Shown here piece by piece: positions 1 through 64,000 of a DNA stretch of 64,000 nucleotides. This DNA is from Streptomyces nigrescens (GTDB lineage: Bacteria > Actinomycetota > Actinomycetes > Streptomycetales > Streptomycetaceae): the NCBI GenBank assembly GCA_024349765.1, contig AP026073.1, positions 6,634,001 to 6,698,000 on the forward strand, written 5' to 3'. The notes under the pieces were generated by a model that made no database searches, was not told the origin of the DNA, and saw only the letters and a list, made by a program, of their open reading frames with translations. The number at the start of each line of letters is the position of its first letter. The first letter of the stretch is position 1. The translations under genes were made by a program, and so were the position numbers.

Positions 1-1243
1 TGATCGGCACGCCGTCCTGGGTGACCGCGTTGTTCTCCATCGCCGAGGCGAGGATCAGCGGCTTGAACGTGGAGGCCGGCTGGTAGTCGGAGCGGGTCGC
101 GTTGTTGGTGTAGTGCTTGGGATAGCCCGCACCGCCGTACATCGCCACGACGTGGCCGGTCTTCGGGTCGACCGAGGTGGCGCCCAGCTGGGCGTCCCCG
201 TCGACCTTGCGGGCCTTGGGGTTCAGCTCGTCGGTCAGCTTGTGCTTGACCGCCCGCTCCAGCGCCTTCTGCTTGTCCTTCTCGATGCCGAGGGTGATCG
301 TCCAGCCGCCGGCGTCGAACTGCTTGCCGTCGACGCCCTGGGCCATCAGCTCCCGCTTGGCCTCCGCGACGATGTAGCTGGTCTGCCCGCTGACGCCGGG
401 CAGCGGCTTGGGGTCCTTCGGTATCTGGAACTTCTGCTTGGCGCGCTGCTGCGGCGAGAGCCAGTGCATCTCGACCATGTTGTTCAGCGTGTACGCCCAG
501 CGCTCCTTGACCCGCTTCTGACCGTCCTTGGTCGCGAGGGACCAGTCGTACTGGTTCGGCGCCTGGAGCAGCGAGGCGAGGTAGGCGCCCTGCGAGACGG
601 TGAGCTTGTCGACGTCCACGCCGTAGTAGGCGCGGGCGGCGGCCTGGATGCCGTAGGCGCCGCGGCCGTAGTAGCTGGTGTTGAGGTAGCCGGCGAGGAT
701 CTTGTCCTTGCCCAGCTTGTTGTCCACCTTCAGCGAGATGACGATCTCCTGGAGCTTGCGGCTGACCGTCTGCTCCTGCGTCAGGTAGTAGTTCTTGACG
801 TACTGCTGGGTGATCGTCGAGCCGCCCTGCTTCCCCTTGCCCATCAGGGTGTTGAGGATGCCGCGCGCGGTGCCCATCAGGTCGACGCCGGAGTCGTGGT
901 AGAAGTTCTTGTTCTCGGCGGCGACGAAGGTGCGCTGCACCGCCCAGGGGATCCGGTCGAGCGAGACGTTCTCGCGGTTGACCTGGCCGACCCGGGCCAT
1001 GACCTTGCCGTCGGCGTACTTGTAGACGTTGCTCTGGAGCTGGGCCTGCTTGTTCCCGTCATTGGGGATGTCCACGTACAGGTACAGCCCGATGAAGCCG
1101 AGGATGCCCAGCAGGCACACCCCGAGGAAGGTTCCGAGGATCTTCTTCCAGGTGAAGAGGCGGCGTATGCCGGACTTCTTCTGCTTCGTTTTGGCCCGGC
1201 GGGCGCTCCCCTGCTGCGCCCGTCTGGCTTCCGCTCGGCCCAT
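1..1243 (-). CDS. Class A penicillin-binding protein (glycosyltransferase/transpeptidase), 3' end cut by window
   Basis: This would be a bifunctional peptidoglycan synthase that polymerises lipid II glycan chains and cross-links their peptides outside the membrane. The N-terminus is basic, followed by one membrane anchor at about residues 36-56. The GT51 domain shows AAENKNFYHD, with the likely catalytic Glu at 110, and then KQGGSTITQQYVKNYY. The transpeptidase domain begins before the window edge, with the SxxK nucleophile motif STFK near residue 391. About 414 residues are visible; the remaining transpeptidase domain lies outside. The ATG at 1243 is chosen because GGAG lies 11 nt upstream. 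An in-frame GTG further upstream would place TTA codons in the gene, so the start is not certain. Confidence 0.93.
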   Translation of the reverse strand, partial: MGRAEARRAQQGSARRAKTKQKKSGIRRLFTWKKILGTFLGVCLLGILGFIGLYLYVDIPNDGNKQAQLQSNVYKYADGKVMARVGQVNRENVSLDRIPWAVQRTFVAAENKNFYHDSGVDLMGTARGILNTLMGKGKQGGSTITQQYVKNYYLTQEQTVSRKLQEIVISLKVDNKLGKDKILAGYLNTSYYGRGAYGIQAAARAYYGVDVDKLTVSQGAYLASLLQAPNQYDWSLATKDGQKRVKERWAYTLNNMVEMHWLSPQQRAKQKFQIPKDPKPLPGVSGQTSYIVAEAKRELMAQGVDGKQFDAGGWTITLGIEKDKQKALERAVKHKLTDELNPKARKVDGDAQLGATSVDPKTGHVVAMYGGAGYPKHYTNNATRSDYQPASTFKPLILASAMENNAVTQDGVPI

Positions 1244-1552
1244 CGCTTCGACAACTCCAGTCGTTCCGCCCCCAGCTAACTCAGCTGTTGAAGCTAACAC
1301 CGCATCTGTCAACAAATACTCATCGATCAAGGCTTTTCCTGACGTGACAAAGAGCACCCGGCCCGGGGGAACCATGGGGTGGGTTTTCTGCGTCGCCCGC
1401 CGCTCACCTGCGCACTTGCCGTAAATCGGGCTCGGTACCGGGACTGGACGACCCGACCTTCCGTCCATTAATCTGCTATCACTTTGCTAGACCAGCGACA
1501 TCATCGAATGCGGCGGACATCACGCGCCGCATCGGGAGAAACGGGGATCTTC

Positions 1553-2530
1553 ATGTCCGACCAGCCCACGGCCGACCACCTCACCGGCCCCACCCCCGGC
1601 GACGACCTCGCCGTGACCGCCCCCGAGCTGCCCCGCCCGCAGATCCGCGAGGTCAGGGCGCACAGCATCGCGGGTGGGCTCGCCCTGCTGCTGACCGTGC
1701 TCGGCGTGGCTCTGGGCGTCGGCGCGATCGCCGTCGGCGGCTTCCTCGCCGACGGCGGCAACAAGGCGGCCGGCATACCGCTGATCCTCGCCGGCGCCGC
1801 GATCCTGCTCGGCTCGCTCTTCTGCATGACCGGCGTGAAGATGGTCGCGCCCGGCGAGGCCCGGGTCATCCAGCTCTTCGGGCGGTACGTCGGCACCATC
1901 CGCACCGACGGCCTGCGCTGGGTCAACCCGCTGACCACGGCCCGCAGCATCTCCACCCGGGTGCGCAACCACGAGACCGCGGTCCTGAAGGTCAACGACG
2001 CCTACGGCAACCCGATCGAGCTGGCCTCGGTCGTGGTCTGGCAGGTGGAGGACACCGCCCAGGCACTGTTCGAGGTCGACGACTTCCTGGAGTTCGTCGC
2101 CACCCAGACCGAGGCGGCGGTCCGGCACATCGCGATCGAGTACCCCTATGACGCGCACGACGAGGACGCCCTGTCGCTGCGCGGCAACGCCGAGGAGATC
2201 ACCGAGAAGCTCGCCCTGGAGCTGACCGCGCGGGTCCAGGCGGCCGGCGTGCGGATCATCGAGTCCCGCTTCAGCCACCTCGCCTACGCTCCCGAGATCG
2301 CCTCGGCGATGCTCCAGCGCCAGCAGGCCGGCGCGGTGGTCGCGGCCCGCCAGCAGATCGTCGAGGGCGCGGTCGGCATGGTGGAGCAGGCGCTGGTGCG
2401 GATCAGCGAGCAGGGCATCGTCGAACTGGACGAGGAACGGAAGGCTGCCATGGTCAGCAATCTGATGGTGGTGCTGTGCGGCGACCGGGCCGCCCAGCCG
2501 GTACTGAACACGGGCTCGCTGTACCAGTGA
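1553..2530 (+). CDS. SPFH/band 7 domain membrane protein
   Basis: This 325-residue member of the SPFH (stomatin/prohibitin/flotillin/HflK) family probably organises a membrane platform. Two hydrophobic segments lie near residues 40-65 and 75-95. They are followed by the band 7 domain opening with [19 protein letters not shown], and by an Ala/Glu-rich helical tail. An in-frame ATG exists upstream, but the ATG at 1553 has GGGGA five bases before it and gives a normal SPFH N-terminus. The gene overlaps the next one by four bases, so the two are probably translated together. The partner and physiological role are not visible from the sequence. Confidence 0.9.
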
Positions 2531-2796
2531 GTGCAAAGAACCCGGGGGAGGCCGGCGCCGAAGGCGGACGGCCCCCCGCGCGACGGCCGCAGCAGCGCAA
2601 GCAGGTGCTGCTGCGGCTGGACCCGTTGATCCATGACGCGCTGGCCCGCTGGGCGGACGACGAACTGCGCAGCGCCAACGCGCAGATCGAGTTCCTGCTC
2701 CGCAAGGCGCTCTCCGAGGCGGGGCGGCTGCCCCGGGGCGCGGGGGCGATCCCGCGCCGGGGCCGCCCGCCGAAGAAGCCGGACGACCAGCGGTAA
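2527..2796 (+). CDS. Small ribbon-helix-helix-like protein coupled to the SPFH gene
   Basis: This 89-residue basic protein starts at a GTG that overlaps the SPFH stop codon (GTGA). The centre, [20 protein letters not shown] followed by [13 protein letters not shown], has the strand-helix-helix pattern of Arc/CopG/MetJ-type DNA-binding proteins. In that pattern a short beta strand reads the major groove. The N-terminus is Pro/Gly/Arg rich and the tail ends RRGRPPKK. The overlap suggests obligate co-expression with the SPFH protein. It may be an autoregulator or antitoxin-like protein, but no toxin gene is adjacent. The fold assignment is by eye and is only moderately certain. Confidence 0.7.
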
Positions 2797-2835
2797 CGCC
2801 ACGCGCCGCGACGGGCGGCCCCCGCCCCCTCCGTC

Positions 2836-2880
2836 TATACACCCCACGTATACACCCCACGTATACACTGCCGGTACACT
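2836..2880. promoter_or_regulatory. 13-bp iteron array / PadR operator and promoter
   Basis: TATACACCCCACG occurs at 2836-2848 and again, identical, at 2849-2861. A partial third copy, TATACACTGCCGG, is at 2862-2874, followed by TACACT at 2875-2880. Because GTATAC is itself a palindrome, the array also forms GTATAC-N7-GTATAC at 2848-2866. It sits 20-60 bases upstream of the PadR start codon, so it is probably the autoregulatory operator and may contain the -10 region. Confidence 0.7.
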
Positions 2881-2899
2881 CCCGGATAAGGTGGTCGGC

Positions 2900-3424
2900 A
2901 TGTCAATCGGTCATACGCTGCTGGGCCTTCTGGAGTCCGGCCCCCGCCACGGCTACGACCTCAAGCGGGCCTTCGACGCGCACTTCGGCCAGGACCGCCC
3001 GCTGCACTACGGGCAGGTCTACTCCACGATGTCCCGGCTGCTGAAGAACGGCCTGGTCGAGGTGGACGCCGTGGAGCCCGGCGCCGGCCCGGAGCGCAAG
3101 CGGTACGCGATCACCGACGCCGGCGTCACCGATGTCGCGCAGTGGCTGGCCCGCCCGGAGAAGCCCGAGCCGTACCTGCAGTCGACGCTCTACACCAAGA
3201 TCGTCCTGGCCCTGCTGACCGACCGCGACGCCGCCGAACTCCTCGACACCCAGCGCGCCGAGCACCTGCGGCTGATGCGCGGACTGACCGAGCGCAAGCG
3301 CACCGGCGACCTCGCCGACCAGCTGATCTGTGACCACGCGCTGTTCCATCTGGAGGCCGATCTGCGCTGGCTGGAGCTGACCGCCGCCCGGCTCGGCAAA
3401 CTGGCGGAAGCGGTCCGGGCGTGA
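2900..3424 (+). CDS. PadR family transcriptional regulator
   Basis: This 174-residue protein has an N-terminal PadR winged helix: MSIGHTLLGLLESGPRHGYD, then YGQVYSTMSRLLKNGLVEVD, and a wing with KRYAITDAG. The C-terminal part (about residues 95-170) is helical and Leu-rich, like the AphA/Vir-type dimerisation region. PadR proteins usually repress their own gene and a nearby exporter or detoxification gene, and release DNA on binding a small aromatic or drug ligand. No exporter is adjacent here, so the array at 2836-2880 may mainly serve autoregulation. The ATG at 2900 follows GGATAAGG. Confidence 0.92.
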   Translation: MSIGHTLLGLLESGPRHGYDLKRAFDAHFGQDRPLHYGQVYSTMSRLLKNGLVEVDAVEPGAGPERKRYAITDAGVTDVAQWLARPEKPEPYLQSTLYTKIVLALLTDRDAAELLDTQRAEHLRLMRGLTERKRTGDLADQLICDHALFHLEADLRWLELTAARLGKLAEAVRA

Positions 3425-3560
3425 CGCCCGAGGGATCAACCCTGCTCGACACCCCGGTCACCGTCGACTGGCCGGCCGTCCTCGCCACATCGTCGTGCGG
3501 GACGCACACGGCCGGTTCTGCCTACGATGATGGCCTCGATACCAGCCACTAGGAGGCGCC

Positions 3561-4157
3561 ATGTCTGCCGCAGCGGTCGAGCCCCCCTGCGACGGCAAGT
3601 CCCCGCTGCTCAGAGAAGCGGAGCGGCTCGCCGAAAGGCTTCCCGGCTACCGCATCGAGATCATCGGGGGAACCATCACCGTGACGCCACCGCCTGACGG
3701 GCCCCACGGGGAATCCCTGTCCGACCTCCTCATGGCCTTCGCGCCCCTGCACGCCAAAGAGTCGAAGGTCATCCAGGGAATCGGCATCTGGCTTCCCGAC
3801 GGCCCCGACGATTACGCGGTACCGGATCTCGCAGTGGTGGATGCCGACTACCGCCGCCATCACATCGCGGAGAACTGCTACGACCCAGCGGTCTTTCGTC
3901 TGGTCCTCGAGGTCACTTCGTCCAACTACCAAAACGACCTCAAGAAGAAGGTCGGCGCCTACGCCATCGCCAAGGTCCCCGTGTATGTGATCGTCGACCG
4001 GAAGCACGACCGTCTTCACGTCTTGCAGGACCCCGTCGCCAACGAATACGACAAGCACCGCGTCCATGCCCGTGGCGAGCACGTCGCACTCCCCGGGTCC
4101 ATCGGCACCGACATCACCCTCGACGTCGAGGCAATCCTCGAAACCGCCCGCCCCTGA
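3561..4157 (+). CDS. Uma2 family (DUF820) putative endonuclease
   Basis: This 198-residue protein has the restriction-endonuclease-like fold typical of Uma2 proteins. The metal-site residues are readable: PDLAVVD (about residue 94), LVLEVTSSN (about residue 116) and the following DLKKKVGAYAIAKVPVYVIV, which supplies the Lys. This matches the PD-(D/E)xK pattern. An ideal AGGAGG at 3551-3556 lies four bases before the ATG. Uma2 genes are abundant in Streptomyces and cyanobacteria, often without an assigned role. No methylase or toxin-antitoxin partner is next to it. It ends three bases from the oxyR stop, in convergent orientation. Confidence 0.88.
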   Translation: MSAAAVEPPCDGKSPLLREAERLAERLPGYRIEIIGGTITVTPPPDGPHGESLSDLLMAFAPLHAKESKVIQGIGIWLPDGPDDYAVPDLAVVDADYRRHHIAENCYDPAVFRLVLEVTSSNYQNDLKKKVGAYAIAKVPVYVIVDRKHDRLHVLQDPVANEYDKHRVHARGEHVALPGSIGTDITLDVEAILETARP

Positions 4158-4160
4158 CCC

Positions 4161-5120
4161 TCACCGCTTCACGATCCGCACCGGCAGCCCCCGCAGCGCA
4201 CCCCGCAGGGCCTCCGCGAACTGCTCGAATTCGTCCTGGCGGGCCGCGCCCGTGCGCATGGCCAGGGCGATCCGGCGGGACGGGGCCGGGTCGGCGAAGT
4301 AGCCGGTGGTGAGCTGGTCGTTGCGGCCGGTCTCGACGCGGAGGGCGGTGCGCGGCAGGAGGGTCACGCCGAGGCCGCCGGCCACGAGTTGAACGAGGGT
4401 GGAGAGGCCCGCCGCGCTCGTCGTGACCGGGGTGTTCTCGTCGCGGCCGGCCTCCCGGCAGATGTCCAGGGCCTGGTCGCGCAGGCAGTGGCCCTCGTCG
4501 AGCAGCAGCAGGTCGAGTTCCTGGAGCGCCTGGCGGGGGATGTCGCCGCGACCGCCGAGCCAGTGCTCCTTGGGCGCGACGAGCACGAAGTCCTCGTCGA
4601 AGAGCGGGAGTTCGGTGACCTGGGGGACGCCGAGCGGGACGGCGAGCAGGAGCAGATCGAGGCGTCCGTGCGCCAGGCCGTCGAGCAGCGACGCGGTCTG
4701 TTCCTCGTGGACCTGGAGGTCGAGGTCGGGGTAGGTCTCGTGGACCAGGCGGAGCACGGCCGGGAGGAGGTACGGCGCCACGGTCGGGATGACGCCGAGC
4801 CGGAGGACGCCGGTGAAGGGCGCGCGGGCCGCCTCGGCCTCCTCCATCAGGTCGCCGACGGCCTCCAGGACCGTACGGGCCCGGGCCGCCACCCGCTCCC
4901 CCGCGGGCGACAGCAGCACCTTGCGCGTCGTACGCTCCAGCAGCTGCACCCCGAGGGCCTCCTCCAGCGCGGAGACCGCGCCGGACAGCGCGGGCTGGCT
5001 CATGCCGATCTCGGCCGCCGCCTCGCGGAAATGCAGCTGCTCGGCCACCGCCGCGAATGCCCGCAGCTGGGCCAGGCTGGGCTGGCGGGGCCGTCCGTTC
5101 TGACTGGCTGGTGACGCCAC
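4161..5120 (-). CDS. oxyR: OxyR-type LysR regulator of peroxide response
   Basis: This 319-residue LysR regulator carries an N-terminal helix-turn-helix (AEQLHFREAAAEIGMSQPAL). Its effector domain contains DEGHCLRDQALDICR, which holds the two Cys residues of the peroxide-sensing loop of OxyR. It is divergent from ahpC-ahpD, the usual OxyR target pair in Streptomyces. The GTG at 5120 is preferred over an upstream ATG, because GGAGGTGG lies seven bases before it and the product then begins close to the conserved SLAQLRAF. It probably activates ahpCD and controls its own promoter through the palindrome at 5155-5175. Confidence 0.93.
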   Translation of the reverse strand: MASPASQNGRPRQPSLAQLRAFAAVAEQLHFREAAAEIGMSQPALSGAVSALEEALGVQLLERTTRKVLLSPAGERVAARARTVLEAVGDLMEEAEAARAPFTGVLRLGVIPTVAPYLLPAVLRLVHETYPDLDLQVHEEQTASLLDGLAHGRLDLLLLAVPLGVPQVTELPLFDEDFVLVAPKEHWLGGRGDIPRQALQELDLLLLDEGHCLRDQALDICREAGRDENTPVTTSAAGLSTLVQLVAGGLGVTLLPRTALRVETGRNDQLTTGYFADPAPSRRIALAMRTGAARQDEFEQFAEALRGALRGLPVRIVKR

Positions 5121-5154
5121 TGATAACCACCTCCGATCAACATCCACCAGTCTA

Positions 5155-5175
5155 GCTATTTCCCTGATCAATAGC
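5155..5175. promoter_or_regulatory. Candidate OxyR operator between oxyR and ahpC
   Basis: A perfect inverted repeat GCTATT-N9-AATAGC lies in the 131-base divergent promoter region, 35 bases from the oxyR start and 76 from ahpC. The ATAG/CTAT half sites fit the known OxyR recognition pattern. The assignment to OxyR is an inference from position and half-site sequence. Confidence 0.7.
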
Positions 5176-5251
5176 TCTTGTGGCACTGTGAGTTCCGTCC
5201 AAGCCTCAAGGAAAGACCCAAAAGGGACTTTCTACGCAACAAGGAGAGCGC

Positions 5252-5806
5252 GTGCTCACTGTCGGTGACAAGTTCCCCGAGTTCGACCTGACTGCCTGTG
5301 TCTCGCTGGAGAAGGGCAAGGAGTTCGAGCAGATCAACCACAAGACCTACGAGGGCAAGTGGAAGATCGTCTTCGCGTGGCCCAAGGACTTCACCTTCGT
5401 GTGCCCGACCGAGATCGCCGCGTTCGGCAAGCTGAACGAGGAGTTCGCCGACCGTGACGCGCAGGTTCTCGGCTTCTCCGGCGACTCCGAGTTCGTGCAC
5501 CACGCCTGGCGCAAGGACCACCCGGACCTGACCGACCTGCCCTTCCCGATGCTCGCCGACTCGAAGCACGAGCTCATGCGCGACCTCGGCATCGAGGGCG
5601 AGGACGGCTTCGCGCAGCGCGCCGTCTTCATCGTCGACCAGAACAACGAGATCCAGTTCACGATGGTGACCGCCGGCTCCGTCGGCCGTAACCCCAAGGA
5701 GGTCCTGCGGGTCCTCGACGCCCTCCAGACGGACGAGCTGTGCCCGTGCAACTGGAGCAAGGGCGAGGACACCCTGGACCCGGTCGCGCTGCTGGCTGGT
5801 GAGTGA
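5252..5806 (+). CDS. ahpC: Alkyl hydroperoxide reductase AhpC (peroxiredoxin)
   Basis: This 184-residue typical 2-Cys peroxiredoxin reduces H2O2 and organic peroxides. The peroxidatic Cys51 lies in FTFVCPTEI, and resolving cysteines 164/166 lie in ELCPCNW. The start is GTG with AAGGAGAG upstream. The next gene, ahpD, starts five bases after the stop, so the two form one transcript. AhpD replaces the AhpF reductase in actinomycetes. Induction by peroxide through the divergent oxyR is expected. Confidence 0.97.
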
Positions 5807-5811
5807 GACCC

Positions 5812-6345
5812 ATGGCCCTCGATGACCTGAAGTCCGCGGTCCCGGACTACGCCAAGGACCTCAAGCTGAACCTCGGTTCGGTGATCGGCAACAGCGACCT
5901 TCCGCAGCAGCAGCTGTGGGGCACGGTCCTGGCCTGCGCGATCGCCTCCCGTTCGCCGAAGGTGCTGCGCGAGCTGGAGCCCGAGGCGAAGGCGAACCTC
6001 TCCGCCGAGGCGTACACCGCCGCCAAGTCGGCCGCCGCCATCATGGCGATGAACAACGTCTTCTACCGGACCCGGCACCTGCTGTCGGACCCGGAGTACG
6101 GCAACCTGCGCGCCGGCCTGCGGATGAACGTCATCGGCAACCCGGGCGTCGACAAGGTCGACTTCGAGCTGTGGTCGCTGGCCGTCTCGGCCATCAACGG
6201 CTGCGGCATGTGCCTGGACTCGCACGAGCAGGTGCTGCGCAAGGCCGGTGTGGAGCGCGAGACGATCCAGGAGGCGGTCAAGATCGCCTCCGTCCTGCAG
6301 GCCGTCGGCGCCACCCTGGACGCCGAGGCCGCACTCGCCGAGTGA
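5812..6345 (+). CDS. ahpD: Alkyl hydroperoxide reductase subunit AhpD
   Basis: This 177-residue all-helical CMD-family protein recycles oxidised AhpC, taking electrons from a lipoyl or thiol donor. The redox centre [12 protein letters not shown] gives Cys131, Cys134 and His138, all conserved in AhpD. A GTG upstream overlaps the ahpC end. The ATG at 5812 is chosen because the protein then starts with the family-typical MALDDLK. The operon ends at a strong hairpin at 6377-6410. Confidence 0.97.
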
Positions 6346-6376
6346 CCCGGTAGCCGTACGGCGCCCGAAACACGCA

Positions 6377-6410
6377 GAACCCCGCGGACGTTCCGTCGTC
6401 CGCGGGGTTC
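6377..6410. terminator. Hairpin terminator after ahpCD
   Basis: A perfect 14-bp stem (GAACCCCGCGGACG and its complement) with a six-base loop lies 32 bases after the ahpD stop. It also lies downstream of the convergent AI-2E gene, so it can serve both strands. Confidence 0.9.
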
Positions 6411-6425
6411 TCGCGTTGCCGGGTG

Positions 6426-7910
6426 CTATCCCCGGTCCTCCTCGTCGTCGCTCCGGGTCCGCCGGACCGGCGGCGGGGTCGGTGCCACCCCGATCGCGGT
6501 GGCACCGCGCGGGGCCACCGACATCCGCAACGCCTGCTCCCGGGAGTACGAGCGCAGATACCCGACGACCGTGTTGGTGACCGCCACCAGGGGCACGGCG
6601 ACGACCGCACCGCCGATCCCGGCGATCAGTCCGCCGGCCGCGACCGAGAGGATCACCGCGAGCGGGTGGACCCGGACCGCCCGGCCCAGGATGAACGGCT
6701 GCAGCACATGGCCCTCGATCTGCTGCACGGCCAGCACCACCGCCAGCACCATCAACCCCGTGAACACGCCCTGGGTGACCAGCGCGACCACGCACGCCAG
6801 CGCGCCCGAGACCACCGCCCCGACCAGCGGGATGAAGGCGAAGAGGAAGATGAAGACGGCGAGCGGGACGGCCAGCGGCACATTGAGGAAGTACAGCCCG
6901 ATGCCGATGAAGATGGCGTCGATGAGCGCCACGATGACCGTGCCGCGCACATAGGCGGTCAGGGTGCGCCAGGCCCGCGGCCCGGCGCCCGCCACGCCCT
7001 CCCGGGCCGCGCCCGGGACGAGCTTGAGCACCCACTCCCAGATCCGCCGCCCGTCGTAGAGCAGGAACAGGGTGGTGAACATGGCCAGCAGGATGCCGGT
7101 GAAGACCTCCAGGACGACGGTGACGCCCTCCAGGCCGGCCGAGGTGATCGCCTCGGTGTTGGCGCCGATCGCGTCCTGCAGGTTCTTGGCGATGCTGTTG
7201 ATCTGACTCTCGGTCACATGGAACGGGCTCTTCAGCAGCCAGCCCTTGAGCTCGCTGATGCCCTCCTGGATGCGGCTGGAGACCGAGTCGATGTTGTCCT
7301 GGACCTGCCACACGACGAACCAGCCGACCAGGCCCATGATCACGAAGCCGCCGATGAAGGTCAGCGCGGTGGCCGGCCCGCGCGGCAGCCCGCGCCGCCG
7401 CAGCCAGCCGACCGTCGGCTGGAGCAGCGCGGTGATCAGCATCGCCGCGATGAAGGACAGCACGACCAATTGGATGCTGGTGATCACCTGCGCCAGCACC
7501 CAGAGCGTGGCGGCCAGCACCAGCAGCCGCCAGCCCGCCTCCGCGGCGACCCGTACGCCCCACGGCACGGCGTCGACCGGATCGGGCCGGGCCGCCACGG
7601 CCGGCGCGTACGAGGGCGGCGCGGGCACGGAGTCCGGCACCCGCGGGGCGGCCGGCGGCGCGCTCTCCGCGGCCGTGCCCGGATGCGGTACGCCGTCCCC
7701 GGCCGCCGGCAGCTGCGTACGGGGCACAGCGAGCGTGGCAACCGACCCGGCGGGCACCGGCGTCACCGTGTGCTCGCCGCGCCTCAGCTCGTCCGGGTCA
7801 CCCGCTTCCGCCGCGGCGGCCTCGGCGCGGCGGCGCTGTTCCTCCAGCCGCTGCGAGAGCCGCGTCAGACCGGCGCCGAGGCCACCGACCCACTGAGGCA
7901 ATCTGGACAT
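6426..7910 (-). CDS. AI-2E family transporter (PF01594-type membrane protein)
   Basis: This 494-residue polytopic membrane protein has a cytoplasmic N-terminus of about 125 residues rich in Ala/Pro. It is followed by about eight membrane spans, starting at LLVLAATLWVLAQVITSIQL. The family motif region FIPLVGAVVSGALA and the terminal IEGHVLQPFILGRAV are typical of AI-2E/YtvI permeases, which export small molecules or ions. The substrate is unknown here. The C-terminus is acidic (DDEEDRG). The ATG at 7910 follows GGAAGG. It is a single-gene unit flanked by two bidirectional terminators. Confidence 0.9.
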   Translation of the reverse strand: MSRLPQWVGGLGAGLTRLSQRLEEQRRRAEAAAAEAGDPDELRRGEHTVTPVPAGSVATLAVPRTQLPAAGDGVPHPGTAAESAPPAAPRVPDSVPAPPSYAPAVAARPDPVDAVPWGVRVAAEAGWRLLVLAATLWVLAQVITSIQLVVLSFIAAMLITALLQPTVGWLRRRGLPRGPATALTFIGGFVIMGLVGWFVVWQVQDNIDSVSSRIQEGISELKGWLLKSPFHVTESQINSIAKNLQDAIGANTEAITSAGLEGVTVVLEVFTGILLAMFTTLFLLYDGRRIWEWVLKLVPGAAREGVAGAGPRAWRTLTAYVRGTVIVALIDAIFIGIGLYFLNVPLAVPLAVFIFLFAFIPLVGAVVSGALACVVALVTQGVFTGLMVLAVVLAVQQIEGHVLQPFILGRAVRVHPLAVILSVAAGGLIAGIGGAVVAVPLVAVTNTVVGYLRSYSREQALRMSVAPRGATAIGVAPTPPPVRRTRSDDEEDRG

Positions 7911-7976
7911 CTGCCTTCCTCTTCCCCTCCCGTGCGCCACGTTTGACGGGCACGACGTTACCCGTGCGCGACGCAC

Positions 7977-8008
7977 GAAACCCCCGACGCGGTGCGTTCG
8001 GGGGTTTC
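7977..8008. terminator. Hairpin terminator
   Basis: An 11-bp perfect stem (GAAACCCCCGA with its complement) and a ten-base loop lie 27 bases downstream of the lytic transglycosylase stop on the reverse strand. Confidence 0.85.
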
Positions 8009-8035
8009 GAGAGGCGCTGAGTGCGGCCGATGGGC

Positions 8036-8734
8036 CTAGTACCAGCTGTTCGCCTGCCAGAACGACCAGGCGCCGCAGGGGCTGCCGTAGCGGTCGTTCA
8101 TGTAGTTCAGGCCCCACTTGATCTGGGTCGCCGGGTTCGTCTGCCAGTCGGAGCCCGCAGAGGCCATCTTCGAGCCGGGCAGCGCCTGGACGAGGCCGTA
8201 GGCGCCCGAGCCGGCGTTGGTGGCGCGGTAGTTCCAGCCGGACTCGTGGTCCACGATGTTGCTGAAGCACTGGAACTGGTCGCCGGCCATCATCTGGCGC
8301 GCGATGGCCTGCGTCTCCGCGATGGTGTACGAGCTCTTGCCGACCAGGTCGCCGAGGTCGGTGCGCGAGGAGGAGCGGGACGCGGCCAGCTCCTTCTTCT
8401 TGCGCGCGTCGGCTTCCTTCTTGGCCTGCTGGTCCGCGGCGTCCTTCTTGCTCTGCGCAGTCTCCGCGGCGGCCTTGCGCGCGGCCTCCTGTGCAGACTT
8501 GAGGGCCGACGCGTCCGCCTGGGTGGACGCGTCGTCCGCCTGCTGCGTCAGGGAAGCCGTCTGCACCTGGGCCTGGGCGCCCGCGGGGATGTCGGCAATG
8601 GTCGTCGCATCGGCAGCGGTGGCCTCGGCGTTGACCGTGGCGGGCTGCCCTGCAGCGACGCCGACGACGGCGCCGACGGTGGTGACCGCGGTGGCGGATG
8701 CCACGGCGAATCCCCGGACCGAGATCCGGCTCAC
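8036..8734 (-). CDS. Secreted lytic transglycosylase-like protein (SLT fold)
   Basis: This 232-residue exported protein has a signal peptide over about residues 1-36. It is followed by an Ala/Gln/Lys-rich, probably coiled-coil stretch (about residues 60-120). The C-terminal catalytic region is small, with NIVDHESGWNYRATNAGSGA followed by YGLVQALPGSKMASAG. The Glu in HESGW matches the catalytic Glu of SLT/resuscitation-promoting-type muralytic enzymes. The end, CGAWSFWQANSWY, matches a family common in Streptomyces. It would cleave peptidoglycan glycan strands during growth or germination. The start is GTG with GGAAGG. A leader of some 350 bases lies upstream. Confidence 0.9.
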   Translation of the reverse strand: MSRISVRGFAVASATAVTTVGAVVGVAAGQPATVNAEATAADATTIADIPAGAQAQVQTASLTQQADDASTQADASALKSAQEAARKAAAETAQSKKDAADQQAKKEADARKKKELAASRSSSRTDLGDLVGKSSYTIAETQAIARQMMAGDQFQCFSNIVDHESGWNYRATNAGSGAYGLVQALPGSKMASAGSDWQTNPATQIKWGLNYMNDRYGSPCGAWSFWQANSWY

Positions 8735-9001
8735 ACGTTTTCCTTCCAGCGTCGCCCGCTTAGGTGACCTCGCGGACGCAATCGTGCCCCTGGCGCTGGT
8801 CTCCCCTTGTTCCGGGCCCTGTTGAGCGGGCGGGACCGGCTGGTCACGGGAGGCACTGGCCCGGTACGTCCCCCTCGGGGTCCGCGTGGTGCTCGGGCGG
8901 CATACGGCTACTCACTATGAAGTTCGGTTGTTCTGCACCGCTGGGGGTGCGGATGCCGTATGCGGGGCCTGACAGGACCCAGACTCTGCCCGAACGACAC
9001 A

Positions 9002-9040
9002 CCGGGAATCAATTCCCGGCCGGGTGTGAAAGCTCACACC
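9002..9040. promoter_or_regulatory. Two adjacent palindromes in the leader of the transglycosylase gene, one Crp-like
   Basis: CCGGGAAT-CA-ATTCCCGG (9002-9019) and GGTGTGA-AAGC-TCACACC (9023-9040) are both perfect inverted repeats, separated by three bases. The second contains GTG-N6-CAC, the core of cAMP-receptor-type sites in actinomycetes. They lie about 270-305 bases upstream of the transglycosylase start. The rest of 8735-9001 shows no gene and no riboswitch I could identify with confidence. Confidence 0.5.
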
Positions 9041-9083
9041 TCGTTTACCCCTGGGTATTTTCGGATATCGGCGCACAGCAGAA

Positions 9084-9121
9084 CGCCGCCCGGCTAAGCT
9101 CCTTCGCTTCGCCGGGCGGCG
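9084..9121. terminator. GC-rich hairpin
   Basis: An 11-bp stem (CGCCGCCCGGC and its complement) encloses a 16-base loop. It lies beyond the phoH stop on the reverse strand and may act as a second terminator for phoH. Confidence 0.55.
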
Positions 9122-9144
9122 CCGCTTCACAGCGGGTCAGATCC

Positions 9145-9174
9145 GGACAACTGGCCTGATCCAGGCGGTTGTCC
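9145..9174. terminator. Hairpin just downstream of phoH
   Basis: GGACAAC and GTTGTCC enclose a second stem GCCTG-ATC-CAGGC. The structure begins 13 bases past the phoH stop codon and is the most likely phoH terminator. Confidence 0.65.
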
Positions 9175-9186
9175 AGGTCGGACGGG

Positions 9187-10521
9187 TCAGACCCTGCCGT
9201 CCTCCAGCATTTCGGTCACCAGTGCCGCAATCGGCGACCGTTCCGAGCGGTTCAGGGTGACATGGGCGAAAAGCGGATGTCCTTTCAGCTTCTCGACGAC
9301 CGCGACCACTCCGTCGTAGCGCCCGACCCGGAGGTTGTCCCGCTGGGCGACGTCATGGGTGAGCACGACCCGGGAGTTGGCCCCGATACGGGACAGAACC
9401 GTCAAAAGGACATTGCGCTCCAGGGACTGGGCCTCGTCCACGATGACGAACGCGTCGTGCAGCGACCGCCCGCGGATGTGGGTCAGCGGCAGCACCTCCA
9501 ACATGCCGCGGCCCACCACCTCTTCGATGACGTCCTTGGTGGTCACCGCGGACAGCGTGTCGAAGACGGCCTGCGCCCAGGGGCTCATCTTCTCCGCCTC
9601 GCTGCCCGGCAGATAGCCCAGCTCCTGCCCGCCGACCGCGTACAGCGGGCGGAACACCATCACCTTGCGGTGCTGCCGGCGCTCCAGCACCGCCTCCAGG
9701 CCCGCGCACAGCGCCAGCGCCGACTTGCCGGTGCCGGCCCGCCCGCCCATCGACACGATGCCGACGTCCGGGTCGAGCAGCAGGTCCAGCGCGATCCGCT
9801 GTTCGGCGCTGCGCCCGTGGATGCCGAACGCCTCCCGGTCGCCCCGGACCAGCCGGACCGTGCCGTCCGCGGTGACCCGGCCGAGCGCCTTGCCCCGCTC
9901 GGACTGCAGCACCAGGCCGGTGTGCACCGGCAGCCCGGCCGCCTCCGGTACGTACGCGGTCTCGGCGGAGAACAGGTCGTCGACCTGGTCGGCGGGGACG
10001 GTCACCTCGGCCATCCCGGTCCACCCGGAGTCGGTGATGGCGAGTTCGGCGCGGTACTCCTCGGCCAGCAGGCCCACCGAGGACGCCTTGATGCGCATCG
10101 GCAGGTCCTTGGAGACGACCGTGACGTCGAACCCCTCGGCCTGGAGGTTGCGGGCGACGGCGAGGATCCGCGAGTCGTTGTCACCCAGCCGGCTGTGCCC
10201 GTTGATGAAGCCGGGGGGCAGGATGCCGGTGTCGGAGTGGTTCAGTTCGACCCGCAGCGTCCCGCCGAGCTCTCCGATGGGGATGGGCGAGTCCAGCCGC
10301 CCGTGCTGCACCCGGTACTCGTCCAGCCGGCGCAGCGCCTGCCGGGCGAAGTAGCCGAGCTCGGGATGGTGCCGCTTGGCCTCCAGTTCCGTGACCACCA
10401 CGACCGGCAGCACGACCTCGTGCTCGTCGAAGCGGGCCATGGCGCCTGGATCGGCCAGCAACACACTGGTGTCGAGGACATAAGTGCGCCGGTCGTTGTC
10501 ACGGCGCTGCTTGCTGTTCAC
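9187..10521 (-). CDS. phoH: PIN domain-PhoH fusion protein (RNA helicase/RNase type)
   Basis: This 444-residue protein belongs to the PhoH2 type, which couples a PIN ribonuclease to an ATP-driven RNA-unwinding domain. The PIN domain opens [14 protein letters not shown] and has acidic partners at GDNDSRIL. The PhoH ATPase has Walker [13 protein letters not shown] and Walker [10 protein letters not shown]. The start is a GTG, either 10521 or the adjacent GTG at 10524, both preceded by AGGGGG. No antitoxin-like gene is visible upstream, unlike some mycobacterial phoH2 loci. The gene seems to stand alone between terminators. Confidence 0.92.
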
Positions 10522-10524
10522 CAC

Positions 10525-10967
10525 GGGTGGACGAACCCCCTCGGATGAGGTTGGGGTGCGACGGCGTCGCGGGGCGATGTGCTCCCGGGGACGTGGTGCG
10601 CCCAGCGGCTGCTGGGCAGCGTCCTTGGGACCCCCGGCCATCTCATGACCGGACCGGGCTCAGGCCACGATGCACGGGCCGAGCGCCGGCCCCTCGCGTC
10701 GCCCGTGCGGTGCGCACGGCTCTCCGTGATGTGCAAAGGGCCTCCCGGGCGGACGGCCCCATGCCGTCCGCTGAGATGCGGCGCCCGATGGCTTGTTCCG
10801 GACGCCGACCTGGATGGGATATTCCCTCGAACCCCCGTCGCCATGCCACGGCATATGACGCACGGTCGATGAACCTTTGGTTACGCGTGATCGCTCCCCC
10901 GGGCCGGCCGGAACGAGGGGTGCGAGGGGGGCCGACCGGGTGGTTCCCGGCGGAGTCGACGTCAGAA
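10525..10967. other. Intergenic region upstream of phoH, no gene seen
   Basis: About 440 bases contain no convincing coding frame, RNA gene or long repeat. They presumably hold the phoH promoter. I could not assign a -35/-10 pair with confidence. Confidence 0.5.
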
Positions 10968-11006
10968 AAGCCCCCGCCGGGGCCCGTTCGGGGCCGGCGG
11001 GGGCTT
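10968..11006. terminator. Strong hairpin terminator after the isoprenyl transferase gene
   Basis: AAGCCCCCGCCGG pairs perfectly with its complement at 10994-11006, and the loop can pair further (CCCG/CGGG). It lies 24 bases beyond the stop of the reverse-strand gene at 11030. Confidence 0.88.
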
Positions 11007-11029
11007 CGTCGCGATGACGGTGCTGCCTG

Positions 11030-11827
11030 CTAGAAGCCGTAGCGGCGGTGCCGGGCCGCGTAGTCGCGCAGCGCGCGCAGGAAGTCGACCTTCCGGAACG
11101 CCGGCCAGAAGACCTCGCAGAAGTAGTACTCCGAATGGGCGCTCTGCCAGAGCATGAAGCCCGACAGCCGCTGCTCGCCGCTGGTCCGGATCACCAGGTC
11201 CGGGTCGGGCTGGCCGCGGGTGTAGAGGTGCTCCGAGATCAGGTCGATGTCGACGATCTCGGCCAGTTCCTCGAAGGAGGTGCCGCGTTCGGCGTGCTCC
11301 AGCAGCAGCGAGCGCACCGCGTCCGCGATCTCCTGCCGGCCGCCGTAGCCGACCGCGACGTTGACCAGGATGCCCTTGTTGTCGAGGGTGGTCGCCTCGG
11401 CCTCCTTGAGGACCGTCTGGGTGGCCTCGGGCAGCAGGTCACGGTTGCCGACGTGGTGCACCCGCCAGCGGCCGTCGGCGGCCAGGTCCCGCACGGTGTT
11501 CTCGATGATGCCCAGCAGCGGCTTCAGCTCGGCCTCGGGCCGGTCGAGGTTGTCCGTCGACAGCAGCCAGAGCGTGACGACCTCCACATCGGTCTCCGCG
11601 CACCAGCCGAGCAGCTCACTGATCTTGGCCGCGCCTGCCTGGTGGCCCTGCTCGGTCGTCCGCCCGTCGGCCCGCGCCCAGCGCCGGTTGCCGTCGAGGA
11701 TGACGCCGATGTGCTTGGGCACCTGGGTGTGATCCAGGCGACCCTCCACCCGCCGCGCGTAAAGCCGGTAAACCAGATTCCGCAGTGCAGGCGGATACGG
11801 GATGCGCATCCCGGAAGATCGCAGCAT
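11030..11827 (-). CDS. Isoprenyl (polyprenyl diphosphate) transferase, UppS family
   Basis: This 265-residue cis-prenyltransferase extends isoprenyl diphosphates to the lipid carriers used for wall synthesis. HIGVILDGNRRWAR carries the catalytic Asp. RTSGEQRLSGFMLWQ and the tail containing SEYYFCEVFWPAF are the conserved C-terminal signature. The ATG at 11827 has GGAGGGG eleven bases upstream; a second in-frame ATG at 11809 is possible. Streptomycetes usually encode two or more paralogues, so this could make either an undecaprenyl or a shorter product. Confidence 0.93.
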   Translation of the reverse strand: MLRSSGMRIPYPPALRNLVYRLYARRVEGRLDHTQVPKHIGVILDGNRRWARADGRTTEQGHQAGAAKISELLGWCAETDVEVVTLWLLSTDNLDRPEAELKPLLGIIENTVRDLAADGRWRVHHVGNRDLLPEATQTVLKEAEATTLDNKGILVNVAVGYGGRQEIADAVRSLLLEHAERGTSFEELAEIVDIDLISEHLYTRGQPDPDLVIRTSGEQRLSGFMLWQSAHSEYYFCEVFWPAFRKVDFLRALRDYAARHRRYGF

Positions 11828-11950
11828 GTATGGTCCAGCCCCTCCGTGCCAATGGCGGTCGCCCCGTCGCCTCAAGTGGGCAACTTTAACTTCTCGGCTG
11901 TCGAGACAGCCCCATCAGGTAGGTCACAGGTACGTGATAGGGAGATGAGC

Positions 11951-12985
11951 ATGACTGGCACCGACTACCGCGCCGCGGATTCCCGCTACGACTCGATGAA
12001 GTACCGGCGAACGGGCCGCAGCGGACTCAAACTCCCCGCTATCTCCCTTGGACTGTGGCACAACTTCGGGGACGACCGCACCCTGAGCTCCCAGCGGGCC
12101 ATCCTGCGTCGCGCCTTCGACCTGGGTGTCACCCACTTCGATCTGGCCAACAACTACGGCCCGCCGCCCGGCTCCGCGGAGCTGAACTTCGGAAAGATCT
12201 TCGCGCAGGACTTCCGCGGCTACCGCGACGAGATGATTCTCTCCACGAAGGCCGGATATCTGATGCATCCGGGCCCCTACGGCGAATGGGGTTCGCGGAA
12301 ATATCTCCTCTCGTCGTTGGATGCGTCACTGAAGCGGATGGGTGTCGATTACGTCGATATCTTCTACTCGCACCGCTTCGATCCGGACACCCCGCTGGAA
12401 GAGACGATGGGCGCGCTGGCCTCCGCCGTCCAGCAGGGCAAGGCGCTCTACGTCGGCGTCTCCTCCTACAACGCCGAGCAGACCCGGGACGCCGCCCGCA
12501 TACTGCGCGAGATGGGCGTACGGCCGCTGATCCACCAGCCCTCGTACTCGATGATCAACCGCTGGACCGAGGACGACCTGCTGCTGGACACCCTCGAGGA
12601 CGAGGGCATGGGCTGCATCTCCTTCGCGCCGCTGGCCCAGGGCATGCTCACGGACAAGTACCTCAACGGCATTCCCGAGGGCTCGCGCGCCTCCCAGGGC
12701 AAGTCCCTGGACCCGAACCTGCTCTCCGAGGAGGTCCTCCGCCGGCTGCGCGGCCTCAACGAGATCGCCGGCCGGCGCGGGCAGTCGCTGGCCCAGTTGG
12801 CCCTGGGCTGGGTGCTGCGCGACGAGCGGATGACCTCCGCGCTGATCGGCGCCAGCAGCGTCGCCCAGCTGGAGGCCAATGTCGCGGCCCTCGACGCCCC
12901 GGCCCTCACGGACGCCGAGCTCGCCGAGATCGATCAGTTCGCCACCACTACGGACGGGGTCAACATCTGGGCCCGCCGGGGCTGA
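11951..12985 (+). CDS. Aldo/keto reductase, MgrA/YghZ (L-glyceraldehyde 3-phosphate reductase) type
   Basis: This 344-residue NADPH-dependent reductase has a TIM barrel. The catalytic Asp-Tyr pair lies in HFDLANNYGPPPGSAE, the Lys in ILSTKAGYLMHPG and the His in DIFYSHRFD. The C-terminal cofactor loop is SALIGASSVAQLEANV. The N-terminus and LMHPGPYGEWGSRKYL match the YghZ subgroup, which detoxifies L-glyceraldehyde 3-phosphate and methylglyoxal. Two ATGs lie six bases apart. AGGGAG directly abuts the first and is six bases from the second, so 11951 is the start. It diverges from the isoprenyl transferase gene. Confidence 0.92.
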   Translation: MTGTDYRAADSRYDSMKYRRTGRSGLKLPAISLGLWHNFGDDRTLSSQRAILRRAFDLGVTHFDLANNYGPPPGSAELNFGKIFAQDFRGYRDEMILSTKAGYLMHPGPYGEWGSRKYLLSSLDASLKRMGVDYVDIFYSHRFDPDTPLEETMGALASAVQQGKALYVGVSSYNAEQTRDAARILREMGVRPLIHQPSYSMINRWTEDDLLLDTLEDEGMGCISFAPLAQGMLTDKYLNGIPEGSRASQGKSLDPNLLSEEVLRRLRGLNEIAGRRGQSLAQLALGWVLRDERMTSALIGASSVAQLEANVAALDAPALTDAELAEIDQFATTTDGVNIWARRG

Positions 12986-13073
12986 CCCGGGCCGGCGGGC
13001 CGGGCCCGGAGCGCCGGTTTCCGGCCATCTCCGCGGCGGCCCGTACGCCCTCCCGCGGGCCGCAAAGAAAAGC

Positions 13074-13106
13074 GGGCCGGTCCGTGGGGGGGATACGGAC
13101 CGGCCC
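13074..13106. terminator. Hairpin terminator in the 12986-13262 intergenic region
   Basis: GGGCCGGTCCGT pairs perfectly with its complement (12 bp, nine-base loop), 90 bases after the aldo/keto reductase stop. The rest of this 277-base gap is GC-rich and shows no gene. Confidence 0.82.
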
Positions 13107-13262
13107 GAGGGGGGGTTTCCACCATAACCCCGCGGAAGGGGTGCTGTGTGCACCGGCGCGCGCGGCGGCGTGGCTCGGGCGCGGCGACGGGGGCGGAAAG
13201 CGGGCCGTACGCCCCTGCGCCCGCGCGGGCGTACGGGCCCCGAGACGCCCCGGCGGGCGGGG

Positions 13263-13997
13263 TCAGCGGGCCGCCAGCGCGGCCGGCAACAGGCCGCAGA
13301 ACGCCCCGGCGATCAGGAAAGGCCCCAGTGGCACGGCGGTTTTCCGGGCGCCGCGCCGGACGATCAGCAGCCCGGCGCCGTAGAGCCCGCCCAGCAGCAC
13401 CCCGGCCGCACCGCCGGTGACCAGGGTGCGCCAGCCGTACCACCCAAGGGCGACCCCCAGTCCGAGCGCCAGCTTGACGTCACCCAGTCCGAGTCCCGCC
13501 GGGTTGACGAGGTGCAGGATCAGGTAGCAGGCGGCGAGGACGAGACCGGCCAGGAGGGCGCGCCACCAGGCGCCGGGGTCGCCGGTGAACCGGCCGGCGA
13601 GGCCCAGTGCCGCCGCGAGGACGGCGGCCAGCGGCAGGGTCAGCACGTCCGGCAGCCGCCGCACCCGCCAGTCGACGATCACCAGCAGCACCGCGGCCGG
13701 CGCCGCCAGCAGCCAGGCGGCGAGTTCCGGCCGCCGACCGGTGGCCGCCGCCAGGGCCGCGCAGACCAGCGCGGTGACCGCCGCGGTCGGCACCCCGGCG
13801 GGCCCGTACGCCCCGCAGGCCGGGCAGCGCCCCGGCCCCAGCCAGCCGCGGGCCGCGCCGGTGATCGGGTGTCCCCCGGGGCACGTGGCGCGCCACTCCT
13901 CCTCGGGGGCTACGGCCATCCGGTGGGCGGGCCGGGGTATGAGCAGCCCGGCCGCGGCCCCGTAGGCGGCGGCGAGCACCATCAGCGTCACTGGCAC
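13263..13997 (-). CDS. A24 family prepilin peptidase
   Basis: This 244-residue membrane aspartyl protease cleaves type IV-like prepilins and can N-methylate the new N-terminus. About seven hydrophobic spans are visible. The two catalytic Asp residues lie in VIVDWRVRRLPD and in the GxGD motif GLGLGDVKLALGLG. CxxC-type cysteines ([20 protein letters not shown]) in the first cytoplasmic loop resemble the zinc-binding loop of PilD-type enzymes. It probably processes the Flp pilin at 19365-19529 and the TadE proteins. It lies about 5 kb away from them rather than inside the Tad cluster. Confidence 0.92.
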   Translation of the reverse strand: MPVTLMVLAAAYGAAAGLLIPRPAHRMAVAPEEEWRATCPGGHPITGAARGWLGPGRCPACGAYGPAGVPTAAVTALVCAALAAATGRRPELAAWLLAAPAAVLLVIVDWRVRRLPDVLTLPLAAVLAAALGLAGRFTGDPGAWWRALLAGLVLAACYLILHLVNPAGLGLGDVKLALGLGVALGWYGWRTLVTGGAAGVLLGGLYGAGLLIVRRGARKTAVPLGPFLIAGAFCGLLPAALAAR

Positions 13998-14055
13998 GCG
14001 TCGACCCTACGGGGGCCTCTCCCCCGGCACGCCGGGAGCTGATAGAACGCGGGGC

Positions 14056-14430
14056 ATGGCGCGTTGGAAGAACGGACCGGGGATGCTGTACGGCGCGGAC
14101 CGTGCGGTGCCGGTGGAGATCGCGGCCTCGTACCGGGCCCGCGCCCGCGGCCTGCTGGGCCGTGACGGTATCGAGGGGGCGCTGTTGCTGACCCCGGCGA
14201 GCGGGGTGCACACCTTCCGGATGCGGTTCGCCATCGACGTGGCCTATCTGGGCCGGGACTTCAGGGTGCTGGCGGTCCGCACCATGCCGCCGGGCCGTCT
14301 GGGCCGCCCGCGGTGGCGCGCCCGGCACGTCCTGGAGGCGGCGGCCGGTGCGATGACGGACTGGGGCCTGCGCCCGGGGATGCGGCTGCGCGTCGAGCCG
14401 ACGCCCGCGCCGGAGGCCGCCGGGCGCTGA
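14056..14430 (+). CDS. DUF192 family protein
   Basis: This 124-residue DUF192 protein has the family core RARGLLGRDGIEGALLL, then VHTFRMRFAIDVAYL and VLAVRTMPPGRLGRPRW. Most family members are secreted or lie near secretion and pilus loci. This one has no signal peptide. Its function is unknown. It is divergent from the prepilin peptidase, and the pair often accompanies actinobacterial Tad clusters, which suggests (but does not show) a link to pilus biogenesis. It ends 42 bases from the convergent ArsR gene. Confidence 0.85.
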   Translation: MARWKNGPGMLYGADRAVPVEIAASYRARARGLLGRDGIEGALLLTPASGVHTFRMRFAIDVAYLGRDFRVLAVRTMPPGRLGRPRWRARHVLEAAAGAMTDWGLRPGMRLRVEPTPAPEAAGR

Positions 14431-14471
14431 CCCGCGTTCCGCCAGCCATGACCCGTCGGACCGGCCCCAGG

Positions 14472-14843
14472 TCACTGCCGCCAGTCGGCCACCAGCGCCA
14501 GCAGTCCGGGGAAGCGCGCCTGGAGGTCGTCCACCCGGACGTGGCTGCGCCGCTCCAGCCCGTACTGCCGCTGCCGGATCAGACCGGCCTCCCGCAGTGT
14601 GCGGAAGTGGTGGGTGAGCGAGGACTTGGGCCGGTCCAGGCCGAACCAGCCGCAGGTGTGGTCGAACTCCTCGGACTCCAGCAGCAGCGTGCGCACGATG
14701 TGCATCCGCAGCGGATCGCTGAGCGCGCCCATGACGGCCTCCAGCCGCAGCGCGTCCCGCGCCGGTTCGGGCAGCGGTTCGGGCGCACCGGCCGGCACCG
14801 GTCGCTGCGTTCGCTCGGTCCAGGCACGTGGGGTGGACGACAT
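14472..14843 (-). CDS. ArsR family winged-helix regulator
   Basis: This 123-residue repressor has a winged helix: MGALSDPLRMHIVRTLL, then SLTHHFRTLREAGLIRQRQY. A Cys (HTCGWFGLD) lies before the recognition helix, but the metal-binding CxC motif of arsenic/cadmium sensors is absent, so it may sense an organic ligand or redox state. GGAGGA lies seven bases before the ATG. It diverges from an MFS exporter, and the gap holds three perfect copies of one operator, so it probably represses both genes. Confidence 0.9.
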   Translation of the reverse strand: MSSTPRAWTERTQRPVPAGAPEPLPEPARDALRLEAVMGALSDPLRMHIVRTLLLESEEFDHTCGWFGLDRPKSSLTHHFRTLREAGLIRQRQYGLERRSHVRVDDLQARFPGLLALVADWRQ

Positions 14844-14918
14844 CCGGCGCTCCTCCGATTCGGGGCGGTCGGGCGGCAGTTGGCGGGCGGCCGCTTCACC
14901 GCCCCTGCACAGCCCACT

Positions 14919-14994
14919 TCGCAGTACGACTTGCATCGTACTGCGAGATGGCTGTACGAATCTCCTCGTACTGCTTGTACGACTCCACTCGTAC
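14919..14994. promoter_or_regulatory. Triple operator GTACGA-N6-TCGTAC for the ArsR regulator
   Basis: The 18-bp palindrome GTACGA-N6-TCGTAC occurs at 14924-14941, 14954-14971 and 14977-14994. The first copy extends to perfect 11-bp arms (TCGCAGTACGA, 14919-14946). Starts are 30 and 23 bases apart. The last copy ends 10 bases before the MFS ribosome site, so it likely covers the MFS transcript start. The ArsR start codon is 75 bases away on the other side. Confidence 0.85.
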
Positions 14995-15018
14995 AGGCCG
15001 GATGAGGAGGGGACACCC

Positions 15019-16266
15019 ATGCCCGGAACACCCACCGCGCGGCCCGAGGCCAGGCCCGCCGCGAGCCCGGCGCCGGCCGCGGCCACCGCCCTACCGCCCG
15101 TACGGGAGGTCTGGTTCGCCGCCTGGCCGGTGGTCGCGATCTTCGTGCTGTCGAACGCGGCGATGCCGCTGTACGCGGTCTGGCAGCGCCAACTCGGCTT
15201 CAGCTCGGGCACGTTGACGCTGGTCTACGCCGCGTACGTGGTCGGCCTGCTGGGCGCGCTGCTGGTGGCGGGCGTCGCCTCGGACCGGCTGGGCCGCAAG
15301 CCGGTGCTGGTCCCGGCGCTGCTGCTGGCCCTCGTCGCCTGCCTCGTCTACGCCACCGCACCCTCGGTGGCCGCGCTCGCCCTCGCCCGGCTGCTGACCG
15401 GCGTGGCCACCGGCGCCGCCGTCTCGGCCGGGATGGCCGCGGTCACCGACCTGGCCGCCGGCCGCCGGATCGGCCCGCTGCTGGCCTCCACCGCCATGGT
15501 GCTGGGCGCGGGGATCGGCCCCGTACTGGCCGGGGTGCTGTCGGAGACCGCGCCCGCGCCGACCGTCACGGTCTTCGTCGTCGAGGGTGTCCTGCTGGTC
15601 ACGGCGCTGGCGGCGGTGGTCCGGATGCCGCTGCCGGCGCGCGGCGGGACGGCCGGCACCGCGCCGGGCGCCTGGGTGCGGCTGCCCGCCGTGCCGCGCG
15701 CCAACCGCCGTCATCTCGCCCTGGGACTGGCCGCGTTCGCCCCGGGCATCAGCGCCACCGCGTTCGTCCTGTCGCTCGGCCCGTCGCTGCTCGCCGGGCT
15801 GCTCGGTACGACCGACCGCGCGCTGGCGGGCGGGCTGGCGCTGGCGATGTTCCTGTCCGCCACCGGCGTGCAGTTCGCGCTGCGCCGCCTCGCGGTCCGT
15901 ACGGTCCTGCTGGCTTCCGGCGCGGCCACCGTCACCGGCACGCTCGCCCTGGTCACCGCGGTCCGCACCGGCACCCTGGCGCCGCTGGTCGTCGCGGTGC
16001 TGCTGGCCGGGGCGGGCCAGGGCGCGGGCCAGCTGGGCGGGCTGACCCTGCTGAGCCGCGAGGTCCCGGCGGCCCGCCGCGCGGAGGCCAACGCCGCGCT
16101 GAACGCGGGCGGTTACCTCCTGGCGGGCGTCCTGCCGGTCGCCGACGGCTACCTCAGCGACGCCATCGGCCTGCCGGCGGCCGCCACCACCTTCGGCCTC
16201 GCGGTCGCCGCGCTGGCCGCGGGGGGTGCGGTGCTGGTGGCGCTACGGGGCGGCCAGGCGCGATAA
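15019..16266 (+). CDS. MFS exporter, 12-span type
   Basis: This 415-residue major facilitator protein has about twelve hydrophobic spans. The conserved loop between spans 2 and 3 is GVASDRLGRKPVL, typical of drug/H+ antiporters. GAGGAGGGG precedes the ATG. The neighbouring divergent ArsR gene and the triple operator indicate induction by a ligand, which is the expected arrangement for an efflux pump. The substrate cannot be told from sequence. An imperfect hairpin follows directly after the stop. Confidence 0.92.
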   Translation: MPGTPTARPEARPAASPAPAAATALPPVREVWFAAWPVVAIFVLSNAAMPLYAVWQRQLGFSSGTLTLVYAAYVVGLLGALLVAGVASDRLGRKPVLVPALLLALVACLVYATAPSVAALALARLLTGVATGAAVSAGMAAVTDLAAGRRIGPLLASTAMVLGAGIGPVLAGVLSETAPAPTVTVFVVEGVLLVTALAAVVRMPLPARGGTAGTAPGAWVRLPAVPRANRRHLALGLAAFAPGISATAFVLSLGPSLLAGLLGTTDRALAGGLALAMFLSATGVQFALRRLAVRTVLLASGAATVTGTLALVTAVRTGTLAPLVVAVLLAGAGQGAGQLGGLTLLSREVPAARRAEANAALNAGGYLLAGVLPVADGYLSDAIGLPAAATTFGLAVAALAAGGAVLVALRGGQAR

Positions 16267-16271
16267 CGGGA

Positions 16272-16302
16272 GGGCGGTACGGGCACCCGGCCCGCACCGC
16301 CC
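16272..16302. terminator. Hairpin terminator between MFS and TetR genes
   Basis: GGGCGGTACGGGC pairs with a complementary arm at 16290-16302 with one mismatch. It lies between convergent genes and can serve both. Confidence 0.75.
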
Positions 16303-16315
16303 CCGAACCGTGCGC

Positions 16316-16897
16316 TCAGAACCCGCTCATCGCCGCGTCCGCCACGCCCTCCAGCGCCGCGCGACCGAGCCCGGCCCGGGCCGAGACCCGCAGCCCGCCG
16401 ATCGTGGCGATGAGGAGGTGGGCGAGCGTGCCGGCGTCCGTCCGCGGGGTGATGTCGCCGGCCCGCTGGCCCGATTCGATCATCGCCCGGACCGCCGCCA
16501 GCCGTGCGCCGTAGTCCCGTTCCAGCGCGGCCGCGACCGAGGGGTCGTGCGCCGACACCTCGATGCAGGTGTTGACGACCAGGCAGCCGCGGCCGTCCGC
16601 ACCGGCCGCGCACTCGTCGTCGATCGTCCGCTGGAACAGCGCGCGGACCTTCTCCCGGGCCGGCAGCTCGCTCTCCAGCAGCTCGTCCATCTCGGCGTTC
16701 TTGCGCTCCATGTAACGGGCCAGGGCGCGTTCGAACAGGTCGTGCTTGCTCTTGAAGGTGTTGTAGATGCTGCTGCGTCCCAGCCCGGTGGCGTCACAGA
16801 GGTCCTGGGTGGACGTCGCCTCGTAGCCGGTGATCCAGAACGCTTCCATCGCGGCGTCCAGCGCCCGGTCCTCGTCGAACTGCCTGGGGCGCGCCAT
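16316..16897 (-). CDS. TetR family transcriptional regulator
   Basis: This 193-residue repressor has the TetR N-terminal helix-turn-helix (ATSTQDLCDATGLGRSSIYN followed by TFKSKHDLFERAL). The C-terminal ligand domain contains GCLVVNTCIEVSAHDPSVAA, resembling the AcrR/YxaF subgroup that senses quinone-like or drug compounds. It is convergent with the MFS gene, and a near-palindrome lies 20 bases before its start. Target genes other than itself are unclear. Confidence 0.92.
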   Translation of the reverse strand: MARPRQFDEDRALDAAMEAFWITGYEATSTQDLCDATGLGRSSIYNTFKSKHDLFERALARYMERKNAEMDELLESELPAREKVRALFQRTIDDECAAGADGRGCLVVNTCIEVSAHDPSVAAALERDYGARLAAVRAMIESGQRAGDITPRTDAGTLAHLLIATIGGLRVSARAGLGRAALEGVADAAMSGF

Positions 16898-16916
16898 GAC
16901 ACCAACGTAGCACGAT

Positions 16917-16934
16917 TTGAATCGCTCGATCCAA
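16917..16934. promoter_or_regulatory. Candidate TetR operator
   Basis: TTGAATCG-CT-CGATCCAA is an 8-bp inverted repeat with one mismatch, placed 20 bases upstream of the TetR start codon. It is probably the autoregulatory site. Confidence 0.5.
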
Positions 16935-17000
16935 TATTGTCCGGACGGCCCCTGCGGGCGGCTTGCCGCCCCCCCGTCCCCGAGTGATCACCTGCGCGGC

Positions 17001-17438
17001 ATGAACGCACCCCCTCCCGTCCTCGCCAATCCGGGCCGGCGGCTGCTCGCCGTCGTGATCGACGCGGTGATCGCCGCCGTCGCGCTGTCCGTCATATCGG
17101 CCGCCGTCGGCGTGGTCGTGACGGTCGGCGGCTCGGCGGACAACTCGCCCTTCTACCTGACCCCGGTGACGGCCGTGGCGATGGTGTTCCTCTACTCGCC
17201 GCTGCTGACGGCCACCTGCGGGGGCACGGTGGGCAAGCTGATCTGCGGTCTGGTCCGGGTGGCCGACGGCCGCCGGCTGCCCTACGGGCAACTACGCCCC
17301 GCCGGGCGGCTATCCGCCCCCGGCGCCCGTCCCGCCCCCGGTTACGAACCCGCCCGCGGGAAGCTGACCTCGACCCTGCGGTTCTTCTTGCGGCCTTCCT
17401 CGGTGCTGTTGTCCGCGATCGGGTACTGCTCGCCGTAG
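17001..17438 (+). pseudogene. Truncated RDD-family membrane protein
   Basis: The start MNAPPPVLANPGRRLLAVVI and two spans, followed by GGTVGKLICGLVRVADGRRL, are the first two thirds of an RDD membrane domain. Right after the conserved PYGQ the third span is missing. From about 17281 the reading frame shifted by one encodes a Pro/Gly/Tyr linker (GNYAPPGGYPPPAPVPPP) of the kind normally found before an RDD domain. It stops at 17367. The remaining forward frame to 17438 runs antisense into the OmpA-like gene. I read this as a remnant left by an internal deletion or recombination. A short functional protein is not excluded. Confidence 0.6.
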
Positions 17439-17980
17439 CCGCGGATCTGGAAGGCGACCTCCGAGCCCAGGTCCTTGGCCAGCTCCTCCTGGACGGCGGT
17501 GGCCCGCTTCTTGGACAGCACCAGGCCGTGGCTCGCCGAGCCGAGGTTGTCGGTGAACCCGAAGACCCGCAGGCTGGTGGCGTGCTGCTTCCTGACCTCG
17601 TCGGCGATGGCGCCGATCCGGGACAGCGCGTCCGAGGTCAGCTCGGCGCTGTCCTTCCCGAACAGCACCTCGGCCTGCAGCGCGAACGTCACGTTGTCGT
17701 TGGTGTCCTGCCGCCGCTCCGAGCCGTCGTCGGTCTCCACGATCGACTTGATGTTGAGCACCTTGGCCGGCGCCAGCTTGGCCCCCTGCACCATCCGCAG
17801 ATCGGGGTCGTGAGGGTCGATGCGGACCGGCGGGCCGGAGTCCTCGGTCACCCCCGGCGGATCGGCATGGGCCGGAGGTGCCGACAACGCGGCGGCCAGC
17901 AGCAGCGCGACGGCGGCCGTGACGGCGCTACGGGGCACCCGGCGCGAACGCGGGGAAACGGGCACGGGGTTCACGGTCAT
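17342..17980 (-). CDS. Secreted OmpA-family peptidoglycan-binding protein
   Basis: This 212-residue exported protein has a signal peptide over about residues 1-39 (AAALSAPPAHA). The C-terminal OmpA-like domain contains the peptidoglycan-binding signature VFGFTDNLGSASHGLVLSKK followed by RATAVQEEL. It then has IRGYGEQYPIADN and the terminal KKNRRVEVSF. It is the last gene of the reverse-strand Tad cluster and may anchor the pilus machinery to the cell wall. The lipoprotein gene upstream ends 12 bases before its start. Such domains are uncommon as partners of Gram-positive Tad systems outside actinomycetes. Confidence 0.9.
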   Translation of the reverse strand: MTVNPVPVSPRSRRVPRSAVTAAVALLLAAALSAPPAHADPPGVTEDSGPPVRIDPHDPDLRMVQGAKLAPAKVLNIKSIVETDDGSERRQDTNDNVTFALQAEVLFGKDSAELTSDALSRIGAIADEVRKQHATSLRVFGFTDNLGSASHGLVLSKKRATAVQEELAKDLGSEVAFQIRGYGEQYPIADNSTEEGRKKNRRVEVSFPRAGS

Positions 17981-17992
17981 CGGGCGGCCCGC

Positions 17993-18577
17993 TCAGTCCG
18001 TGATCTGCACGGTCGCCGGCGGCATGGTCGGCAGCTGGAAGTCGACCTCGGTCACCTTGGCCGGTGGCGCCGGGAACTGCGCGAATATCGGGCGGCTCGC
18101 GCCCGGCATCAGCCCGCTCAGGCCCGTCGTGCACAGGCACTCGCCGTTGGTGTCCCGCAGCACCAGATAGCGCTTCTTTCCCGCCTTGTCGACGAGGGTG
18201 GCGCCCGAGATGGACGAACGGGACCGCAGCTCGGTCTCGTTGGAGCGCCAGTCGATGGCGTTGAAGGCGCGGCTGCCGTGGTTGGTGACCGTGCCGTTGA
18301 CGGTGACGAAGCCCCCGGAGTCGCGGACCACGGAGTTCAGGGTGACCACGACGCCGTCCGGGCCCTTCATCTCGCCGATCACCTTGCTGGAGTCGGCCGC
18401 CGGGGTGCCGGGGCCGCCGTCCTTGGGCGTGCTGCTGCGGGCCGGCGGCTTCTTGTCGTCCGCCCGCGCGCCGCCGTCCCCGCCGCCACCGCAGCCGGCC
18501 ACGACGAGAGCCAGGCCGACAGCGCTCGCCATGGCGACCGCTCCCCTGGCGGCCTTCGTGGTGCGCCGAATGCTCAT
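17993..18577 (-). CDS. Lipoprotein of the Tad cluster
   Basis: This 194-residue protein has a lipobox (LALVVAGCGGG) that makes Cys29 the lipidated N-terminus. It is followed by a Gly/Asp/Pro-rich linker and a beta-rich domain with VNGTVTNHGSRAFNAIDW. The latter looks like an extracellular immunoglobulin-like (DUF4352-type) fold. Two Cys in NGECLCTTG may form a disulfide. It sits between the OmpA-like gene and the TadG-like gene in the same direction, so it is probably an outer component of the pilus assembly. The exact role is unknown. Confidence 0.8.
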   Translation of the reverse strand: MSIRRTTKAARGAVAMASAVGLALVVAGCGGGGDGGARADDKKPPARSSTPKDGGPGTPAADSSKVIGEMKGPDGVVVTLNSVVRDSGGFVTVNGTVTNHGSRAFNAIDWRSNETELRSRSSISGATLVDKAGKKRYLVLRDTNGECLCTTGLSGLMPGASRPIFAQFPAPPAKVTEVDFQLPTMPPATVQITD

Positions 18578-18639
18578 TGGATGCGATTCCTTCGATCGTC
18601 GGGTGCCCGGTGCGGGTCGGTGTGGTGGTCGGCGGGCGG

Positions 18640-19344
18640 TCAGTGGGCCAGCCGTACGGAGAAGAGGTCGGAGGCGTGGGGGAGGTGCGTCAGGTCGCCG
18701 GCGTCGAGGGTCCATTCCTTGCCGTCGCAGGTGATCGTGACGGGGGCGGGCCCGGGGTCCTCCTTGCCGCCGCCCTTGCCCCCTCCCCCGTCCTTGCCGC
18801 CCTTGCCGCCCTTGCCGTCCTTCCCACCGCCGTCGTCGCTCCCGGCGGGTGCGGGGGCGCAGCGCGGGCCGACCACCGAGGTCGCCTCGGCCGACGCGTG
18901 TTTGCCCGCGGTGCCGGGGATGACCGAAGCCCCCACGGTGTTCCGGGTCCGGACGGTCACCGCGAACGAGGTCGGCCAGGAGTCCGGCACGCAGCCGGAG
19001 ACCTCGGCGTCGTTGCGTCCGGCGAACCAGTCCGCGCTCTCGCAGGCCGTCCCGGAGGGGACACCGCGCCCGCTCAGCAGGTCCTCCCAGGCGGCCTTGT
19101 CGCTCTCGTAGCTGCCGTCGCGGACGCCGTCGAGCACGCCCTTGGCCAGCAGGTCGCGGTACTTCTGCCCGGCGGCGAGCGCGGCCGCGTCGGCGGCGGT
19201 CTGGGCGCCGTTGCGGGTGGCCGCCGCCTGCCCGACGGCGAAGAAGGCGAGCGCGAGGAAGAGCAGGCCCGCGACCGCCACGAGGTAGAGCGGGAAGGCC
19301 TGCCCGGCGTCACGCGCGCCGCGGCGCGGTTCGGCGACCGTCAT
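18640..19344 (-). CDS. TadG-like (Flp pilus assembly, Tad_N) protein
   Basis: This 234-residue protein starts GQAFPLYLVAVAGLLFLALA, the pseudopilin-like N-terminal helix of the TadE/TadG Flp-assembly family. The family-typical QTAADAAALAAGQ follows. The C-terminal part has four Cys and a low-complexity Gly/Lys/Asp stretch (residues about 170-200) before a terminal domain. It is probably a minor pilin or pilus-assembly factor anchored by one helix. The ATG at 19344 gives the conserved DAGQAFPL close to the N-terminus. Confidence 0.85.
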   Translation of the reverse strand: MTVAEPRRGARDAGQAFPLYLVAVAGLLFLALAFFAVGQAAATRNGAQTAADAAALAAGQKYRDLLAKGVLDGVRDGSYESDKAAWEDLLSGRGVPSGTACESADWFAGRNDAEVSGCVPDSWPTSFAVTVRTRNTVGASVIPGTAGKHASAEATSVVGPRCAPAPAGSDDGGGKDGKGGKGGKDGGGGKGGGKEDPGPAPVTITCDGKEWTLDAGDLTHLPHASDLFSVRLAH

Positions 19345-19364
19345 GGCGGTGGCGGCCCGGGGCC

Positions 19365-19529
19365 CTAGATGCCGACGACGTCGGAGATCTTGTTGGCGAT
19401 GGCGTTGGCGATCTGGCTGCCGAAGTCCGTGGTCGACAGGACCAGGACGATCGCCACGACCACCGCGATGATGCCGAGGTACTCGATCGAGGTCTGTCCC
19501 CGGTCGTTCCCCAAAAACCGCTTCGCCAT
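19365..19529 (-). CDS. flp: Flp/Fap type IVb pilin
   Basis: This 54-residue pilin has a short basic leader (MAKRFLGNDRG), a predicted peptidase cut after Gly, then QTSIEYLGIIAVVVAIVLVL with the conserved Glu at +5 and the long hydrophobic assembly helix. This is the major subunit of Tad pili. The ATG at 19529 is chosen because GGAGGGG lies just upstream; longer frames exist. It is followed 20 bases later by the TadG-like gene. It should be matured by the A24 peptidase at 13263-13997. Confidence 0.93.
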   Translation of the reverse strand: MAKRFLGNDRGQTSIEYLGIIAVVVAIVLVLSTTDFGSQIANAIANKISDVVGI

Positions 19530-19632
19530 CGTCTTCCCCTCCATGGGCGGCCGCACCGCTCTGGTCCGGCTGGTCTGCCCCCGTGGTGTCGGCGCGGTCG
19601 GCCGCGCTCATGACACCAGAAAAGTACGCCGG

Positions 19633-19659
19633 AACGGTGTTCCCCGGACAGGGATTCCG
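19633..19659 (-). promoter_or_regulatory. Possible sigma-R-like promoter of the pilin gene in a 447-base gap
   Basis: On the reverse strand GGAAT (19658-19654) is followed 18 bases later by GTT (19635-19633). This fits the GGGAAT-N18-GTT spacing of sigma-R promoters of Streptomyces. The expected transcript start lies about 100 bases before the flp ATG. The surrounding gap (19530-19976) otherwise shows no gene. The match is short, so this is tentative. Confidence 0.3.
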
Positions 19660-19976
19660 TACCCAATCCTCTATCGGGGACACGGGCGGAAGATACAACG
19701 GCGCGTTTCGGCCACTGCTGCGCACCTCGTCCACCCCCGCTCCCCCTCCGGACCGCGTCCCGCGCCGATGCCCATGCGGACCGGCCGGCCTCCCCGCCTC
19801 CGAGCACGGTGGTGACCGCCGGTCCACCCACTGTGACACAACTCGTTGCTGTTGCGAAGGCGTTGACGGGAATGCGGGCGGTGCACCGTACGCATCCGGC
19901 CGGGCCCGGCACGGCATCCCGGCCACCGCCGTGCGCCCGGACCGCCCGCTTCCCGCGGCGCCGCGCGGGTACGCCC

Positions 19977-20870
19977 TCACTCTCCCATCAGCGAGCCGAA
20001 GTTGGTGCCCGAGCCGAGGAAGAAACCCGCGATGAGCAGGATCATCGTCGCCGGCACCATGAACGTGGTGACGACCATGGTGGCCTTGGGAACGGCCCGG
20101 GCGGCGCGCCGGCGGGCGTTCTGGGCGTCGGTCCGGCGCATGTCGTTGGCGATCTGGATGAGGGTGTCGACGATGGGCGAGCCGAGCTCCTCCCCCTGCT
20201 GGAGGGCGGTGACGAACTGGGCGACCTGTTCCGAGTCGTTGCGTTTGCGCAGTTCCTCGAAGGCGGCGCGGCGGCTGACCCCCATGTCCATCTGCCGCAG
20301 GGTGATCCGGAGTTCATCGGCCCACGGGCCTTCGTATTTGTCCGCGACCCGGTCGAGGGCCTGGCGGAAACTCAGCCCGGCGCTCACGACGACCGCGAGC
20401 ACGTCCAGGAAGTCCGGCAGGGTCCGCTCGATCGTGTCCTTGCGCTGGCGGATCGCGGCCCAGATGCCGACCTCGTTCCAGAAGAGGCCGAAGAGCACCA
20501 TCAGGACGCCGAGAACCGGCTGACCGCGCAGGAACATCACCAGCGCGCCGATGAAGCCGAGGGCGCCGTAGACGGCACGGCGGGCGGCGTAGCGGTCGAC
20601 GGTGAGGCCGCCCGGGTTGCCCGCCAGGTCGATCCGGCGGCGGATGCGGGCGGTGCGCTTGTCGCCCATCAGGCGCAGGACGAGCGGGGCGTAGCGCATG
20701 CCGAGGCGGTCCACGGCCGAGCCGACGGCCGTCGTCCGGGTCGCGCCGACCTCCAGGGACAGCGCCAGGTCGGGCGGCAGCCGGGCCTCGCGGCGGTAGA
20801 GGGCCACACCGCAGCAGATGCCGACGACCGAGAGGGCGAAGGCCGCGGCCAGCAGAATTCCGATTCCCAT
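19977..20870 (-). CDS. tadC: Tad pilus inner-membrane platform protein TadC (type II secretion F domain)
   Basis: This 297-residue membrane protein has an N-terminal span, central paired spans and a C-terminal pair. The T2SF domain contains DVLAVVVSAGLSFRQALDRV, then GEELGSPIVDTLIQIANDMR, and RARRAVPKA-type residues before the last spans. With TadB it forms the membrane platform on which the TadA ATPase drives pilus assembly. It starts 20 bases after tadB ends. The cluster gap follows its stop. Confidence 0.94.
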   Translation of the reverse strand: MGIGILLAAAFALSVVGICCGVALYRREARLPPDLALSLEVGATRTTAVGSAVDRLGMRYAPLVLRLMGDKRTARIRRRIDLAGNPGGLTVDRYAARRAVYGALGFIGALVMFLRGQPVLGVLMVLFGLFWNEVGIWAAIRQRKDTIERTLPDFLDVLAVVVSAGLSFRQALDRVADKYEGPWADELRITLRQMDMGVSRRAAFEELRKRNDSEQVAQFVTALQQGEELGSPIVDTLIQIANDMRRTDAQNARRRAARAVPKATMVVTTFMVPATMILLIAGFFLGSGTNFGSLMGE

Positions 20871-20890
20871 CCGGTTTCCCCTCCGGTCCC

Positions 20891-21880
20891 TCAGACGTCG
20901 ATCTTGGACAGCCGGCGGATGAAGAAGAAGCCCAGACCGTAGAGGACGAAGGCGACGACGACCGCGAGCTGGCCGAGGAAGGAGGACGTCATGCGGTCGA
21001 TGGCGCCGGGGGCGATGCGGTTCATCAACAGCAGGGTGCCGACGCCGAGGAGCGGGACGACGTAGGCGGTGACGGTGACCTGGGAGAGCTGGGTGCGGAC
21101 CTCGCGACGGGTCTCCTTGCGCTCCTCCAGCGTCGTGGTGAGGTTGCGCAGCGAGCCGACGACGGTGCCGCCGGCGCGGTTGGAGAGGACCAGGGTGGTG
21201 ACGAGGACCACCAGCTCGCGGGAGGGCAGGCGTTCGGCGAGTTCGCCCAGGGCCTCGTCGATGGAGTGGCCGACGGCGAGCTTCGCCGCCACCTTGGCCA
21301 GTTCCTCGCCGGCCGGGGCCTCCAGTTCCTCGGCGGCCATCCCCAGGGCCGTGCGCAGCGCCAGTCCGGCCTGGGTGGCGTTGGCCAGGATCCGGGAGAG
21401 TTCGGGGAGCTGGTTGATGAACTTCTCGATGCGTTTCTGGCGCTGCCAGTTGAGGAACGCGAAGGCCGCCCAGACGGCTACCAGGGCGGCGATCGGCCCG
21501 AAGAAGGGCGCCAGGACGGCGTGGGCGACCAGCCACAGGGCGACGACCGCGACGAGCATGCCGACGAAGAACTCGCCGGGGGTGACGTCCAGGCCGGTGG
21601 CGGCCAGCCGGAGTTCCAGGCGGCGGCCGAAGCGGGTGCCGCGCAGGGCGCGGTCCACGGACGGGAAGCGGCGGCGTTTCCCGGTCGCCGGCAGCCCGTG
21701 CTCGTCGGCGAGGCGGTCGACGACGGCCTGGCGCTGGGCCCGCCCGGCCGCGAAGGTGCGGACGCCGGCGACGGCGAGCACCGCGCACAGCAGCGTGGCC
21801 CCGATGGTGAGCTGGACGAGGGGGTTCATGGAGGCCGTGTCCAGCCCCCCGGCGGCAGTGGTCAGGGCCCAGCCGGTCAT
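20891..21880 (-). CDS. tadB: Tad pilus inner-membrane platform protein TadB (type II secretion F domain)
   Basis: This 329-residue protein has an N-terminal span, a cytoplasmic part and a T2SF domain with ILANATQAGLALRTALGMAA, then SRELVVLVTTLVLSNRAGGT. The final spans end in IRRLSKIDV. It is the partner of TadC in the platform. Its ATG at 21880 overlaps the tadA stop (ATGA), with GGAAGG upstream, so the genes are translationally coupled. An internal ATG at 21829 is less likely. Confidence 0.94.
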   Translation of the reverse strand: MTGWALTTAAGGLDTASMNPLVQLTIGATLLCAVLAVAGVRTFAAGRAQRQAVVDRLADEHGLPATGKRRRFPSVDRALRGTRFGRRLELRLAATGLDVTPGEFFVGMLVAVVALWLVAHAVLAPFFGPIAALVAVWAAFAFLNWQRQKRIEKFINQLPELSRILANATQAGLALRTALGMAAEELEAPAGEELAKVAAKLAVGHSIDEALGELAERLPSRELVVLVTTLVLSNRAGGTVVGSLRNLTTTLEERKETRREVRTQLSQVTVTAYVVPLLGVGTLLLMNRIAPGAIDRMTSSFLGQLAVVVAFVLYGLGFFFIRRLSKIDV

Positions 21881-23217
21881 GAGGAGGCCTTCCGGGTGGC
21901 GAGTTGGTCGTCGGTGGCCGCCACCCCGAAGGCGGGCGGGGTGGGCTCGCTCGCCATGAAGAGGCGTTCGGCCACCCGTCGGGGCAGCGGGAAGTAGCGG
22001 AAGCGGCCGTGCACGATCCGGTCGGCGCCCATCGGTTCGGCGTCGAACCGGCAGACCGTCGCGATCCGGTAGTCCTCGTGGCCGCGCGAGTCGAGGATGG
22101 CGATCTCGCTGATCCGGCGGGAGCCGTCGGCGTGCCGGGTGAGCTGGACGATGCAGTCGACGGCGCTGTTGATCTGGTCCCGCAGCGCCTCGAAGGGAAT
22201 CTTGACGTCCGACATGGAGGCCAGCGTCTGCAGCCGCATCAGGGCGTCCTCGGCGCTGTTGGCGTGCACGGTGGCGAGCGAGCCGTCGTGGCCGGTGGAC
22301 ATCGCCTGGAGCATGTCGAGGGTCTCCCCGCCGCGCACTTCACCGACGATGATGCGGTCGGGGCGCATGCGCAGGGAGTTGCGTACGAGGTCGCGGATGG
22401 TGATCCGGCCCTTGCCCTCCACGTTGGGCGGCCGGGCCTCCAGCCGGATGACGTGGGTCTGCTGGAGCTGGAGTTCGGCGGCGTCCTCGACGGTGATGAT
22501 CCGCTCGCCCTCCGGGATGAGGCCGGACAGGGCGTTGAGCAGGGTGGTCTTGCCGGCACCGGTGGCACCGGAGACCACCACGTTGAACTTGGCGCGCACC
22601 AGCCCGGCCAGCAGCATCAGCATCTGCTCGTCGAGCGTGCCCCTGCCGATGAGTTCGGCGAGGGTGTAGGCGCGCGGGAAGCGGCGGATGGTGAGCGTGG
22701 CGCCGTTCAGGGCGAGCGGCGGGATGATGACGTTGACGCGTTCCCCGGAGGGGAGGCGGGCGTCGACCATCGGATTGGACTCGTCGACGCGGCGGTTGAC
22801 GGTGGAGACGATCCGCTCGATGGTCTGCATCAGCTGTTCGTGCGAGGCGAAGCGGACCGGGACGAGTTCGACCCGGCCGGCGCGTTCGACGTAGACCTGG
22901 TCCGGCCCGTTGACCATGATCTCGGTGATCGAGGCGTCTTCCAGCAGCGGTTCCAGCACGCCCAGGCCCAGCGCCTCGTCGACCACCCGGCGGATCAGCT
23001 GGGCCCGTTCGGCGGTGGAGAGCACCGGGCCCTCGCGGCTGATGATGTGGCCGAGCACGCGCTCCAGCCGGGACCGGCGCTCGGCCGCGGCCAGCGACGA
23101 CATCTCGGCGAGGTCGATCTCCTCCAGCAGCTTGGCGCGGTAGGTGGCGACCAAGTGGCTGTCGTGGCGCGGCTCACCGGCCGGCTCGGGCGCGACGATC
23201 CGGGCTTTCAGGCTCAT
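21877..23217 (-). CDS. tadA: Tad secretion ATPase TadA/CpaF
   Basis: This 446-residue GspE/CpaF-type hexameric ATPase powers Flp pilus assembly. Walker A is GATGAGKT (217-224), the Asp box is IITVEDAAELQL, and Walker B is MRPDRIIVGEVRGGE. The His box GHDGSLATVHANSAEDAL follows. The N-terminal all-helical domain contains EPLLEDASITEIMVNGPDQV, typical of CpaF. It overlaps its neighbours by four bases on both sides, so it is the core of a tightly coupled operon. Confidence 0.97.
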   Translation of the reverse strand: MSLKARIVAPEPAGEPRHDSHLVATYRAKLLEEIDLAEMSSLAAAERRSRLERVLGHIISREGPVLSTAERAQLIRRVVDEALGLGVLEPLLEDASITEIMVNGPDQVYVERAGRVELVPVRFASHEQLMQTIERIVSTVNRRVDESNPMVDARLPSGERVNVIIPPLALNGATLTIRRFPRAYTLAELIGRGTLDEQMLMLLAGLVRAKFNVVVSGATGAGKTTLLNALSGLIPEGERIITVEDAAELQLQQTHVIRLEARPPNVEGKGRITIRDLVRNSLRMRPDRIIVGEVRGGETLDMLQAMSTGHDGSLATVHANSAEDALMRLQTLASMSDVKIPFEALRDQINSAVDCIVQLTRHADGSRRISEIAILDSRGHEDYRIATVCRFDAEPMGADRIVHGRFRYFPLPRRVAERLFMASEPTPPAFGVAATDDQLATRKASS

Positions 23218-23717
23218 CGCGGGAGTGCTCCTTCGTACGTGCTCGCCGCCGCCGCGCCCTGCGCGCCGGCGTCGGCGGGGCGGGGCATGGTGGCGCTGCG
23301 GCTGGCGGAGCCGAAGTCGTCGACGCCGGGGATGATCGAGGGGATCGTGACCCGGGCCGTGGCGCTGACCGCGTCGCCGCCCTCGCTGACCGAGATCGTC
23401 GCGCGGTCGGCGACCCAGCCGCTCATCGCGGCCCGGCCGGCGGACCGCGGATCGGTCTCGCGGTCGGCCCGGTCCATCGAGGCGGTACGGGCCGCGGCGC
23501 GCGCACCGGTGCCGGCCTGCTGGACGGTGTAGGCCGCCAGGCCGAGTTGGACCACGGCCAGCGCGACGACCAGCAGGATCGGCAGGAAGCCGAGGAACTC
23601 GATGGAGACCTGACCGCGGTCGCGGCGGTGGCGGAGCCTCCGGGCGGGACCGCGGAACGCTCCCGGGGCCGCGGCGGCACGACGGGACACGGCTCCGGGG
23701 CGGCGTACCGTCCTCAT
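23214..23717 (-). CDS. tadE: TadE-like pseudopilin
   Basis: This 167-residue protein has a basic N-terminus, then RRDRGQVSIEFLGFLPILLV, a prepilin-like processing region (after Gly, Glu at +5) and assembly helix. An Ala-rich helix and a small beta domain follow. Such TadE proteins are minor pilins that form or prime the pilus. It overlaps tadA and the upstream tadE paralogue by ATGA junctions. It differs from its neighbour in length and C-terminal sequence, so the two probably form a heterodimeric minor pilin. Confidence 0.92.
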   Translation of the reverse strand: MRTVRRPGAVSRRAAAAPGAFRGPARRLRHRRDRGQVSIEFLGFLPILLVVALAVVQLGLAAYTVQQAGTGARAAARTASMDRADRETDPRSAGRAAMSGWVADRATISVSEGGDAVSATARVTIPSIIPGVDDFGSASRSATMPRPADAGAQGAAAASTYEGALPR

Positions 23718-24097
23718 CGGCTGTCCTCCTTCGCGGCGCCGGCCGAGCCGGTGATGTGCCCCGGGAAGCTGGCCACGCCGGGGAAGAGCACCGGGACGCT
23801 GATCCGGACGGTGGCCTTCCACAGGCCGGCCTCGGTGGTGCAGGAGGCCGAGGAACCCGCCTGCCAGGCGGGCGGCAGCTGGTCCTCGGCGGCGGTGCGG
23901 CAGGCGCCGGCGCCGCCGTCCCGGGTGGCGGTGGCCGCCCGCGCGCCCCGGTCGGCGGCGTGCGCGGCGAGCGAGTAGGAGTACCCGACCAGCACGAACT
24001 GCCAGAGCAGCACGAGGACCAGCAGGATCAGCGGCAGCAGTCCCAGGAACTCCACGGAGACCTGTCCGCGGTCGTCGCCGCCCAGCGGGCGCCGCAC
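23714..24097 (-). CDS. Second TadE-like pseudopilin
   Basis: This 127-residue protein begins GDDRGQVSVEFLGLLPLILL, with the same processing motif as its neighbour. A short extracellular domain with two Cys (ACRTAAEDQLPP and SASCTTEAG) probably holds a disulfide. The start is GTG with GAGGAGGG upstream. It lies one base after the stop of the CpaE-type gene. It is a likely partner of the following TadE protein. Confidence 0.9.
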   Translation of the reverse strand: MRRPLGGDDRGQVSVEFLGLLPLILLVLVLLWQFVLVGYSYSLAAHAADRGARAATATRDGGAGACRTAAEDQLPPAWQAGSSASCTTEAGLWKATVRISVPVLFPGVASFPGHITGSAGAAKEDSR

Positions 24098-24100
24098 CGC

Positions 24101-25540
24101 TCAGCCCTCCTCGTACGGGCCGGCCGGGTCGAACGGCCCGGGCCCGCCGGCCGCCGTCGCCTGCCCCCGCCGGACGCCGAACCGCCCGGCGCCCGACCCC
24201 GATCCCGACCCCGACGCGGCCCCGGAGGCCGCACCCGGACCCGTCCCGGAACCGGCAGCCGCCCCCGTCGTGAGCGCCTTGCGCTTGCGCCCCGTCAGCG
24301 ACGGACGCGCCCGGTGGCTGCCCCGGCCCTGCCGCGCGGCCGGTGACTCGACCAGCCCCAGCTCACCGGCGAGCGCCCAGAGCGCCTGCTTGACCGTCGA
24401 CCGGGCGTCCAGGTCCTGCATCCGGCCGGCGTCCACACACGGCTGGAGTTCCTTGTACGCCGCCGGGACGTGCGCCCGGGCCGTCCGGGTGCCGGTGGCC
24501 TTGGCGACCACCGGCGGCTGGATCTCGGTGCTGCGGGTGAGCCGGTTGACGACCGTGGTGGTGTCCTCGGCCTTGCGGATCTGCAGCCGGTCCCACAGCC
24601 GTACCTGCCGCTTGGCGGCCCGTACGGCCACCACGTCCGGGGTGGTCACGAGCAGGGCGACGTCGGCGAGTTCGACGGCCGCGGCGTTCGCCGACTGCAT
24701 CTGGGAGCCGCAGTCGACCACCACGACCTCGTAGCGGGAGCGCAGTGCGCCGAGGATCTGCCGGGCCGCCCGGTCGTCGACCTCCTCGCCGCGCTCGCCC
24801 TCCTCCGGCGCCAGCAGCAGCGCCAGCCCGGTGTGGTGGTCGTGCACCGCGTCCTGCAGGACCCGTACGGACAGGTCCTGGATGCCGGCCAGGTCGACGA
24901 CCGAGCGGCGGAACTGGACGTCCAGGTAGGAGGCGACGTCCCCGGACTGCAGGTCGAGGTCGACCAGCGCGACGCTGCGGCCCGCGGCCCGGGCGGCCAG
25001 CGCCAGTTGGACGGCGGCGACGGTGGTGCCGACCCCGCCCTTGGCACCGGTCACGGTCACCAGCCGGCCGGCCGGTCCGGGCCGCGCCTCCGGGTTTCCC
25101 CCCAGGTGCACCCGTACGCCGGCGGCCCACTGGGCGGCGGCCTGCACCCGGGCGGCCAACTCGTCGTAGCCGAGCGGCAGTCCGACGATGCCCCGGGCGC
25201 CGGCGTCCATCGCCGCGGAGAACAGCGCGGGCCCGGCGTCGGTGGTGATCAGGACGACGCCGACGGCGGGGAAGCGGAGCGCGATCTCCCGGATCAGCTC
25301 CAGCGCCGGTGTCGGCCCGATCCGCTCGTGGACCAGGACGACCTCGGGCAGCGCCGCGACGGCGGGGCCCGGACCGGTGTCCACGGCGGGCTGCGCCGCG
25401 GCCCCGGCCAGGGCGTCGAGCAGCGCGGTGCCGTCGGCGACCGCGGGCGCCGGCTCGGCGTCCGGCAGCTGGTTGAGCAGCGAGGTCACCGCGCGGGCGG
25501 CGTCCGGGTCGCCGATCGCCGGGAGGATGCGGATGGTCAC
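24101..25540 (-). CDS. cpaE: CpaE/TadZ-type MinD-ParA ATPase
   Basis: This 479-residue protein has an N-terminal receiver-like domain (about 1-130) without an obvious phospho-Asp motif. A ParA/MinD ATPase follows, with deviant Walker A GAKGGVGTT (165-173) and the signature DLDLQSGDVASYLD. TadZ/CpaE proteins place the pilus machine at a specific site in the cell. The C-terminal tail (about 405-479) is rich in Gly/Ser/Ala repeats and is unusual in length. It follows cpaB at 13 bases. Confidence 0.92.
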   Translation of the reverse strand: MTIRILPAIGDPDAARAVTSLLNQLPDAEPAPAVADGTALLDALAGAAAQPAVDTGPGPAVAALPEVVLVHERIGPTPALELIREIALRFPAVGVVLITTDAGPALFSAAMDAGARGIVGLPLGYDELAARVQAAAQWAAGVRVHLGGNPEARPGPAGRLVTVTGAKGGVGTTVAAVQLALAARAAGRSVALVDLDLQSGDVASYLDVQFRRSVVDLAGIQDLSVRVLQDAVHDHHTGLALLLAPEEGERGEEVDDRAARQILGALRSRYEVVVVDCGSQMQSANAAAVELADVALLVTTPDVVAVRAAKRQVRLWDRLQIRKAEDTTTVVNRLTRSTEIQPPVVAKATGTRTARAHVPAAYKELQPCVDAGRMQDLDARSTVKQALWALAGELGLVESPAARQGRGSHRARPSLTGRKRKALTTGAAAGSGTGPGAASGAASGSGSGSGAGRFGVRRGQATAAGGPGPFDPAGPYEEG

Positions 25541-25553
25541 CTGGGCCTCCGGG

Positions 25554-26273
25554 TCACTTGTCGCCGTCGAGGGTGTAGGTGCGCTGGCTCGGCGGGATGG
25601 TGGCCTCGCTGCCGGGCGCGAGCAGCGCCAGCCGTACGTGGGAGGCGAACGACTCGGCGTACGCGACCCGCTGGGCGTCCTGGGTGTTGAGCGCGAAGGT
25701 GATCGGCACGGCCTCGCCGGCCTGCCGGTTGGCCGCGTTCGTGTCGCCGGGGTCCTTGGCCTCCAGGGGCGTCAGCTTGCCGACGTCGATGACCTGGGCG
25801 CCGGCCACGATGACCTTGGAGACCGGCTTGTCCTCGGGGCGCTTGCCCTCGAAGGTGGCGTAGATGTTCACCCGGGCACCGGGGTTGATCTTGCCGGCCA
25901 CACCGGTCGCGGCGTCGATCATGATGGCGATCTCCTGCTGCCCGGCCTTCAGCGCCGGCCGCTCGACGATCATGTCGTCCTGGAGCAGCGACCCCTTCTT
26001 CAGCGGGGTCACCGCGATCTTGCCGCTGACCCGGTCCAGATCGGTCACGGCGGTGGGCGGCAGCCAGCGCTGCGGCATCTTCACCTTCTCGAACTGCCCC
26101 GGATCCAGCGCTTTATAGGCCGCGACGTCCGTCTTCAGCCGGTACGCGGTCTTCTCGGGACCGACCTTGGACTCGACGTTCCTGATCACCGACAGCACGC
26201 CGACGAACGCGCCGACCGCACAGAGAACCGACAGGAGCAGCAGGATCACTCCGCGGCGCTGGCGTGAGTTCAT
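25554..26273 (-). CDS. cpaB: Flp pilus assembly protein CpaB/RcpC (SAF domain)
   Basis: This 239-residue protein has one N-terminal span (GVILLLLSVLCAVGAFVGVL) and an extracytoplasmic SAF domain. It contains GKIAVTPLKKGSLLQDDMIV, then KINPGARVNIYATF. In Gram-negative Tad systems CpaB works with the outer-membrane secretin. Here no secretin exists, so it probably contacts the cell wall or pilus base. It is the first recognisable machinery gene after the unknown gene at 26415. The 141-base gap upstream is low-complexity G/C. Confidence 0.9.
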   Translation of the reverse strand: MNSRQRRGVILLLLSVLCAVGAFVGVLSVIRNVESKVGPEKTAYRLKTDVAAYKALDPGQFEKVKMPQRWLPPTAVTDLDRVSGKIAVTPLKKGSLLQDDMIVERPALKAGQQEIAIMIDAATGVAGKINPGARVNIYATFEGKRPEDKPVSKVIVAGAQVIDVGKLTPLEAKDPGDTNAANRQAGEAVPITFALNTQDAQRVAYAESFASHVRLALLAPGSEATIPPSQRTYTLDGDK

Positions 26274-26414
26274 GGGGGAGGGACCTCGATCGGGACGGGG
26301 GCGGGGGCGGGGCGGTCAGGCCGGCGGGGGCGGTTCGGGGCGGGCGGTCGGCCCGGTGGGCCGGTCGGTGGGCCGGTTCGGGGGGCGGTTCGGGGGCGGC
26401 CGGCTCGGTCGGTG

Positions 26415-27884
26415 TCAGCGTGCGCGGGCCACCGTCCGTGGGGTACCGGGGACGCCGGAGACGCCGGGCACGTCCGGCTCGCCGGCGAAGTCGGGGTGGC
26501 CGGGGAGGTGGTTGCGGCCGGGCGCGGTGCGCGGGACGTCGGTCGCGTACGGGTTCCCCGGGACGGGGCGGCCCGACCCGTAGGGGTTCCCCGGAACTCC
26601 GGGCCCGGGGACGCCGTTCGGGAGGTCCGGCCCGCGGACATCCACCTCCCCCGGTACGCCCCGGCCGGCGGGCGCGCCACCGTATCCGTCCGGCACCCCC
26701 GGCCCGCCGGGCACGCCCGACGGCGCCACCGGTGCCAGCCCCCGCTCGGCCCAGGGCGCGGACGGCGGCGGGCCGGACTGCGGTGCCGGGGCGGGAGACG
26801 GGGCGGGCGAAGGGGTGGCGGAAGGGTCGGGAGCCGGGGACGGGGCCGGGGCCGCGGGCGACTCGCCGGCCGGACCAGGGGCCGGGAGCGCCTGCGGGTC
26901 CGGGCTCCGGGGCGGGAGCCGGTCCGCCGCCGGGCGCGGGGCGTTCGCCGCCTCCGCTCCCGGCCCGGCTATGGCCGCGGGGCCGCGCCCGGCCGAGCCA
27001 CCGCCGCGCGCCGCCCGGTCCCTGGCCAGCGGTGCCGTGCAGAACGCGCACCGGTCGCCGAGCACTTCCAGCCCGCACCAGCCGCACTCCTCGCGCCGTA
27101 CCGACGCGACCAGTTGGCGGAGGATCGCCGGGTCCGGGATGCCCGCGGCGAATTCGATCAGCTTCTGGGTGCCCCACCACCGCGCGGACTCGGCGGGCAG
27201 CCGCACCTCGTAGGCCCCCTGCACCTGCCAGGCCGGGGCGAGGGCGCCGGTGACCCAGTCCGTGGTGAGCTGGCCGCGGGCGACCGCGAGTTCGGTGGCG
27301 AATCCGGGCGGCCGCAGCCCGGCCTCGGTGGCGTGCCGGTCCAGGTGCACCAACTGCGGTTCGGGGTGGGCCAGGACGGCGAAGTGGGCGCCGGGCAGCC
27401 AGGACTTCACATGGGCGCGCAGATCGACCTCGATGCGGTCCAGCCCGGTGACGCTGCCCAGCAGGGCGCCGGCATGGATGTAATGGGTCAGCAGCCGGGC
27501 CGCGCTGGCCAGTACGCCGGGGCTGAAGTCGCACAGGGACAACTGCCGCAACTGACGCGCCAGCAGGGCGACGCCGAGCGGCGGCAGGGAGACCGGGACG
27601 ATGGCGATCCGGTCGCTCTCCAGGACGGCGCGGAGGGTGTGCAGCCGCCGGATGTGCTCGGGCGGGCAGGCGGAGGAGTACAGCGCGACGAGGTGGCCGT
27701 GGTGTTCCAGCACCGCGCTGGTCTCCGTCAGCGCGTCGTCCAGGGGCGCCAGATGCGGTGCGGGCAGGACGACGGCGGCGGGTGTCCGCCCGTCGACGGC
27801 GGCACCTCCCTGCGCGAACGGAGTCGAGAGCAGGGGGGAAGGCAGCGTGAGGTCAGGGCTGGTGACTGCAATCGCGGTCGGCAC
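26415..27884 (-). CDS. Unknown Tad-cluster protein with Cys-rich motif and long Pro/Gly tail
   Basis: This 489-residue protein starts at a GTG preceded by GGGGGAG. Residues about 40-280 look like a soluble alpha/beta domain (AAVVLPAPHLAPLDDALTET; HFAVLAHPEPQLVHLDRH) that I do not recognise. A four-Cys cluster, CGWCGLEVLGDRCAFC, looks like a small zinc ribbon. The remaining 170 residues are Pro/Ala/Gly-rich low complexity, including repeated GVPG units. Its position at the head of the Tad operon suggests a regulatory or assembly role. Residues 16-28 are encoded by a dispersed repeat. Function is unknown. Confidence 0.8.
   Translation of the reverse strand: MPTAIAVTSPDLTLPSPLLSTPFAQGGAAVDGRTPAAVVLPAPHLAPLDDALTETSAVLEHHGHLVALYSSACPPEHIRRLHTLRAVLESDRIAIVPVSLPPLGVALLARQLRQLSLCDFSPGVLASAARLLTHYIHAGALLGSVTGLDRIEVDLRAHVKSWLPGAHFAVLAHPEPQLVHLDRHATEAGLRPPGFATELAVARGQLTTDWVTGALAPAWQVQGAYEVRLPAESARWWGTQKLIEFAAGIPDPAILRQLVASVRREECGWCGLEVLGDRCAFCTAPLARDRAARGGGSAGRGPAAIAGPGAEAANAPRPAADRLPPRSPDPQALPAPGPAGESPAAPAPSPAPDPSATPSPAPSPAPAPQSGPPPSAPWAERGLAPVAPSGVPGGPGVPDGYGGAPAGRGVPGEVDVRGPDLPNGVPGPGVPGNPYGSGRPVPGNPYATDVPRTAPGRNHLPGHPDFAGEPDVPGVSGVPGTPRTVARAR
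27801..27839. repeat. 39-bp dispersed repeat, copy A, in frame within a gene
   Basis: The element reads CTCCCTGCGCGAACGGAGTC in its core and matches copy B (35383-35421) at 35 of 39 positions. It encodes residues 16-28 of the surrounding protein, with the pattern S-P-x-L-S-x-P-x-A-Q-G-G. It resembles a family of short palindromic repeats that I recall as dispersed through Streptomyces genomes. Confidence 0.8.
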
Positions 27885-28156
27885 GTCGCTCCCCCACTCC
27901 CTCCGGCCGCCGGGGGTCCCGGGACCGCGGATCGGCACAGCTCTGCGCCATCGGCGCCATACGCTCAGCACTTTATCCACAGAGATACGTCCCGGAGAAC
28001 ACGTTCTGGGCTACTCGTCATGACCATCGCGGCGGCCGAAGTGACCGCCGCCGCCATGAGCCGCGCGATGACCTCCGCGATGACCTTCGACCGGAGGGAA
28101 TCCGTGCATACCGCCCCGAACGGCGAGAACGGCAACTCCCGCTTGTGGCAAGGACC

Positions 28157-28189
28157 TTGACAGGAGCATTGGTCTGGACCACGTTGTAC
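28157..28189 (+). promoter_or_regulatory. Chitinase promoter with DasR-type operator (dre)
   Basis: TTGACA (28157-28162) is a consensus -35 box. ATTGGTCTGGACCACG (28168-28183) fits the dre pattern in which TGGTCTAGACCA is the core, bound by the GlcNAc-responsive repressor DasR. The operator lies between -35 and the presumed -10 region (28180-28189), an arrangement expected for repression. The chitinase start is 87 bases beyond the operator. Confidence 0.82.
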
Positions 28190-28270
28190 GGCACGCACGC
28201 ACAGGGGCCCCTGAACGCGCATCCGCACCACCCCTCTCACCGTCCCCCCACTCCCCACACGGAGGCAGTC

Positions 28271-29371
28271 GTGGTTCGCGCACGATCAGATGCGGTTCGC
28301 GCAGGTTCAGGTTCGTTGGGCGCACGGTCGGTCACGGGCGTACACAAGGTCAGGGTGAGACTGCTCGCCGGGCTGGCCGCCGCGGTGCTGACCTCGGCCG
28401 GTCTCGTCGCCGCCGGCACCGCCCAGGCCTCGCCGGAACACCCGGCCGCGGCCGCCGCCCGGGCCACCGGCTCCGCGGCGCACCCCGCCGCCGTCCCCGC
28501 GCACGCCCTCACCGGCTACTGGCAGAACTTCAACAACGGTGCCACGGTGCAGAAACTCAAGGACGTCGACGACGCCTACGACATCATCGCGGTGGCGTTC
28601 GCCGACGCCACCGACCGGCCCGGGGCGGTCACCTTCCACCTCGACCCGGCCGTCGGCTACGGCTCCGTCGACGACTTCACGGCGGACATCAAGGCCGAGC
28701 AGGCGGCCGGCAAGTCCGTGATCCTCTCGGTCGGCGGCGAGAAGGGGGCGATCTCGGTCAACGACGACGCCTCCGCGAAGAACTTCGCCGACTCGGTCGA
28801 CAAGCTCATGGACGCCTACGGCTTCGACGGCGTCGACATCGACCTGGAGAACGGCCTCAACGCGACGTACATGACCCAGGCCCTGAAGGCGGTGCACGCC
28901 GCGCACGGCGACGTCGTGGTGACCATGGCCCCGCAGACCATCGACATGCAGTCGCCGCAGAACGAGTACTTCAAGACGGCGCTCGGCATCAAGGACTTCC
29001 TGACCGCCGTCAACATGCAGTACTACAACAGCGGTTCCATGAACGGCTGTGACGGCAAGGTCTACGCCCAGGGCTCGGTGGACTTCTTGACCTCGCTCGC
29101 CTGCATCCAGCTCGAAAACGGCCTGGACCCGTCGCAGGTCGGCATCGGCGTCCCGGCGTCCGACCGCGCGGCCACCAGCGGCCACGTCGCCCCGTCCGTC
29201 GTCAACGACGCGCTCGACTGCCTGACCAAGGGCACGGGCTGCGGCGCGTTCACGCCGCCGAAGAAGTACCCGGGGCTGCGCGGCGCGATGACCTGGTCCA
29301 CCAACTGGGACGCCGCCAACGGCAACGAGTTCGCCCACCAGGTGGGCACCCACGTCCACGGCCTCCCGTAG
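28271..29371 (+). CDS. Secreted GH18 chitinase
   Basis: This 366-residue family 18 glycoside hydrolase cleaves beta-1,4 links in chitin. The active-site motif FDGVDIDLE (185-193) supplies the catalytic acid Glu193. Substrate-binding motifs SVGGEKG, TMAPQ and AVNMQYYN are present. The secretion signal spans about residues 27-53. No carbohydrate-binding module is attached, so this is a single-domain enzyme. The GTG at 28271 is supported by GGAGG five to six bases upstream, although it leaves an unusually long N-region; a GTG near 28354 is the alternative. The dre site indicates induction by chitin breakdown products. Confidence 0.93.
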   Translation: MVRARSDAVRAGSGSLGARSVTGVHKVRVRLLAGLAAAVLTSAGLVAAGTAQASPEHPAAAAARATGSAAHPAAVPAHALTGYWQNFNNGATVQKLKDVDDAYDIIAVAFADATDRPGAVTFHLDPAVGYGSVDDFTADIKAEQAAGKSVILSVGGEKGAISVNDDASAKNFADSVDKLMDAYGFDGVDIDLENGLNATYMTQALKAVHAAHGDVVVTMAPQTIDMQSPQNEYFKTALGIKDFLTAVNMQYYNSGSMNGCDGKVYAQGSVDFLTSLACIQLENGLDPSQVGIGVPASDRAATSGHVAPSVVNDALDCLTKGTGCGAFTPPKKYPGLRGAMTWSTNWDAANGNEFAHQVGTHVHGLP

Positions 29372-29409
29372 GGGATCCCTGCGGACGCCCCCAGCCGCCG
29401 CCCCCCACT

Positions 29410-29444
29410 GCCAGGTCCCGCGCACACGGTGCACGGGACCTGGC
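29410..29444. terminator. Bidirectional terminator
   Basis: GCCAGGTCCCG and its exact complement enclose a loop that can itself pair. It lies between the convergent chitinase and protease genes. Confidence 0.88.
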
Positions 29445-29467
29445 GCCGTTCCGTCAGCTGTGGCAGG

Positions 29468-30343
29468 TCACCTCCGCACGCCCGCCGGCTTCGGCAGCGC
29501 ACAGCCCGCCGCGCTCAGGTCCAGCTTGTTCCCGGCGCCGAAGCACTTCGGGATCCCGTAGGTCTCCTCGGCGTAGTTGGTGCCCTGGTGCACCGTGACG
29601 TTGCCGTTCTCGTCGACCTCGCACGGGTTGTTGACGGTGCACTTCTCGCCGTCCTCGTTGCCCGTGTTGTTGATCGCCGCGACCTTGCCCGTCGTGGTGT
29701 CGACCACCGGCGAACCGGACGTGCCGCCTATGGTCTTGCACTCCGGGGTGTAGCGGACCGAGTCCTTCCAGGTCCAGTCGCCCTCCTTGAGGGTGGGCAC
29801 GAACCCGTCGATGCTGCAGGTGTAGATCTTCTTCCAGTAGCCGGAGACCACACTGATCCCCGCGCCCTTGGCCGGGTGCTCGGTGGCCAGTTCCAGCGGC
29901 TTGATCCCGTACTTCTGCTCGATCTGGGCGTACGTGGAGCCGGTCTGGTAGATCGTGACGTCGGTGTCGGTCATCGTCGCGTAGGCGACCTTGGTGGCCC
30001 TGATCGTGCCCACGCCGCGCGCCGACTTGTCGAGCAGGGTGAAGCTGCGGCGGGACGGCTGGTCGACGATCACCTCACCGGCGCCGGGCATACCGCTTTC
30101 CAGACAGTGGCCGTTGGACATCACCAGCGCCGGGTCGTTCGGCTGCGAGGTGGGCATCCGCACCACCGAGCCGGAGCAGTTGCTCAGCGCCACGGTGCCG
30201 GCGAAGTCCACCGCCTTGGTCTTGTGCTGCGCGTGGTGGGACGCCGCCGCACCGGGCGCCGCCTGCGCCGTCGTGACGGTGCCCACCAGGGCTGCGGCTC
30301 CCAGCACGGCCGTGGCCAGGGTGCCGACGAGAGGTCTGTTCAT
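29468..30343 (-). CDS. Secreted trypsin-like (S1 fold) serine protease
   Basis: This 291-residue exported protease has a signal peptide over residues 1-29 (TTAQA). The catalytic triad can be read as His79 (MSNGHCLE), Asp126 or Asp128 (DTDVTIY) and Ser211 (GGTSGSPVVD). Several Cys pairs suggest disulfides. The spacing is that of the chymotrypsin fold. It is transcribed alone, divergent from an M14 carboxypeptidase, so the two may act together on extracellular protein. Confidence 0.92.
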   Translation of the reverse strand: MNRPLVGTLATAVLGAAALVGTVTTAQAAPGAAASHHAQHKTKAVDFAGTVALSNCSGSVVRMPTSQPNDPALVMSNGHCLESGMPGAGEVIVDQPSRRSFTLLDKSARGVGTIRATKVAYATMTDTDVTIYQTGSTYAQIEQKYGIKPLELATEHPAKGAGISVVSGYWKKIYTCSIDGFVPTLKEGDWTWKDSVRYTPECKTIGGTSGSPVVDTTTGKVAAINNTGNEDGEKCTVNNPCEVDENGNVTVHQGTNYAEETYGIPKCFGAGNKLDLSAAGCALPKPAGVRR

Positions 30344-30587
30344 GTGGGGGTCCTCTCAGCTTCTGTACCGAGAGTCCGCACGAACCCTCGGTTTTGTCGT
30401 GCGCATTGTCAGCGCCACACCCCACCGGGGCAACCAATCCACCGAAATCGATGGGAAGTTGACGGGCACCGCGGCCGCCCCGGACTCTCCCCGCCCCGCC
30501 ACATCTGGCCATCCCGCACCTTGACCCGCCCATGCCAACCCCAAACACTGGCGGCGTCGCTTCGACTCACACCCCACAGGAGACCGC

Positions 30588-31952
30588 ATGCGACCACGGA
30601 TACGCGGCGGACGGTCGACCGTCCTTGCCGCGCTGCTCTCCCTCGCGCTCGCCGCCCCGATCACCGCCGCACAGGCCCTGGGCTCTCCGGCCGGAGCCGC
30701 CGTCGGTGCCGCCACGGCGGACGGCGGGGACCGGGCCCAGGACCTGCAGCCCCATCAGTACGAGGTCACCGGGCCGGCCACGCCGGCGGCCCGTACCGCG
30801 CTCGCGGCGACCGGCGTCAGCATCGACGAGGTGCACGCCCGGGCCGTCGTCATCACGGCCGACCGGACCCAGGCCGCCGCCGTACGTCACCTCGGGTACG
30901 GCATCCGGCAGTTGCCCGACAGCCCGGGGGCCGCGCCGGCCGCTCCCGGTACCCGCGTCAAGGACTTCCCGCCCGGCTACACCGGCTACCACACCTACGC
31001 CGAGGCCACGAAGGAGATCGACACCCTCGTCGCCAAGTACCCGGCGATCCTGTCCAAGCAGGTCATCGGCAGGTCCCACGAGGGCCGCGACATCCTCGCC
31101 CTCAAGCTCAGCAAGAACGTCACCAAGGACGAGAACGAGCCCGAGGTGCTCTTCACGGCCCATCAGCACGCCCGGGAACACCTCACCGTGGAGATGGCCC
31201 TCTACCTCCTCAATGAGCTGACCTCGAAGTACGGTGCGGACCCGCGCGTGACGAAGATCCTCGATTCGCGGGAGATCTGGATCGTGCCGGACCTCAACCC
31301 GGACGGCGGGGAGTACGACATCGCCTCCGGGTCGTTCCGCAGCTGGCGGAAGAACCGGCAGCCCAACGCCGGGAGCAGCGAGGTCGGCACGGACCTGAAC
31401 CGCAACTGGGACTTCAAGTGGGGCTGCTGCAACGGCTCCTCCGACGACCCGGGCGACGAGACCTACCGCGGCGCCTCCCCCGCCTCCGCGCCCGAGGTGC
31501 AGGTCGTCTCGAAGTTCGTGCGCAGCCGCGTCGTCGGCGGTGTGCAGCAGATCAAGGCCGCCATCGACTTCCACACGTACAGCGAACTCGTCCTGTGGCC
31601 CTTCGGGTTCACCAACGACCCCACCGGCCCCGGCATGACCCAGGACGAACACGACACCTTCGCCACCCTCGGCAAGAAGATGGCCGCCACCAACGGCTAC
31701 ACCCCGGAGCAGTCCAGCGAGCTCTACATCACCGACGGCGCCATCGACGACTGGCTGTGGGGGGACCAGAAGGTCTTCGCCTACACCTTCGAGATGTTCC
31801 CGTCGTCCGGACACGGCGGCTTCTACCCGAAGGACTCGGTGATCGCGAAGGAGACCGCACGCAACCGCGAGGCGGTGCTCCAGCTGCTGGAGACCGCGGA
31901 CTGCGTGTACCGCGTGATCGGCAAGGAAGGGCAGTACTGCAAGGGCAGTTGA
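30588..31952 (+). CDS. Secreted M14 zinc carboxypeptidase
   Basis: This 454-residue secreted metalloprotease has a signal peptide (about 1-30) and a propeptide-like region (to about 125). The M14 domain has the zinc motif His194-x-x-Glu197 in AHQHAREH. The substrate-binding motif [12 protein letters not shown], the third zinc His in AIDFHTYSE and the catalytic Glu in YTFEMFP are all present. It resembles the Streptomyces carboxypeptidase T/SG group, removing C-terminal residues from peptides. AGGAG precedes the ATG. A strong terminator follows. Confidence 0.95.
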
Positions 31953-31981
31953 GCCGCGGGTGGGTTGCGGACCCGCACGGA

Positions 31982-32025
31982 GGCACGGGCCGCCGCGTCG
32001 CTGCGGGGAGGCGGCGGCCCGTGCC
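31982..32025. terminator. Bidirectional terminator with 15-bp stem
   Basis: GGCACGGGCCGCCGC pairs perfectly with its complement across a 14-base loop. It lies between the convergent carboxypeptidase and permease genes and closes the GntP operon. Confidence 0.9.
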
Positions 32026-32027
32026 CG

Positions 32028-33512
32028 TCACACCAGCAGGCTCACCAGCGCCGCCACCGCGAACCCCGCGACCGAGAGGACCGATTCCAGCACCGTCCAG
32101 GTCTTCAGCGTGTCGCGTTCGGTGATGCCGAAGTACTTGCTGACCATCCAGAACCCGCCGTCGTTCACGTGCGAGGCGAAGATCGAGCCCGCCGAGATCG
32201 CCATGATGACGAGTGCGACGAAGGGCTGCGAGTGGTGGCCCGCCTCGATCAGCGGCCAGACGATGCCGGCCGTGGTGACGATCGCGACGGTCGCCGAGCC
32301 CTGGGCCACGCGCAGGACGAGGGAGATCAGGTAGGCGAGGACGATCACCGGCAGGCCGATGCCCTTGAAGGTGTCGGAGAGCGCCTGGGCGACGCCGCTG
32401 CCCTTGAGGACCGCGCCGAAGATCCCGCCGGCGCCGACGACCAGCAGGATGTTGCCGACCGGCTTCAGGGCGGCGGTGGACACCGTCTCCAGGGACTTGC
32501 GGGACCAGCCGCGGCGGATGCCGAGCAGGTAGTACGCGAGCAGCAGCGCGAGGGTCAGGGCGACGAAGGGGTGGCCGAAGAACTCGACGACCGAGCGGGC
32601 GGTGGAGGGCGCGAGGGCGATCGAGGAGAAGGTGGCGAGCAGGATCAGGACGAGCGGGGTGCCGATGATGGCGAAGACGGTGCCGAGCGGGACCGGCTTC
32701 TCCGCCGGCGTGACGCCGGCCCGGTGCTGTTCCTCCGCCAGCGCGGCCTTCGCCTCCGCCGCGGCCTCCACCATGTCCTGCGGCACGGGCACGAAGATCC
32801 GCTTGCCGATCCAGGCGGCCCAGCCCCAGGCGGCGAGGACGGCGGGGAGGCCGCAGACGATGCCCATGAGGATGACCCAGCCGAGGTCGACGTGGAGCAG
32901 GCCCGCCGCCGCCACCGGACCCGGGTGCGGGGGCAGGAAGGCGTGGGTCATGGACAGGCCGGCGAGCAGCGGCATGCAGTACAGGACGATCGACTTGCCA
33001 CCCCTCTTGGCGGCCGCGTAGACGATCGGTGCGAGGACGAAGATGCCGACGTCGAAGAAGACCGGTATGCCGAAGATCAGGCCGGTCAGTCCCATGGCGA
33101 GCGGCGCGCGCCGCTCGCCGAAGAGGTGGAGCAGGCGGGAGGCCAGCACCTCGGCGCCGCCGGAGACTTCGAGCACCGCCCCGAGCATGGTGCCGAGGCC
33201 GATGATGATCGCGACGTGGCCGAGGGTGCCGCCCATGCCGGACTCGATGAGCGAGACGGCGTCGGACTTCTGGACGGTGCCGAAGAGTTCGGTGACGGAG
33301 AGGCCGGCGCCGAGTCCGACGGCTGTCGAGACCGCCAGGAGGGCCACGAACGGCTGGAGCCTGATCTTGATGATCAGGAAGAGCAGCAGCACGATGCCGA
33401 GCGCGGCGACGGTCAGCAGTCCGGCGGTGCCGCCGATGAGGGGGAGGATGCCGCCGGTGTGGGGTGGTGTTCCGGCAGGGGTGGCGGCCGCGAGCGGGGC
33501 GAACGGGGACAT
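32028..33512 (-). CDS. GntP-family sugar-acid/H+ symporter
   Basis: This 494-residue permease has about twelve or more spans. Family motifs include FGIPVFFDVGIFVLAP, then HAFLPPHPGPVAAAGLL, and SHVNDGGFWMVSKYF, all classic for gluconate permeases (GntP/GntT) and their relatives that carry D-serine (DsdX) or other sugar acids. It is the last gene of the kinase-IclR-RidA-permease run. With a deacylase, deaminase and sugar-acid kinase alongside, the best fit is uptake of N-acetyl-D-glucosaminate or a related acid. Plain gluconate or D-serine remain possible. GAGGTCAACG precedes the ATG. Confidence 0.93.
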   Translation of the reverse strand: MSPFAPLAAATPAGTPPHTGGILPLIGGTAGLLTVAALGIVLLLFLIIKIRLQPFVALLAVSTAVGLGAGLSVTELFGTVQKSDAVSLIESGMGGTLGHVAIIIGLGTMLGAVLEVSGGAEVLASRLLHLFGERRAPLAMGLTGLIFGIPVFFDVGIFVLAPIVYAAAKRGGKSIVLYCMPLLAGLSMTHAFLPPHPGPVAAAGLLHVDLGWVILMGIVCGLPAVLAAWGWAAWIGKRIFVPVPQDMVEAAAEAKAALAEEQHRAGVTPAEKPVPLGTVFAIIGTPLVLILLATFSSIALAPSTARSVVEFFGHPFVALTLALLLAYYLLGIRRGWSRKSLETVSTAALKPVGNILLVVGAGGIFGAVLKGSGVAQALSDTFKGIGLPVIVLAYLISLVLRVAQGSATVAIVTTAGIVWPLIEAGHHSQPFVALVIMAISAGSIFASHVNDGGFWMVSKYFGITERDTLKTWTVLESVLSVAGFAVAALVSLLV

Positions 33513-33562
33513 CGTTGACCTCGTAAGTGCATGAGACTTTCAGGGCAGGAGGGATCGCGGCA

Positions 33563-33585
33563 CGGCACACCGCGCTGGTGTGCCG
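33563..33585. other. Intercistronic hairpin between RidA and GntP genes
   Basis: CGGCACACC-GCGCT-GGTGTGCCG is a perfect 9-bp stem in the 115-base gap of a same-strand gene run. There is no following T tract. It may attenuate or stabilise mRNA ends rather than terminate. Confidence 0.5.
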
Positions 33586-33627
33586 CCCCGTGACGACGTA
33601 CGGCTTGCTGGTGGTGCGGGGGAGGGC

Positions 33628-34038
33628 TCAGCCCAGGACGGCGAGCGCGTCGATCTCGATGAGCAGGCCCTTGGGCAGACCGACGTAGACGGTCGTGCGG
33701 GCGGCCGGGGCCTCCTTGAGGCCCTGCTCCTCGAAGTACTGGTTGTAGATCTCGTTCATCTCGGCGAAGTGGTCGGTGTCCGTGAGGTAGACGCGCATCA
33801 TCATCACGTCGTCCCAGGTCGCGCCGCCCTCTTCGAGGATCGCCCGGACGTTGGCGAAGGTCTGCAGGGTCTGCTCGCGCAGGGTCGGGCCGGCCGGGGT
33901 GGGGGCCTGGCCGTCGACCGCGGGGAGGAAGCCGACCTGGCCCGCGACCTGGAGGATGTTGCCCTTCTTCACGCCGTGGGAGAACTTCGCGGGCGGGGTG
34001 GTGTGGGTGGCCGGGGTGAGGGCGGTCTTCTCGCTCAT
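33628..34038 (-). CDS. ridA: RidA family enamine/imine deaminase
   Basis: This 136-residue YjgF/YER057c/UK114 protein hydrolyses reactive enamine/imine intermediates released by PLP dehydratases. The RidA core ILQVAGQVGF, then LREQTLQTFANVRAILEEGG, and VYVGLPKGLLIEIDALAVLG are present. Position 106-108 reads APAARTTVYV, keeping the Arg that binds the substrate carboxylate. AAGGAAG is seven bases from the ATG at 34038; an upstream ATG at 34044 overlaps the IclR stop but is too close to that site. Its co-location with a PLP deaminase is a strong functional hint. Confidence 0.93.
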   Translation of the reverse strand: MSEKTALTPATHTTPPAKFSHGVKKGNILQVAGQVGFLPAVDGQAPTPAGPTLREQTLQTFANVRAILEEGGATWDDVMMMRVYLTDTDHFAEMNEIYNQYFEEQGLKEAPAARTTVYVGLPKGLLIEIDALAVLG

Positions 34039-34040
34039 GC

Positions 34041-34799
34041 TCATGCTTCCTTGGTCGGTGTACTGCCGGAGTACTCCCGGCTGATGGCGTCGGCGGTACG
34101 GCGCACCAGCGGGAGCAGGGTGAGGAGTTCCTCGGCGGAGACGACGACGTTCGGTGCGGAGACCGACATGGCGGCGACGACGCGGCCGTCCGCGCCGCGG
34201 ACGGGAGCGGCGACGCAGTTGATGGACTCCTCGTGGCCACCGAGGTCGGTGGCCCAGCCCTGTTCGCGGACCTTGGCCAGTTCGGCGAGGAAGGCCGTGG
34301 CGTCGGGGGTCGAACGGGCCGTGTAGCGGGGGTAGTCGAGCGTCGCGGCGAGGGTGCGGCGCTCGGCTTCCGGGAGGTCGGCGAGGAGCAGTTTGGCGAC
34401 CGCGGCGACGGTGATCGCGACGGGCTTGCCGATCCGGGAGTACATCCGGACCGGGTAGCGGCTCTCGACCTTGTCGATGTAGAGGACCTCGTTCTCCTCG
34501 TGGACCGCGAGGTGGACCGTGTGTCCGCACTTCTCGTTGAGTTCGACGAGGTGCGGGTGGGCGATCTCGCGTACGTCGAGGTTCTCGACGGCCTCCTGGG
34601 CGAGCGCGAAGAGGCGGGCGCCGAGGCGGTAGCGCTGGTCGGCCTGCCGGTAGACCAGGCCGTGTTCGTGGAGGGTGCGCAGCAGCCGCAGGGCGGTGGA
34701 CTTGTGCACGCCGAGCCGGTCGGCGACCTGGCCGAGGTCGGCGGGTCCCTCGGCGAGCAGCGGCAGGATGCTGAGCGCGCGGTCGACGGTCTGGCTCAT
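34041..34799 (-). CDS. IclR family transcriptional regulator
   Basis: This 252-residue regulator has an N-terminal winged helix (ADLGQVADRLGVHKSTALRL) and a C-terminal IclR effector domain containing HPHLVELNEKCGHTVHLAVH, then INCVAAPVRGADGRVVAAMS. KdgR, the classical sensor of 2-keto-3-deoxygluconate, is also of this family. It lies between the sugar-acid kinase and RidA genes, so it is probably the local regulator. The palindrome at 36192-36208 is its likely operator. Whether it activates or represses cannot be read. Confidence 0.93.
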   Translation of the reverse strand: MSQTVDRALSILPLLAEGPADLGQVADRLGVHKSTALRLLRTLHEHGLVYRQADQRYRLGARLFALAQEAVENLDVREIAHPHLVELNEKCGHTVHLAVHEENEVLYIDKVESRYPVRMYSRIGKPVAITVAAVAKLLLADLPEAERRTLAATLDYPRYTARSTPDATAFLAELAKVREQGWATDLGGHEESINCVAAPVRGADGRVVAAMSVSAPNVVVSAEELLTLLPLVRRTADAISREYSGSTPTKEA

Positions 34800-34807
34800 G
34801 CTCGTGC

Positions 34808-34871
34808 CTCGCTTCGCTCGGCCCTGCCTTCGCCAGGGACGCGCCTCTCGACGGCTCTCTCACTTCGCTCG
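34808..34871. repeat. Repeat-bearing spacer between kinase and IclR genes
   Basis: CTCGCTTCGCTCG (34808-34820) and CTCACTTCGCTCG (34859-34871) are near-identical 13-mers 51 bases apart. They flank a small CCCTG/CAGGG hairpin. The structure looks like a short dispersed intergenic element rather than a regulator site. Confidence 0.45.
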
Positions 34872-34872
34872 T

Positions 34873-36006
34873 TCACGGCGTGTGTACCTCCTCGACGGCC
34901 TCCTGAGTGGCTGCGATCCAGCCGGGGCCGAGGTGCAGTTTCTCCCAGGCGTCCGCGTCGAGCGCGGCCAGCCGGTCGGCGAGGGCCCGGCCGGGCGGGG
35001 CCGCGAGGTCGCCGGGGACGGTGAGGGCGGCGGCGGCGAAGAGGTGGCCGTGGCGGACGCGGGCGCGCAGCGGCAGGCCGCGGAGGGTGGCGGAGAGGAA
35101 GCCGGCGGCGAACGCGTCACCGGCGCCGACGGCGGCGACGACGTCCACGTCCGGGGCGCGGACGGCCACGCGTTCGCCGCCGTGCCCCTCGGCCCGTTCC
35201 CCGCCGTGGAAGACGACGGCCCCGCCCGCGCCCCGCTTGACCACCAGGAACTCCGGCTCGGGCAGGGCCTCGCGGATCGCCCGGCCGCCGTGCAGGCCCC
35301 AGGCGTCCCGGGCCTCGTCCTCGCCGACGAACACCAGGTCGGCCCCGCGCGCGAGGTCGAGCAGGACCCGCGGGCCGATGGGGGTACCTCCCTGCGCGAG
35401 CGGAGCCGAGAGCTGGGGGGAGCCGCGCCACAGGCCGGGCCGGTGGTTGACGTCGAACGAGACGAGGGGGCGGCGGCCGGGGCGGCGCGCGGTCAGGGTG
35501 TGCAGCAGGTCGAGGCAGTCGGCGGAGAGGGCCGCGGTGATACCGGACAGGTGCAGGATCCGGCCGTCCTGGAGGGCGCCGGTGTCCAGGGTGGTCACGG
35601 ACATGGCGGAGGCCGCGGAACCGGCGCGGTAGTAGGCGACCTCGTGGGCGTCGGTGGCGCGGTCGCCGGCGGTGCGGAAGTAGATGCCGGTGGGGCGGTC
35701 GCGGTCGCGGCGCACCGCGGAGGTGTCGACGCCGTATCCGGCGATCGTCTCGACGAGGTGGTCACCGAAACCGTCGGCGCCGACCCGGCTGACCCACTTC
35801 GTGCGGTGGCCGGCGGCGGCGAGCATGCAGGCGACGTTGGACTCCGCACCGCCGATGGCGCGGTCGAAGGAGGGGACGTCGGCGAGCCGTCCGGGCCGGC
35901 CGGGCAGGAAGGTGACCATGGACTCGCCGAGGCAGACGACCTCGGCGGCCGGGGCGGGGGTGCCGCCCGGGCCGTGGATGCCGCTGACGTCCGGGGTCGT
36001 GGTCAC
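34873..36006 (-). CDS. PfkB family sugar-acid kinase, probably 2-keto-3-deoxygluconate kinase
   Basis: This 377-residue ribokinase-fold enzyme starts EVVCLGESMVTFLP near the N-terminus. It has the PfkB motif GGAESNVACMLAAAG and the catalytic loop AAVGAGDAFAAGF, with Asp as the base. YFRTAGDRATDAHEVAYYRA is typical of KDG kinases. It would convert 2-keto-3-deoxygluconate to the 6-phosphate. Residues 196-208 are encoded by a 39-bp dispersed repeat inserted in frame between the FDVNHRPGLW strand and the next helix, a surface position. The GTG at 36006 has AAGGAG eleven bases upstream. No KDPG aldolase lies in the window. Confidence 0.88.
   Translation of the reverse strand: MTTTPDVSGIHGPGGTPAPAAEVVCLGESMVTFLPGRPGRLADVPSFDRAIGGAESNVACMLAAAGHRTKWVSRVGADGFGDHLVETIAGYGVDTSAVRRDRDRPTGIYFRTAGDRATDAHEVAYYRAGSAASAMSVTTLDTGALQDGRILHLSGITAALSADCLDLLHTLTARRPGRRPLVSFDVNHRPGLWRGSPQLSAPLAQGGTPIGPRVLLDLARGADLVFVGEDEARDAWGLHGGRAIREALPEPEFLVVKRGAGGAVVFHGGERAEGHGGERVAVRAPDVDVVAAVGAGDAFAAGFLSATLRGLPLRARVRHGHLFAAAALTVPGDLAAPPGRALADRLAALDADAWEKLHLGPGWIAATQEAVEEVHTP
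35383..35421. repeat. 39-bp dispersed repeat, copy B, in frame within the kinase gene
   Basis: The core reads CTCCCTGCGCGAGCGGAGCC; the element matches copy A (27801-27839) at 35 of 39 positions. It encodes SPQLSAPLAQGGT in the kinase, exactly 13 codons. Both copies use the same reading phase on the reverse strand. Confidence 0.82.
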
Positions 36007-36101
36007 GATCGTGTGCGCTCCTTCGCTGGGCCGGCCCGGGCGGGCCGTGCGCGGCCCGCCGTCCCTGGAGGTTTTCCCGGCGAGGTCCGCCATTTCCTGC
36101 G

Positions 36102-36137
36102 GTTTCCCGCCGTGTTTCCCGCCGTGTTTCCCACCAT
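36102..36137. repeat. Three tandem 12-bp repeats upstream of the kinase gene
   Basis: GTTTCCCGCCGT occurs at 36102-36113 and 36114-36125, with a variant GTTTCCCACCAT at 36126-36137. It lies in the divergent promoter region between kinase and deaminase genes and may bind a regulator or be replication slippage. Confidence 0.6.
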
Positions 36138-36208
36138 TGACCGGGCGATGGCCCGGATGTTAGACAGCTGTCAGCGATATGCGCAATGGTCGTTGCAGAG
36201 CATGCAAC
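36137..36208 (+). promoter_or_regulatory. Divergent promoter region with IclR-type operator
   Basis: TTGACC (36137-36142) and TTAGAC (36160-36165) with 17-base spacing form a plausible forward promoter. GACAGCTGTC (36163-36172) overlaps it, and GTTGCA-N5-TGCAAC (36192-36208) lies just downstream. The TTGCA/TGCAA arms resemble sites of IclR-family regulators. A regulator bound there would block the deaminase transcript and could also act on the divergent kinase gene. Confidence 0.6.
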
Positions 36209-36228
36209 ATGATCTTTGAGGAGGCCCC

Positions 36229-37518
36229 ATGACGGGGGAGCGGCTCGCGCAGGGACTTGCGGAACTCGCGGACGAACGTGTCGATCACCGCTTCAAGGGG
36301 CTTCCCCCGGACGCCGAGGGACTGACCGTCGGCGAGCTGGCCGCCGAGCGCCGCAACCTCTTCGACGGCGGGTTCACCACCCCCGTCCTGGCCCTCTCCG
36401 CGGAGGCCGTCGAGCACAACCTGGCCGCCCTGGAGACCTACTCCACCCGGCACGGCCTGGCCTTCGCCCCGCACGGCAAGACCTGCATGGCCCCCCAGCT
36501 CTTCGCCCGCCAGCTGGAGCACGGCGCCTGGGGCATCACCGCGGCCGTCCCGCACCAGGCCCGGGTCTACCGCACGTACGGCATCCAGCGGATCTTCCTG
36601 GCCAACGAGCTGGTGGACGCCGCCGCGCTGCGCTGGCTGGCCGGTGAGCTGGCCGCCGACCCCGACTTCCGCTTCGTCTGCTACGTCGACTCGCTGCCCG
36701 GCATCGCGCTGATGGACGCCGCGCTGCGGGAGGCCGGCGCCACCCGCCCGGTCGACGTGGTCATCGAACTGGGCGCGGGCGAGGGCGCGCGCACCGGCGT
36801 CCGCACCGAGGCCGAGTGCCTCGAACTCGCCGACGCCATCGCGGGCGTGGACACCCTCCGGCTGGTGGGCGTCGCCGGGTACGAGGGCGAGGTGCCGGAC
36901 GCCGACGGCGAGCGGGTGCGCGCCTGGCTGCGCCGACTGGTGTCACTGGCCGTGGAGTTCGACAAGGCCGGCCGGTTCGCCGACCTGGACCGGATCGTCG
37001 TCAGCGCCGGCGGCAGCGCCTGGTTCGACGCGGTCGCCGAGGTCTTCGAGGAGATCCCCGCCCTGTCGGCACCGGTCCTCAAGCTGCTGCGCTCGGGCGC
37101 GTACGTCTCGCACGACGACGGCCACTACCGCCGGCTGACCCCCTTCAACCGCATCCCGGACGAGGGCGATCTGCAGCCCGCCTTCCGGCTGTGGGCGCAG
37201 GTCGTCTCCCGCCCCACGCCCGGCCAGGCGTTCCTCAACGCGGGCAAGCGCGATGCGGCCCACGACCTGGACCTGCCGCGGGCCCAGGTCGTGCGGTCCG
37301 GCCGGGACGGCAGCGAGCGGCCGGCGGACGGGATCACCGTCACCGGGCTGTCCGACCAGCACGCCTGGCTGGCGACGGAACGCGCCGGGGACGTCGAGGT
37401 CGGCGACTGGGTCGGGCTGGGCCTGTCCCACCCGTGCACGTCCTTCGACAAGTGGCAGCTGATCCCGCTGGTCGAACGGGACGGCACGGTCGTCGACTTC
37501 GTCCGCACCTTCTTCTGA
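36229..37518 (+). CDS. Fold-type III PLP deaminase/dehydratase (D-glucosaminate or D-amino acid type)
   Basis: This 429-residue enzyme has an alanine-racemase-like N-terminal barrel with the PLP Lys84 in FAPHGKTCMAPQ. The C-terminal D-serine dehydratase-like domain has metal-binding His and Cys in SDQHAWL and LSHPCTSFDKW. This family includes D-serine dehydratase, D-threonine aldolase and D-glucosaminate dehydratase. The adjacent sugar-acid kinase and the GntP permease favour D-glucosaminate, whose deamination gives 2-keto-3-deoxygluconate through an enamine that RidA can hydrolyse. GAGGAGG precedes the ATG. The deacylase gene follows 34 bases later. Confidence 0.88.
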   Translation: MTGERLAQGLAELADERVDHRFKGLPPDAEGLTVGELAAERRNLFDGGFTTPVLALSAEAVEHNLAALETYSTRHGLAFAPHGKTCMAPQLFARQLEHGAWGITAAVPHQARVYRTYGIQRIFLANELVDAAALRWLAGELAADPDFRFVCYVDSLPGIALMDAALREAGATRPVDVVIELGAGEGARTGVRTEAECLELADAIAGVDTLRLVGVAGYEGEVPDADGERVRAWLRRLVSLAVEFDKAGRFADLDRIVVSAGGSAWFDAVAEVFEEIPALSAPVLKLLRSGAYVSHDDGHYRRLTPFNRIPDEGDLQPAFRLWAQVVSRPTPGQAFLNAGKRDAAHDLDLPRAQVVRSGRDGSERPADGITVTGLSDQHAWLATERAGDVEVGDWVGLGLSHPCTSFDKWQLIPLVERDGTVVDFVRTFF

Positions 37519-37552
37519 CCCCCCGCTTCCGCCCGAGCCGAGAGGCCCCGCC

Positions 37553-39172
37553 ATGGACCTGGTCATCCGCGACGTACGCGTCCTCGACGGCACCGGCGGG
37601 GCCTCCTACCGGGCGGATGTGGCGCTCGACGGCGGCCGGATCGCCGCCGTCGTGCGCGCGGGCGGCGGCCGCCGCCCCACCGCCCGCCGCACCCTGGACG
37701 CCGGCGGCCTCGCCCTCTCCCCCGGCTTCATCGACATGCACGCGCACAGCGACCTGGCGCTGCTGCGCGACCCGGCGCACGAGGCCAAGGCCGCCCAGGG
37801 CGTCACCCTCGAAGTCCTCGGCCAGGACGGCCTGTCGTACGCACCGGTCGACGACCGCACCCTCGCCCAGGTCCGCCAGGCCGTCACCGGCTGGAACGGC
37901 GGCGGCCCCGGGGACACCTCCCTCGACTTCGACTGGCGCACGGTCGGCGGGTACCTCGACCGCCTGGACCTCGGCTTCGACGGACAGGGCATCGCGGTCA
38001 ACGCCGCCTACCTCGTCCCGCAGGGCACGGTCCGGATGTACGCGGTCGGCTGGGACGACCGGGACGCGACCCCGGCCGAGCTCGACCACATGAAACGCCT
38101 GGTCGCCGACGGCCTGGAACAGGGCGCCGTCGGCATGTCGTCCGGCCTCACCTACACCCCCGGCATGTACGCCAAGGACGCCGAACTCACCGAACTGTGC
38201 CGGGTCGTGGCTGCGTACGACGGCTACTACTGTCCCCACCACCGCAGTTACGGGGCGGGCGCCCTGGACGCGTACGAGGAGATGGTCGACCTCGCGCGCA
38301 CCGCCGGCTGCGCCCTCCATCTCGCCCACGCCACCATGAACTTCGGCGTGAACCAGGGCCGGGCCGCCGACCTCCTCGCCCTCCTCGACGACGCGATCGC
38401 GGCGGGCGCGGACATCAGCCTCGACACCTACCCGTACACCCCCGGCTCCACGACTCTCGTGGCGATGCTGCCGAGTTGGGCCAACGAGGGCGGCCCGGAG
38501 GCCACCCTCGCCCGGCTCCGCGACGACGAGACCGCCGAGCGCATCCGCCACCACGTCGAGGAGCTCGGCTCGGACGGCTGCCACGGCGTACCGATCGAGT
38601 GGGACACCATCGAGATCTCCGGCGTCGCCGACCCCGCGCTCGCCTCCGGCGTCGGCAAGACGGTCGCCCGGGCCGCCGCCGAGCGCGCCGAGGCCCCCTG
38701 GGTCACCGCCCGCCGCCTCCTCCTCGACGACCGCCTCGGCTCGACGATCCTGCAGCACGTCGGGCACGAGGAGAACGTCCGCGCGATCATGCAGCACCCG
38801 GTGCACACCGGCGGCAGCGACGGGATCCTCCAGGGCGACAAGCCGCACCCGCGCGCGTACGGCACCTTCCCGCACTACCTCGGCCACTACGCCCGCGAGT
38901 TGGGGGTGCTGTCCCTGGAGGAGTGCGTGGCCCATCTGACGGGCCGTCCGGCGGCCCGGCTACGGCTGCCCGACCGCGGCCTCGTCCGCGAGGGCTACCG
39001 CGCCGACCTGGTCCTCTTCGACCCGGACACGGTGGCGGCGGGCTCGACGTTCGAGGCCCCGCGGACGCTACCCGTCGGCATCCCGCACGTCCTGATCGAC
39101 GGGCGCTTCGTCATCGAGGACGGCCGCCGGACGGACGTCCTGGCGGGGCGGGCGGTGCGACGCACTCCATAG
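37553..39172 (+). CDS. D-aminoacylase-type amidohydrolase, probable N-acyl sugar-acid or N-acyl-D-amino acid deacetylase
   Basis: This 539-residue amidohydrolase-superfamily enzyme opens with DLVIRDVRVLDGTG and has the metal motif GFIDMHAHSDLALL. The sequence TLEVLGQDGLSYAPV then appears. The histidines in LHLAHATMNF and QHVGHEENV follow, and the catalytic Asp lies in HTGGSDGILQGDKPHPRAYG. The small beta domain ends in DLVLFDPDTV. Family members remove N-acyl groups from D-amino acids; in this context N-acetyl-D-glucosaminate is a likely substrate. Its last 105 bases overlap the end of the convergent KAP gene, which is unusual. Confidence 0.88.
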   Translation: MDLVIRDVRVLDGTGGASYRADVALDGGRIAAVVRAGGGRRPTARRTLDAGGLALSPGFIDMHAHSDLALLRDPAHEAKAAQGVTLEVLGQDGLSYAPVDDRTLAQVRQAVTGWNGGGPGDTSLDFDWRTVGGYLDRLDLGFDGQGIAVNAAYLVPQGTVRMYAVGWDDRDATPAELDHMKRLVADGLEQGAVGMSSGLTYTPGMYAKDAELTELCRVVAAYDGYYCPHHRSYGAGALDAYEEMVDLARTAGCALHLAHATMNFGVNQGRAADLLALLDDAIAAGADISLDTYPYTPGSTTLVAMLPSWANEGGPEATLARLRDDETAERIRHHVEELGSDGCHGVPIEWDTIEISGVADPALASGVGKTVARAAAERAEAPWVTARRLLLDDRLGSTILQHVGHEENVRAIMQHPVHTGGSDGILQGDKPHPRAYGTFPHYLGHYARELGVLSLEECVAHLTGRPAARLRLPDRGLVREGYRADLVLFDPDTVAAGSTFEAPRTLPVGIPHVLIDGRFVIEDGRRTDVLAGRAVRRTP

Positions 39173-41320
39173 GGGCACCTCGGACCGGGTCCGCTCCCGG
39201 ACGGCGGCCAGGACCAGGTCGCCCAGCTCCTGCTCGTTGTTGGTGAGCGAGGCGCCCAGGGTCGTGGCGCGCTCCTCGCGGTCCGGGGACCGGCGGATGG
39301 TGAAGAAGACCACCGGCCCGTCGTACTGCCCGTCCTCCTTGAGGCGTTCCACCATGACGAAGCCCGCGGTGTGGTCCCGCCCCCGGCTGATGTCGGAGAT
39401 CAGCAGGTCGGGGGTGTGGGTGCGGAGCGCCCGCACGGCGTCGACGCTGTTCTCCACATGCGTCACCTGCGCCCCGAGACCCTCCAGCACCGTGCGCACC
39501 ACGGCCTTGCGCTCCGGCTGGTCGTCGACCCACAGGACGTGGAACGGCGGCAGTGGCAGGTACGGGCTCTGCTGCCCGTAACCGGACTGTGGCATCGGCT
39601 GCGGGTAGGCGGATTGCGGCTGCTGCGGGTACCCACCGCCCTGCTGCCCCGGCTGCGGGTAGCCGGACTGCGGTACCGACCGCGGGTAGCCCGACTGCGG
39701 CACAGCCTGCGGGTAGCCGCCCTGCGGGGGGTACGCGGACGCCGGCTGCGGCTGCTGCCGCACCGCTCCCGGGCCCGGCCCCCCGGCGCCGCCCATCCCC
39801 GCGTACGGCTCCTCGCCCGACCAGGCCAGCGGCGGGCCGAAGCCCATGCCGTGGCCGTCCGCGCGGCCGTCCGGCAGGCTCTGCCACATCGGGGCCCACT
39901 CCTGGGACATCCGGGTCGGCTCGTCGCCGGAACCCTGCGGGCCCTCGCGCAGCCGTTGCAGCAGCCGGTCCGCGTCCGGGCGGGCGGTCAGCTCGTCGAC
40001 CAGCGAGGTGAACGCCGGATTGATCACCAAGGTGGGGAATTCCGTGGGGAGTTGACGCTCCAGCGCGGTCAGCACCGCCTCGCCCGACTCCCCGAGCGGC
40101 GCCGGCGCCAGCAGGTCGTACGAGGCGAGGAAGGTCCGCACCCTGGTGAGTTCGTGGTCCGGGGGCGGGACCGCGGCCGCGGACAGCAGCGTGCGCCGCA
40201 CCTCGCGGTAGGTACGGAACTCGGCCACCACATCGCCGTCCACCGTGCCGGACGGGCCGGTCATCATCCGGTAGAAGTCGGGATAGAAGTACTGCAGCAG
40301 CAGCGTCCTGATCACCGCGTCGGGGCCGAAGTCACGCCAGACCGGGTTCAGGGTCGCTTCCAGCACGAAGCCGTTGACCAGGCGTTTGATGCGGCGCGGG
40401 TTGCGGTCCGAGCGCTGGACCAGCAGATCCACCAGGGCGTCGTCGAGCAGCGGCTCGATGCCGGCGGTCCGGGCGCACCACCGGATGTAGTCCTTGACGC
40501 CGTGGTTGTCGGGGGCCGGAATCCGGTAGCTGGTCTGGAAGATCTTCTCCAGGAACGCCGAACCGGCCGGCGACAGATCGCGCAGCAGCCCGTTGGGCCC
40601 CAGCGCCGACCGGTCGCAGCCGATCATGAACGCCAGCCCGGGCACGTCCAGGTAGACCTTCACCGCCTCGCAGACCGCGAGCACCGTCTCCTCCGAGCAG
40701 CGGTCGAGGTCGTCGATGAAGACCACCAGGAGCCGGCGCGGCCGGAACTCGGTGTTCTGCGACCATTCCTGCACCAGCTCGCCGATCGCCCCGCGCATCT
40801 CGTTGCGCGCCTGGGAGTTGACCGACAGGCCCTTCCACAGCTCGTCGACGAGGCCGGCCATCCCGAGCGGTCCCGCGACGACGGTGGTCAGGGCCCGGGC
40901 CGCCCGCAGCAGCGCGCGCCGCTCGCTGACCCGGGCCAGACCGCGGCGCAGCACCCGTCGGTCGAAGCGCATCAGGACGGACTTGATCAGCCCTTCCAGC
41001 GCGTCGGCGCCGGTCGAGGTCCAGGCGTTGTACCAGACCGTGTGGACGTCGGGGGCGTGCGCCAGGTCCGCGTCGACCAGCCGCATCAGGCTGCTCTTGC
41101 CCATGCCCCAGCCGGCGTCGACGGCGAGGGTGAAGGGGGTGGACCCGCGGGAGGCGACGAGCAGGCCGGCGAGCTGACGGGCCGCGCGTCCGGCGCCGAG
41201 CAGATCCGCGCCGGGCTCGGCCACCGGCTCGTCGTTGAGGAGCGCGAACGGGCCGTGCGACGGGGGCGCGGTGACGGCCGGCGCGGCCGCGGCGGGAGGT
41301 AACGGGGCCGAGGTGGGCAT
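39068..41320 (-). CDS. KAP P-loop NTPase fused to a divergent receiver domain
   Basis: This 750-residue protein begins with a KAP NTPase: Walker A GWGMGKSS (70-77), the family motif VHTVWYNAWTSTGADALE, and Walker B LLVVFIDDLDRC (196-207). The helical insert (about 136-165) may be membrane-associated, as in other KAP proteins. A Gln/Pro/Gly/Tyr repeat linker (about 510-590, units like SGYPQ) leads to a receiver-like domain (593-710). Acidic residues Asp599/600 (WVDDQP) and Asp643 (LISDISRG) are kept, but the usual Thr-Lys is Thr-Asn (GASLTNNEQEL). KAP proteins are linked to phage exclusion and membrane signalling. The function here is unknown. ATG at 41320. Confidence 0.88.
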   Translation of the reverse strand: MPTSAPLPPAAAAPAVTAPPSHGPFALLNDEPVAEPGADLLGAGRAARQLAGLLVASRGSTPFTLAVDAGWGMGKSSLMRLVDADLAHAPDVHTVWYNAWTSTGADALEGLIKSVLMRFDRRVLRRGLARVSERRALLRAARALTTVVAGPLGMAGLVDELWKGLSVNSQARNEMRGAIGELVQEWSQNTEFRPRRLLVVFIDDLDRCSEETVLAVCEAVKVYLDVPGLAFMIGCDRSALGPNGLLRDLSPAGSAFLEKIFQTSYRIPAPDNHGVKDYIRWCARTAGIEPLLDDALVDLLVQRSDRNPRRIKRLVNGFVLEATLNPVWRDFGPDAVIRTLLLQYFYPDFYRMMTGPSGTVDGDVVAEFRTYREVRRTLLSAAAVPPPDHELTRVRTFLASYDLLAPAPLGESGEAVLTALERQLPTEFPTLVINPAFTSLVDELTARPDADRLLQRLREGPQGSGDEPTRMSQEWAPMWQSLPDGRADGHGMGFGPPLAWSGEEPYAGMGGAGGPGPGAVRQQPQPASAYPPQGGYPQAVPQSGYPRSVPQSGYPQPGQQGGGYPQQPQSAYPQPMPQSGYGQQSPYLPLPPFHVLWVDDQPERKAVVRTVLEGLGAQVTHVENSVDAVRALRTHTPDLLISDISRGRDHTAGFVMVERLKEDGQYDGPVVFFTIRRSPDREERATTLGASLTNNEQELGDLVLAAVRERTRSEVPLWSASHRPPRQDVRPAAVLDDEAPVDQDVRDADG

Positions 41321-41531
41321 GCGCCCGGAGCGTACCGGGACGGCCGTGCGCCCGCGCACCCCGCCGCGAAATCAGCAGCACCCCGGCCGGCTGCCCCTGC
41401 CGGCCGGCGGCGTCCGGCGCGACACCCGGACCCTTCGCCGTCACCGATGGTGAGGAACCCCACACCCTGCGCTCATCAACGTGGGGAAAAACACCGGGCG
41501 GGCGGCGAAACACGCCCGTAAGGTGGCGGAC

Positions 41532-42743
41532 ATGCAGGTGATCCAGTCAACGAAGCTCGCCAACGTCTGCTACGAAATCCGTGGCCCGGTGCTCGAGGAG
41601 GCCATGCGGCTGGAGGCTGCGGGTCACCGCATCCTCAAGCTGAACACCGGCAACCCGGCGGCGTTCGGCTTCGAGTGCCCGCCCGAGATCCTGGAGGACA
41701 TCCTCCGCACGGTCGGGACGGCGCACGGCTACGGCGACGCGAAGGGCCTGCTGTCCGCCCGCCGCGCGGTGATGCAGCACTACCAGACCAAGGGCATCGA
41801 GCTCTCGGTCGACGACATCTACCTGGGCAACGGCGTCTCCGAGCTGATCCAGATGTCGATGCAGGCGCTGCTGGACGACGGCGACGAGGTGCTCGTGCCG
41901 GCCCCGGACTACCCGCTGTGGACCGCCTCGGTCTCGCTGTCCGGCGGCACCGCCGTGCACTACCGCTGCGACGAGCAGGCCGACTGGATGCCCGACCTGG
42001 CCGACATCGAGCGCAAGATCACCGACCGCACCAAGGCCATCGTCGTCATCAACCCCAACAACCCGACCGGCGCGGTGTACGACGACACGCTGCTCCAGGG
42101 CATCGCGGAGATCGCCCGGCGGCACAACCTGATCGTCTGCGCCGACGAGATCTACGACAAGATCCTCTTCGACGGGGTCACCCACACCCCGTTCGCCGCG
42201 CTCGCCCCGGACCTGCTGACCCTGACCTTCAACGGCCTGTCCAAGGCGTACCGGGTCGCCGGCTACCGCAGCGGCTGGCTGGCGGTCTGCGGCCCGAAGG
42301 CGCACGCCTCCTCGTACATCGAGGGGCTGACGATCCTCGCCAACATGCGGCTGTGCGCCAACATGCCGGCCCAGCACGCGGTCGCCACGGCGCTCGGCGG
42401 CCGTCAGTCGATCAACGACCTCGTACTGCCCGGCGGCCGGCTGCTGGAGCAGCGCGACACCGCGTACGAGCTGCTGACGCAGATCCCCGGGGTCAGCTGC
42501 GTGAAGCCGAAGGGCGCGCTGTACGCCTTCCCGCGGCTGGACCCCAAGGTGTACAAGATCAAGGACGACCGGCAGATGGTGCTGGACCTGCTGCGCGCCG
42601 AGAAGATCATGATCGTGCACGGCACCGGCTTCAACTGGCCCGAGCCGGACCACTTCCGGCTGGTCACCCTGCCCAGCAAGGACGATCTGGCGGACGCGGT
42701 GACCCGGATCGGCACCTTCCTCGACGGTTACGGACAGTACTGA
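41532..42743 (+). CDS. Class I/II aminotransferase, AlaA-like
   Basis: This 403-residue PLP enzyme matches glutamate-pyruvate aminotransferases of the AlaA group. The N-terminus is MQVIQSTKLANVCYEIRGPV. The PLP Lys lies in TFNGLSKAYRVAGYRSGW, and the motifs NPNNPTGAVY and CADEIYDKILFDG hold the cofactor. It would interconvert alanine and pyruvate with glutamate/2-oxoglutarate. The start is the ATG at 41532, giving the conserved N-terminus. It is followed 85 bases later by a small conserved gene with its own operator-like palindrome. Confidence 0.94.
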   Translation: MQVIQSTKLANVCYEIRGPVLEEAMRLEAAGHRILKLNTGNPAAFGFECPPEILEDILRTVGTAHGYGDAKGLLSARRAVMQHYQTKGIELSVDDIYLGNGVSELIQMSMQALLDDGDEVLVPAPDYPLWTASVSLSGGTAVHYRCDEQADWMPDLADIERKITDRTKAIVVINPNNPTGAVYDDTLLQGIAEIARRHNLIVCADEIYDKILFDGVTHTPFAALAPDLLTLTFNGLSKAYRVAGYRSGWLAVCGPKAHASSYIEGLTILANMRLCANMPAQHAVATALGGRQSINDLVLPGGRLLEQRDTAYELLTQIPGVSCVKPKGALYAFPRLDPKVYKIKDDRQMVLDLLRAEKIMIVHGTGFNWPEPDHFRLVTLPSKDDLADAVTRIGTFLDGYGQY

Positions 42744-42773
42744 GCCGGGCCGACTTCTATACGACCCACAACT

Positions 42774-42788
42774 TTAGACAGCGTCTAA
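42774..42788. promoter_or_regulatory. Operator-like palindrome before the 153-residue conserved gene
   Basis: TTAGAC-AGC-GTCTAA is a perfect inverted repeat 40 bases upstream of the ATG at 42829, in the -10 region. This resembles TetR/MarR sites. No regulator gene is adjacent, so the factor is encoded elsewhere or is the TetR at 46481. Confidence 0.55.
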
Positions 42789-42828
42789 GCTAGGATGGCT
42801 TCCTGGACATTTTTCAGGAGGCCGTCCC

Positions 42829-43290
42829 ATGTACGAACCGATCCGCACCAAGTCGGTCCACACCATGGCCGCCGCCCCGGAGATCCCGCACCGCTCCCGC
42901 GAGGAGGAGCTGGACATCCGGCTCGCCGGACAGCTGACCGCACTGCTCACCGTCACCGACGAGCTGCACGCCCTGGCCCGGCGCCAGGACGCCCGCCCGG
43001 CCGGGGACCCCGGCGCCGGACCGGCCCCGGACGCCGCCGCGCTGGCCGAGGCCGCCGACCGTATCGCCGAGCAGGTCGCGCGGCTGAGCGGTGGCCACTA
43101 CCCGCTGCGCGCCGAGCCCTCGGACGCCGGCAGCCCGTCCCGCGCGGCGGCGCTCCAGCAGCGCGCCCACACCCTGGCCGGCAACGCCCTGGCGGTCGCC
43201 ACGTCCCGCGGCGACACCGCGGTGATCGCCCTGGCGGCCGAGCGGATGGAGGCCCACACGGGGCCGGTACGGGACCTGGCCAGCGCCTGA
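42829..43290 (+). CDS. Conserved Streptomyces protein of unknown function
   Basis: This 153-residue, Ala/Arg/Glu-rich, probably helical soluble protein starts MYEPIRTKSVHTMAAAPEIP with an ideal AGGAGG before the ATG. It has no signal peptide, membrane span or catalytic motif that I can see. I recall similar short proteins next to pck in other streptomycetes, but no function. The palindrome at 42774-42788 suggests regulated expression. A hairpin beyond the stop separates it from pck. Confidence 0.8.
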   Translation: MYEPIRTKSVHTMAAAPEIPHRSREEELDIRLAGQLTALLTVTDELHALARRQDARPAGDPGAGPAPDAAALAEAADRIAEQVARLSGGHYPLRAEPSDAGSPSRAAALQQRAHTLAGNALAVATSRGDTAVIALAAERMEAHTGPVRDLASA

Positions 43291-43441
43291 GGCAGGGCCT
43301 GAGGAGCCACCGCTCCCCGACCCGGCCGCCGTGGCCCGTTCACTCCACCGGCCCATCGGCCCCGGCCCGCCCGGGCGACCGGCCCGCGCCGGCCTCCGCC
43401 TCGCGCTCCGTCACCACAGGCCCGGCGCTCCGCAGGGAACA

Positions 43442-43479
43442 CGGCCGGGGCCCCACACCCTCGGTGCGGGGCCCGGCCG
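43442..43479. terminator. Hairpin terminator between convergent genes
   Basis: CGGCCGGGGCCCC pairs with a complementary arm ending CCGGCCG, with one bulged base. It lies 33 bases past the pck stop on the reverse strand and about 150 past the forward gene. Confidence 0.75.
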
Positions 43480-43512
43480 GATGCCCGGCGGCAGCGGCAG
43501 CGTCGGCGGCGG

Positions 43513-45342
43513 TCAGCCGAGGCGCTGCACCAACGCGCGGTACTCGTCCCACAGTTCCTTCGGCGTGTGGTCACCGAAGGTGTTGAGGTGCTCGGGAACC
43601 AGCGCCGCCTCCTCGCGCCACACGTCCTTGTCGACGGTGAGCAGGAAGTCGAGGTCGGTGTCGCTGAGGTCGAGACCCTCGGTGTCCAGCGAACCCTTGG
43701 CGGGCAGCACGCCGATGGGGGTCTCCACGCCCTCGGCCTTGCCCTCCAGCCGCTCCACGATCCACTTGAGCACCCGGCTGTTCTCGCCGAAGCCCGGCCA
43801 CACGAAGCGGCCCGCGTCGTCCTTGCGGAACCAGTTGACGTAGTAGATCTTCGGCAGCTTGGACTGGTCCTTGTCCTTGGCCACGTCGACCCAGTGGGCC
43901 ATGTAGTCGCCCATGTTGTAGCCGCAGAACGGCAGCATGGCGAACGGGTCGCGGCGCAGCTCGCCGACCTTGCCCTCGGCCGCGGCGGTCTTCTCCGACG
44001 CCACGTTCGCGCCGAGGAAGACGCCGTGCTGCCAGCTCAGCGACTCGGTCACCAGCGGTACGGCGCTGGCCCGGCGGCCACCGAAGAGGATGGCCGAGAT
44101 CGGCACGCCCCGCGGGTCCTCCCACTCGGGCGCGATGATCGGGCACTGGCCGGCCGGGACGGTGAACCGGGCGTTGGGGTGCGCGGCCGGCGTCCCGGAC
44201 TCCGGGGTCCAGTCGTTGCCCTTCCAGTCCGTGAGGTGCTCGGGCTGCTCCTGGGTCATGCCCTCCCACCACACGTCGCCGTCGTCGGTCAGCGCGACGT
44301 TGGTGAAGACGGAGTTGCCCCACAGGGTCTTCATGGCGTTGGCGTTGGTGTGTTCGCCGGTGCCGGGCGCGACGCCGAAGAAGCCGGCCTCGGGGTTGAT
44401 CGCGTAGAGGCGGCCGTCCTCGCCGAAGCGCATCCAGGCGATGTCGTCGCCGATGGTCTCGACCGTCCAGCCGGAGATCGTGGGCTCCAGCATGGCGAGG
44501 TTGGTCTTGCCGCAGGCGGACGGGAAGGCGGCGGCCACGTACTTCGACTCGCCCTGCGGCGGGGTGAGCTTGAGGATCAGCATGTGCTCGGCCAGCCAGC
44601 CCTCGTCACGGGCCATCACCGACGCGATGCGCAGCGCGTAGCACTTCTTGCCGAGCAGGGCGTTGCCGCCGTAGCCGGAGCCGTAGGACCAGATCTCGCG
44701 GTCCTCGGGGAAGTGCGAGATGTACTTGGTGGAGTTGCACGGCCACGGAACGTCGGCCTCGCCCTCCGCCAGCGGCGCGCCGAGGGTGTGCACCGCCTTG
44801 ACGAAGAAGCCGTCCTCACCGAGCTCGTCGAGGACCGGCTGCCCCATGCGCGTCATGGTGCGCATGGAGACCGCGACGTACGCGGAGTCGGTGATCTCCA
44901 CGCCGAGGGCGGACAGCGGCGAACCCAGCGGGCCCATGCAGAACGGAACGACGTACATCGTCCGCCCCTTCATCGCACCGCGGAAGATGCCGCCCTCGCC
45001 GCCCGCGCCGGTGAAGATCTCCCGCATCTCGGCGGGGGCCTTCCAGTGGTTGGTCGGGCCGGCGTCCGCCTCCTTCTCGGAGCAGATGAAGGTGCGGTCC
45101 TCGACACGGGCCACGTCCGAGGGGTCGGAGGCGGCGTAGTACGAGTTGGGGCGCTTGATCGGGTCGAGCTTCTTGAACGTCCCCCTGGCGACGAGCTCCT
45201 CCGCGAGCCGCTCGTACTCGGCCTCGGAGCCGTCACACCAGACGACCCGGTCGGGCTGGGTGATCGCTGCAATTTCGTCGACCCAGGCAATGAGTCCCTG
45301 GTGACGGGTCGGGACGGTGGGAGCCGCGTTGTCGCGCGCCAC
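43513..45342 (-). CDS. pckG: Phosphoenolpyruvate carboxykinase (GTP)
   Basis: This 609-residue enzyme converts oxaloacetate and GTP to PEP, CO2 and GDP for gluconeogenesis. The kinase loop [13 protein letters not shown] contains the reactive Cys of GTP-type enzymes. [20 protein letters not shown] and the metal-binding region near [16 protein letters not shown] are typical, and length fits the family. The GTG at 45342 has AGGAG six bases upstream. A longer ATG frame upstream lacks family residues. It is a single-gene unit, divergent from the hemolysin III gene. Confidence 0.97.
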
Positions 45343-45580
45343 GATCGCTCCTAGATGAGGGTGTGGACGGATATATGCCCGGTGTGCCGGGAAAATCCGC
45401 TTCTTTTGGTTGTTGCCCCTTGGGGGCCGCGACCCGGATGCTTCGTGACCGCTCATCCGGTGCCGTCCGCACTCATTTGATCATCCGACCCGAATACCGA
45501 TCTGTCCAGAGGGCACCTTCGTGACCGTCACCACTCGTGGACGAACCGGTAACCTACGGTCGCGTAGCTAGCATTGCGCC

Positions 45581-46297
45581 ATGACTTCCGCGCCCGACGC
45601 CGCCGAGAACCGGCCCGCCACCGCGTCCCCCGCGATCGCGGCGGTCGCCGCCACTGCCGCACCGCTCAAACCCAAACTCCGCGGCTGGCTGCACGCCGGG
45701 ATGTTCCCCGCCGTCCTGCTCTCCGGGGTGTTCCTCACCGCATTCGCCGACAGCCCCCGCGGCCGTCTGGCCTGCGCCATCTACACCCTGACCGCCTGCC
45801 TGCTGTTCGGCGTCAGCGCCCTTTACCACCGCGGCGATTGGGGCCCGCGCGCGGACCGCGTACTGCGCCGCCTCGATCACGCCAACATCTTCCTGATCAT
45901 CGCCGGCACCTACACCCCCTTCACCATGCTGCTCGTGCCCGGATCACGCGGGCAGGTGCTCCTCTGGGCGATCTGGGCGGCCGCGCTCGCCGGAATCATC
46001 TTCCGCGTCTTCTGGGTCGGCGCGCCCCGCTGGCTCTACACCCCCTGCTACATCGCCATGGGCTGGGCCGCCGTCTTCTTCCTCCCCGATTTCCTGCGCA
46101 CCGGCGGGGTCGCCGTCCTCGTGCTCGTCGTCATCGGCGGCCTGCTCTACAGCGCCGGCGGCGTCATCTACGGCCTCAAGCGTCCCAACCCCTCTCCCCG
46201 CTGGTTCGGCTTCCACGAGGTCTTCCACTCCTTCACGCTCGCCGCCTTCGCCGTCCACTACGTCGGCATCTCGCTGGTGGCCTACACGCACGCCTGA
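45581..46297 (+). CDS. Hemolysin III family (PAQR-like) membrane protein
   Basis: This 238-residue protein has seven predicted spans. Its PAQR-type metal residues are VSALYHRGDW, then RLDHANIFLIIAGTYTPFTM and HEVFHSFTLAAFAVHY. Eukaryotic homologues are adiponectin receptors with hydrolase activity. The bacterial role is unclear despite the hemolysin name. The ATG at 45581 directly follows the divergent 238-base promoter region shared with pck. Confidence 0.93.
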   Translation: MTSAPDAAENRPATASPAIAAVAATAAPLKPKLRGWLHAGMFPAVLLSGVFLTAFADSPRGRLACAIYTLTACLLFGVSALYHRGDWGPRADRVLRRLDHANIFLIIAGTYTPFTMLLVPGSRGQVLLWAIWAAALAGIIFRVFWVGAPRWLYTPCYIAMGWAAVFFLPDFLRTGGVAVLVLVVIGGLLYSAGGVIYGLKRPNPSPRWFGFHEVFHSFTLAAFAVHYVGISLVAYTHA

Positions 46298-46480
46298 GAC
46301 ACCGGATCCCCACGCAGCACCCGAAGCTCACGGAGCTCACCCGGCCCGCGTTTCACGCTCCGTGGATCCCCTTGCTTCACAGCGTGACATACGCCACTGA
46401 CAACGGCGGCGGCTCGGCCGGGGCGCGGGCCCGGGCGCGACCGTGGCCCCCCGGACGACCGGTGCCCGAGAATGCTGTGC

Positions 46481-47149
46481 ATGGTCTCCGCACGCACCGC
46501 CGCCACCCGGACCGGAACGCCGAAGCCCGGGCTGCGGGAACGGAAGAAGGTCAAGACCCGGCAGGCGATCCGGCGGGCCGCATACCGGCTCTTCGCGGAG
46601 CGGGGCTACGACGCGACCCCCGTCGACCGGATCGCCGAGGCCGCCGACGTCTCGCCGAGCACGGTCTTCCGCTACTTCCCCACCAAGGAAGACCTCGTGC
46701 TCACCGACGAGTACGACACCGTGCTGGCCACCGGACTGCGGTCCCGGCCGGCGGACGAGCCGATCGTCGAGTCCGTCCGCCGGGTCACCGTCGAGGCACT
46801 GCACCGCCTCTCCCCCGAGGACCGCACCGACCTCGTCCAGCGCATCCGGCTGGTCCGCGAGGTGCCCGCCATCCGCGGCCGTACGGCGGAGAACACCGCC
46901 CGGGACACCGCCACGATCTGCGCCGTCCTGGCCGAGCGCACCGGCCGCCCGGCCGACGACCTGGAACTACGGGTCGTCAGCGCGGCCGTCCTGGCCGCAC
47001 TCCAGGAGGCGATGCTGGCCTGGGTGGCGGGGGCCGGGACGCCCGGGGAAGGCGGGACGCCCGGGGAGGACCGGACGCCCGGTCTGGAGGAGCTGGTCCG
47101 GCTGATCCACCAGACGATGGACGTGCTGGCGCGCGGGCTCACGTCGTAG
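46481..47149 (+). CDS. TetR family transcriptional regulator
   Basis: This 222-residue regulator has the N-terminal TetR helix-turn-helix (DATPVDRIAEAADVSPSTVF followed by RYFPTKEDL). The mycofactocin/TetR-like C-terminal part contains VQRIRLVREVPAIRGR. A short repeat GTPGEGGTPGEDRTPG near residue 190 stems from a tandem repeat of ACGCCCGGGGA-like units at about 47039-47080. Two ATGs lie nine bases apart; 46481 is chosen. The end overlaps the convergent MerR gene by 11 bases. Confidence 0.9.
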   Translation: MVSARTAATRTGTPKPGLRERKKVKTRQAIRRAAYRLFAERGYDATPVDRIAEAADVSPSTVFRYFPTKEDLVLTDEYDTVLATGLRSRPADEPIVESVRRVTVEALHRLSPEDRTDLVQRIRLVREVPAIRGRTAENTARDTATICAVLAERTGRPADDLELRVVSAAVLAALQEAMLAWVAGAGTPGEGGTPGEDRTPGLEELVRLIHQTMDVLARGLTS

Positions 47150-47567
47150 CGGCGGGGGCCTCCGGGGGCGGCGCGGCGCCCGGACCGTCCGCCGGCTCGC
47201 CCAGGCGTGCCGCGAGCCGCGCCCGTAGTTGGGAGAGCCGCTCGATGCGGTCGTCCAGGTCCGCGAGCCGGCGCCGGGCCACCGCTTCCGCCGTCGAACA
47301 CCGTTCCGCGCGCGGGTCCTTGGGGATCAGTGCGGGCACGCCCTCGGGCGGCATGGTGCGCAGCAGATGCGCGAAGGCCCGTACGTCGCCCACCGTCAGC
47401 CCGGCCTCGCGCAGTTCGCGGACCGCCCGGAGCCGGCGGATGTCCTCGGCGTCGTAGACCCGGTGCCCGGAAGGGGTCCTCCGGGCCGTCACCAGGCCCT
47501 GCTGTTCGTAGTAGCGCAGTGCCCTTGGTGTCATCCCGGCGGCCGCCGCGGCGTCCCCGATCCGCAT
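47139..47567 (-). CDS. MerR family transcriptional regulator
   Basis: This 142-residue regulator has the MerR DNA-binding region MRIGDAAAAAGMTPRALRYY followed by EQQGLVTARRTPSGHRVYDA. A dimerisation coiled coil (LADLDDRIERLSQLRARLAA) comes next. No metal-binding Cys is present, so it probably senses an organic or redox signal. GGGAGG precedes the ATG. It is a candidate for binding the palindrome at 50136-50153 upstream of the oxidoreductase gene, because that palindrome has MerR-type geometry. Confidence 0.92.
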   Translation of the reverse strand: MRIGDAAAAAGMTPRALRYYEQQGLVTARRTPSGHRVYDAEDIRRLRAVRELREAGLTVGDVRAFAHLLRTMPPEGVPALIPKDPRAERCSTAEAVARRRLADLDDRIERLSQLRARLAARLGEPADGPGAAPPPEAPAATT

Positions 47568-47656
47568 CGGCGCCTCCCGTGGCGGGGCGGCCCACCGCCC
47601 CTCGTCCCTCGGGCTCCCCCGGTGCTCCGCTCCCTCGCGGTCCCCCGTCCTGTCGT

Positions 47657-49027
47657 TCAGCGCCCGCTCGCCCCCTCGCCACCCGCCCCGTTCAGGACGC
47701 GTTCGATGCCGGTCGCCGCGTCCAGCAGGGCCTCGTCCGCGCCCTCGGCGGCGACGAGTTGGAGCCCCAGCGGCAGCCCGTCGGCGGCCCGTCCGGCGGG
47801 CAGACTGAGGGACGGCAGACCGGCGTTGCTCCAGGGCAGGCACATGATCGAGGTGCCGGTGGTGGTGAGGTCGGCGGGTGCCGGGCCGGTGGCCGCCGGG
47901 GCGAGCCACAGGTCGATGCCGGCCCCGGCCGACGCGGCGGCGAGCCGGGCGCGGAACGCGGCCCGGCGCGTCCGGGCCGCTTCGTAGGCGGCGTCCCCGA
48001 TCGCCTGCCCCTGCCGGATGGCCGCCGTGGTCTGCTCGCGGTAGCGGTCGCCGAAGCGCGCGAACCAGTCGGCGTGGGCCCGGGCGACCTCGTAGCGGTT
48101 CATCGTGAACAACTGCTCCACGACCGCGTCGAAATCGTCCATCACCGGGACCTCGCGGACCTCGTACCCGGCGTCGCCCAACAGCTCGCGCTGCTCCTTG
48201 AAGGCGCGCAGCGCCTCCTCACCGGCGCGCTCCAGATAGGGCCCCACCGGCACGCCCAGCACCGGGCACGAGGGCCGGCCCGGGACCGGGACCTGCTCCG
48301 GACGTTCCGGGCCACCGCGCCCGCCGCGCCAGCCGTCCAGCAGCACCGAGGCGGCCAGCGCGACGCCCGCCACGTCCGTGGCGTACCACCCCAGGGTGTC
48401 GAAGCTGAGGGCGTTGGGGATCACGCCGTCGAGCGGTATCCGCCCGTACGTGGGCTTGAAGCCGACCACGCCGCAGTAGGCGGCGGGCCGGATCATCGAG
48501 CCGACGGTCTGCGTCCCGAGGGCCAGCGGCACCATGCCGGCGGCGACCGCGGCCGCCGAACCGCTGCTGGAACCCCCGGGCGTATGGGCGGGGTGGTGCG
48601 GGTTGCGGGTCGGGCCGGGGGCCGTGACGGCGAACTCCGCGGTGACGGTCTTGCCCGCCACCAGGGCGCCGGCCGCGCGCAGCCGGTCCACCACGACGGC
48701 CTGCGCACCGGCCAGCACCTCGGGCGGCAGGGCCGATCCGGCGCGGGTGGGCAGGCCGTCCACCCGCACGATGTCCTTGATGCCGACCGGTACGCCGTGG
48801 AGCGCGGGCCGCCCGGCGGGGCCCGGCGGACCGGCCGCCGCCAGCTCCCGCGCCGCCTCCAGGAGCCGCGTACGCCGCCCGTCCTCGGGCACGAAGGCCC
48901 GCACCTGCGGATCGACGGCGTCGATGCGGTCGCAGGTGCGCCGCACCGCGTCGACGGGGTCGTCCGCGCCGGACCGCAGCGCCGCGGCCTCCTGGACAAG
49001 GGACCGGTGCCCCAGCAAGGTCGTCAC
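47657..49027 (-). CDS. Amidase signature family enzyme
   Basis: This 456-residue hydrolase has the Ser-cisSer-Lys machinery of amidases: Lys84 in HGVPVGIKDIVRVDG, and the Gly/Ser-rich loop TPGGSSSGSAAAVAAGM (151-166). GTQTVGSMIRPAAYCGVVGF is also present. It resembles GatA but lies apart from gatB/gatC, so it is a stand-alone amidase acting on a carboxamide, possibly an allophanate- or indoleacetamide-like substrate. The substrate is not known. It lies upstream of the MerR gene in the same direction with a 89-base gap. Confidence 0.92.
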   Translation of the reverse strand: MTTLLGHRSLVQEAAALRSGADDPVDAVRRTCDRIDAVDPQVRAFVPEDGRRTRLLEAARELAAAGPPGPAGRPALHGVPVGIKDIVRVDGLPTRAGSALPPEVLAGAQAVVVDRLRAAGALVAGKTVTAEFAVTAPGPTRNPHHPAHTPGGSSSGSAAAVAAGMVPLALGTQTVGSMIRPAAYCGVVGFKPTYGRIPLDGVIPNALSFDTLGWYATDVAGVALAASVLLDGWRGGRGGPERPEQVPVPGRPSCPVLGVPVGPYLERAGEEALRAFKEQRELLGDAGYEVREVPVMDDFDAVVEQLFTMNRYEVARAHADWFARFGDRYREQTTAAIRQGQAIGDAAYEAARTRRAAFRARLAAASAGAGIDLWLAPAATGPAPADLTTTGTSIMCLPWSNAGLPSLSLPAGRAADGLPLGLQLVAAEGADEALLDAATGIERVLNGAGGEGASGR

Positions 49028-49112
49028 GCCCGCAGGCTACAACCGGGCGCCGACAACGGCCGGTTGGGCGACGACCACGGCCCCGGCCCGCACCCGGACC
49101 GCTGCCCCGACC

Positions 49113-50120
49113 TCACAACTCCACGACGACCGCGCCCAGATGGCGGCCCTCGGTGAGCTCGCGCAGCGCCCGGGGTGCCTGTTCGATGCCCTGCAGCCGG
49201 GCGTGCGGGAAGGTGAGGGTGCCGTCCCGGAGGCCCGCGGCGAACCGCCGGTTCCACTGGGGGATCAGGTCCAGGTGCTTGTAGAGGGCGATGCCGCGCA
49301 GGGTGATGCTCCGGATGAGCAGCGAGAGGCTGTCGACCGCCACCTTGACGGTCGTGCCGTCCTGGGAGAGCTGGCTGGCCAGGGCGCCCACGATGGCGAC
49401 CCGGGCGTCGCGGTTGGCGAGGGCGAGGGCGGCCTCCAGCTGCTCGCCGCCGACGTTGTCGAAGACCGCGTCGATGCCGTCCGGGGCCGCCTCGCGCAGC
49501 TGCTCCTCGATGGGGCCCGCACCGCGGATGACCACCGCGTCGTAGCCCAGTTCCTTGATCAGACGGTCGGCCTTCTGCTGGGACCCGGTGCTGCCGATGA
49601 CCCGGGCCGCGCCGAACTGGCGGGCGACCTGTCCGGCCAGGGTGCCCACGCCGCCGGCCGCGCCGGTGACGAACACCGTGTCGCCGGGCCGTACTTCGGC
49701 GCCGCGCTCGATGCCCATCAGGGCGGTGGCCCCCTGGGAGAGGTACGCGGCGGGGTCGGGCATCAGGTCCGGGTCGAGGCGGGTCGCCGCGTCGGCGTCG
49801 AGCAGCGCGTACTCACGCCAGCCGAGTTGGTGTTCCACCAGGTCACCGGGGTTGAGGTCGGTACCGGGGGCGGCCACGACCTCGCCGATCGCATGGCCGT
49901 GCAGCGGCGCCCCGACCTCGTAGGAGGGGATGGGCACGTCGTTGTGCTCGTCCATCAGGCTGCGCATCACGGCGCCGAGGCCCATGTGGGTGTTGCGGAC
50001 CAGCACCTGGCCGGGCCCGGGTTCGGGGACCGGGACCTCCACGATCTCGAAGAGGTCATCGGTGACCGGCCCCGTGGGGCGGGCGGCCAGGCGGACTTCG
50101 CGGTATGTGCGGTTCGTCAT
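49113..50120 (-). CDS. NADPH-dependent medium-chain dehydrogenase/reductase (curcumin/quinone reductase type)
   Basis: This 335-residue MDR protein has the catalytic N-terminus with VPVPEPGPGQVLVRNTHMGL. The nucleotide-binding motif GDTVFVTGAAGGVGTLAGQV follows. The cofactor loop FDNVGGEQLEAAL and terminal HARLQGIEQAPRAL are typical of YncB/curA-like double-bond reductases. It lacks zinc-ligand Cys clusters. It would reduce alpha,beta-unsaturated ketones or quinones with NADPH. Its promoter contains a perfect CTTGACG palindrome, indicating induction by electrophiles or similar stress. Confidence 0.93.
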   Translation of the reverse strand: MTNRTYREVRLAARPTGPVTDDLFEIVEVPVPEPGPGQVLVRNTHMGLGAVMRSLMDEHNDVPIPSYEVGAPLHGHAIGEVVAAPGTDLNPGDLVEHQLGWREYALLDADAATRLDPDLMPDPAAYLSQGATALMGIERGAEVRPGDTVFVTGAAGGVGTLAGQVARQFGAARVIGSTGSQQKADRLIKELGYDAVVIRGAGPIEEQLREAAPDGIDAVFDNVGGEQLEAALALANRDARVAIVGALASQLSQDGTTVKVAVDSLSLLIRSITLRGIALYKHLDLIPQWNRRFAAGLRDGTLTFPHARLQGIEQAPRALRELTEGRHLGAVVVEL

Positions 50121-50135
50121 GACCCGAGGCTAAAA

Positions 50136-50153
50136 CTTGACGCGCACGTCAAG
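50136..50153. promoter_or_regulatory. MerR-type operator upstream of the reductase gene
   Basis: CTTGACG-CGCA-CGTCAAG is a perfect 7-bp inverted repeat whose nearer arm is 16 bases before the reductase start. On the reverse strand TTGACC and TTTTAG flank it with 17-base spacing, so the operator lies between -35 and -10, as for MerR activators. The MerR gene at 47139-47567 is the nearest candidate. Confidence 0.65.
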
Positions 50154-50254
50154 GTCAAACCGGTCATTGGTCCTAGGACTTGGGACGGTGTTCCCGGGGC
50201 GTGCGCCGAACGGCCGGGCCCGGGGCCGCCCCCGGGAGGCCCCGGCCCCTGCCG

Positions 50255-52300
<2,046 letters not shown>

Positions 52301-52445
52301 GGCTCCATCCTCTCCCACCGAGGCCCGCCGTGACGGGAGCGAAGGGAGTTATCCACAGGCCTGCCGGAATCCGCGCGGAGGCGGAACACTGTGCGTACGG
52401 CGAAGATCGACGCCGGAGACTGCGGTAACTGCGGAGGGGGACGTC

Positions 52446-55400
52446 ATGCCGGTCTCATTGGCTGCGCTGCGCGAGGACCATCGCGCGGACGCGGAGGCCC
52501 TGTTGACCAGGGCCGTCGAGGAGGAGGTGCGCCGCTCGGGCGGGCGGCTGGACGGGGCGGCGCTGCTCGGCAGAGCGCGGGCGGCGCTGGACGGGCTGGC
52601 GGACAGCGCCGCCGAGGAGTACACCGCCTATGTCCGGGCGCTGGACGAGGCGGCCGCCGGCCGGCCGTCGCTGGGGCGGCGGCTGGCGCCGAAGGAGCTG
52701 GGCACGCCCGCGGTCGCGACCGGCGTCGCGGCGGTGGCGGCGTTCGGCACGGACCTCGCGTACGGCTCGGGCGGGGGCGCGGCACTGGGGGTCGGGGCCG
52801 CGGTGCTGGTGGCGGGTGCGGCGGCGACGGTCGTGAAGCTGACCGCGGGCCACTGGCCGGCCGCGCACCGTGAGGCGGGGCGGCGGGGGCAGCCCGGCGG
52901 TGCGGAGCAGCTGCGGCTGCAGTGGCTGACGGCGCTGGAGGTGCGGGGCATCCGGCCGTTCCTGGACCAGCAGCGGATGCTGACGGCGGCGGCCCGGAGC
53001 GGCGGCGCCAAGGACGGCGCGACGACCACGAAGACCACCCGGGGGCCGCAGCTGCGCGGCGCCGACCGGAGCGCGGCGGCCCGGCAGCGGGCCGTGCTGG
53101 AGCACTCCTTCTCCCAACTTCCGCAGGCCGACGGCCCGTTCGCCGGACGACGGGCCGAGCTGGCCCGGATCGCGCAGTGGGTGCAGGCGGCCCGCGCGTC
53201 CACGGAGACCCGGCCGACGGTGGTGGTGCTGCACGGCGAGCCGGGATCGGGGCGTACGGCGCTGGCGGTGCGGGCCACCCATCAGCTGCGCGACCAGTTC
53301 CGCGGCGCCTGTGTGGTGGATCTGCGCGGCGACACCCCGGGCGAGGTGCCGCTGCCGACCCGGGACGCGCTGCTGCATCTGCTCAACCGACTCGGCGCGC
53401 CGCGCGAGCAGCTGCTGTTCCGCGAGCGTCCTTCCCAGGAGCAGCATGTCAAGCGGCTCACCGAGCTGTACCACCAGCATCTGACGGGCCTGCCGGTGAC
53501 GGTCCTGCTGGACGACGCCGCGGACCCGGAGCAGGTGCGCACGCTGGTGCCCGAGCGGTCCGACAGCCTGGTGCTGGTGACGTCCCGGGAGCCGTTGAAG
53601 CTTCCCGAGGACCTGGAGGCGTGGGTGCACCACCTGCCGGTGGGGCCGCTGGACGCCGCGGGCACCGAGGAGCTGCTGCGCGCCGCCGCGGCGGCCGGCG
53701 AGGGGACCGCGGGCGGTGCGGGCGCGCAGGAGTCCCGGCCCCGGCCGGCAAACGCCCCGGCGGAGCCGTACGACGCCCGGGCGCTCGACGAGATCTCCGG
53801 GCTGTGCGGGGGCCTGCCGCTGGCGCTGCGGGTGGCGGGTTCCTCGCTCGGCGCGCGCACCCCCGCCGAGTTGGCCACCGCCCTGGCGGCCGGTCCCCCG
53901 GCCCCGCCGGTGGAGCGGGCGCTGGCGCTGGGCTACGCCGACCGCCCCGAGCCGGCCCGGCGGCTGCTGCGCCGGCTGGCGCTGGTGGGCCGGGCCAGCC
54001 TGGGGGCGGCGGCCGCCGCGGCGCTGCTCGGCGTCGAGACCGCCGAGGCCGAACGGCAGCTGTCGGCCCTGGCCCGGGCCGGCCTCATCGAGCACGTCCG
54101 CGGCGAGCGCTACCGCCTGCACTCCCTGGTGCACGCCTTCGCGCACGCCCGGCTGGTGGACGAGGAGGAGCCCGGTGAGCGCGGCGCCGCCCAGGAGCGG
54201 CTGATCCGCGGCTATGCGGAGCTCGCCGACTCGGTCATCCGGCTGGTCGACGGCCGTACCTCGACCCGCGCCGACCGCTTCGGTTCGCACGGCTTCACGT
54301 CCCTGGACGCGGCCCTGCAGTGGCTGGACGACGAGTCCAGCTTCATCACGGCCGCGCTGCGCCACGCCGATCAGGACGTCGACCAGGCCGCGGTCTCGCA
54401 CCTGCTGGGCGCGCTGGCCGACTACTGCCTGCTGCGCGGTGACCTCTACCGCCTCGGGGAGCTGAGCGAGCTCACCCGGGCCGTCGGCCAGGGGCTGCTG
54501 GTCCGCTCGGTGCAGTGGCGTACGGGTGTGGCGGCCCGGCAGCTCGGCGAGCTGGACAAGGCGCGGACGACCCTGTCGTCGGTGGTGGATCTCTACTTCG
54601 AGGCACAGCATCCGGCGGGCGCCGCACGGGCGTTGCGCGATCTGGGCATCACCCTCCAGCAGCAGGGCAACCTCCAGGAGGCCGCGGTCAAGCTCCGGGA
54701 GGCGCTGGAGCTGCAGTCCGGCCCGGACATGCACGGCGACCGCGCCTGGACGCTGCACGCCCTGGCGGCCGTGGAGCGGGACCGGGCGCAGCTCGCCGAG
54801 GCCCTCGCCATGCTGCGGGAGTCCCTGGAGCTGCACGAGGAGAGCGAGAGCGTGCACGGCCAGGCGTGGGCGCACTTCCAGCTCGGCCAGGTGTATCTGC
54901 GGACGGGCGAGGTGCCGCGGGCCGAGCAGGCGCTGCACGCGGCGCTGGAGCTGTACGGCCGTACCCAGGACGAGCGCGGCGCGGCCTGGGCGATGACCCA
55001 GCTGGCCCGGGCCCGGCTGGTGGCCGGCGAGCCGGGGCCGGCGGCCGACCAGCTGCGGCAGGCGCTGCCGCTGCACCACCAGCACGAGGACGCCCGTGGT
55101 GAGGCGTGGACGATGTACTACCTCGGGCAGGCGCTGGAGGAGCGCGGCGAACGGGACGCGGCGCTGCGGCAGTTGGAGCGCTCGCGGACGATGTTCAGCC
55201 GCATGCAGGACGGCTACGGCCTGGCCTGCGCCCGGCACCACTCCGGGCGGGTCACCCGCGATCTACGGGCCGAGCAGACCGGTTCGCTGCGCAACAGCGG
55301 CTTCGCCCGGCAGCTGCTGCAGGACGCCCGCAAGGACTTCGCGCGGATCGGGGTGCCGCACGGTGAGGCGTGGTCCTGCCTGGAGCTGGTGATCATCGAC

Positions 55401-55769
55401 GCCGGTAACGGGCGGGCGGCCCAGGCGCTGGAGCTGGCCGACGAGGCGGCCGGGACGTTCGCCGGCTACGGCGACCGACGCGGCGAGGACTGGGCGCGCT
55501 TCCTGCGCTGCACGCTGCTGCCGTTCGCCTCGGCGGGCGGTTCCGTGGTGGGCGCGGCCGTCGCGCAGGAAGAGCTGGACCGGCTCATACGGGACAAGCA
55601 CCCGACCCGCGACGCGAAGCTGGAGGACTGCGCGGAGGCCTTCGCCATCCTGCTGGAGCGCGGCGTGGAGCCGGAAACGGGCTGGCAGGCATGGCGGCTC
55701 GGCATGGTCCCGGACCGCCACGCCCGCGAGGTCATGGGCGTCCTGACCGGCCCGTCGGTCGGGGACTGA
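52446..55769 (+). CDS. STAND/NB-ARC NTPase with membrane segment and TPR array
   Basis: This 1107-residue protein has an N-terminal helical region and two probable membrane spans (about 88-130). An NB-ARC-type ATPase follows, with Walker A HGEPGSGRTAL (263-273), a Walker B-like LPVTVLLDDAAD, and the GLPLALRVAG motif of AfsR/NB-ARC proteins. A winged-helix part comes before at least seven tetratricopeptide repeats (about 660-960, units such as GQAWAHFQLGQVYLRTGEVP). It lacks the SARP DNA-binding domain of AfsR. The membrane anchor suggests a sensor or scaffold. GGAGGGGG precedes the ATG. Confidence 0.9.
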   Translation: MPVSLAALREDHRADAEALLTRAVEEEVRRSGGRLDGAALLGRARAALDGLADSAAEEYTAYVRALDEAAAGRPSLGRRLAPKELGTPAVATGVAAVAAFGTDLAYGSGGGAALGVGAAVLVAGAAATVVKLTAGHWPAAHREAGRRGQPGGAEQLRLQWLTALEVRGIRPFLDQQRMLTAAARSGGAKDGATTTKTTRGPQLRGADRSAAARQRAVLEHSFSQLPQADGPFAGRRAELARIAQWVQAARASTETRPTVVVLHGEPGSGRTALAVRATHQLRDQFRGACVVDLRGDTPGEVPLPTRDALLHLLNRLGAPREQLLFRERPSQEQHVKRLTELYHQHLTGLPVTVLLDDAADPEQVRTLVPERSDSLVLVTSREPLKLPEDLEAWVHHLPVGPLDAAGTEELLRAAAAAGEGTAGGAGAQESRPRPANAPAEPYDARALDEISGLCGGLPLALRVAGSSLGARTPAELATALAAGPPAPPVERALALGYADRPEPARRLLRRLALVGRASLGAAAAAALLGVETAEAERQLSALARAGLIEHVRGERYRLHSLVHAFAHARLVDEEEPGERGAAQERLIRGYAELADSVIRLVDGRTSTRADRFGSHGFTSLDAALQWLDDESSFITAALRHADQDVDQAAVSHLLGALADYCLLRGDLYRLGELSELTRAVGQGLLVRSVQWRTGVAARQLGELDKARTTLSSVVDLYFEAQHPAGAARALRDLGITLQQQGNLQEAAVKLREALELQSGPDMHGDRAWTLHALAAVERDRAQLAEALAMLRESLELHEESESVHGQAWAHFQLGQVYLRTGEVPRAEQALHAALELYGRTQDERGAAWAMTQLARARLVAGEPGPAADQLRQALPLHHQHEDARGEAWTMYYLGQALEERGERDAALRQLERSRTMFSRMQDGYGLACARHHSGRVTRDLRAEQTGSLRNSGFARQLLQDARKDFARIGVPHGEAWSCLELVIIDAGNGRAAQALELADEAAGTFAGYGDRRGEDWARFLRCTLLPFASAGGSVVGAAVAQEELDRLIRDKHPTRDAKLEDCAEAFAILLERGVEPETGWQAWRLGMVPDRHAREVMGVLTGPSVGD

Positions 55770-55882
55770 CGGGCCCGCCGGGAACGGCCACCGGCGGCCC
55801 CGGCTTCCGGTGCCGCCCGCGCGCGAGCAACCACCGGCCACGGCCCACGGCCGTGCCGGAGCAGCTCGTGACGACACGCAAC

Positions 55883-55913
55883 GGCTCGCCGGCCGCTCGG
55901 GCCGGCGAGCCGC
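55883..55913. terminator. Hairpin terminator
   Basis: CGGCTCGCCGGCC and its exact complement form a 13-bp stem with a five-base loop, between the convergent STAND/TPR gene and the small membrane protein gene. Confidence 0.85.
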
Positions 55914-55977
55914 CGGGGCGGTCAGCCGGTCGCTGCCAGGAGACCGGCCGTCGACCGCGCCCGGTCTTCGGCCGTCC

Positions 55978-56229
55978 TCAGCCGGTCTTCGGCTTCGCGG
56001 CGGCCGGGGCGGCGGAGGCGGTGGTGCCCGCCTCGCCCTCCTCCGGCTGCTCCTCGAAGTTGACCTTCTTCATCTGCTTGTTCATGGACTTCATCAGCAG
56101 CCACACGGCGCCGCCGATGACCGCGAAGACGATGAAGCCGAGGACGCCGGGGGTCACCTTGTCCTTGTCGAAGCTGTCGGCAAGGGTGACGAAGTGCGTC
56201 AGGGCGAGGGTGCTGGTCGCGCTCATCAT
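55978..56229 (-). CDS. Small membrane protein downstream of mca
   Basis: This 83-residue protein has one span (PGVLGFIVFAVIGGAVWLLM) and a C-terminal cytoplasmic tail rich in Lys, Glu and Ala (QMKKVNFEEQPEEGE). It starts four bases after the mca stop and has no clear ribosome site, so it is probably translated by reinitiation. A second ATG three bases later is equally possible. Homologues accompany mca in streptomycetes, so it may support the amidase or a conjugate exporter, but this is inference only. Confidence 0.82.
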   Translation of the reverse strand: MMSATSTLALTHFVTLADSFDKDKVTPGVLGFIVFAVIGGAVWLLMKSMNKQMKKVNFEEQPEEGEAGTTASAAPAAAKPKTG

Positions 56230-56233
56230 GGGG

Positions 56234-57106
56234 TCAATTGTTGCGGATGCCCGCGAAGAGGTCGTCCTCGGGGAGGGAAGTGTCCACGAGCGACTTCGCG
56301 AGCTCGTACTCCTCCGTCGGCCAGACCTCGCGCTGGATGTCCATCGGCACCCGGAACCACCCGCCGTCGGGGTCGATCTGGGTGGCGTGCGCGATCAGCG
56401 CCTTGTCGCGGATCTCGAAGAACTCGTCGCACGGGATGTAGGTGGTCAGCGTGCGCTCGCGGCGCTCGAACTGCTTCCAGCGCTCCAGCCACTCGCCGTA
56501 CGGCGACTCCATGCCGCGGGCCAGCAGCGCCTCGTGCAGCGCGATGGTGCGCGGCTTGTTGAAGCCCTGGTTGTAGTAGAGCTTCTGCGGCTGCCAGGGC
56601 TCACCGGCCTCCGGGTACTTCTCCGGGTCGCCGGCCGCCTCGAAGGCCACCATCGTGATCTTGTGCGTCATGATGTGGTCCGGGTGCGGGTAGCCGCCGT
56701 TCTCGTCGTAGGTCGTGATGACCTGCGGCTTGAACTCCCGGATCAGCTTGACCAGCCGCCCGGCCGCCTCGTCGACGTCCTGCAGGGCGAAGCAGCCCTC
56801 GGGGAGCGGCGGCAGCGGATCGCCCTCGGGCAGCCCGGAGTCGACGAAGCCCAGCCACTCCTGCTTGACGCCGAGGATCTCCCGGGCCTCGTCCATCTCC
56901 TTCCTGCGCACCTCGTGGATGTGCTCCTCGATGTACGGGTCCCCCTGGAGCTTGGGGTTGAGGATGGAGCCTCGCTCACCGCCTGTGCAGGTGGCGACCA
57001 GCACGTCCACCCCCTCGGACACGTACTTGGCCATGGTGGCCGCACCCTTGCTCGACTCGTCGTCGGGGTGGGCGTGCACCGCCATCAAACGCAGCTGCTC
57101 AGTCAA
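56234..57106 (-). CDS. mca: Mycothiol S-conjugate amidase
   Basis: This 290-residue LmbE-like zinc hydrolase cleaves mycothiol S-conjugates to GlcN-Ins and mercapturic acids, which are then exported. The zinc motif AVHAHPDDESSKGAATM is followed by VATCTGGERGSILNPKLQGD and GGYPHPDHIMTHKI. The translation start is a TTG, as the conserved MTEQLRLMAV begins there and GAGGATCGAG lies upstream. A sigma-R-type promoter sits 46 bases upstream, consistent with thiol-stress induction. Confidence 0.96.
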   Translation of the reverse strand: MTEQLRLMAVHAHPDDESSKGAATMAKYVSEGVDVLVATCTGGERGSILNPKLQGDPYIEEHIHEVRRKEMDEAREILGVKQEWLGFVDSGLPEGDPLPPLPEGCFALQDVDEAAGRLVKLIREFKPQVITTYDENGGYPHPDHIMTHKITMVAFEAAGDPEKYPEAGEPWQPQKLYYNQGFNKPRTIALHEALLARGMESPYGEWLERWKQFERRERTLTTYIPCDEFFEIRDKALIAHATQIDPDGGWFRVPMDIQREVWPTEEYELAKSLVDTSLPEDDLFAGIRNN

Positions 57107-57151
57107 GACTCGATCCTCAGTTAAGGGCCGGAGAAGATGCCTCCTATAGTG

Positions 57152-57178
57152 ACCGAAGCGAGGGGGCGCTGTATTCCC
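57152..57178 (-). promoter_or_regulatory. Sigma-R-type promoter of mca
   Basis: On the reverse strand GGGAAT (57178-57173) is followed after 18 bases by GGT (57154-57152). This fits the GGGAAT-N18-GTT pattern of sigma-R promoters except for one -10 base. mca is a known sigma-R target in Streptomyces, so the assignment is supported by both sequence and knowledge. Confidence 0.6.
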
Positions 57179-57243
57179 TGGGGCGGGGACCCCCCGGGGG
57201 TTCCCGAGCCGGCTCCAGGTCCCCGTACCAGGAGGATGGATCG

Positions 57244-57663
57244 ATGGCCGCGGTGCGCGAAGGGCTCCCCGACGGACGCTACGGCCGCTCCGCGGACCAG
57301 CGCGCGGACCGCAAGCTCAAGATCATCGGAGCGGTGCTCGGCGCCGGGCTCCTGGGCGTGGTCGGCTGGGCCGGCGTGTCGTACATCTCCGGACAGGACC
57401 TCAGCGGCCGGGTGATCACCTGGGACGCGGTGTCCGACCACGCCGTCAAGGTCCATCTGGAGGTCGTCAAGGGCGCCGGCGACAAGGGCGTGTGCACCCT
57501 GCGCTCGCAGGCGGCGGACGGTTCCGAGGTCGGCCGCAAGGACGTCACCGTCGACCAGCGCGCGAGCCAGGTCGACACCGAGGTCACGCTACGGACGACG
57601 AAGCGCGCGACCAACGCGGTGCTGGTCGGCTGCACGTCCTCGTCCGCATCCTCGTCCTCGTAG
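57244..57663 (+). CDS. DUF4307 membrane protein
   Basis: This 139-residue protein has one span (IIGAVLGAGLLGVVGWAGVS) and an extracytoplasmic domain with VKVHLEVVKGAGDKGVCTLR, containing one Cys. It ends in a Ser-rich tail. This matches the actinobacterial DUF4307 family, whose function is unknown. It lies between mca (divergent) and greA, as is common in streptomycetes. AGGAGG precedes the ATG. Confidence 0.9.
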   Translation: MAAVREGLPDGRYGRSADQRADRKLKIIGAVLGAGLLGVVGWAGVSYISGQDLSGRVITWDAVSDHAVKVHLEVVKGAGDKGVCTLRSQAADGSEVGRKDVTVDQRASQVDTEVTLRTTKRATNAVLVGCTSSSASSSS

Positions 57664-57975
57664 AGTCGTCGCGCGTCGTAGACCCGGGATCCCTGCCCGT
57701 CCAGGGGCGGGCCGAGGTACGCGCGGGGTGCATCCGTACCGCCGCAGCTACCCTCCGCCACCGTCCGCCCCTCGGGTGCCTCGCGCGCCGTACTCCGGCA
57801 TGGCGTGTCGTGACCGCCTCTGATCAGCGATGATGCGTTCCTGTGCGGTCACTGTGAATTTCCTCTTCCCCGTTTTGTGCCGGAATTGTTAGGCTCGTGG
57901 TTTCGCCCACCTGTGAAGGCGCAAACCTTCCTGGTAGGGCGTTTGATTTATCCCCAGTACCGACGAGGAGCACCT
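57664..57975. other. Intergenic region upstream of greA
   Basis: About 310 bases show no coding frame with Streptomyces codon usage. The region presumably holds the greA promoter. A TTGTTAGGCT element near 57886 may be part of a -10 region, but I cannot pair it with a -35 box. Confidence 0.4.
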
Positions 57976-58473
57976 GTGACCCAGACCAGCGAGAACGTCA
58001 CCTGGCTGACCCAGGAGGCGTATGACCAGCTCAAGGCCGAGCTGGAGTACCTGTCTGGTCCCGCACGCGCCGAGATCACCGAGAAGATCCAGGCGGCCCG
58101 CGAGGAAGGTGACCTGAAGGAGAACGCCGGGTACCACGCGGCCAAGGAAGAGCAGGGCAAGCAGGAGCTTCGGGTCCGGCAGCTCACCCAGCTGCTGCAG
58201 TCCGCGAAGGTCGGCGAGGCCCCCGCCGCCAACGGCGTCGTCGCTCCCGGCATGGTCGTCACCATCGCGTTCGACGGGGACCCGGACGACACGCTGTCGT
58301 TCCTCCTGGCCTCGCGGGAGTACGCGAGCTCGGACATCGAGACCTACTCCCCGCAGTCCCCGCTGGGCACGGGCGTGAACGGCAAGAAGATCGGCGCCGA
58401 TGCGGAGTACGAGCTCCCCAACGGCAAGAAGGCCAGCGTGAAGATCCTCGACGCCAAGCCGTACACCGGCTGA
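57976..58473 (+). CDS. greA: Transcription elongation factor GreA
   Basis: This 165-residue factor rescues backtracked RNA polymerase by stimulating transcript cleavage. The N-terminal coiled coil carries the acidic tip AREEGDLKENAGYHAAKEEQ, with the Asp/Glu residues that hold the catalytic metal. The C-terminal FKBP-like domain contains SPLGTGVNGKKIGADAEYEL. The GTG at 57976 has GAGGAG five bases upstream. A very strong terminator follows the gene. Confidence 0.96.
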   Translation: MTQTSENVTWLTQEAYDQLKAELEYLSGPARAEITEKIQAAREEGDLKENAGYHAAKEEQGKQELRVRQLTQLLQSAKVGEAPAANGVVAPGMVVTIAFDGDPDDTLSFLLASREYASSDIETYSPQSPLGTGVNGKKIGADAEYELPNGKKASVKILDAKPYTG

Positions 58474-58491
58474 GCCGCGGGACGCCCGCAG

Positions 58492-58542
58492 ACACACGCG
58501 AAGCGGCCCGGAGCCTCGTGCTCCGGGCCGCTTCGCGTGTGT
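58492..58542. terminator. Strong terminator after greA
   Basis: ACACACGCGAAGCGGCCCGG starts a perfect 22-bp stem with a seven-base loop. It lies 19 bases past greA and also downstream of the reverse-strand ABC permease gene. Confidence 0.93.
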
Positions 58543-58601
58543 ACGGCCTGCCCCGTGTGGGGAGCCCTCCCGGGCCCCTGCCCCGGGACCGCCGGCTCCG
58601 C

Positions 58602-59498
58602 TCAGGCGGTCGCCGAGCGGTACTTGCGGACCGCCAGCGTCCGGAACACCGCGATGATCAGGATCGACCAGATCACCGAGGCCAGCACCGGGTGCTCCAT
58701 CGGCCAGGCGCCGGTGACCGACTTGGGCACCCGGTCGATCGTGTTGCCGAACAGCTCGCGGGCCGCGGCCACCGTCGCACTGAACGGGTTCCACTCCGCG
58801 ACGTGCTGGAGGAACGCCGGCATGCCGTCGACCGGCACGAACGCGTTGGAGATGAAGGTCAGCGGGAAGAGCCAGATCAGCCCGCCGGAGGTGGCCGCCT
58901 CGGGCGTGCGCACCGAGAGGCCGATCAGCGCGCCGATCCAGGAGAAGGCGTAGCCGAGCAGGAGCAGCAGGGCGAAGCCGGCCAGAACCTCGGCGAGGTT
59001 CTCGTGGGTGCGCCAGCCGATCAGCACCGCGACGACCGCCAGCACGACCAGCGTCAGCGCGGTCTGCACGAGGTCGGCCAGGGTCCGGCCGGTGAGCACC
59101 GCGCCCCGGGACATCGGCAGCGACCGGAAGCGGTCGATGAGCCCCTTGTGCATGTCGTCGGCGATCCCCGCGCCGGCGCCCGCCGTGGCGAACGTGACGG
59201 TCTGGGCGAAGATGCCGGCCATCAGGAACTCCCGGTACGCCTGGGCGTCGCCCACCGGGGCGCCGGGGATGTTGATCGAGCCGCCGAAGACGTAGGTGAA
59301 CAGCACCACGAACATGATCGGCTGGATCAGCCCGAAGATCACCACCTCGGGAATCCGCACCATCCGGATCAGGTTCCGCTTGGCCACGACCAGGGAGTCG
59401 CGCACCAGCCGGCTGAGGCCGCCGCGTGCCGGCGGGGGTCCGAGCGGCCTGCCGCCGGCGTCCCCGGTCGCCGTGCCCGCCCTACTCGCCGTGGTCAT
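58602..59498 (-). CDS. ABC-2 type permease (DrrB-like)
   Basis: This 298-residue membrane protein has six spans and an ABC2 membrane domain starting VVIFGLIQPIMFVVLFTYVF. The conserved RFRSLPMSRGAVLTGRTLAD loop and GGLIWLFPLTFISNAFVPVD are typical of DrrB-type exporters for antibiotics. Its ATG overlaps the ATPase stop by four bases, so they form one operon. The substrate is unknown. Confidence 0.93.
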   Translation of the reverse strand: MTTASRAGTATGDAGGRPLGPPPARGGLSRLVRDSLVVAKRNLIRMVRIPEVVIFGLIQPIMFVVLFTYVFGGSINIPGAPVGDAQAYREFLMAGIFAQTVTFATAGAGAGIADDMHKGLIDRFRSLPMSRGAVLTGRTLADLVQTALTLVVLAVVAVLIGWRTHENLAEVLAGFALLLLLGYAFSWIGALIGLSVRTPEAATSGGLIWLFPLTFISNAFVPVDGMPAFLQHVAEWNPFSATVAAARELFGNTIDRVPKSVTGAWPMEHPVLASVIWSILIIAVFRTLAVRKYRSATA

Positions 59499-60562
59499 TG
59501 CACGCCCTCCTTCCGGTGCCCGGCGGCGCTCGCCGGGCGACCGTCGCCCGTGGTCCCGGTCCGTTCCGTACCGGCGTCACCGCCTCCGCCGCCACCGCCG
59601 CCGTCGCCGTCGCCGTCCGCGGACTCCGCGGCGTGCCCGGTCAGCGCGATGAAGACGTCGTCGAGGGTCGGGCGGCGCAGGCCGATGTCGTCGATCTCCA
59701 CACCGCGGACGTCCAGTTCGCGGATCACCTCGGCGAGCAGCTTGGCGCCGCCGGCGACCGGGATCGTCAGCTTGCGGGTGTGCGGCTCGACCGTGCCCTC
59801 CCCCTTGGCGAAGCCGCGCAGCACCTCGTCGGCGACGGTGAGGTGCTCGGGCGCGTGCACCACGACCTCGACGCGCTCGCCGCCGGTGCGCGCCTTGAGG
59901 TGGTCGGAGGTGCCGCGGGCGATGACCTTGCCGTGGTCGACGACGCAGATGTCGTGCGCGAGGCGGTCGGCCTCCTCCAGGTACTGGGTGGTGAGCAGCA
60001 GGGTCGTGCCGCCCGCGACGAGTTCCTGGATGACGTCCCACAGCGCCTGGCGGTTGCGCGGGTCCAGGCCCGTGGTCGGCTCGTCCATGAACATCACCGG
60101 CGGGCTGACGACCAGCGCGGCCGCGAGGTCGAGGCGGCGGCGCATCCCGCCGGAGTAGGTCTTGGCGGTACGGTCCGCCGCATCGCCGAGGTGGAAGCGT
60201 TCCAGCAGCTCGGCGGCCCGACGCTTGGCGTCCCGGCCGCTCATCTGGTAGAGCTGCCCGACCATCGTCAGGTTCTCCCGGCCGGTCAAGTACTCGTCCA
60301 CAGCGGCGAATTGGCCCGAGAGGCCGATGGACCGGCGTACCTTGTCGGGGTGGGCGAGCACGTCGATCCCGGCAACCTCCGCCTTGCCGCGGTCGGGTCG
60401 GAGCAGGGTCGTCAGGACACGTACGGCGGTGGTCTTGCCGGCACCGTTCGGGCCGAGCATGCCGAGGACGGTTCCTTCGGGAACGTCCAGGTCGACGCCG
60501 TCCAGTGCCCGCACGTCGCCGAAGGTCTTCACCAGCCCTTCGGCGTAAATGGCGCCTGGCAT
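59495..60562 (-). CDS. ABC transporter ATP-binding protein (DrrA-like)
   Basis: This 355-residue ATPase has Walker A GPNGAGKTTAV, signature KTYSGGMRRRLDLAAALV and Walker B VMFMDEPTTGLD. The DUF4162-type C-terminal region contains LRRPTLDDVFIALTGHAAES, as in DrrA. An unusual stretch of eight consecutive Gly follows near residue 320. Two in-frame ATGs lie close together; 60562 is chosen. It forms an export pair with the permease. A direct repeat at 60716-60734 may control it. Confidence 0.94.
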   Translation of the reverse strand: MPGAIYAEGLVKTFGDVRALDGVDLDVPEGTVLGMLGPNGAGKTTAVRVLTTLLRPDRGKAEVAGIDVLAHPDKVRRSIGLSGQFAAVDEYLTGRENLTMVGQLYQMSGRDAKRRAAELLERFHLGDAADRTAKTYSGGMRRRLDLAAALVVSPPVMFMDEPTTGLDPRNRQALWDVIQELVAGGTTLLLTTQYLEEADRLAHDICVVDHGKVIARGTSDHLKARTGGERVEVVVHAPEHLTVADEVLRGFAKGEGTVEPHTRKLTIPVAGGAKLLAEVIRELDVRGVEIDDIGLRRPTLDDVFIALTGHAAESADGDGDGGGGGGGGDAGTERTGTTGDGRPASAAGHRKEGVQ

Positions 60563-60715
60563 ATGGGTACCCCCATGGCTTGGGTGAGTTCCAGGTCGAA
60601 ATATGTCGAATGTTACGTTCGGCAGCAAAAGCCCGCTTCTGGGCATTTGTCCGCAGTGGGACACCACGGCGCGCACGGCACGCCGGCATCCCGCATCCGG
60701 GATGCTACTCCGAAA

Positions 60716-60734
60716 CGCGATACATCGCGATACA
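60716..60734. promoter_or_regulatory. Direct repeats upstream of the ABC exporter in a 305-base gap
   Basis: CGCGATACA occurs at 60716-60724 and 60726-60734, one base apart, forming a TCGCGA palindrome core at 60725-60730. It lies about 155 bases upstream of the ATPase gene and resembles a regulator site. The remaining gap (60563-60867) shows no gene. Confidence 0.4.
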
Positions 60735-60867
60735 AATAACCGGATCCGGCTTCCACCCCCGACGGACTCGCGCCCGCCCCACTCCGGCCCCTCCGGACAC
60801 TCGGACGCTCCAGTCCTTCCGGCCCTTCCGGTCACTCCGGCGGCTCTCGGCCCGGCAGCCCCTCCGG

Positions 60868-62172
60868 TCACTCCAGGACGACGTACCCCGCCTCCGCGAG
60901 TGCCGTGCGCACCTCGTCGCAGTGCTCCGGGCCCTTGGTCTCCAGATGCAGTTCCACCTCGACCTCGGTCAGCCCGAGCCGCGGATCGGTCCGTACGTGC
61001 CCCACGTCGACGATGTTCGCGTCCACCACCGTCAGCACCCCGAGCAGCGTCTCCAGCGCCCCCGGCCGGTCCGACAGCCGCAGCCGCAGCGAGAGGTAGC
61101 GGCCCCCGGCGGCCATGCCGAACCGCAGGATGCGCTGCATCAGCAGCGGATCGACGTTCCCACCGGACAGCACCGCCACCACCGGCCCCTCGAACGACCC
61201 CGGATCGGCGAGCAGCGCCGCCACCGGGCTCGCCCCGGCCGGCTCCACCACCAGCTTCGCCCGCTCCAGACAGAGCAGCAGCGCACTGGAGAGGTCGTCC
61301 TCGCTGACCGTCCGGACCTCGTCCACCAGCCGCTCGACGATCCCGAAGGGCACGTCGCCGGGCCGGCCGACCTTGATGCCGTCCGCCATCGTCGACAGCC
61401 CCTCGATCGCCACCGGATGCCCGGCCGCCAGCGACGGCGGGTAGCAGGCCGCGCCCGCCGCCTGCACCCCGACGACCTTCACGTCCGGCCGCAGCGCCTT
61501 GACCGCCAGCGCGATCCCCGCGGCCAGCCCGCCGCCGCCGATGCCGACGACGATGGTGCGCACCTCCGGGCACTGCTCCAGGATCTCCAGCCCGACCGTG
61601 CCCTGACCGGCGATGATGTCGCGGTGGTCGAAGGGGTGGATGAAGACCGCGCCGGTCTCCCGCGCGTACTCCTCGGCGGCGGCCAGCGTCTCGTCCACCA
61701 CATGGCCGTGCAGCCGCACCTCGGCACCGTATTCGCGGGTCGCCGCCACCTTCGGCAACGGGGCGCCGACCGGCATGAACACCGTGGAGCGCACGCCGAG
61801 CAGGGACGCCGCGAGGGCCACCCCCTGGGCGTGGTTACCGGCGCTCGCGGCCACCACACCGGCCGCCCGCTCCTCCGCGGAGAGCCCGGCGATCCGGACG
61901 TAGGCGCCGCGGATCTTGAACGAACCGGTGCGCTGGAGGTTCTCGCACTTGAGGTGGACGGGCGCGCCGACCAGCCCGGACAGATAGCGGCTGCCCTCCA
62001 TCGCGGTGGCCCGTGCCACGCCCGAGAGCATCTTGTGCGCCTCCCGGACGTCCTCGATCGTGACCGGGATCGCGACGGGGGGCGTGACAGGGGGTAGTTC
62101 GGCGTCGGTCTGTCCGGAGTCGGGGCGGGGCTCGTGCGGCGGACGCGGCGGATGAGGCGTATGAGCAGCCAT
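60868..62172 (-). CDS. ilvA: Threonine ammonia-lyase with ACT domain
   Basis: This 434-residue PLP enzyme deaminates threonine to 2-oxobutanoate, feeding isoleucine synthesis or degradation. The PLP Lys lies in RTGSFKIRGAYVRI, followed by AASAGNHAQGVALAA and the phosphate loop VGIGGGGLAAGIALA. A single C-terminal ACT domain (about 350-434) indicates amino-acid regulation. An extended Pro/His-rich N-terminus of about 50 residues is unusual. The ATG at 62172 is chosen; upstream in-frame ATG is less likely. Confidence 0.93.
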   Translation of the reverse strand: MAAHTPHPPRPPHEPRPDSGQTDAELPPVTPPVAIPVTIEDVREAHKMLSGVARATAMEGSRYLSGLVGAPVHLKCENLQRTGSFKIRGAYVRIAGLSAEERAAGVVAASAGNHAQGVALAASLLGVRSTVFMPVGAPLPKVAATREYGAEVRLHGHVVDETLAAAEEYARETGAVFIHPFDHRDIIAGQGTVGLEILEQCPEVRTIVVGIGGGGLAAGIALAVKALRPDVKVVGVQAAGAACYPPSLAAGHPVAIEGLSTMADGIKVGRPGDVPFGIVERLVDEVRTVSEDDLSSALLLCLERAKLVVEPAGASPVAALLADPGSFEGPVVAVLSGGNVDPLLMQRILRFGMAAGGRYLSLRLRLSDRPGALETLLGVLTVVDANIVDVGHVRTDPRLGLTEVEVELHLETKGPEHCDEVRTALAEAGYVVLE

Positions 62173-62336
62173 ACCGCCAGTCTCGCAGTTCGACGGTGCG
62201 CGGGCCCGCCCACCCACGGGCACCAACGAGGGGGACGGAGCGTTATCGGAATGGACGGCGCAGGTACGCCGTGCGCCGGGTCCGCGTACGCTGTCCTCCC
62301 ATCCATACGCACTTCCATCGAAGCGAGCTCCCGGCC

Positions 62337-62837
62337 ATGCCCACCTCTTCGGACATGACGACCCACACCGACCCCGCTCTCCTCGACGCGCTGCAGCACC
62401 AAGTGGCCGTCTTCGCCCGCCGCGCCGAACAGAGCCGGCTCGGCGGCGTCGGGCAGGCGCGCAATTCCATGGACCGCGCCGCCTACCTGCTGCTCAACCG
62501 CCTCGACCAGGAAGGCCCGATGGGCGTCAAGGCCCTGGCCGCCGGCATGGGCATCGACTCCTCGACGGTCACCCGGCAGGTCGCCCCGCTCGTCGACTCC
62601 GGGCTCGTCAGCCGGGCCACCCACCCGGAGGACGGCCGCGCCGTGGTGCTCGAACTGTCCGAGCGCGGCCACGCCCGGCTGGACGAGGTGCGGGCCTCGC
62701 GCCGTGCGCTGATGGCGCTGGTCACGGAGAAGTGGACCGACGAGGAGCGCGAGGCGTTCACGACGCTGCTGACCCGCTTCAACGTCTCCCTCTCCGACAT
62801 CACCGCGTCCCTGACGCCCACGGGGCAGGCGTCCTGA
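62337..62837 (+). CDS. MarR family transcriptional regulator
   Basis: This 166-residue regulator has the winged helix QEGPMGVKALAAGMGIDSST followed by VTRQVAPLVDSGLVSR, and the wing DGRAVVLELSERG. A C-terminal dimer helix follows. It is divergent from ilvA, which may be its target, although MarR proteins more often control stress or efflux genes. A second ATG at 62355 is possible. The ribosome site is weak for both. Confidence 0.92.
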   Translation: MPTSSDMTTHTDPALLDALQHQVAVFARRAEQSRLGGVGQARNSMDRAAYLLLNRLDQEGPMGVKALAAGMGIDSSTVTRQVAPLVDSGLVSRATHPEDGRAVVLELSERGHARLDEVRASRRALMALVTEKWTDEEREAFTTLLTRFNVSLSDITASLTPTGQAS

Positions 62838-63039
62838 CACCAGCGGCAGCTCCGGCCGGCGGCACGCCACTGCCCGGCCGGCAGCCCGCCGCGTACCGGC
62901 CGGCGACATACCGCGGCCCGGCGGCCGGTGACGCGCCCCGGCCCGGGCCCGGGTAAGTCGTCACGCCTCTTGACCGGGTGGCCGCGCTGCCGTGCTATAG
63001 GAGCCCAGGGGGTCGGGCGTCCGTCATCCGGGAGGCGCG

Positions 63040-63513
63040 GTGCGAGAGCGGCGGCCGGTGCAGCAGCGCCGCCACGCCCGGGAGTTCGAGTCGTTCGTGG
63101 CGGGCGCGGCCGGACGGCTGTTCCGCGCCGCCACCCTCCTGACCGGCGAGCCCGCCGCCCATCCCGCCCCGGCCGCCGAGGAATTGCTGATCCACGCGCT
63201 GGCCCGGACGTACGCCGACTGGGACCGGCTGCGCGGCGAGGACCCGTACGAGCGCACCCGCCGGGAGCTCGCCGACCGTTTCGCCCGCACCGCCCGGCGG
63301 CACCGACGGCCGCGCGGCGGGCCGCTGGACCGGCTGACCCCGCAGGAACGCCTGGTCCTCGTGCTGCGGCTGCACGAAGGGGTGGCCGAGGAGCAGACCG
63401 CGGCCCAACTCGGCCTGCCCGCCGAGCGGATACGCGCGCTGTGCCGGCACGCCGTCGCCGCGCTTCGCAGCCACCGGCCGGTGCGCCGGGTCCGCGGCGG
63501 CGGGGCGCCATGA
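63040..63513 (+). CDS. Small sigma-factor-like protein (ECF type, region 4)
   Basis: This 157-residue protein resembles a shortened ECF sigma factor. The N-terminal region 2-like part is EFESFVAGAAGRLFRAATLL. The C-terminal sigma-4 helix-turn-helix contains LTPQERLVLVLRLHEGVAEE, then QTAAQLGLPAERIRALCRHA. The region 2 DNA-melting residues are poorly conserved, so it may not work as a full sigma factor. The GTG at 63040 has GGGAGG upstream. Its stop overlaps the next gene (ATGA), forming an operon. Confidence 0.8.
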   Translation: MRERRPVQQRRHAREFESFVAGAAGRLFRAATLLTGEPAAHPAPAAEELLIHALARTYADWDRLRGEDPYERTRRELADRFARTARRHRRPRGGPLDRLTPQERLVLVLRLHEGVAEEQTAAQLGLPAERIRALCRHAVAALRSHRPVRRVRGGGAP

Positions 63514-63794
63514 ACCTCTACCCCGAGGCCGCCGTGCCGGACCCGGGCGTCCCCGACCGCAAGGAGGCCGAGGCCCGGCGGATGCTGGCCGGGCTGCCAC
63601 TGCCGCCCGTACCGCCGGACCTGGCCGCCCGGGCCCTCGCCCGCGGCCGGCGGCTGCGCGCGCACCGCCGGCTGCGGCGCCGCCTCGGCTGGCTGCTGGC
63701 GCTGCTCGCCGTGGCGGCGCTGACCTGGACCGCCGCGGCCCAGCCCTGGGTCCCGCCGCCGTCCCGCACCACCCCTCCCGTCGAGGGGTGGTGA
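63510..63794 (+). CDS. Small membrane protein coupled to the sigma-like gene
   Basis: This 94-residue protein has a soluble N-terminus of about 50 residues (RRMLAGLPLPPVPPDLAARA) and one span (LGWLLALLAVAALTWTAAAQ), then a short outside tail. The four-base overlap with the sigma-like gene and the topology resemble an anti-sigma or sigma-tether arrangement. No zinc-binding HxxxCxxC motif is present, so this is only a positional guess. Confidence 0.75.
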   Translation: MNLYPEAAVPDPGVPDRKEAEARRMLAGLPLPPVPPDLAARALARGRRLRAHRRLRRRLGWLLALLAVAALTWTAAAQPWVPPPSRTTPPVEGW

Positions 63795-63827
63795 CGGGCC
63801 CCTCCGGTTCGAGGGGTGGTGACGGGC
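63781..63827. repeat. 19-bp direct repeat at the end of the membrane protein gene
   Basis: TCGAGGGGTGGTGACGGGC occurs at 63781-63799 and 63809-63827, 28 bases apart. The first copy contains the stop codon of the preceding gene. It looks like a recent short duplication. Confidence 0.7.
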
Positions 63828-63870
63828 AAGCGGCCGCACGAGGCAGCGCCCGGCGGCTATCGGCAGGGTG

Positions 63871-64000
63871 TCAGCCCAGCGCCTGCGCCAGGTCGGCCAG
63901 CAGGTCCTCGGCGGACTCGATGCCGACCGAGAGGCGCACGAGGTCGTTGGGGACCTCCAGCTGCGAGCCGGCCGTCGACGCGTGCGTCATCCGCCCCGGG
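63871..64000 (-). CDS. metB: Cystathionine gamma-synthase, 3' end
   Basis: The visible reverse-strand frame ends in GRMTHASTAGSQLEVPNDLV then RLSVGIESAEDLLADLAQAL and Gly before the stop at 63871. This is the conserved C-terminus of the Cys/Met-metabolism PLP family, best matching actinobacterial cystathionine gamma-synthase. The gene continues beyond the window. About 43 codons are visible, so the subfamily assignment relies on the C-terminal motif only. Confidence 0.85.
   Translation of the reverse strand, partial: PGRMTHASTAGSQLEVPNDLVRLSVGIESAEDLLADLAQALG

Follow-up and report, generated by a model that had tools for sequence, protein, structure and literature searches.

The six-gene cluster at positions 32028 to 39172 of the 64,000-nucleotide stretch of Streptomyces nigrescens DNA analyzed here (the window) quite probably forms a catabolic regulon of actinobacteria whose substrate is an N-acyl-2-amino-2-deoxy-hexonic acid; the likeliest candidate is the C1-oxidized chitin monomer, N-acetyl-D-glucosaminate (GlcNAc1A). 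A fuller reading, which we only just favor, is that the cluster provides a near-universal Streptomyces pathway for GlcNAc1A as an LPMO product, with a deacetylase that was recruited independently of OngB, out of a different amidohydrolase branch, and has Asp in place of a zinc-binding Cys, and with a KdgR-like IclR regulator whose two-target regulon joins a lone KDPG aldolase. In the proposed pathway, a GntP permease would take up the acid, an amidohydrolase would cleave off acetate, and a PLP/zinc dehydratase would eliminate water and then lose ammonia, via an enamine cleared by RidA, to give 2-keto-3-deoxygluconate (KDG). A PfkB kinase would convert KDG to KDPG, which a KDPG aldolase, encoded elsewhere in the Streptomyces genome behind the same operator, would split into pyruvate and glyceraldehyde-3-phosphate; the IclR protein would repress via TTGCRN5YGCAA as long as KDG or a related acid is absent. 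The substrate, the individual reactions, the effector, and the binding of the site by IclR are predictions from sequence.

Streptomyces are model soil chitin degraders, and our literature search found no paper on how they consume the oxidized chitin chain end left by AA10 LPMOs. The words LPMO, oxidized, gluconate, and aminoacylase were absent from the main text of an S. venezuelae chitin RNA-seq study (PMC12370203). The proposed pathway is a new variant of a known one, so far described in Proteobacteria. The sequence-only reading had pointed to a precedent in marine bacteria, and that precedent is real: according to its authors, the OngB/OngC/OngD/KdgK (ong) pathway of Pseudoalteromonas prydzensis was experimentally tested, and the complete pathway occurs in marine and terrestrial Gammaproteobacteria and in one betaproteobacterium (PMC9537276). 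If our reading is correct, Streptomyces would gain a missing route for the oxidized chain end, the pathway would extend beyond Proteobacteria, and its first enzyme would have evolved convergently, as a second family of GlcNAc1A deacetylases. The lone KDPG aldolase would be explained, and the regulator may act as a sensor of oxidized chitin.

Gene content and conservation of the cluster

ORF listing, Pfam, and NCBIfam placed all six genes where the sequence-only reading had put them. Four lie on the minus strand, encoding a GntP permease (32028 to 33512), a RidA/YjgF-family protein (33628 to 34038), an IclR-family regulator (34041 to 34799), and a PfkB kinase (34873 to 36093). Two lie on the plus strand, encoding a fold-type III PLP enzyme of the D-serine-dehydratase/alanine-racemase-N type (36229 to 37518) and a D-aminoacylase-like Amidohydro_3 amidohydrolase (37553 to 39172). 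A candidate operator, TTGCAGAGCATGCAA (36193 to 36207, not assigned to a strand), sits between the divergent genes. All six genes were retained in the same order in 50 of 80 named loci; the GntP match alone was missing in 14, and fewer genes were found in the other 16, several of which are short or cut contigs. When 150 genomes from the genus, our own among them, were searched for the PLP gene, 147 had it (E ≤ 1e-100).

Deacetylase, PLP deaminase, RidA, and KDG-type kinase are thus co-located, as an ong-type GlcNAc1A pathway requires. The ong cluster of P. prydzensis ACAM 620 shares with the window a D-aminoacylase-like deacetylase, a fold-III PLP deaminase, a RidA protein, and a KDG kinase (PMC9537276), and in both cases a KDPG aldolase is expected downstream. 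The Streptomyces cluster differs in having an IclR regulator where ong has RpiR (OngR), and GntP where ong has an SSS transporter (OngIT); it has neither a TonB receptor nor a GH20 gene, its deacylase belongs to another branch, and its aldolase lies behind a common operator.

The permease is of the gluconate:H+ symporter type (PF02447, E = 2.7e-128) and scores above the cut-off for TIGR00791 and lower with the DsdX model, consistent with import of a sugar acid. RidA (88 bits against TIGR00004, for which the cut-off is 106) would be the OngD counterpart, an enamine/imine deaminase aiding the PLP step; its Arg114, to which we presumptively assign a functional role, is kept in relatives. The best solved relative of the PfkB kinase is the Thermus KDG kinase 1v19 (E = 3e-37), and alignment with it showed a PfkB fold, a GAGD motif, and YYR and DVNxR motifs, with Tyr and Arg residues that we take to bind KDG; these positions are conserved in relatives. 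We therefore infer a KDG kinase, although its score with the NCBIfam KDG/KDGal kinase model is under the cut-off. About 48 N-terminal residues are unaligned, so the real start may lie further in.

The PLP enzyme carries Lys84 (in PHGKT) and the pair His401/Cys403 (in HPC), presumably the Schiff-base lysine and the zinc ligands, as expected of a zinc-dependent, D-serine-dehydratase-like enzyme of fold type III. It is a putative D-glucosaminate dehydratase/deaminase, the counterpart of OngC. Its identity is 38% to a stand-alone Mitsuaria enzyme and 40% to a Cupriavidus cluster enzyme, and this near-equal closeness means that the PLP sequence leaves the substrate undecided.

The deacylase has an ancestry separate from that of OngB

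The amidohydrolase is predicted to be an N-acetyl-hexosaminate deacetylase. It and PpOngB (PDB 9kb1, 9kb3, and 9kb4; PMC12017989) are both D-aminoacylase-like amidohydrolases, and the window enzyme falls outside the PpOngB clade. A tree test rejected the hypothesis that the two form one clade, for a grouping that was named after the tree had been inspected; placing the L059 and L060 deacylases with the window clade gave an AU p value of 0.37. The window enzyme retains PpOngB residues His68, His70, His222, His252, Asp368, Tyr194, Tyr285, and Arg379, and differs by Cys97 to Asp, Lys254 to Thr, Glu226 to Tyr, Ser290 to Gly, and Ser292 to Thr. Compared with the subtype V amidohydrolase site (Cys/His/His plus a catalytic Asp), His229, His259, and Asp423 are kept, and Asp92 stands where the zinc-binding Cys is expected; Thr replaces the carboxylate-binding Lys of OngB. 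In the structural study, Ser292 and Gln298 are the OngB specificity residues (PMC12017989). Thr occupies position 292 in the window enzyme and in 80 of 80 aligned named loci. Position 298 was dropped as a specificity test, since it falls in a poorly alignable insertion where a by-eye reading and MAFFT disagree. Separate clade, residue changes, and tree test together reject the identification of this deacylase as OngB; its ancestry is separate, and the pathway is probably convergent at its first enzyme.

These features bear on whether the cluster might instead degrade N-acyl-D-amino acids, the deacylase acting with a D-serine/D-threonine-type deaminase and RidA clearing the enamine. Public annotation names the two genes D-aminoacylase and alanine racemase, the solved relative closest to the deacylase by sequence is a D-aminoacylase, and phmmer ranked D-aminoacylase (E = 6e-68) ahead of PpOngB (E = 7e-57). 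The literature adds that position 292 is Thr in D-aminoacylases (PMC12017989) and that OngC itself also accepts D-Ser and D-Thr (PMC9537276). However, Lys254 and Cys97, reported as strictly conserved in both OngB and D-aminoacylases (PMC12017989), are also absent from the window enzyme, and this explanation leaves no role for a KDG-type kinase, a GntP permease, or an operator-linked or co-clustered KDPG aldolase. We regard it as very improbable.

A shared operator links the cluster to a KDPG aldolase

KdgR regulons connect an IclR-family regulator with KDG kinase and KDPG aldolase. The present system resembles them in combining an IclR-type regulator with both enzymes, and differs in that its operator is unlike the KdgR box and its regulator, for which KdgR is the nearest NCBIfam equivalog, scores 159.7 bits, under the cut-off of 275. 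The PLP gene is preceded by the palindrome TTGCRN5YGCAA. Of its strict form, TTGCAN5TGCAA, the 9.33-Mb genome has just two copies, one in the cluster and one at C1:1355716, upstream of the genome's best KDPG aldolase, a lone gene. In 9 of 9 Streptomyces (our own plus eight), the operator was found with 0 to 2 mismatches 62 to 126 bp before the Pfam match of this aldolase; other PF01081 paralogues in the nine had 3 to 5 mismatches at best (6 of 6). A set of Streptomyces-type loci totalling 1,553,389 bases held 83 copies of the R/Y form, every one of them next to the PLP gene. Genome-wide counts were not enriched over the controls, at 2 versus 2 (reversed) for the strict form, 39 versus 70 at up to one mismatch, and 7 versus 16 for the R/Y form. 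The IclR regulator probably binds this site.

The sequence-only reading had noted that the window holds neither an LPMO nor a KDPG aldolase and had called for a genome search; this located three PF01081 aldolases and three AA10 LPMOs, all outside the window. Membership of an LPMO in the same regulon was rejected, since none of the seven R/Y operator places is within 7 kb of one (7 kb being the shortest distance).

Related loci outside Streptomyces

Of 24 other actinobacterial loci, 9 carry a KDPG aldolase gene inside the cluster and 15 gave no match for one; in 1 of the 80 named loci it adjoins the cluster. The aldolase is therefore tied to the cluster by a common operator in Streptomyces and by co-location in other genera. 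The G358 and G423 operons run deacylase-kinase-aldolase-PLP-lactonase; IclR is present in both, and the operator was not found in either. The plasmid cluster of Cupriavidus campinensis (L006) is like the window in its PLP enzyme, PfkB kinase, KDPG aldolase, and GntP, but has an RpiR-type regulator and an OngB-type deacylase with the Ser292/Gln298 signature; no RidA match was found in the stretch fetched. In G257, deacylase and GH20 hexosaminidase are fused in one 1,103-residue ORF, adjoined by NagB and ROK genes, with no PfkB or KDPG aldolase match at the locus; among 150 genomes searched in that family, a single one has the fusion. The GH20 fusion, the lactonase operons, and the Cupriavidus cluster speak for the GlcNAc1A reading, and the rarity of the fusion, its missing kinase and aldolase, and the missing operator in G358 and G423 speak against it. 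G301 has a MurNAc-6-phosphate etherase gene as a neighbor. An SDR gene was found near the G358 operon only, and an FAD-linked oxidase in three deacylase loci.

The same chemistry could serve another epimer or acyl group (N-acetyl-D-galactosaminate, N-acetyl-D-mannosaminate, or another N-acyl hexosaminate), perhaps with KDGal as the product. The deacylase pocket is altered relative to OngB, among NCBIfam models the kinase comes closest to one for a bifunctional KDG/KDGal kinase, and the etherase neighbor would fit, as would the lack of LPMO matches in the non-Streptomyces owners described below. Yet the operator-linked aldolase is Eda-type, exceeding the cut-off of TIGR01182 but not that of the KDPGal aldolase model, and the NagB and GH20 found next to the deacylase in G257 indicate a GlcNAc-type sugar. 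We consider another substrate of this kind unlikely.

LPMOs and chitinase

Each of the nine Streptomyces checked carries three or four AA10 LPMOs. None was found in G278, G268, or G225. In the G257 family, LPMOs are rare (2 of 150 genomes), and neither genome is among the 11 with a cluster-type deacylase (three of which are listed with zero LPMOs, and the other eight have zero if both 150-genome draws are identical); no association of cluster and LPMO was seen there. Of the GlcNAc1A pathway originally proposed for the window, the predicted skeleton (deacylation, elimination to KDG, phosphorylation, KdgR-like IclR control, and GntP uptake) is supported and is strengthened by the aldolase link, whereas OngB and the deacylase are not orthologues and a tie to the owner's LPMOs was not seen outside Streptomyces.

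That pattern would also suit an acid made by the same cell from free GlcNAc, by a dehydrogenase or by an oxidase and lactonase, rather than by LPMOs; the G358 and G423 lactonases, the SDR gene, and the FAD-linked oxidases point the same way. In the Streptomyces-type loci searched, however, lactonase and FAD-oxidase queries gave no match, the Streptomyces checked have LPMOs of their own, and a lactonase could equally serve LPMO-made lactones. Such an origin seems very improbable.

A GH18 glycoside hydrolase gene (28145 to 29371, plus strand) lies 2.7 kb from the cluster, close to the 3 kb claimed for it. The sole DasR-like site found, at 28168 to 28183 in the 5' part of the mechanically called GH18 ORF, has three mismatches to the consensus, with a chance expectation of 0.16 per window. 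It lies at the chitinase, outside the cluster, and DasR control of the cluster was rejected. The chitinase is weak evidence, and our argument does not need it; it and a nearby M14 peptidase gene were set aside as evidence because plain synteny may explain them. Both are common neighbors in Streptomyces loci, in a count for which the 9-kb flank often stops at GH18.

Gene content and conservation of the cluster

The gene content of the cluster is widely conserved. All six genes named by the sequence-only reading were recovered with their coordinates unchanged, including RidA at 33628-34038 on the minus strand; its statement that the window lacks both an LPMO and a KDPG aldolase also held, since the genome-wide search it had proposed located three AA10 LPMOs and three PF01081 aldolases, every one outside the window. 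A profile search of genome contigs, with an alignment of five deacylases as query, gave at least 470 stretches with a relative, the best 80 of which were kept (L104-L183) and belong to Streptomyces, Embleya or Nocardiopsis. With the window proteins as tblastn queries, 50 of these best 80 have the order GntP-RidA-IclR-PfkB divergent from PLP-deacylase, 14 lack the GntP match alone, and 16 have fewer genes, several of them on short or cut contigs; five of the 80 have RidA-IclR divergent from PLP-deacylase with no PfkB or GntP match. Surveys of 150 genomes from the genus and 296 from the phylum detected the PLP gene in 147 (E <= 1e-100) and the deacylase in 33 (E <= 1e-60), respectively, many of the phylum-wide matches being at about 33-42% identity and without partner genes. 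A KAP-family P-loop NTPase with a response-regulator-receiver-like C-terminal region adjoins the cluster (39068-41359, minus strand), and a similar gene borders it in another Streptomyces (L045:5678-7447).

A shared candidate operator and the KDPG aldolase

A candidate operator ties a separately located Streptomyces KDPG aldolase to the cluster. The palindrome TTGCAN5TGCAA lies just 5' of the PLP gene in 67 of the 105 loci with a PLP match, the window included (68 when other spacers are also allowed); the relaxed form TTGCRN5YGCAA occurs in 23 of the other 38, and neither form in 15. In this 9.33 Mb genome, of which the window is C1:6634001-6698000, the strict form is found at two places only, window positions 36193-36207 and C1:1355716-1355730 on the same contig, and the second copy precedes the KDPG aldolase gene with the strongest match (C1:1355023-1355604, minus strand), whose neighbors are unrelated (YaaA, an RNB exonuclease, an RNase H/phosphatase, and NIF3). 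The orthologous aldolase carries the motif in all nine Streptomyces compared, this one and eight others, with no mismatch in three, one in five, and two in one, 62 to 126 bp before the Pfam match; six other PF01081 paralogues in these genomes have it at best with three to five mismatches. The motif is not over-represented genome-wide relative to a reversed control (strict form, 2 places versus 2; up to one mismatch, 39 versus 70; relaxed form, 7 versus 16), and the argument therefore rests on its location and the replication of that location. All 83 occurrences of the relaxed form in 1,553,389 bases of Streptomyces-type sequence lie beside the PLP gene; 83 of the 86 loci in this set have the candidate operator. 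Outside the set, it is present in seven of nine clusters with an IclR match (L004, L037, L049, L059, L095, L096, and L098, but not L102 or L103) versus none of ten loci without one (L006, L050, L051, L056, L060, L094, L097, L099, L100, and L101), and this co-occurrence makes IclR the likely binder.

Elsewhere the aldolase is part of the cluster itself. Among 24 actinobacterial loci outside Streptomyces, nine contain it (L004, L037, L049, L059, L095, L096, L098, L102, and L103), with no match in the remaining 15; a Tsukamurella plasmid record reads RidA-IclR-kinase divergent from PLP-deacylase-KDPG aldolase-gluconate:H+ symporter. The aldolase is likewise inside the Cupriavidus cluster L006, and it adjoins the cluster in 1 of the best 80 of at least 470 loci.

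Relationship to the ong pathway

The marine oxidative chitin route mentioned in the sequence-only reading does exist. Using mutants and assays, Jiang et al. 2022 (PMC9537276) demonstrated a Pseudoalteromonas prydzensis pathway in which OngB deacetylates N-acetyl-D-glucosaminate (GlcNAc1A), OngC deaminates D-glucosaminate to 2-keto-3-deoxygluconate (KDG), and KdgK phosphorylates KDG, growth requiring the RidA protein OngD. They report it from Gammaproteobacteria, many of these marine and some terrestrial, and from a single Betaproteobacterium; the words Streptomyces and Actinobacteria are absent from the main text of that paper. We consider it probable that the actinobacterial cluster would likewise serve GlcNAc1A catabolism ending in KDPG cleavage, its reactions and substrate being predicted from sequence and context.

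The deacylase has an ancestry separate from that of OngB, whose structure with substrate is available (Wang et al. 2025, PMC12017989). By PpOngB numbering, the window enzyme and its best 80 of at least 470 relatives keep His68, His70, His222, His252, Asp368, Tyr194, Tyr285, and Arg379 but differ at Cys97 (Asp), Glu226 (Tyr), Ser290 (Gly), Ser292 (Thr), and Lys254 (Thr; Val in one of these relatives); Wang et al. (PMC12017989) report Lys254 and the metal ligands as strictly conserved in OngB and both D-aminoacylase groups. A 41-sequence tree placed OngB sequences beside the Alcaligenes D-aminoacylase and the actinobacterial enzymes in a separate clade (100/99 support). A single clade of OngB and actinobacterial deacylases, a grouping named after the tree was seen, was rejected (AU p 1.2e-53). 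Function therefore cannot be transferred by orthology and rests on context; GlcNAc1A as the substrate would imply that this activity evolved twice. In phmmer comparisons the window enzyme has a higher score with D-aminoacylase than with PpOngB. D-amino acids as substrates are the least probable alternative, under which the KDG-type kinase, GntP, and the operator-linked or co-clustered KDPG aldolase would have no role. The deacylases of L059 and L060 are another, long-branched lineage, whose separation from the window clade is not significant; both sit with RidA and PLP genes, to which L059 adds genes for IclR, kinase, aldolase, and a dipeptide-type ABC transporter.

Probable substrate of the pathway

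Of the other window proteins, the permease scores above the NCBIfam gluconate symporter cut-off, and the nearest models to the kinase (KDG/KDGal kinases) and IclR (KdgR) score below theirs. The PLP enzyme is 40% identical to that of the Cupriavidus cluster and 38% to a stand-alone Mitsuaria enzyme, so its sequence does not discriminate between substrates. The Cupriavidus campinensis deacylase matches PpOngB at every checked position except 348 and shares its cluster with GntP, an RpiR regulator, PLP enzyme, kinase, and KDPG aldolase; GntP can therefore replace the marine SSS importer. The same chemistry on another epimer or acyl group is a less probable alternative.

Cluster variants beyond the aldolase bear on GlcNAc1A as the favored substrate. 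In genome G257 the deacylase and a GH20 hexosaminidase form one ORF of 1103 aa, adjoining glucosamine-6-phosphate deaminase and ROK-family genes, a fusion seen in 1 of 150 genomes of its family; in P. prydzensis, GlcNAc1A is released by OngA, the hexosaminidase of the ong cluster. For G257, tblastn gave no kinase or aldolase match at the fusion locus, nor at the PLP-deacylase loci L094, L097, L099, L100, and L101. In G358 and G423 the operon runs deacylase-kinase-aldolase-PLP, followed directly 3' by a seven-bladed lactonase (L102:12659-13873; L103:12365-13432), consistent with an aldonic acid that has a lactone form as well. In G301, a MurNAc-6-phosphate etherase gene and genes for a sugar ABC transporter are close by (L097:61-4299, next to RidA divergent from PLP-deacylase).

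Possible sources of the aldonic acid

Some findings run counter to a straightforward chitin account. AA10 LPMOs are encoded in all nine Streptomyces checked, and none was found in G278, G268, or G225. The LPMOs of this genome are all 7 kb or more from the nearest operator site, and we rate the sequence-only reading's argument from a nearby chitinase and DasR site as weak. In the family of G257, an LPMO was found in 2 of 150 genomes, and the 11 genomes that have this deacylase clade include neither of the two: the LPMO count is zero for G257, G301, and G312, and zero for the other eight presumes that both surveys cover the same 150 genomes, as shared handles suggest. Owners in which no LPMO was found may be scavengers of the acid or produce it through another oxidation. 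That the acid comes from the cell's own oxidation of GlcNAc is improbable, if marginally less so than D-amino acid substrates; the owners in which no LPMO was found would suit it. An FAD-linked oxidase that may generate the aldonic acid is encoded in three deacylase loci: L099:6456-8117 (PF01565/PF02913), L050:2733-4049 (64% identity), and L049:14295-15737 (45% identity).
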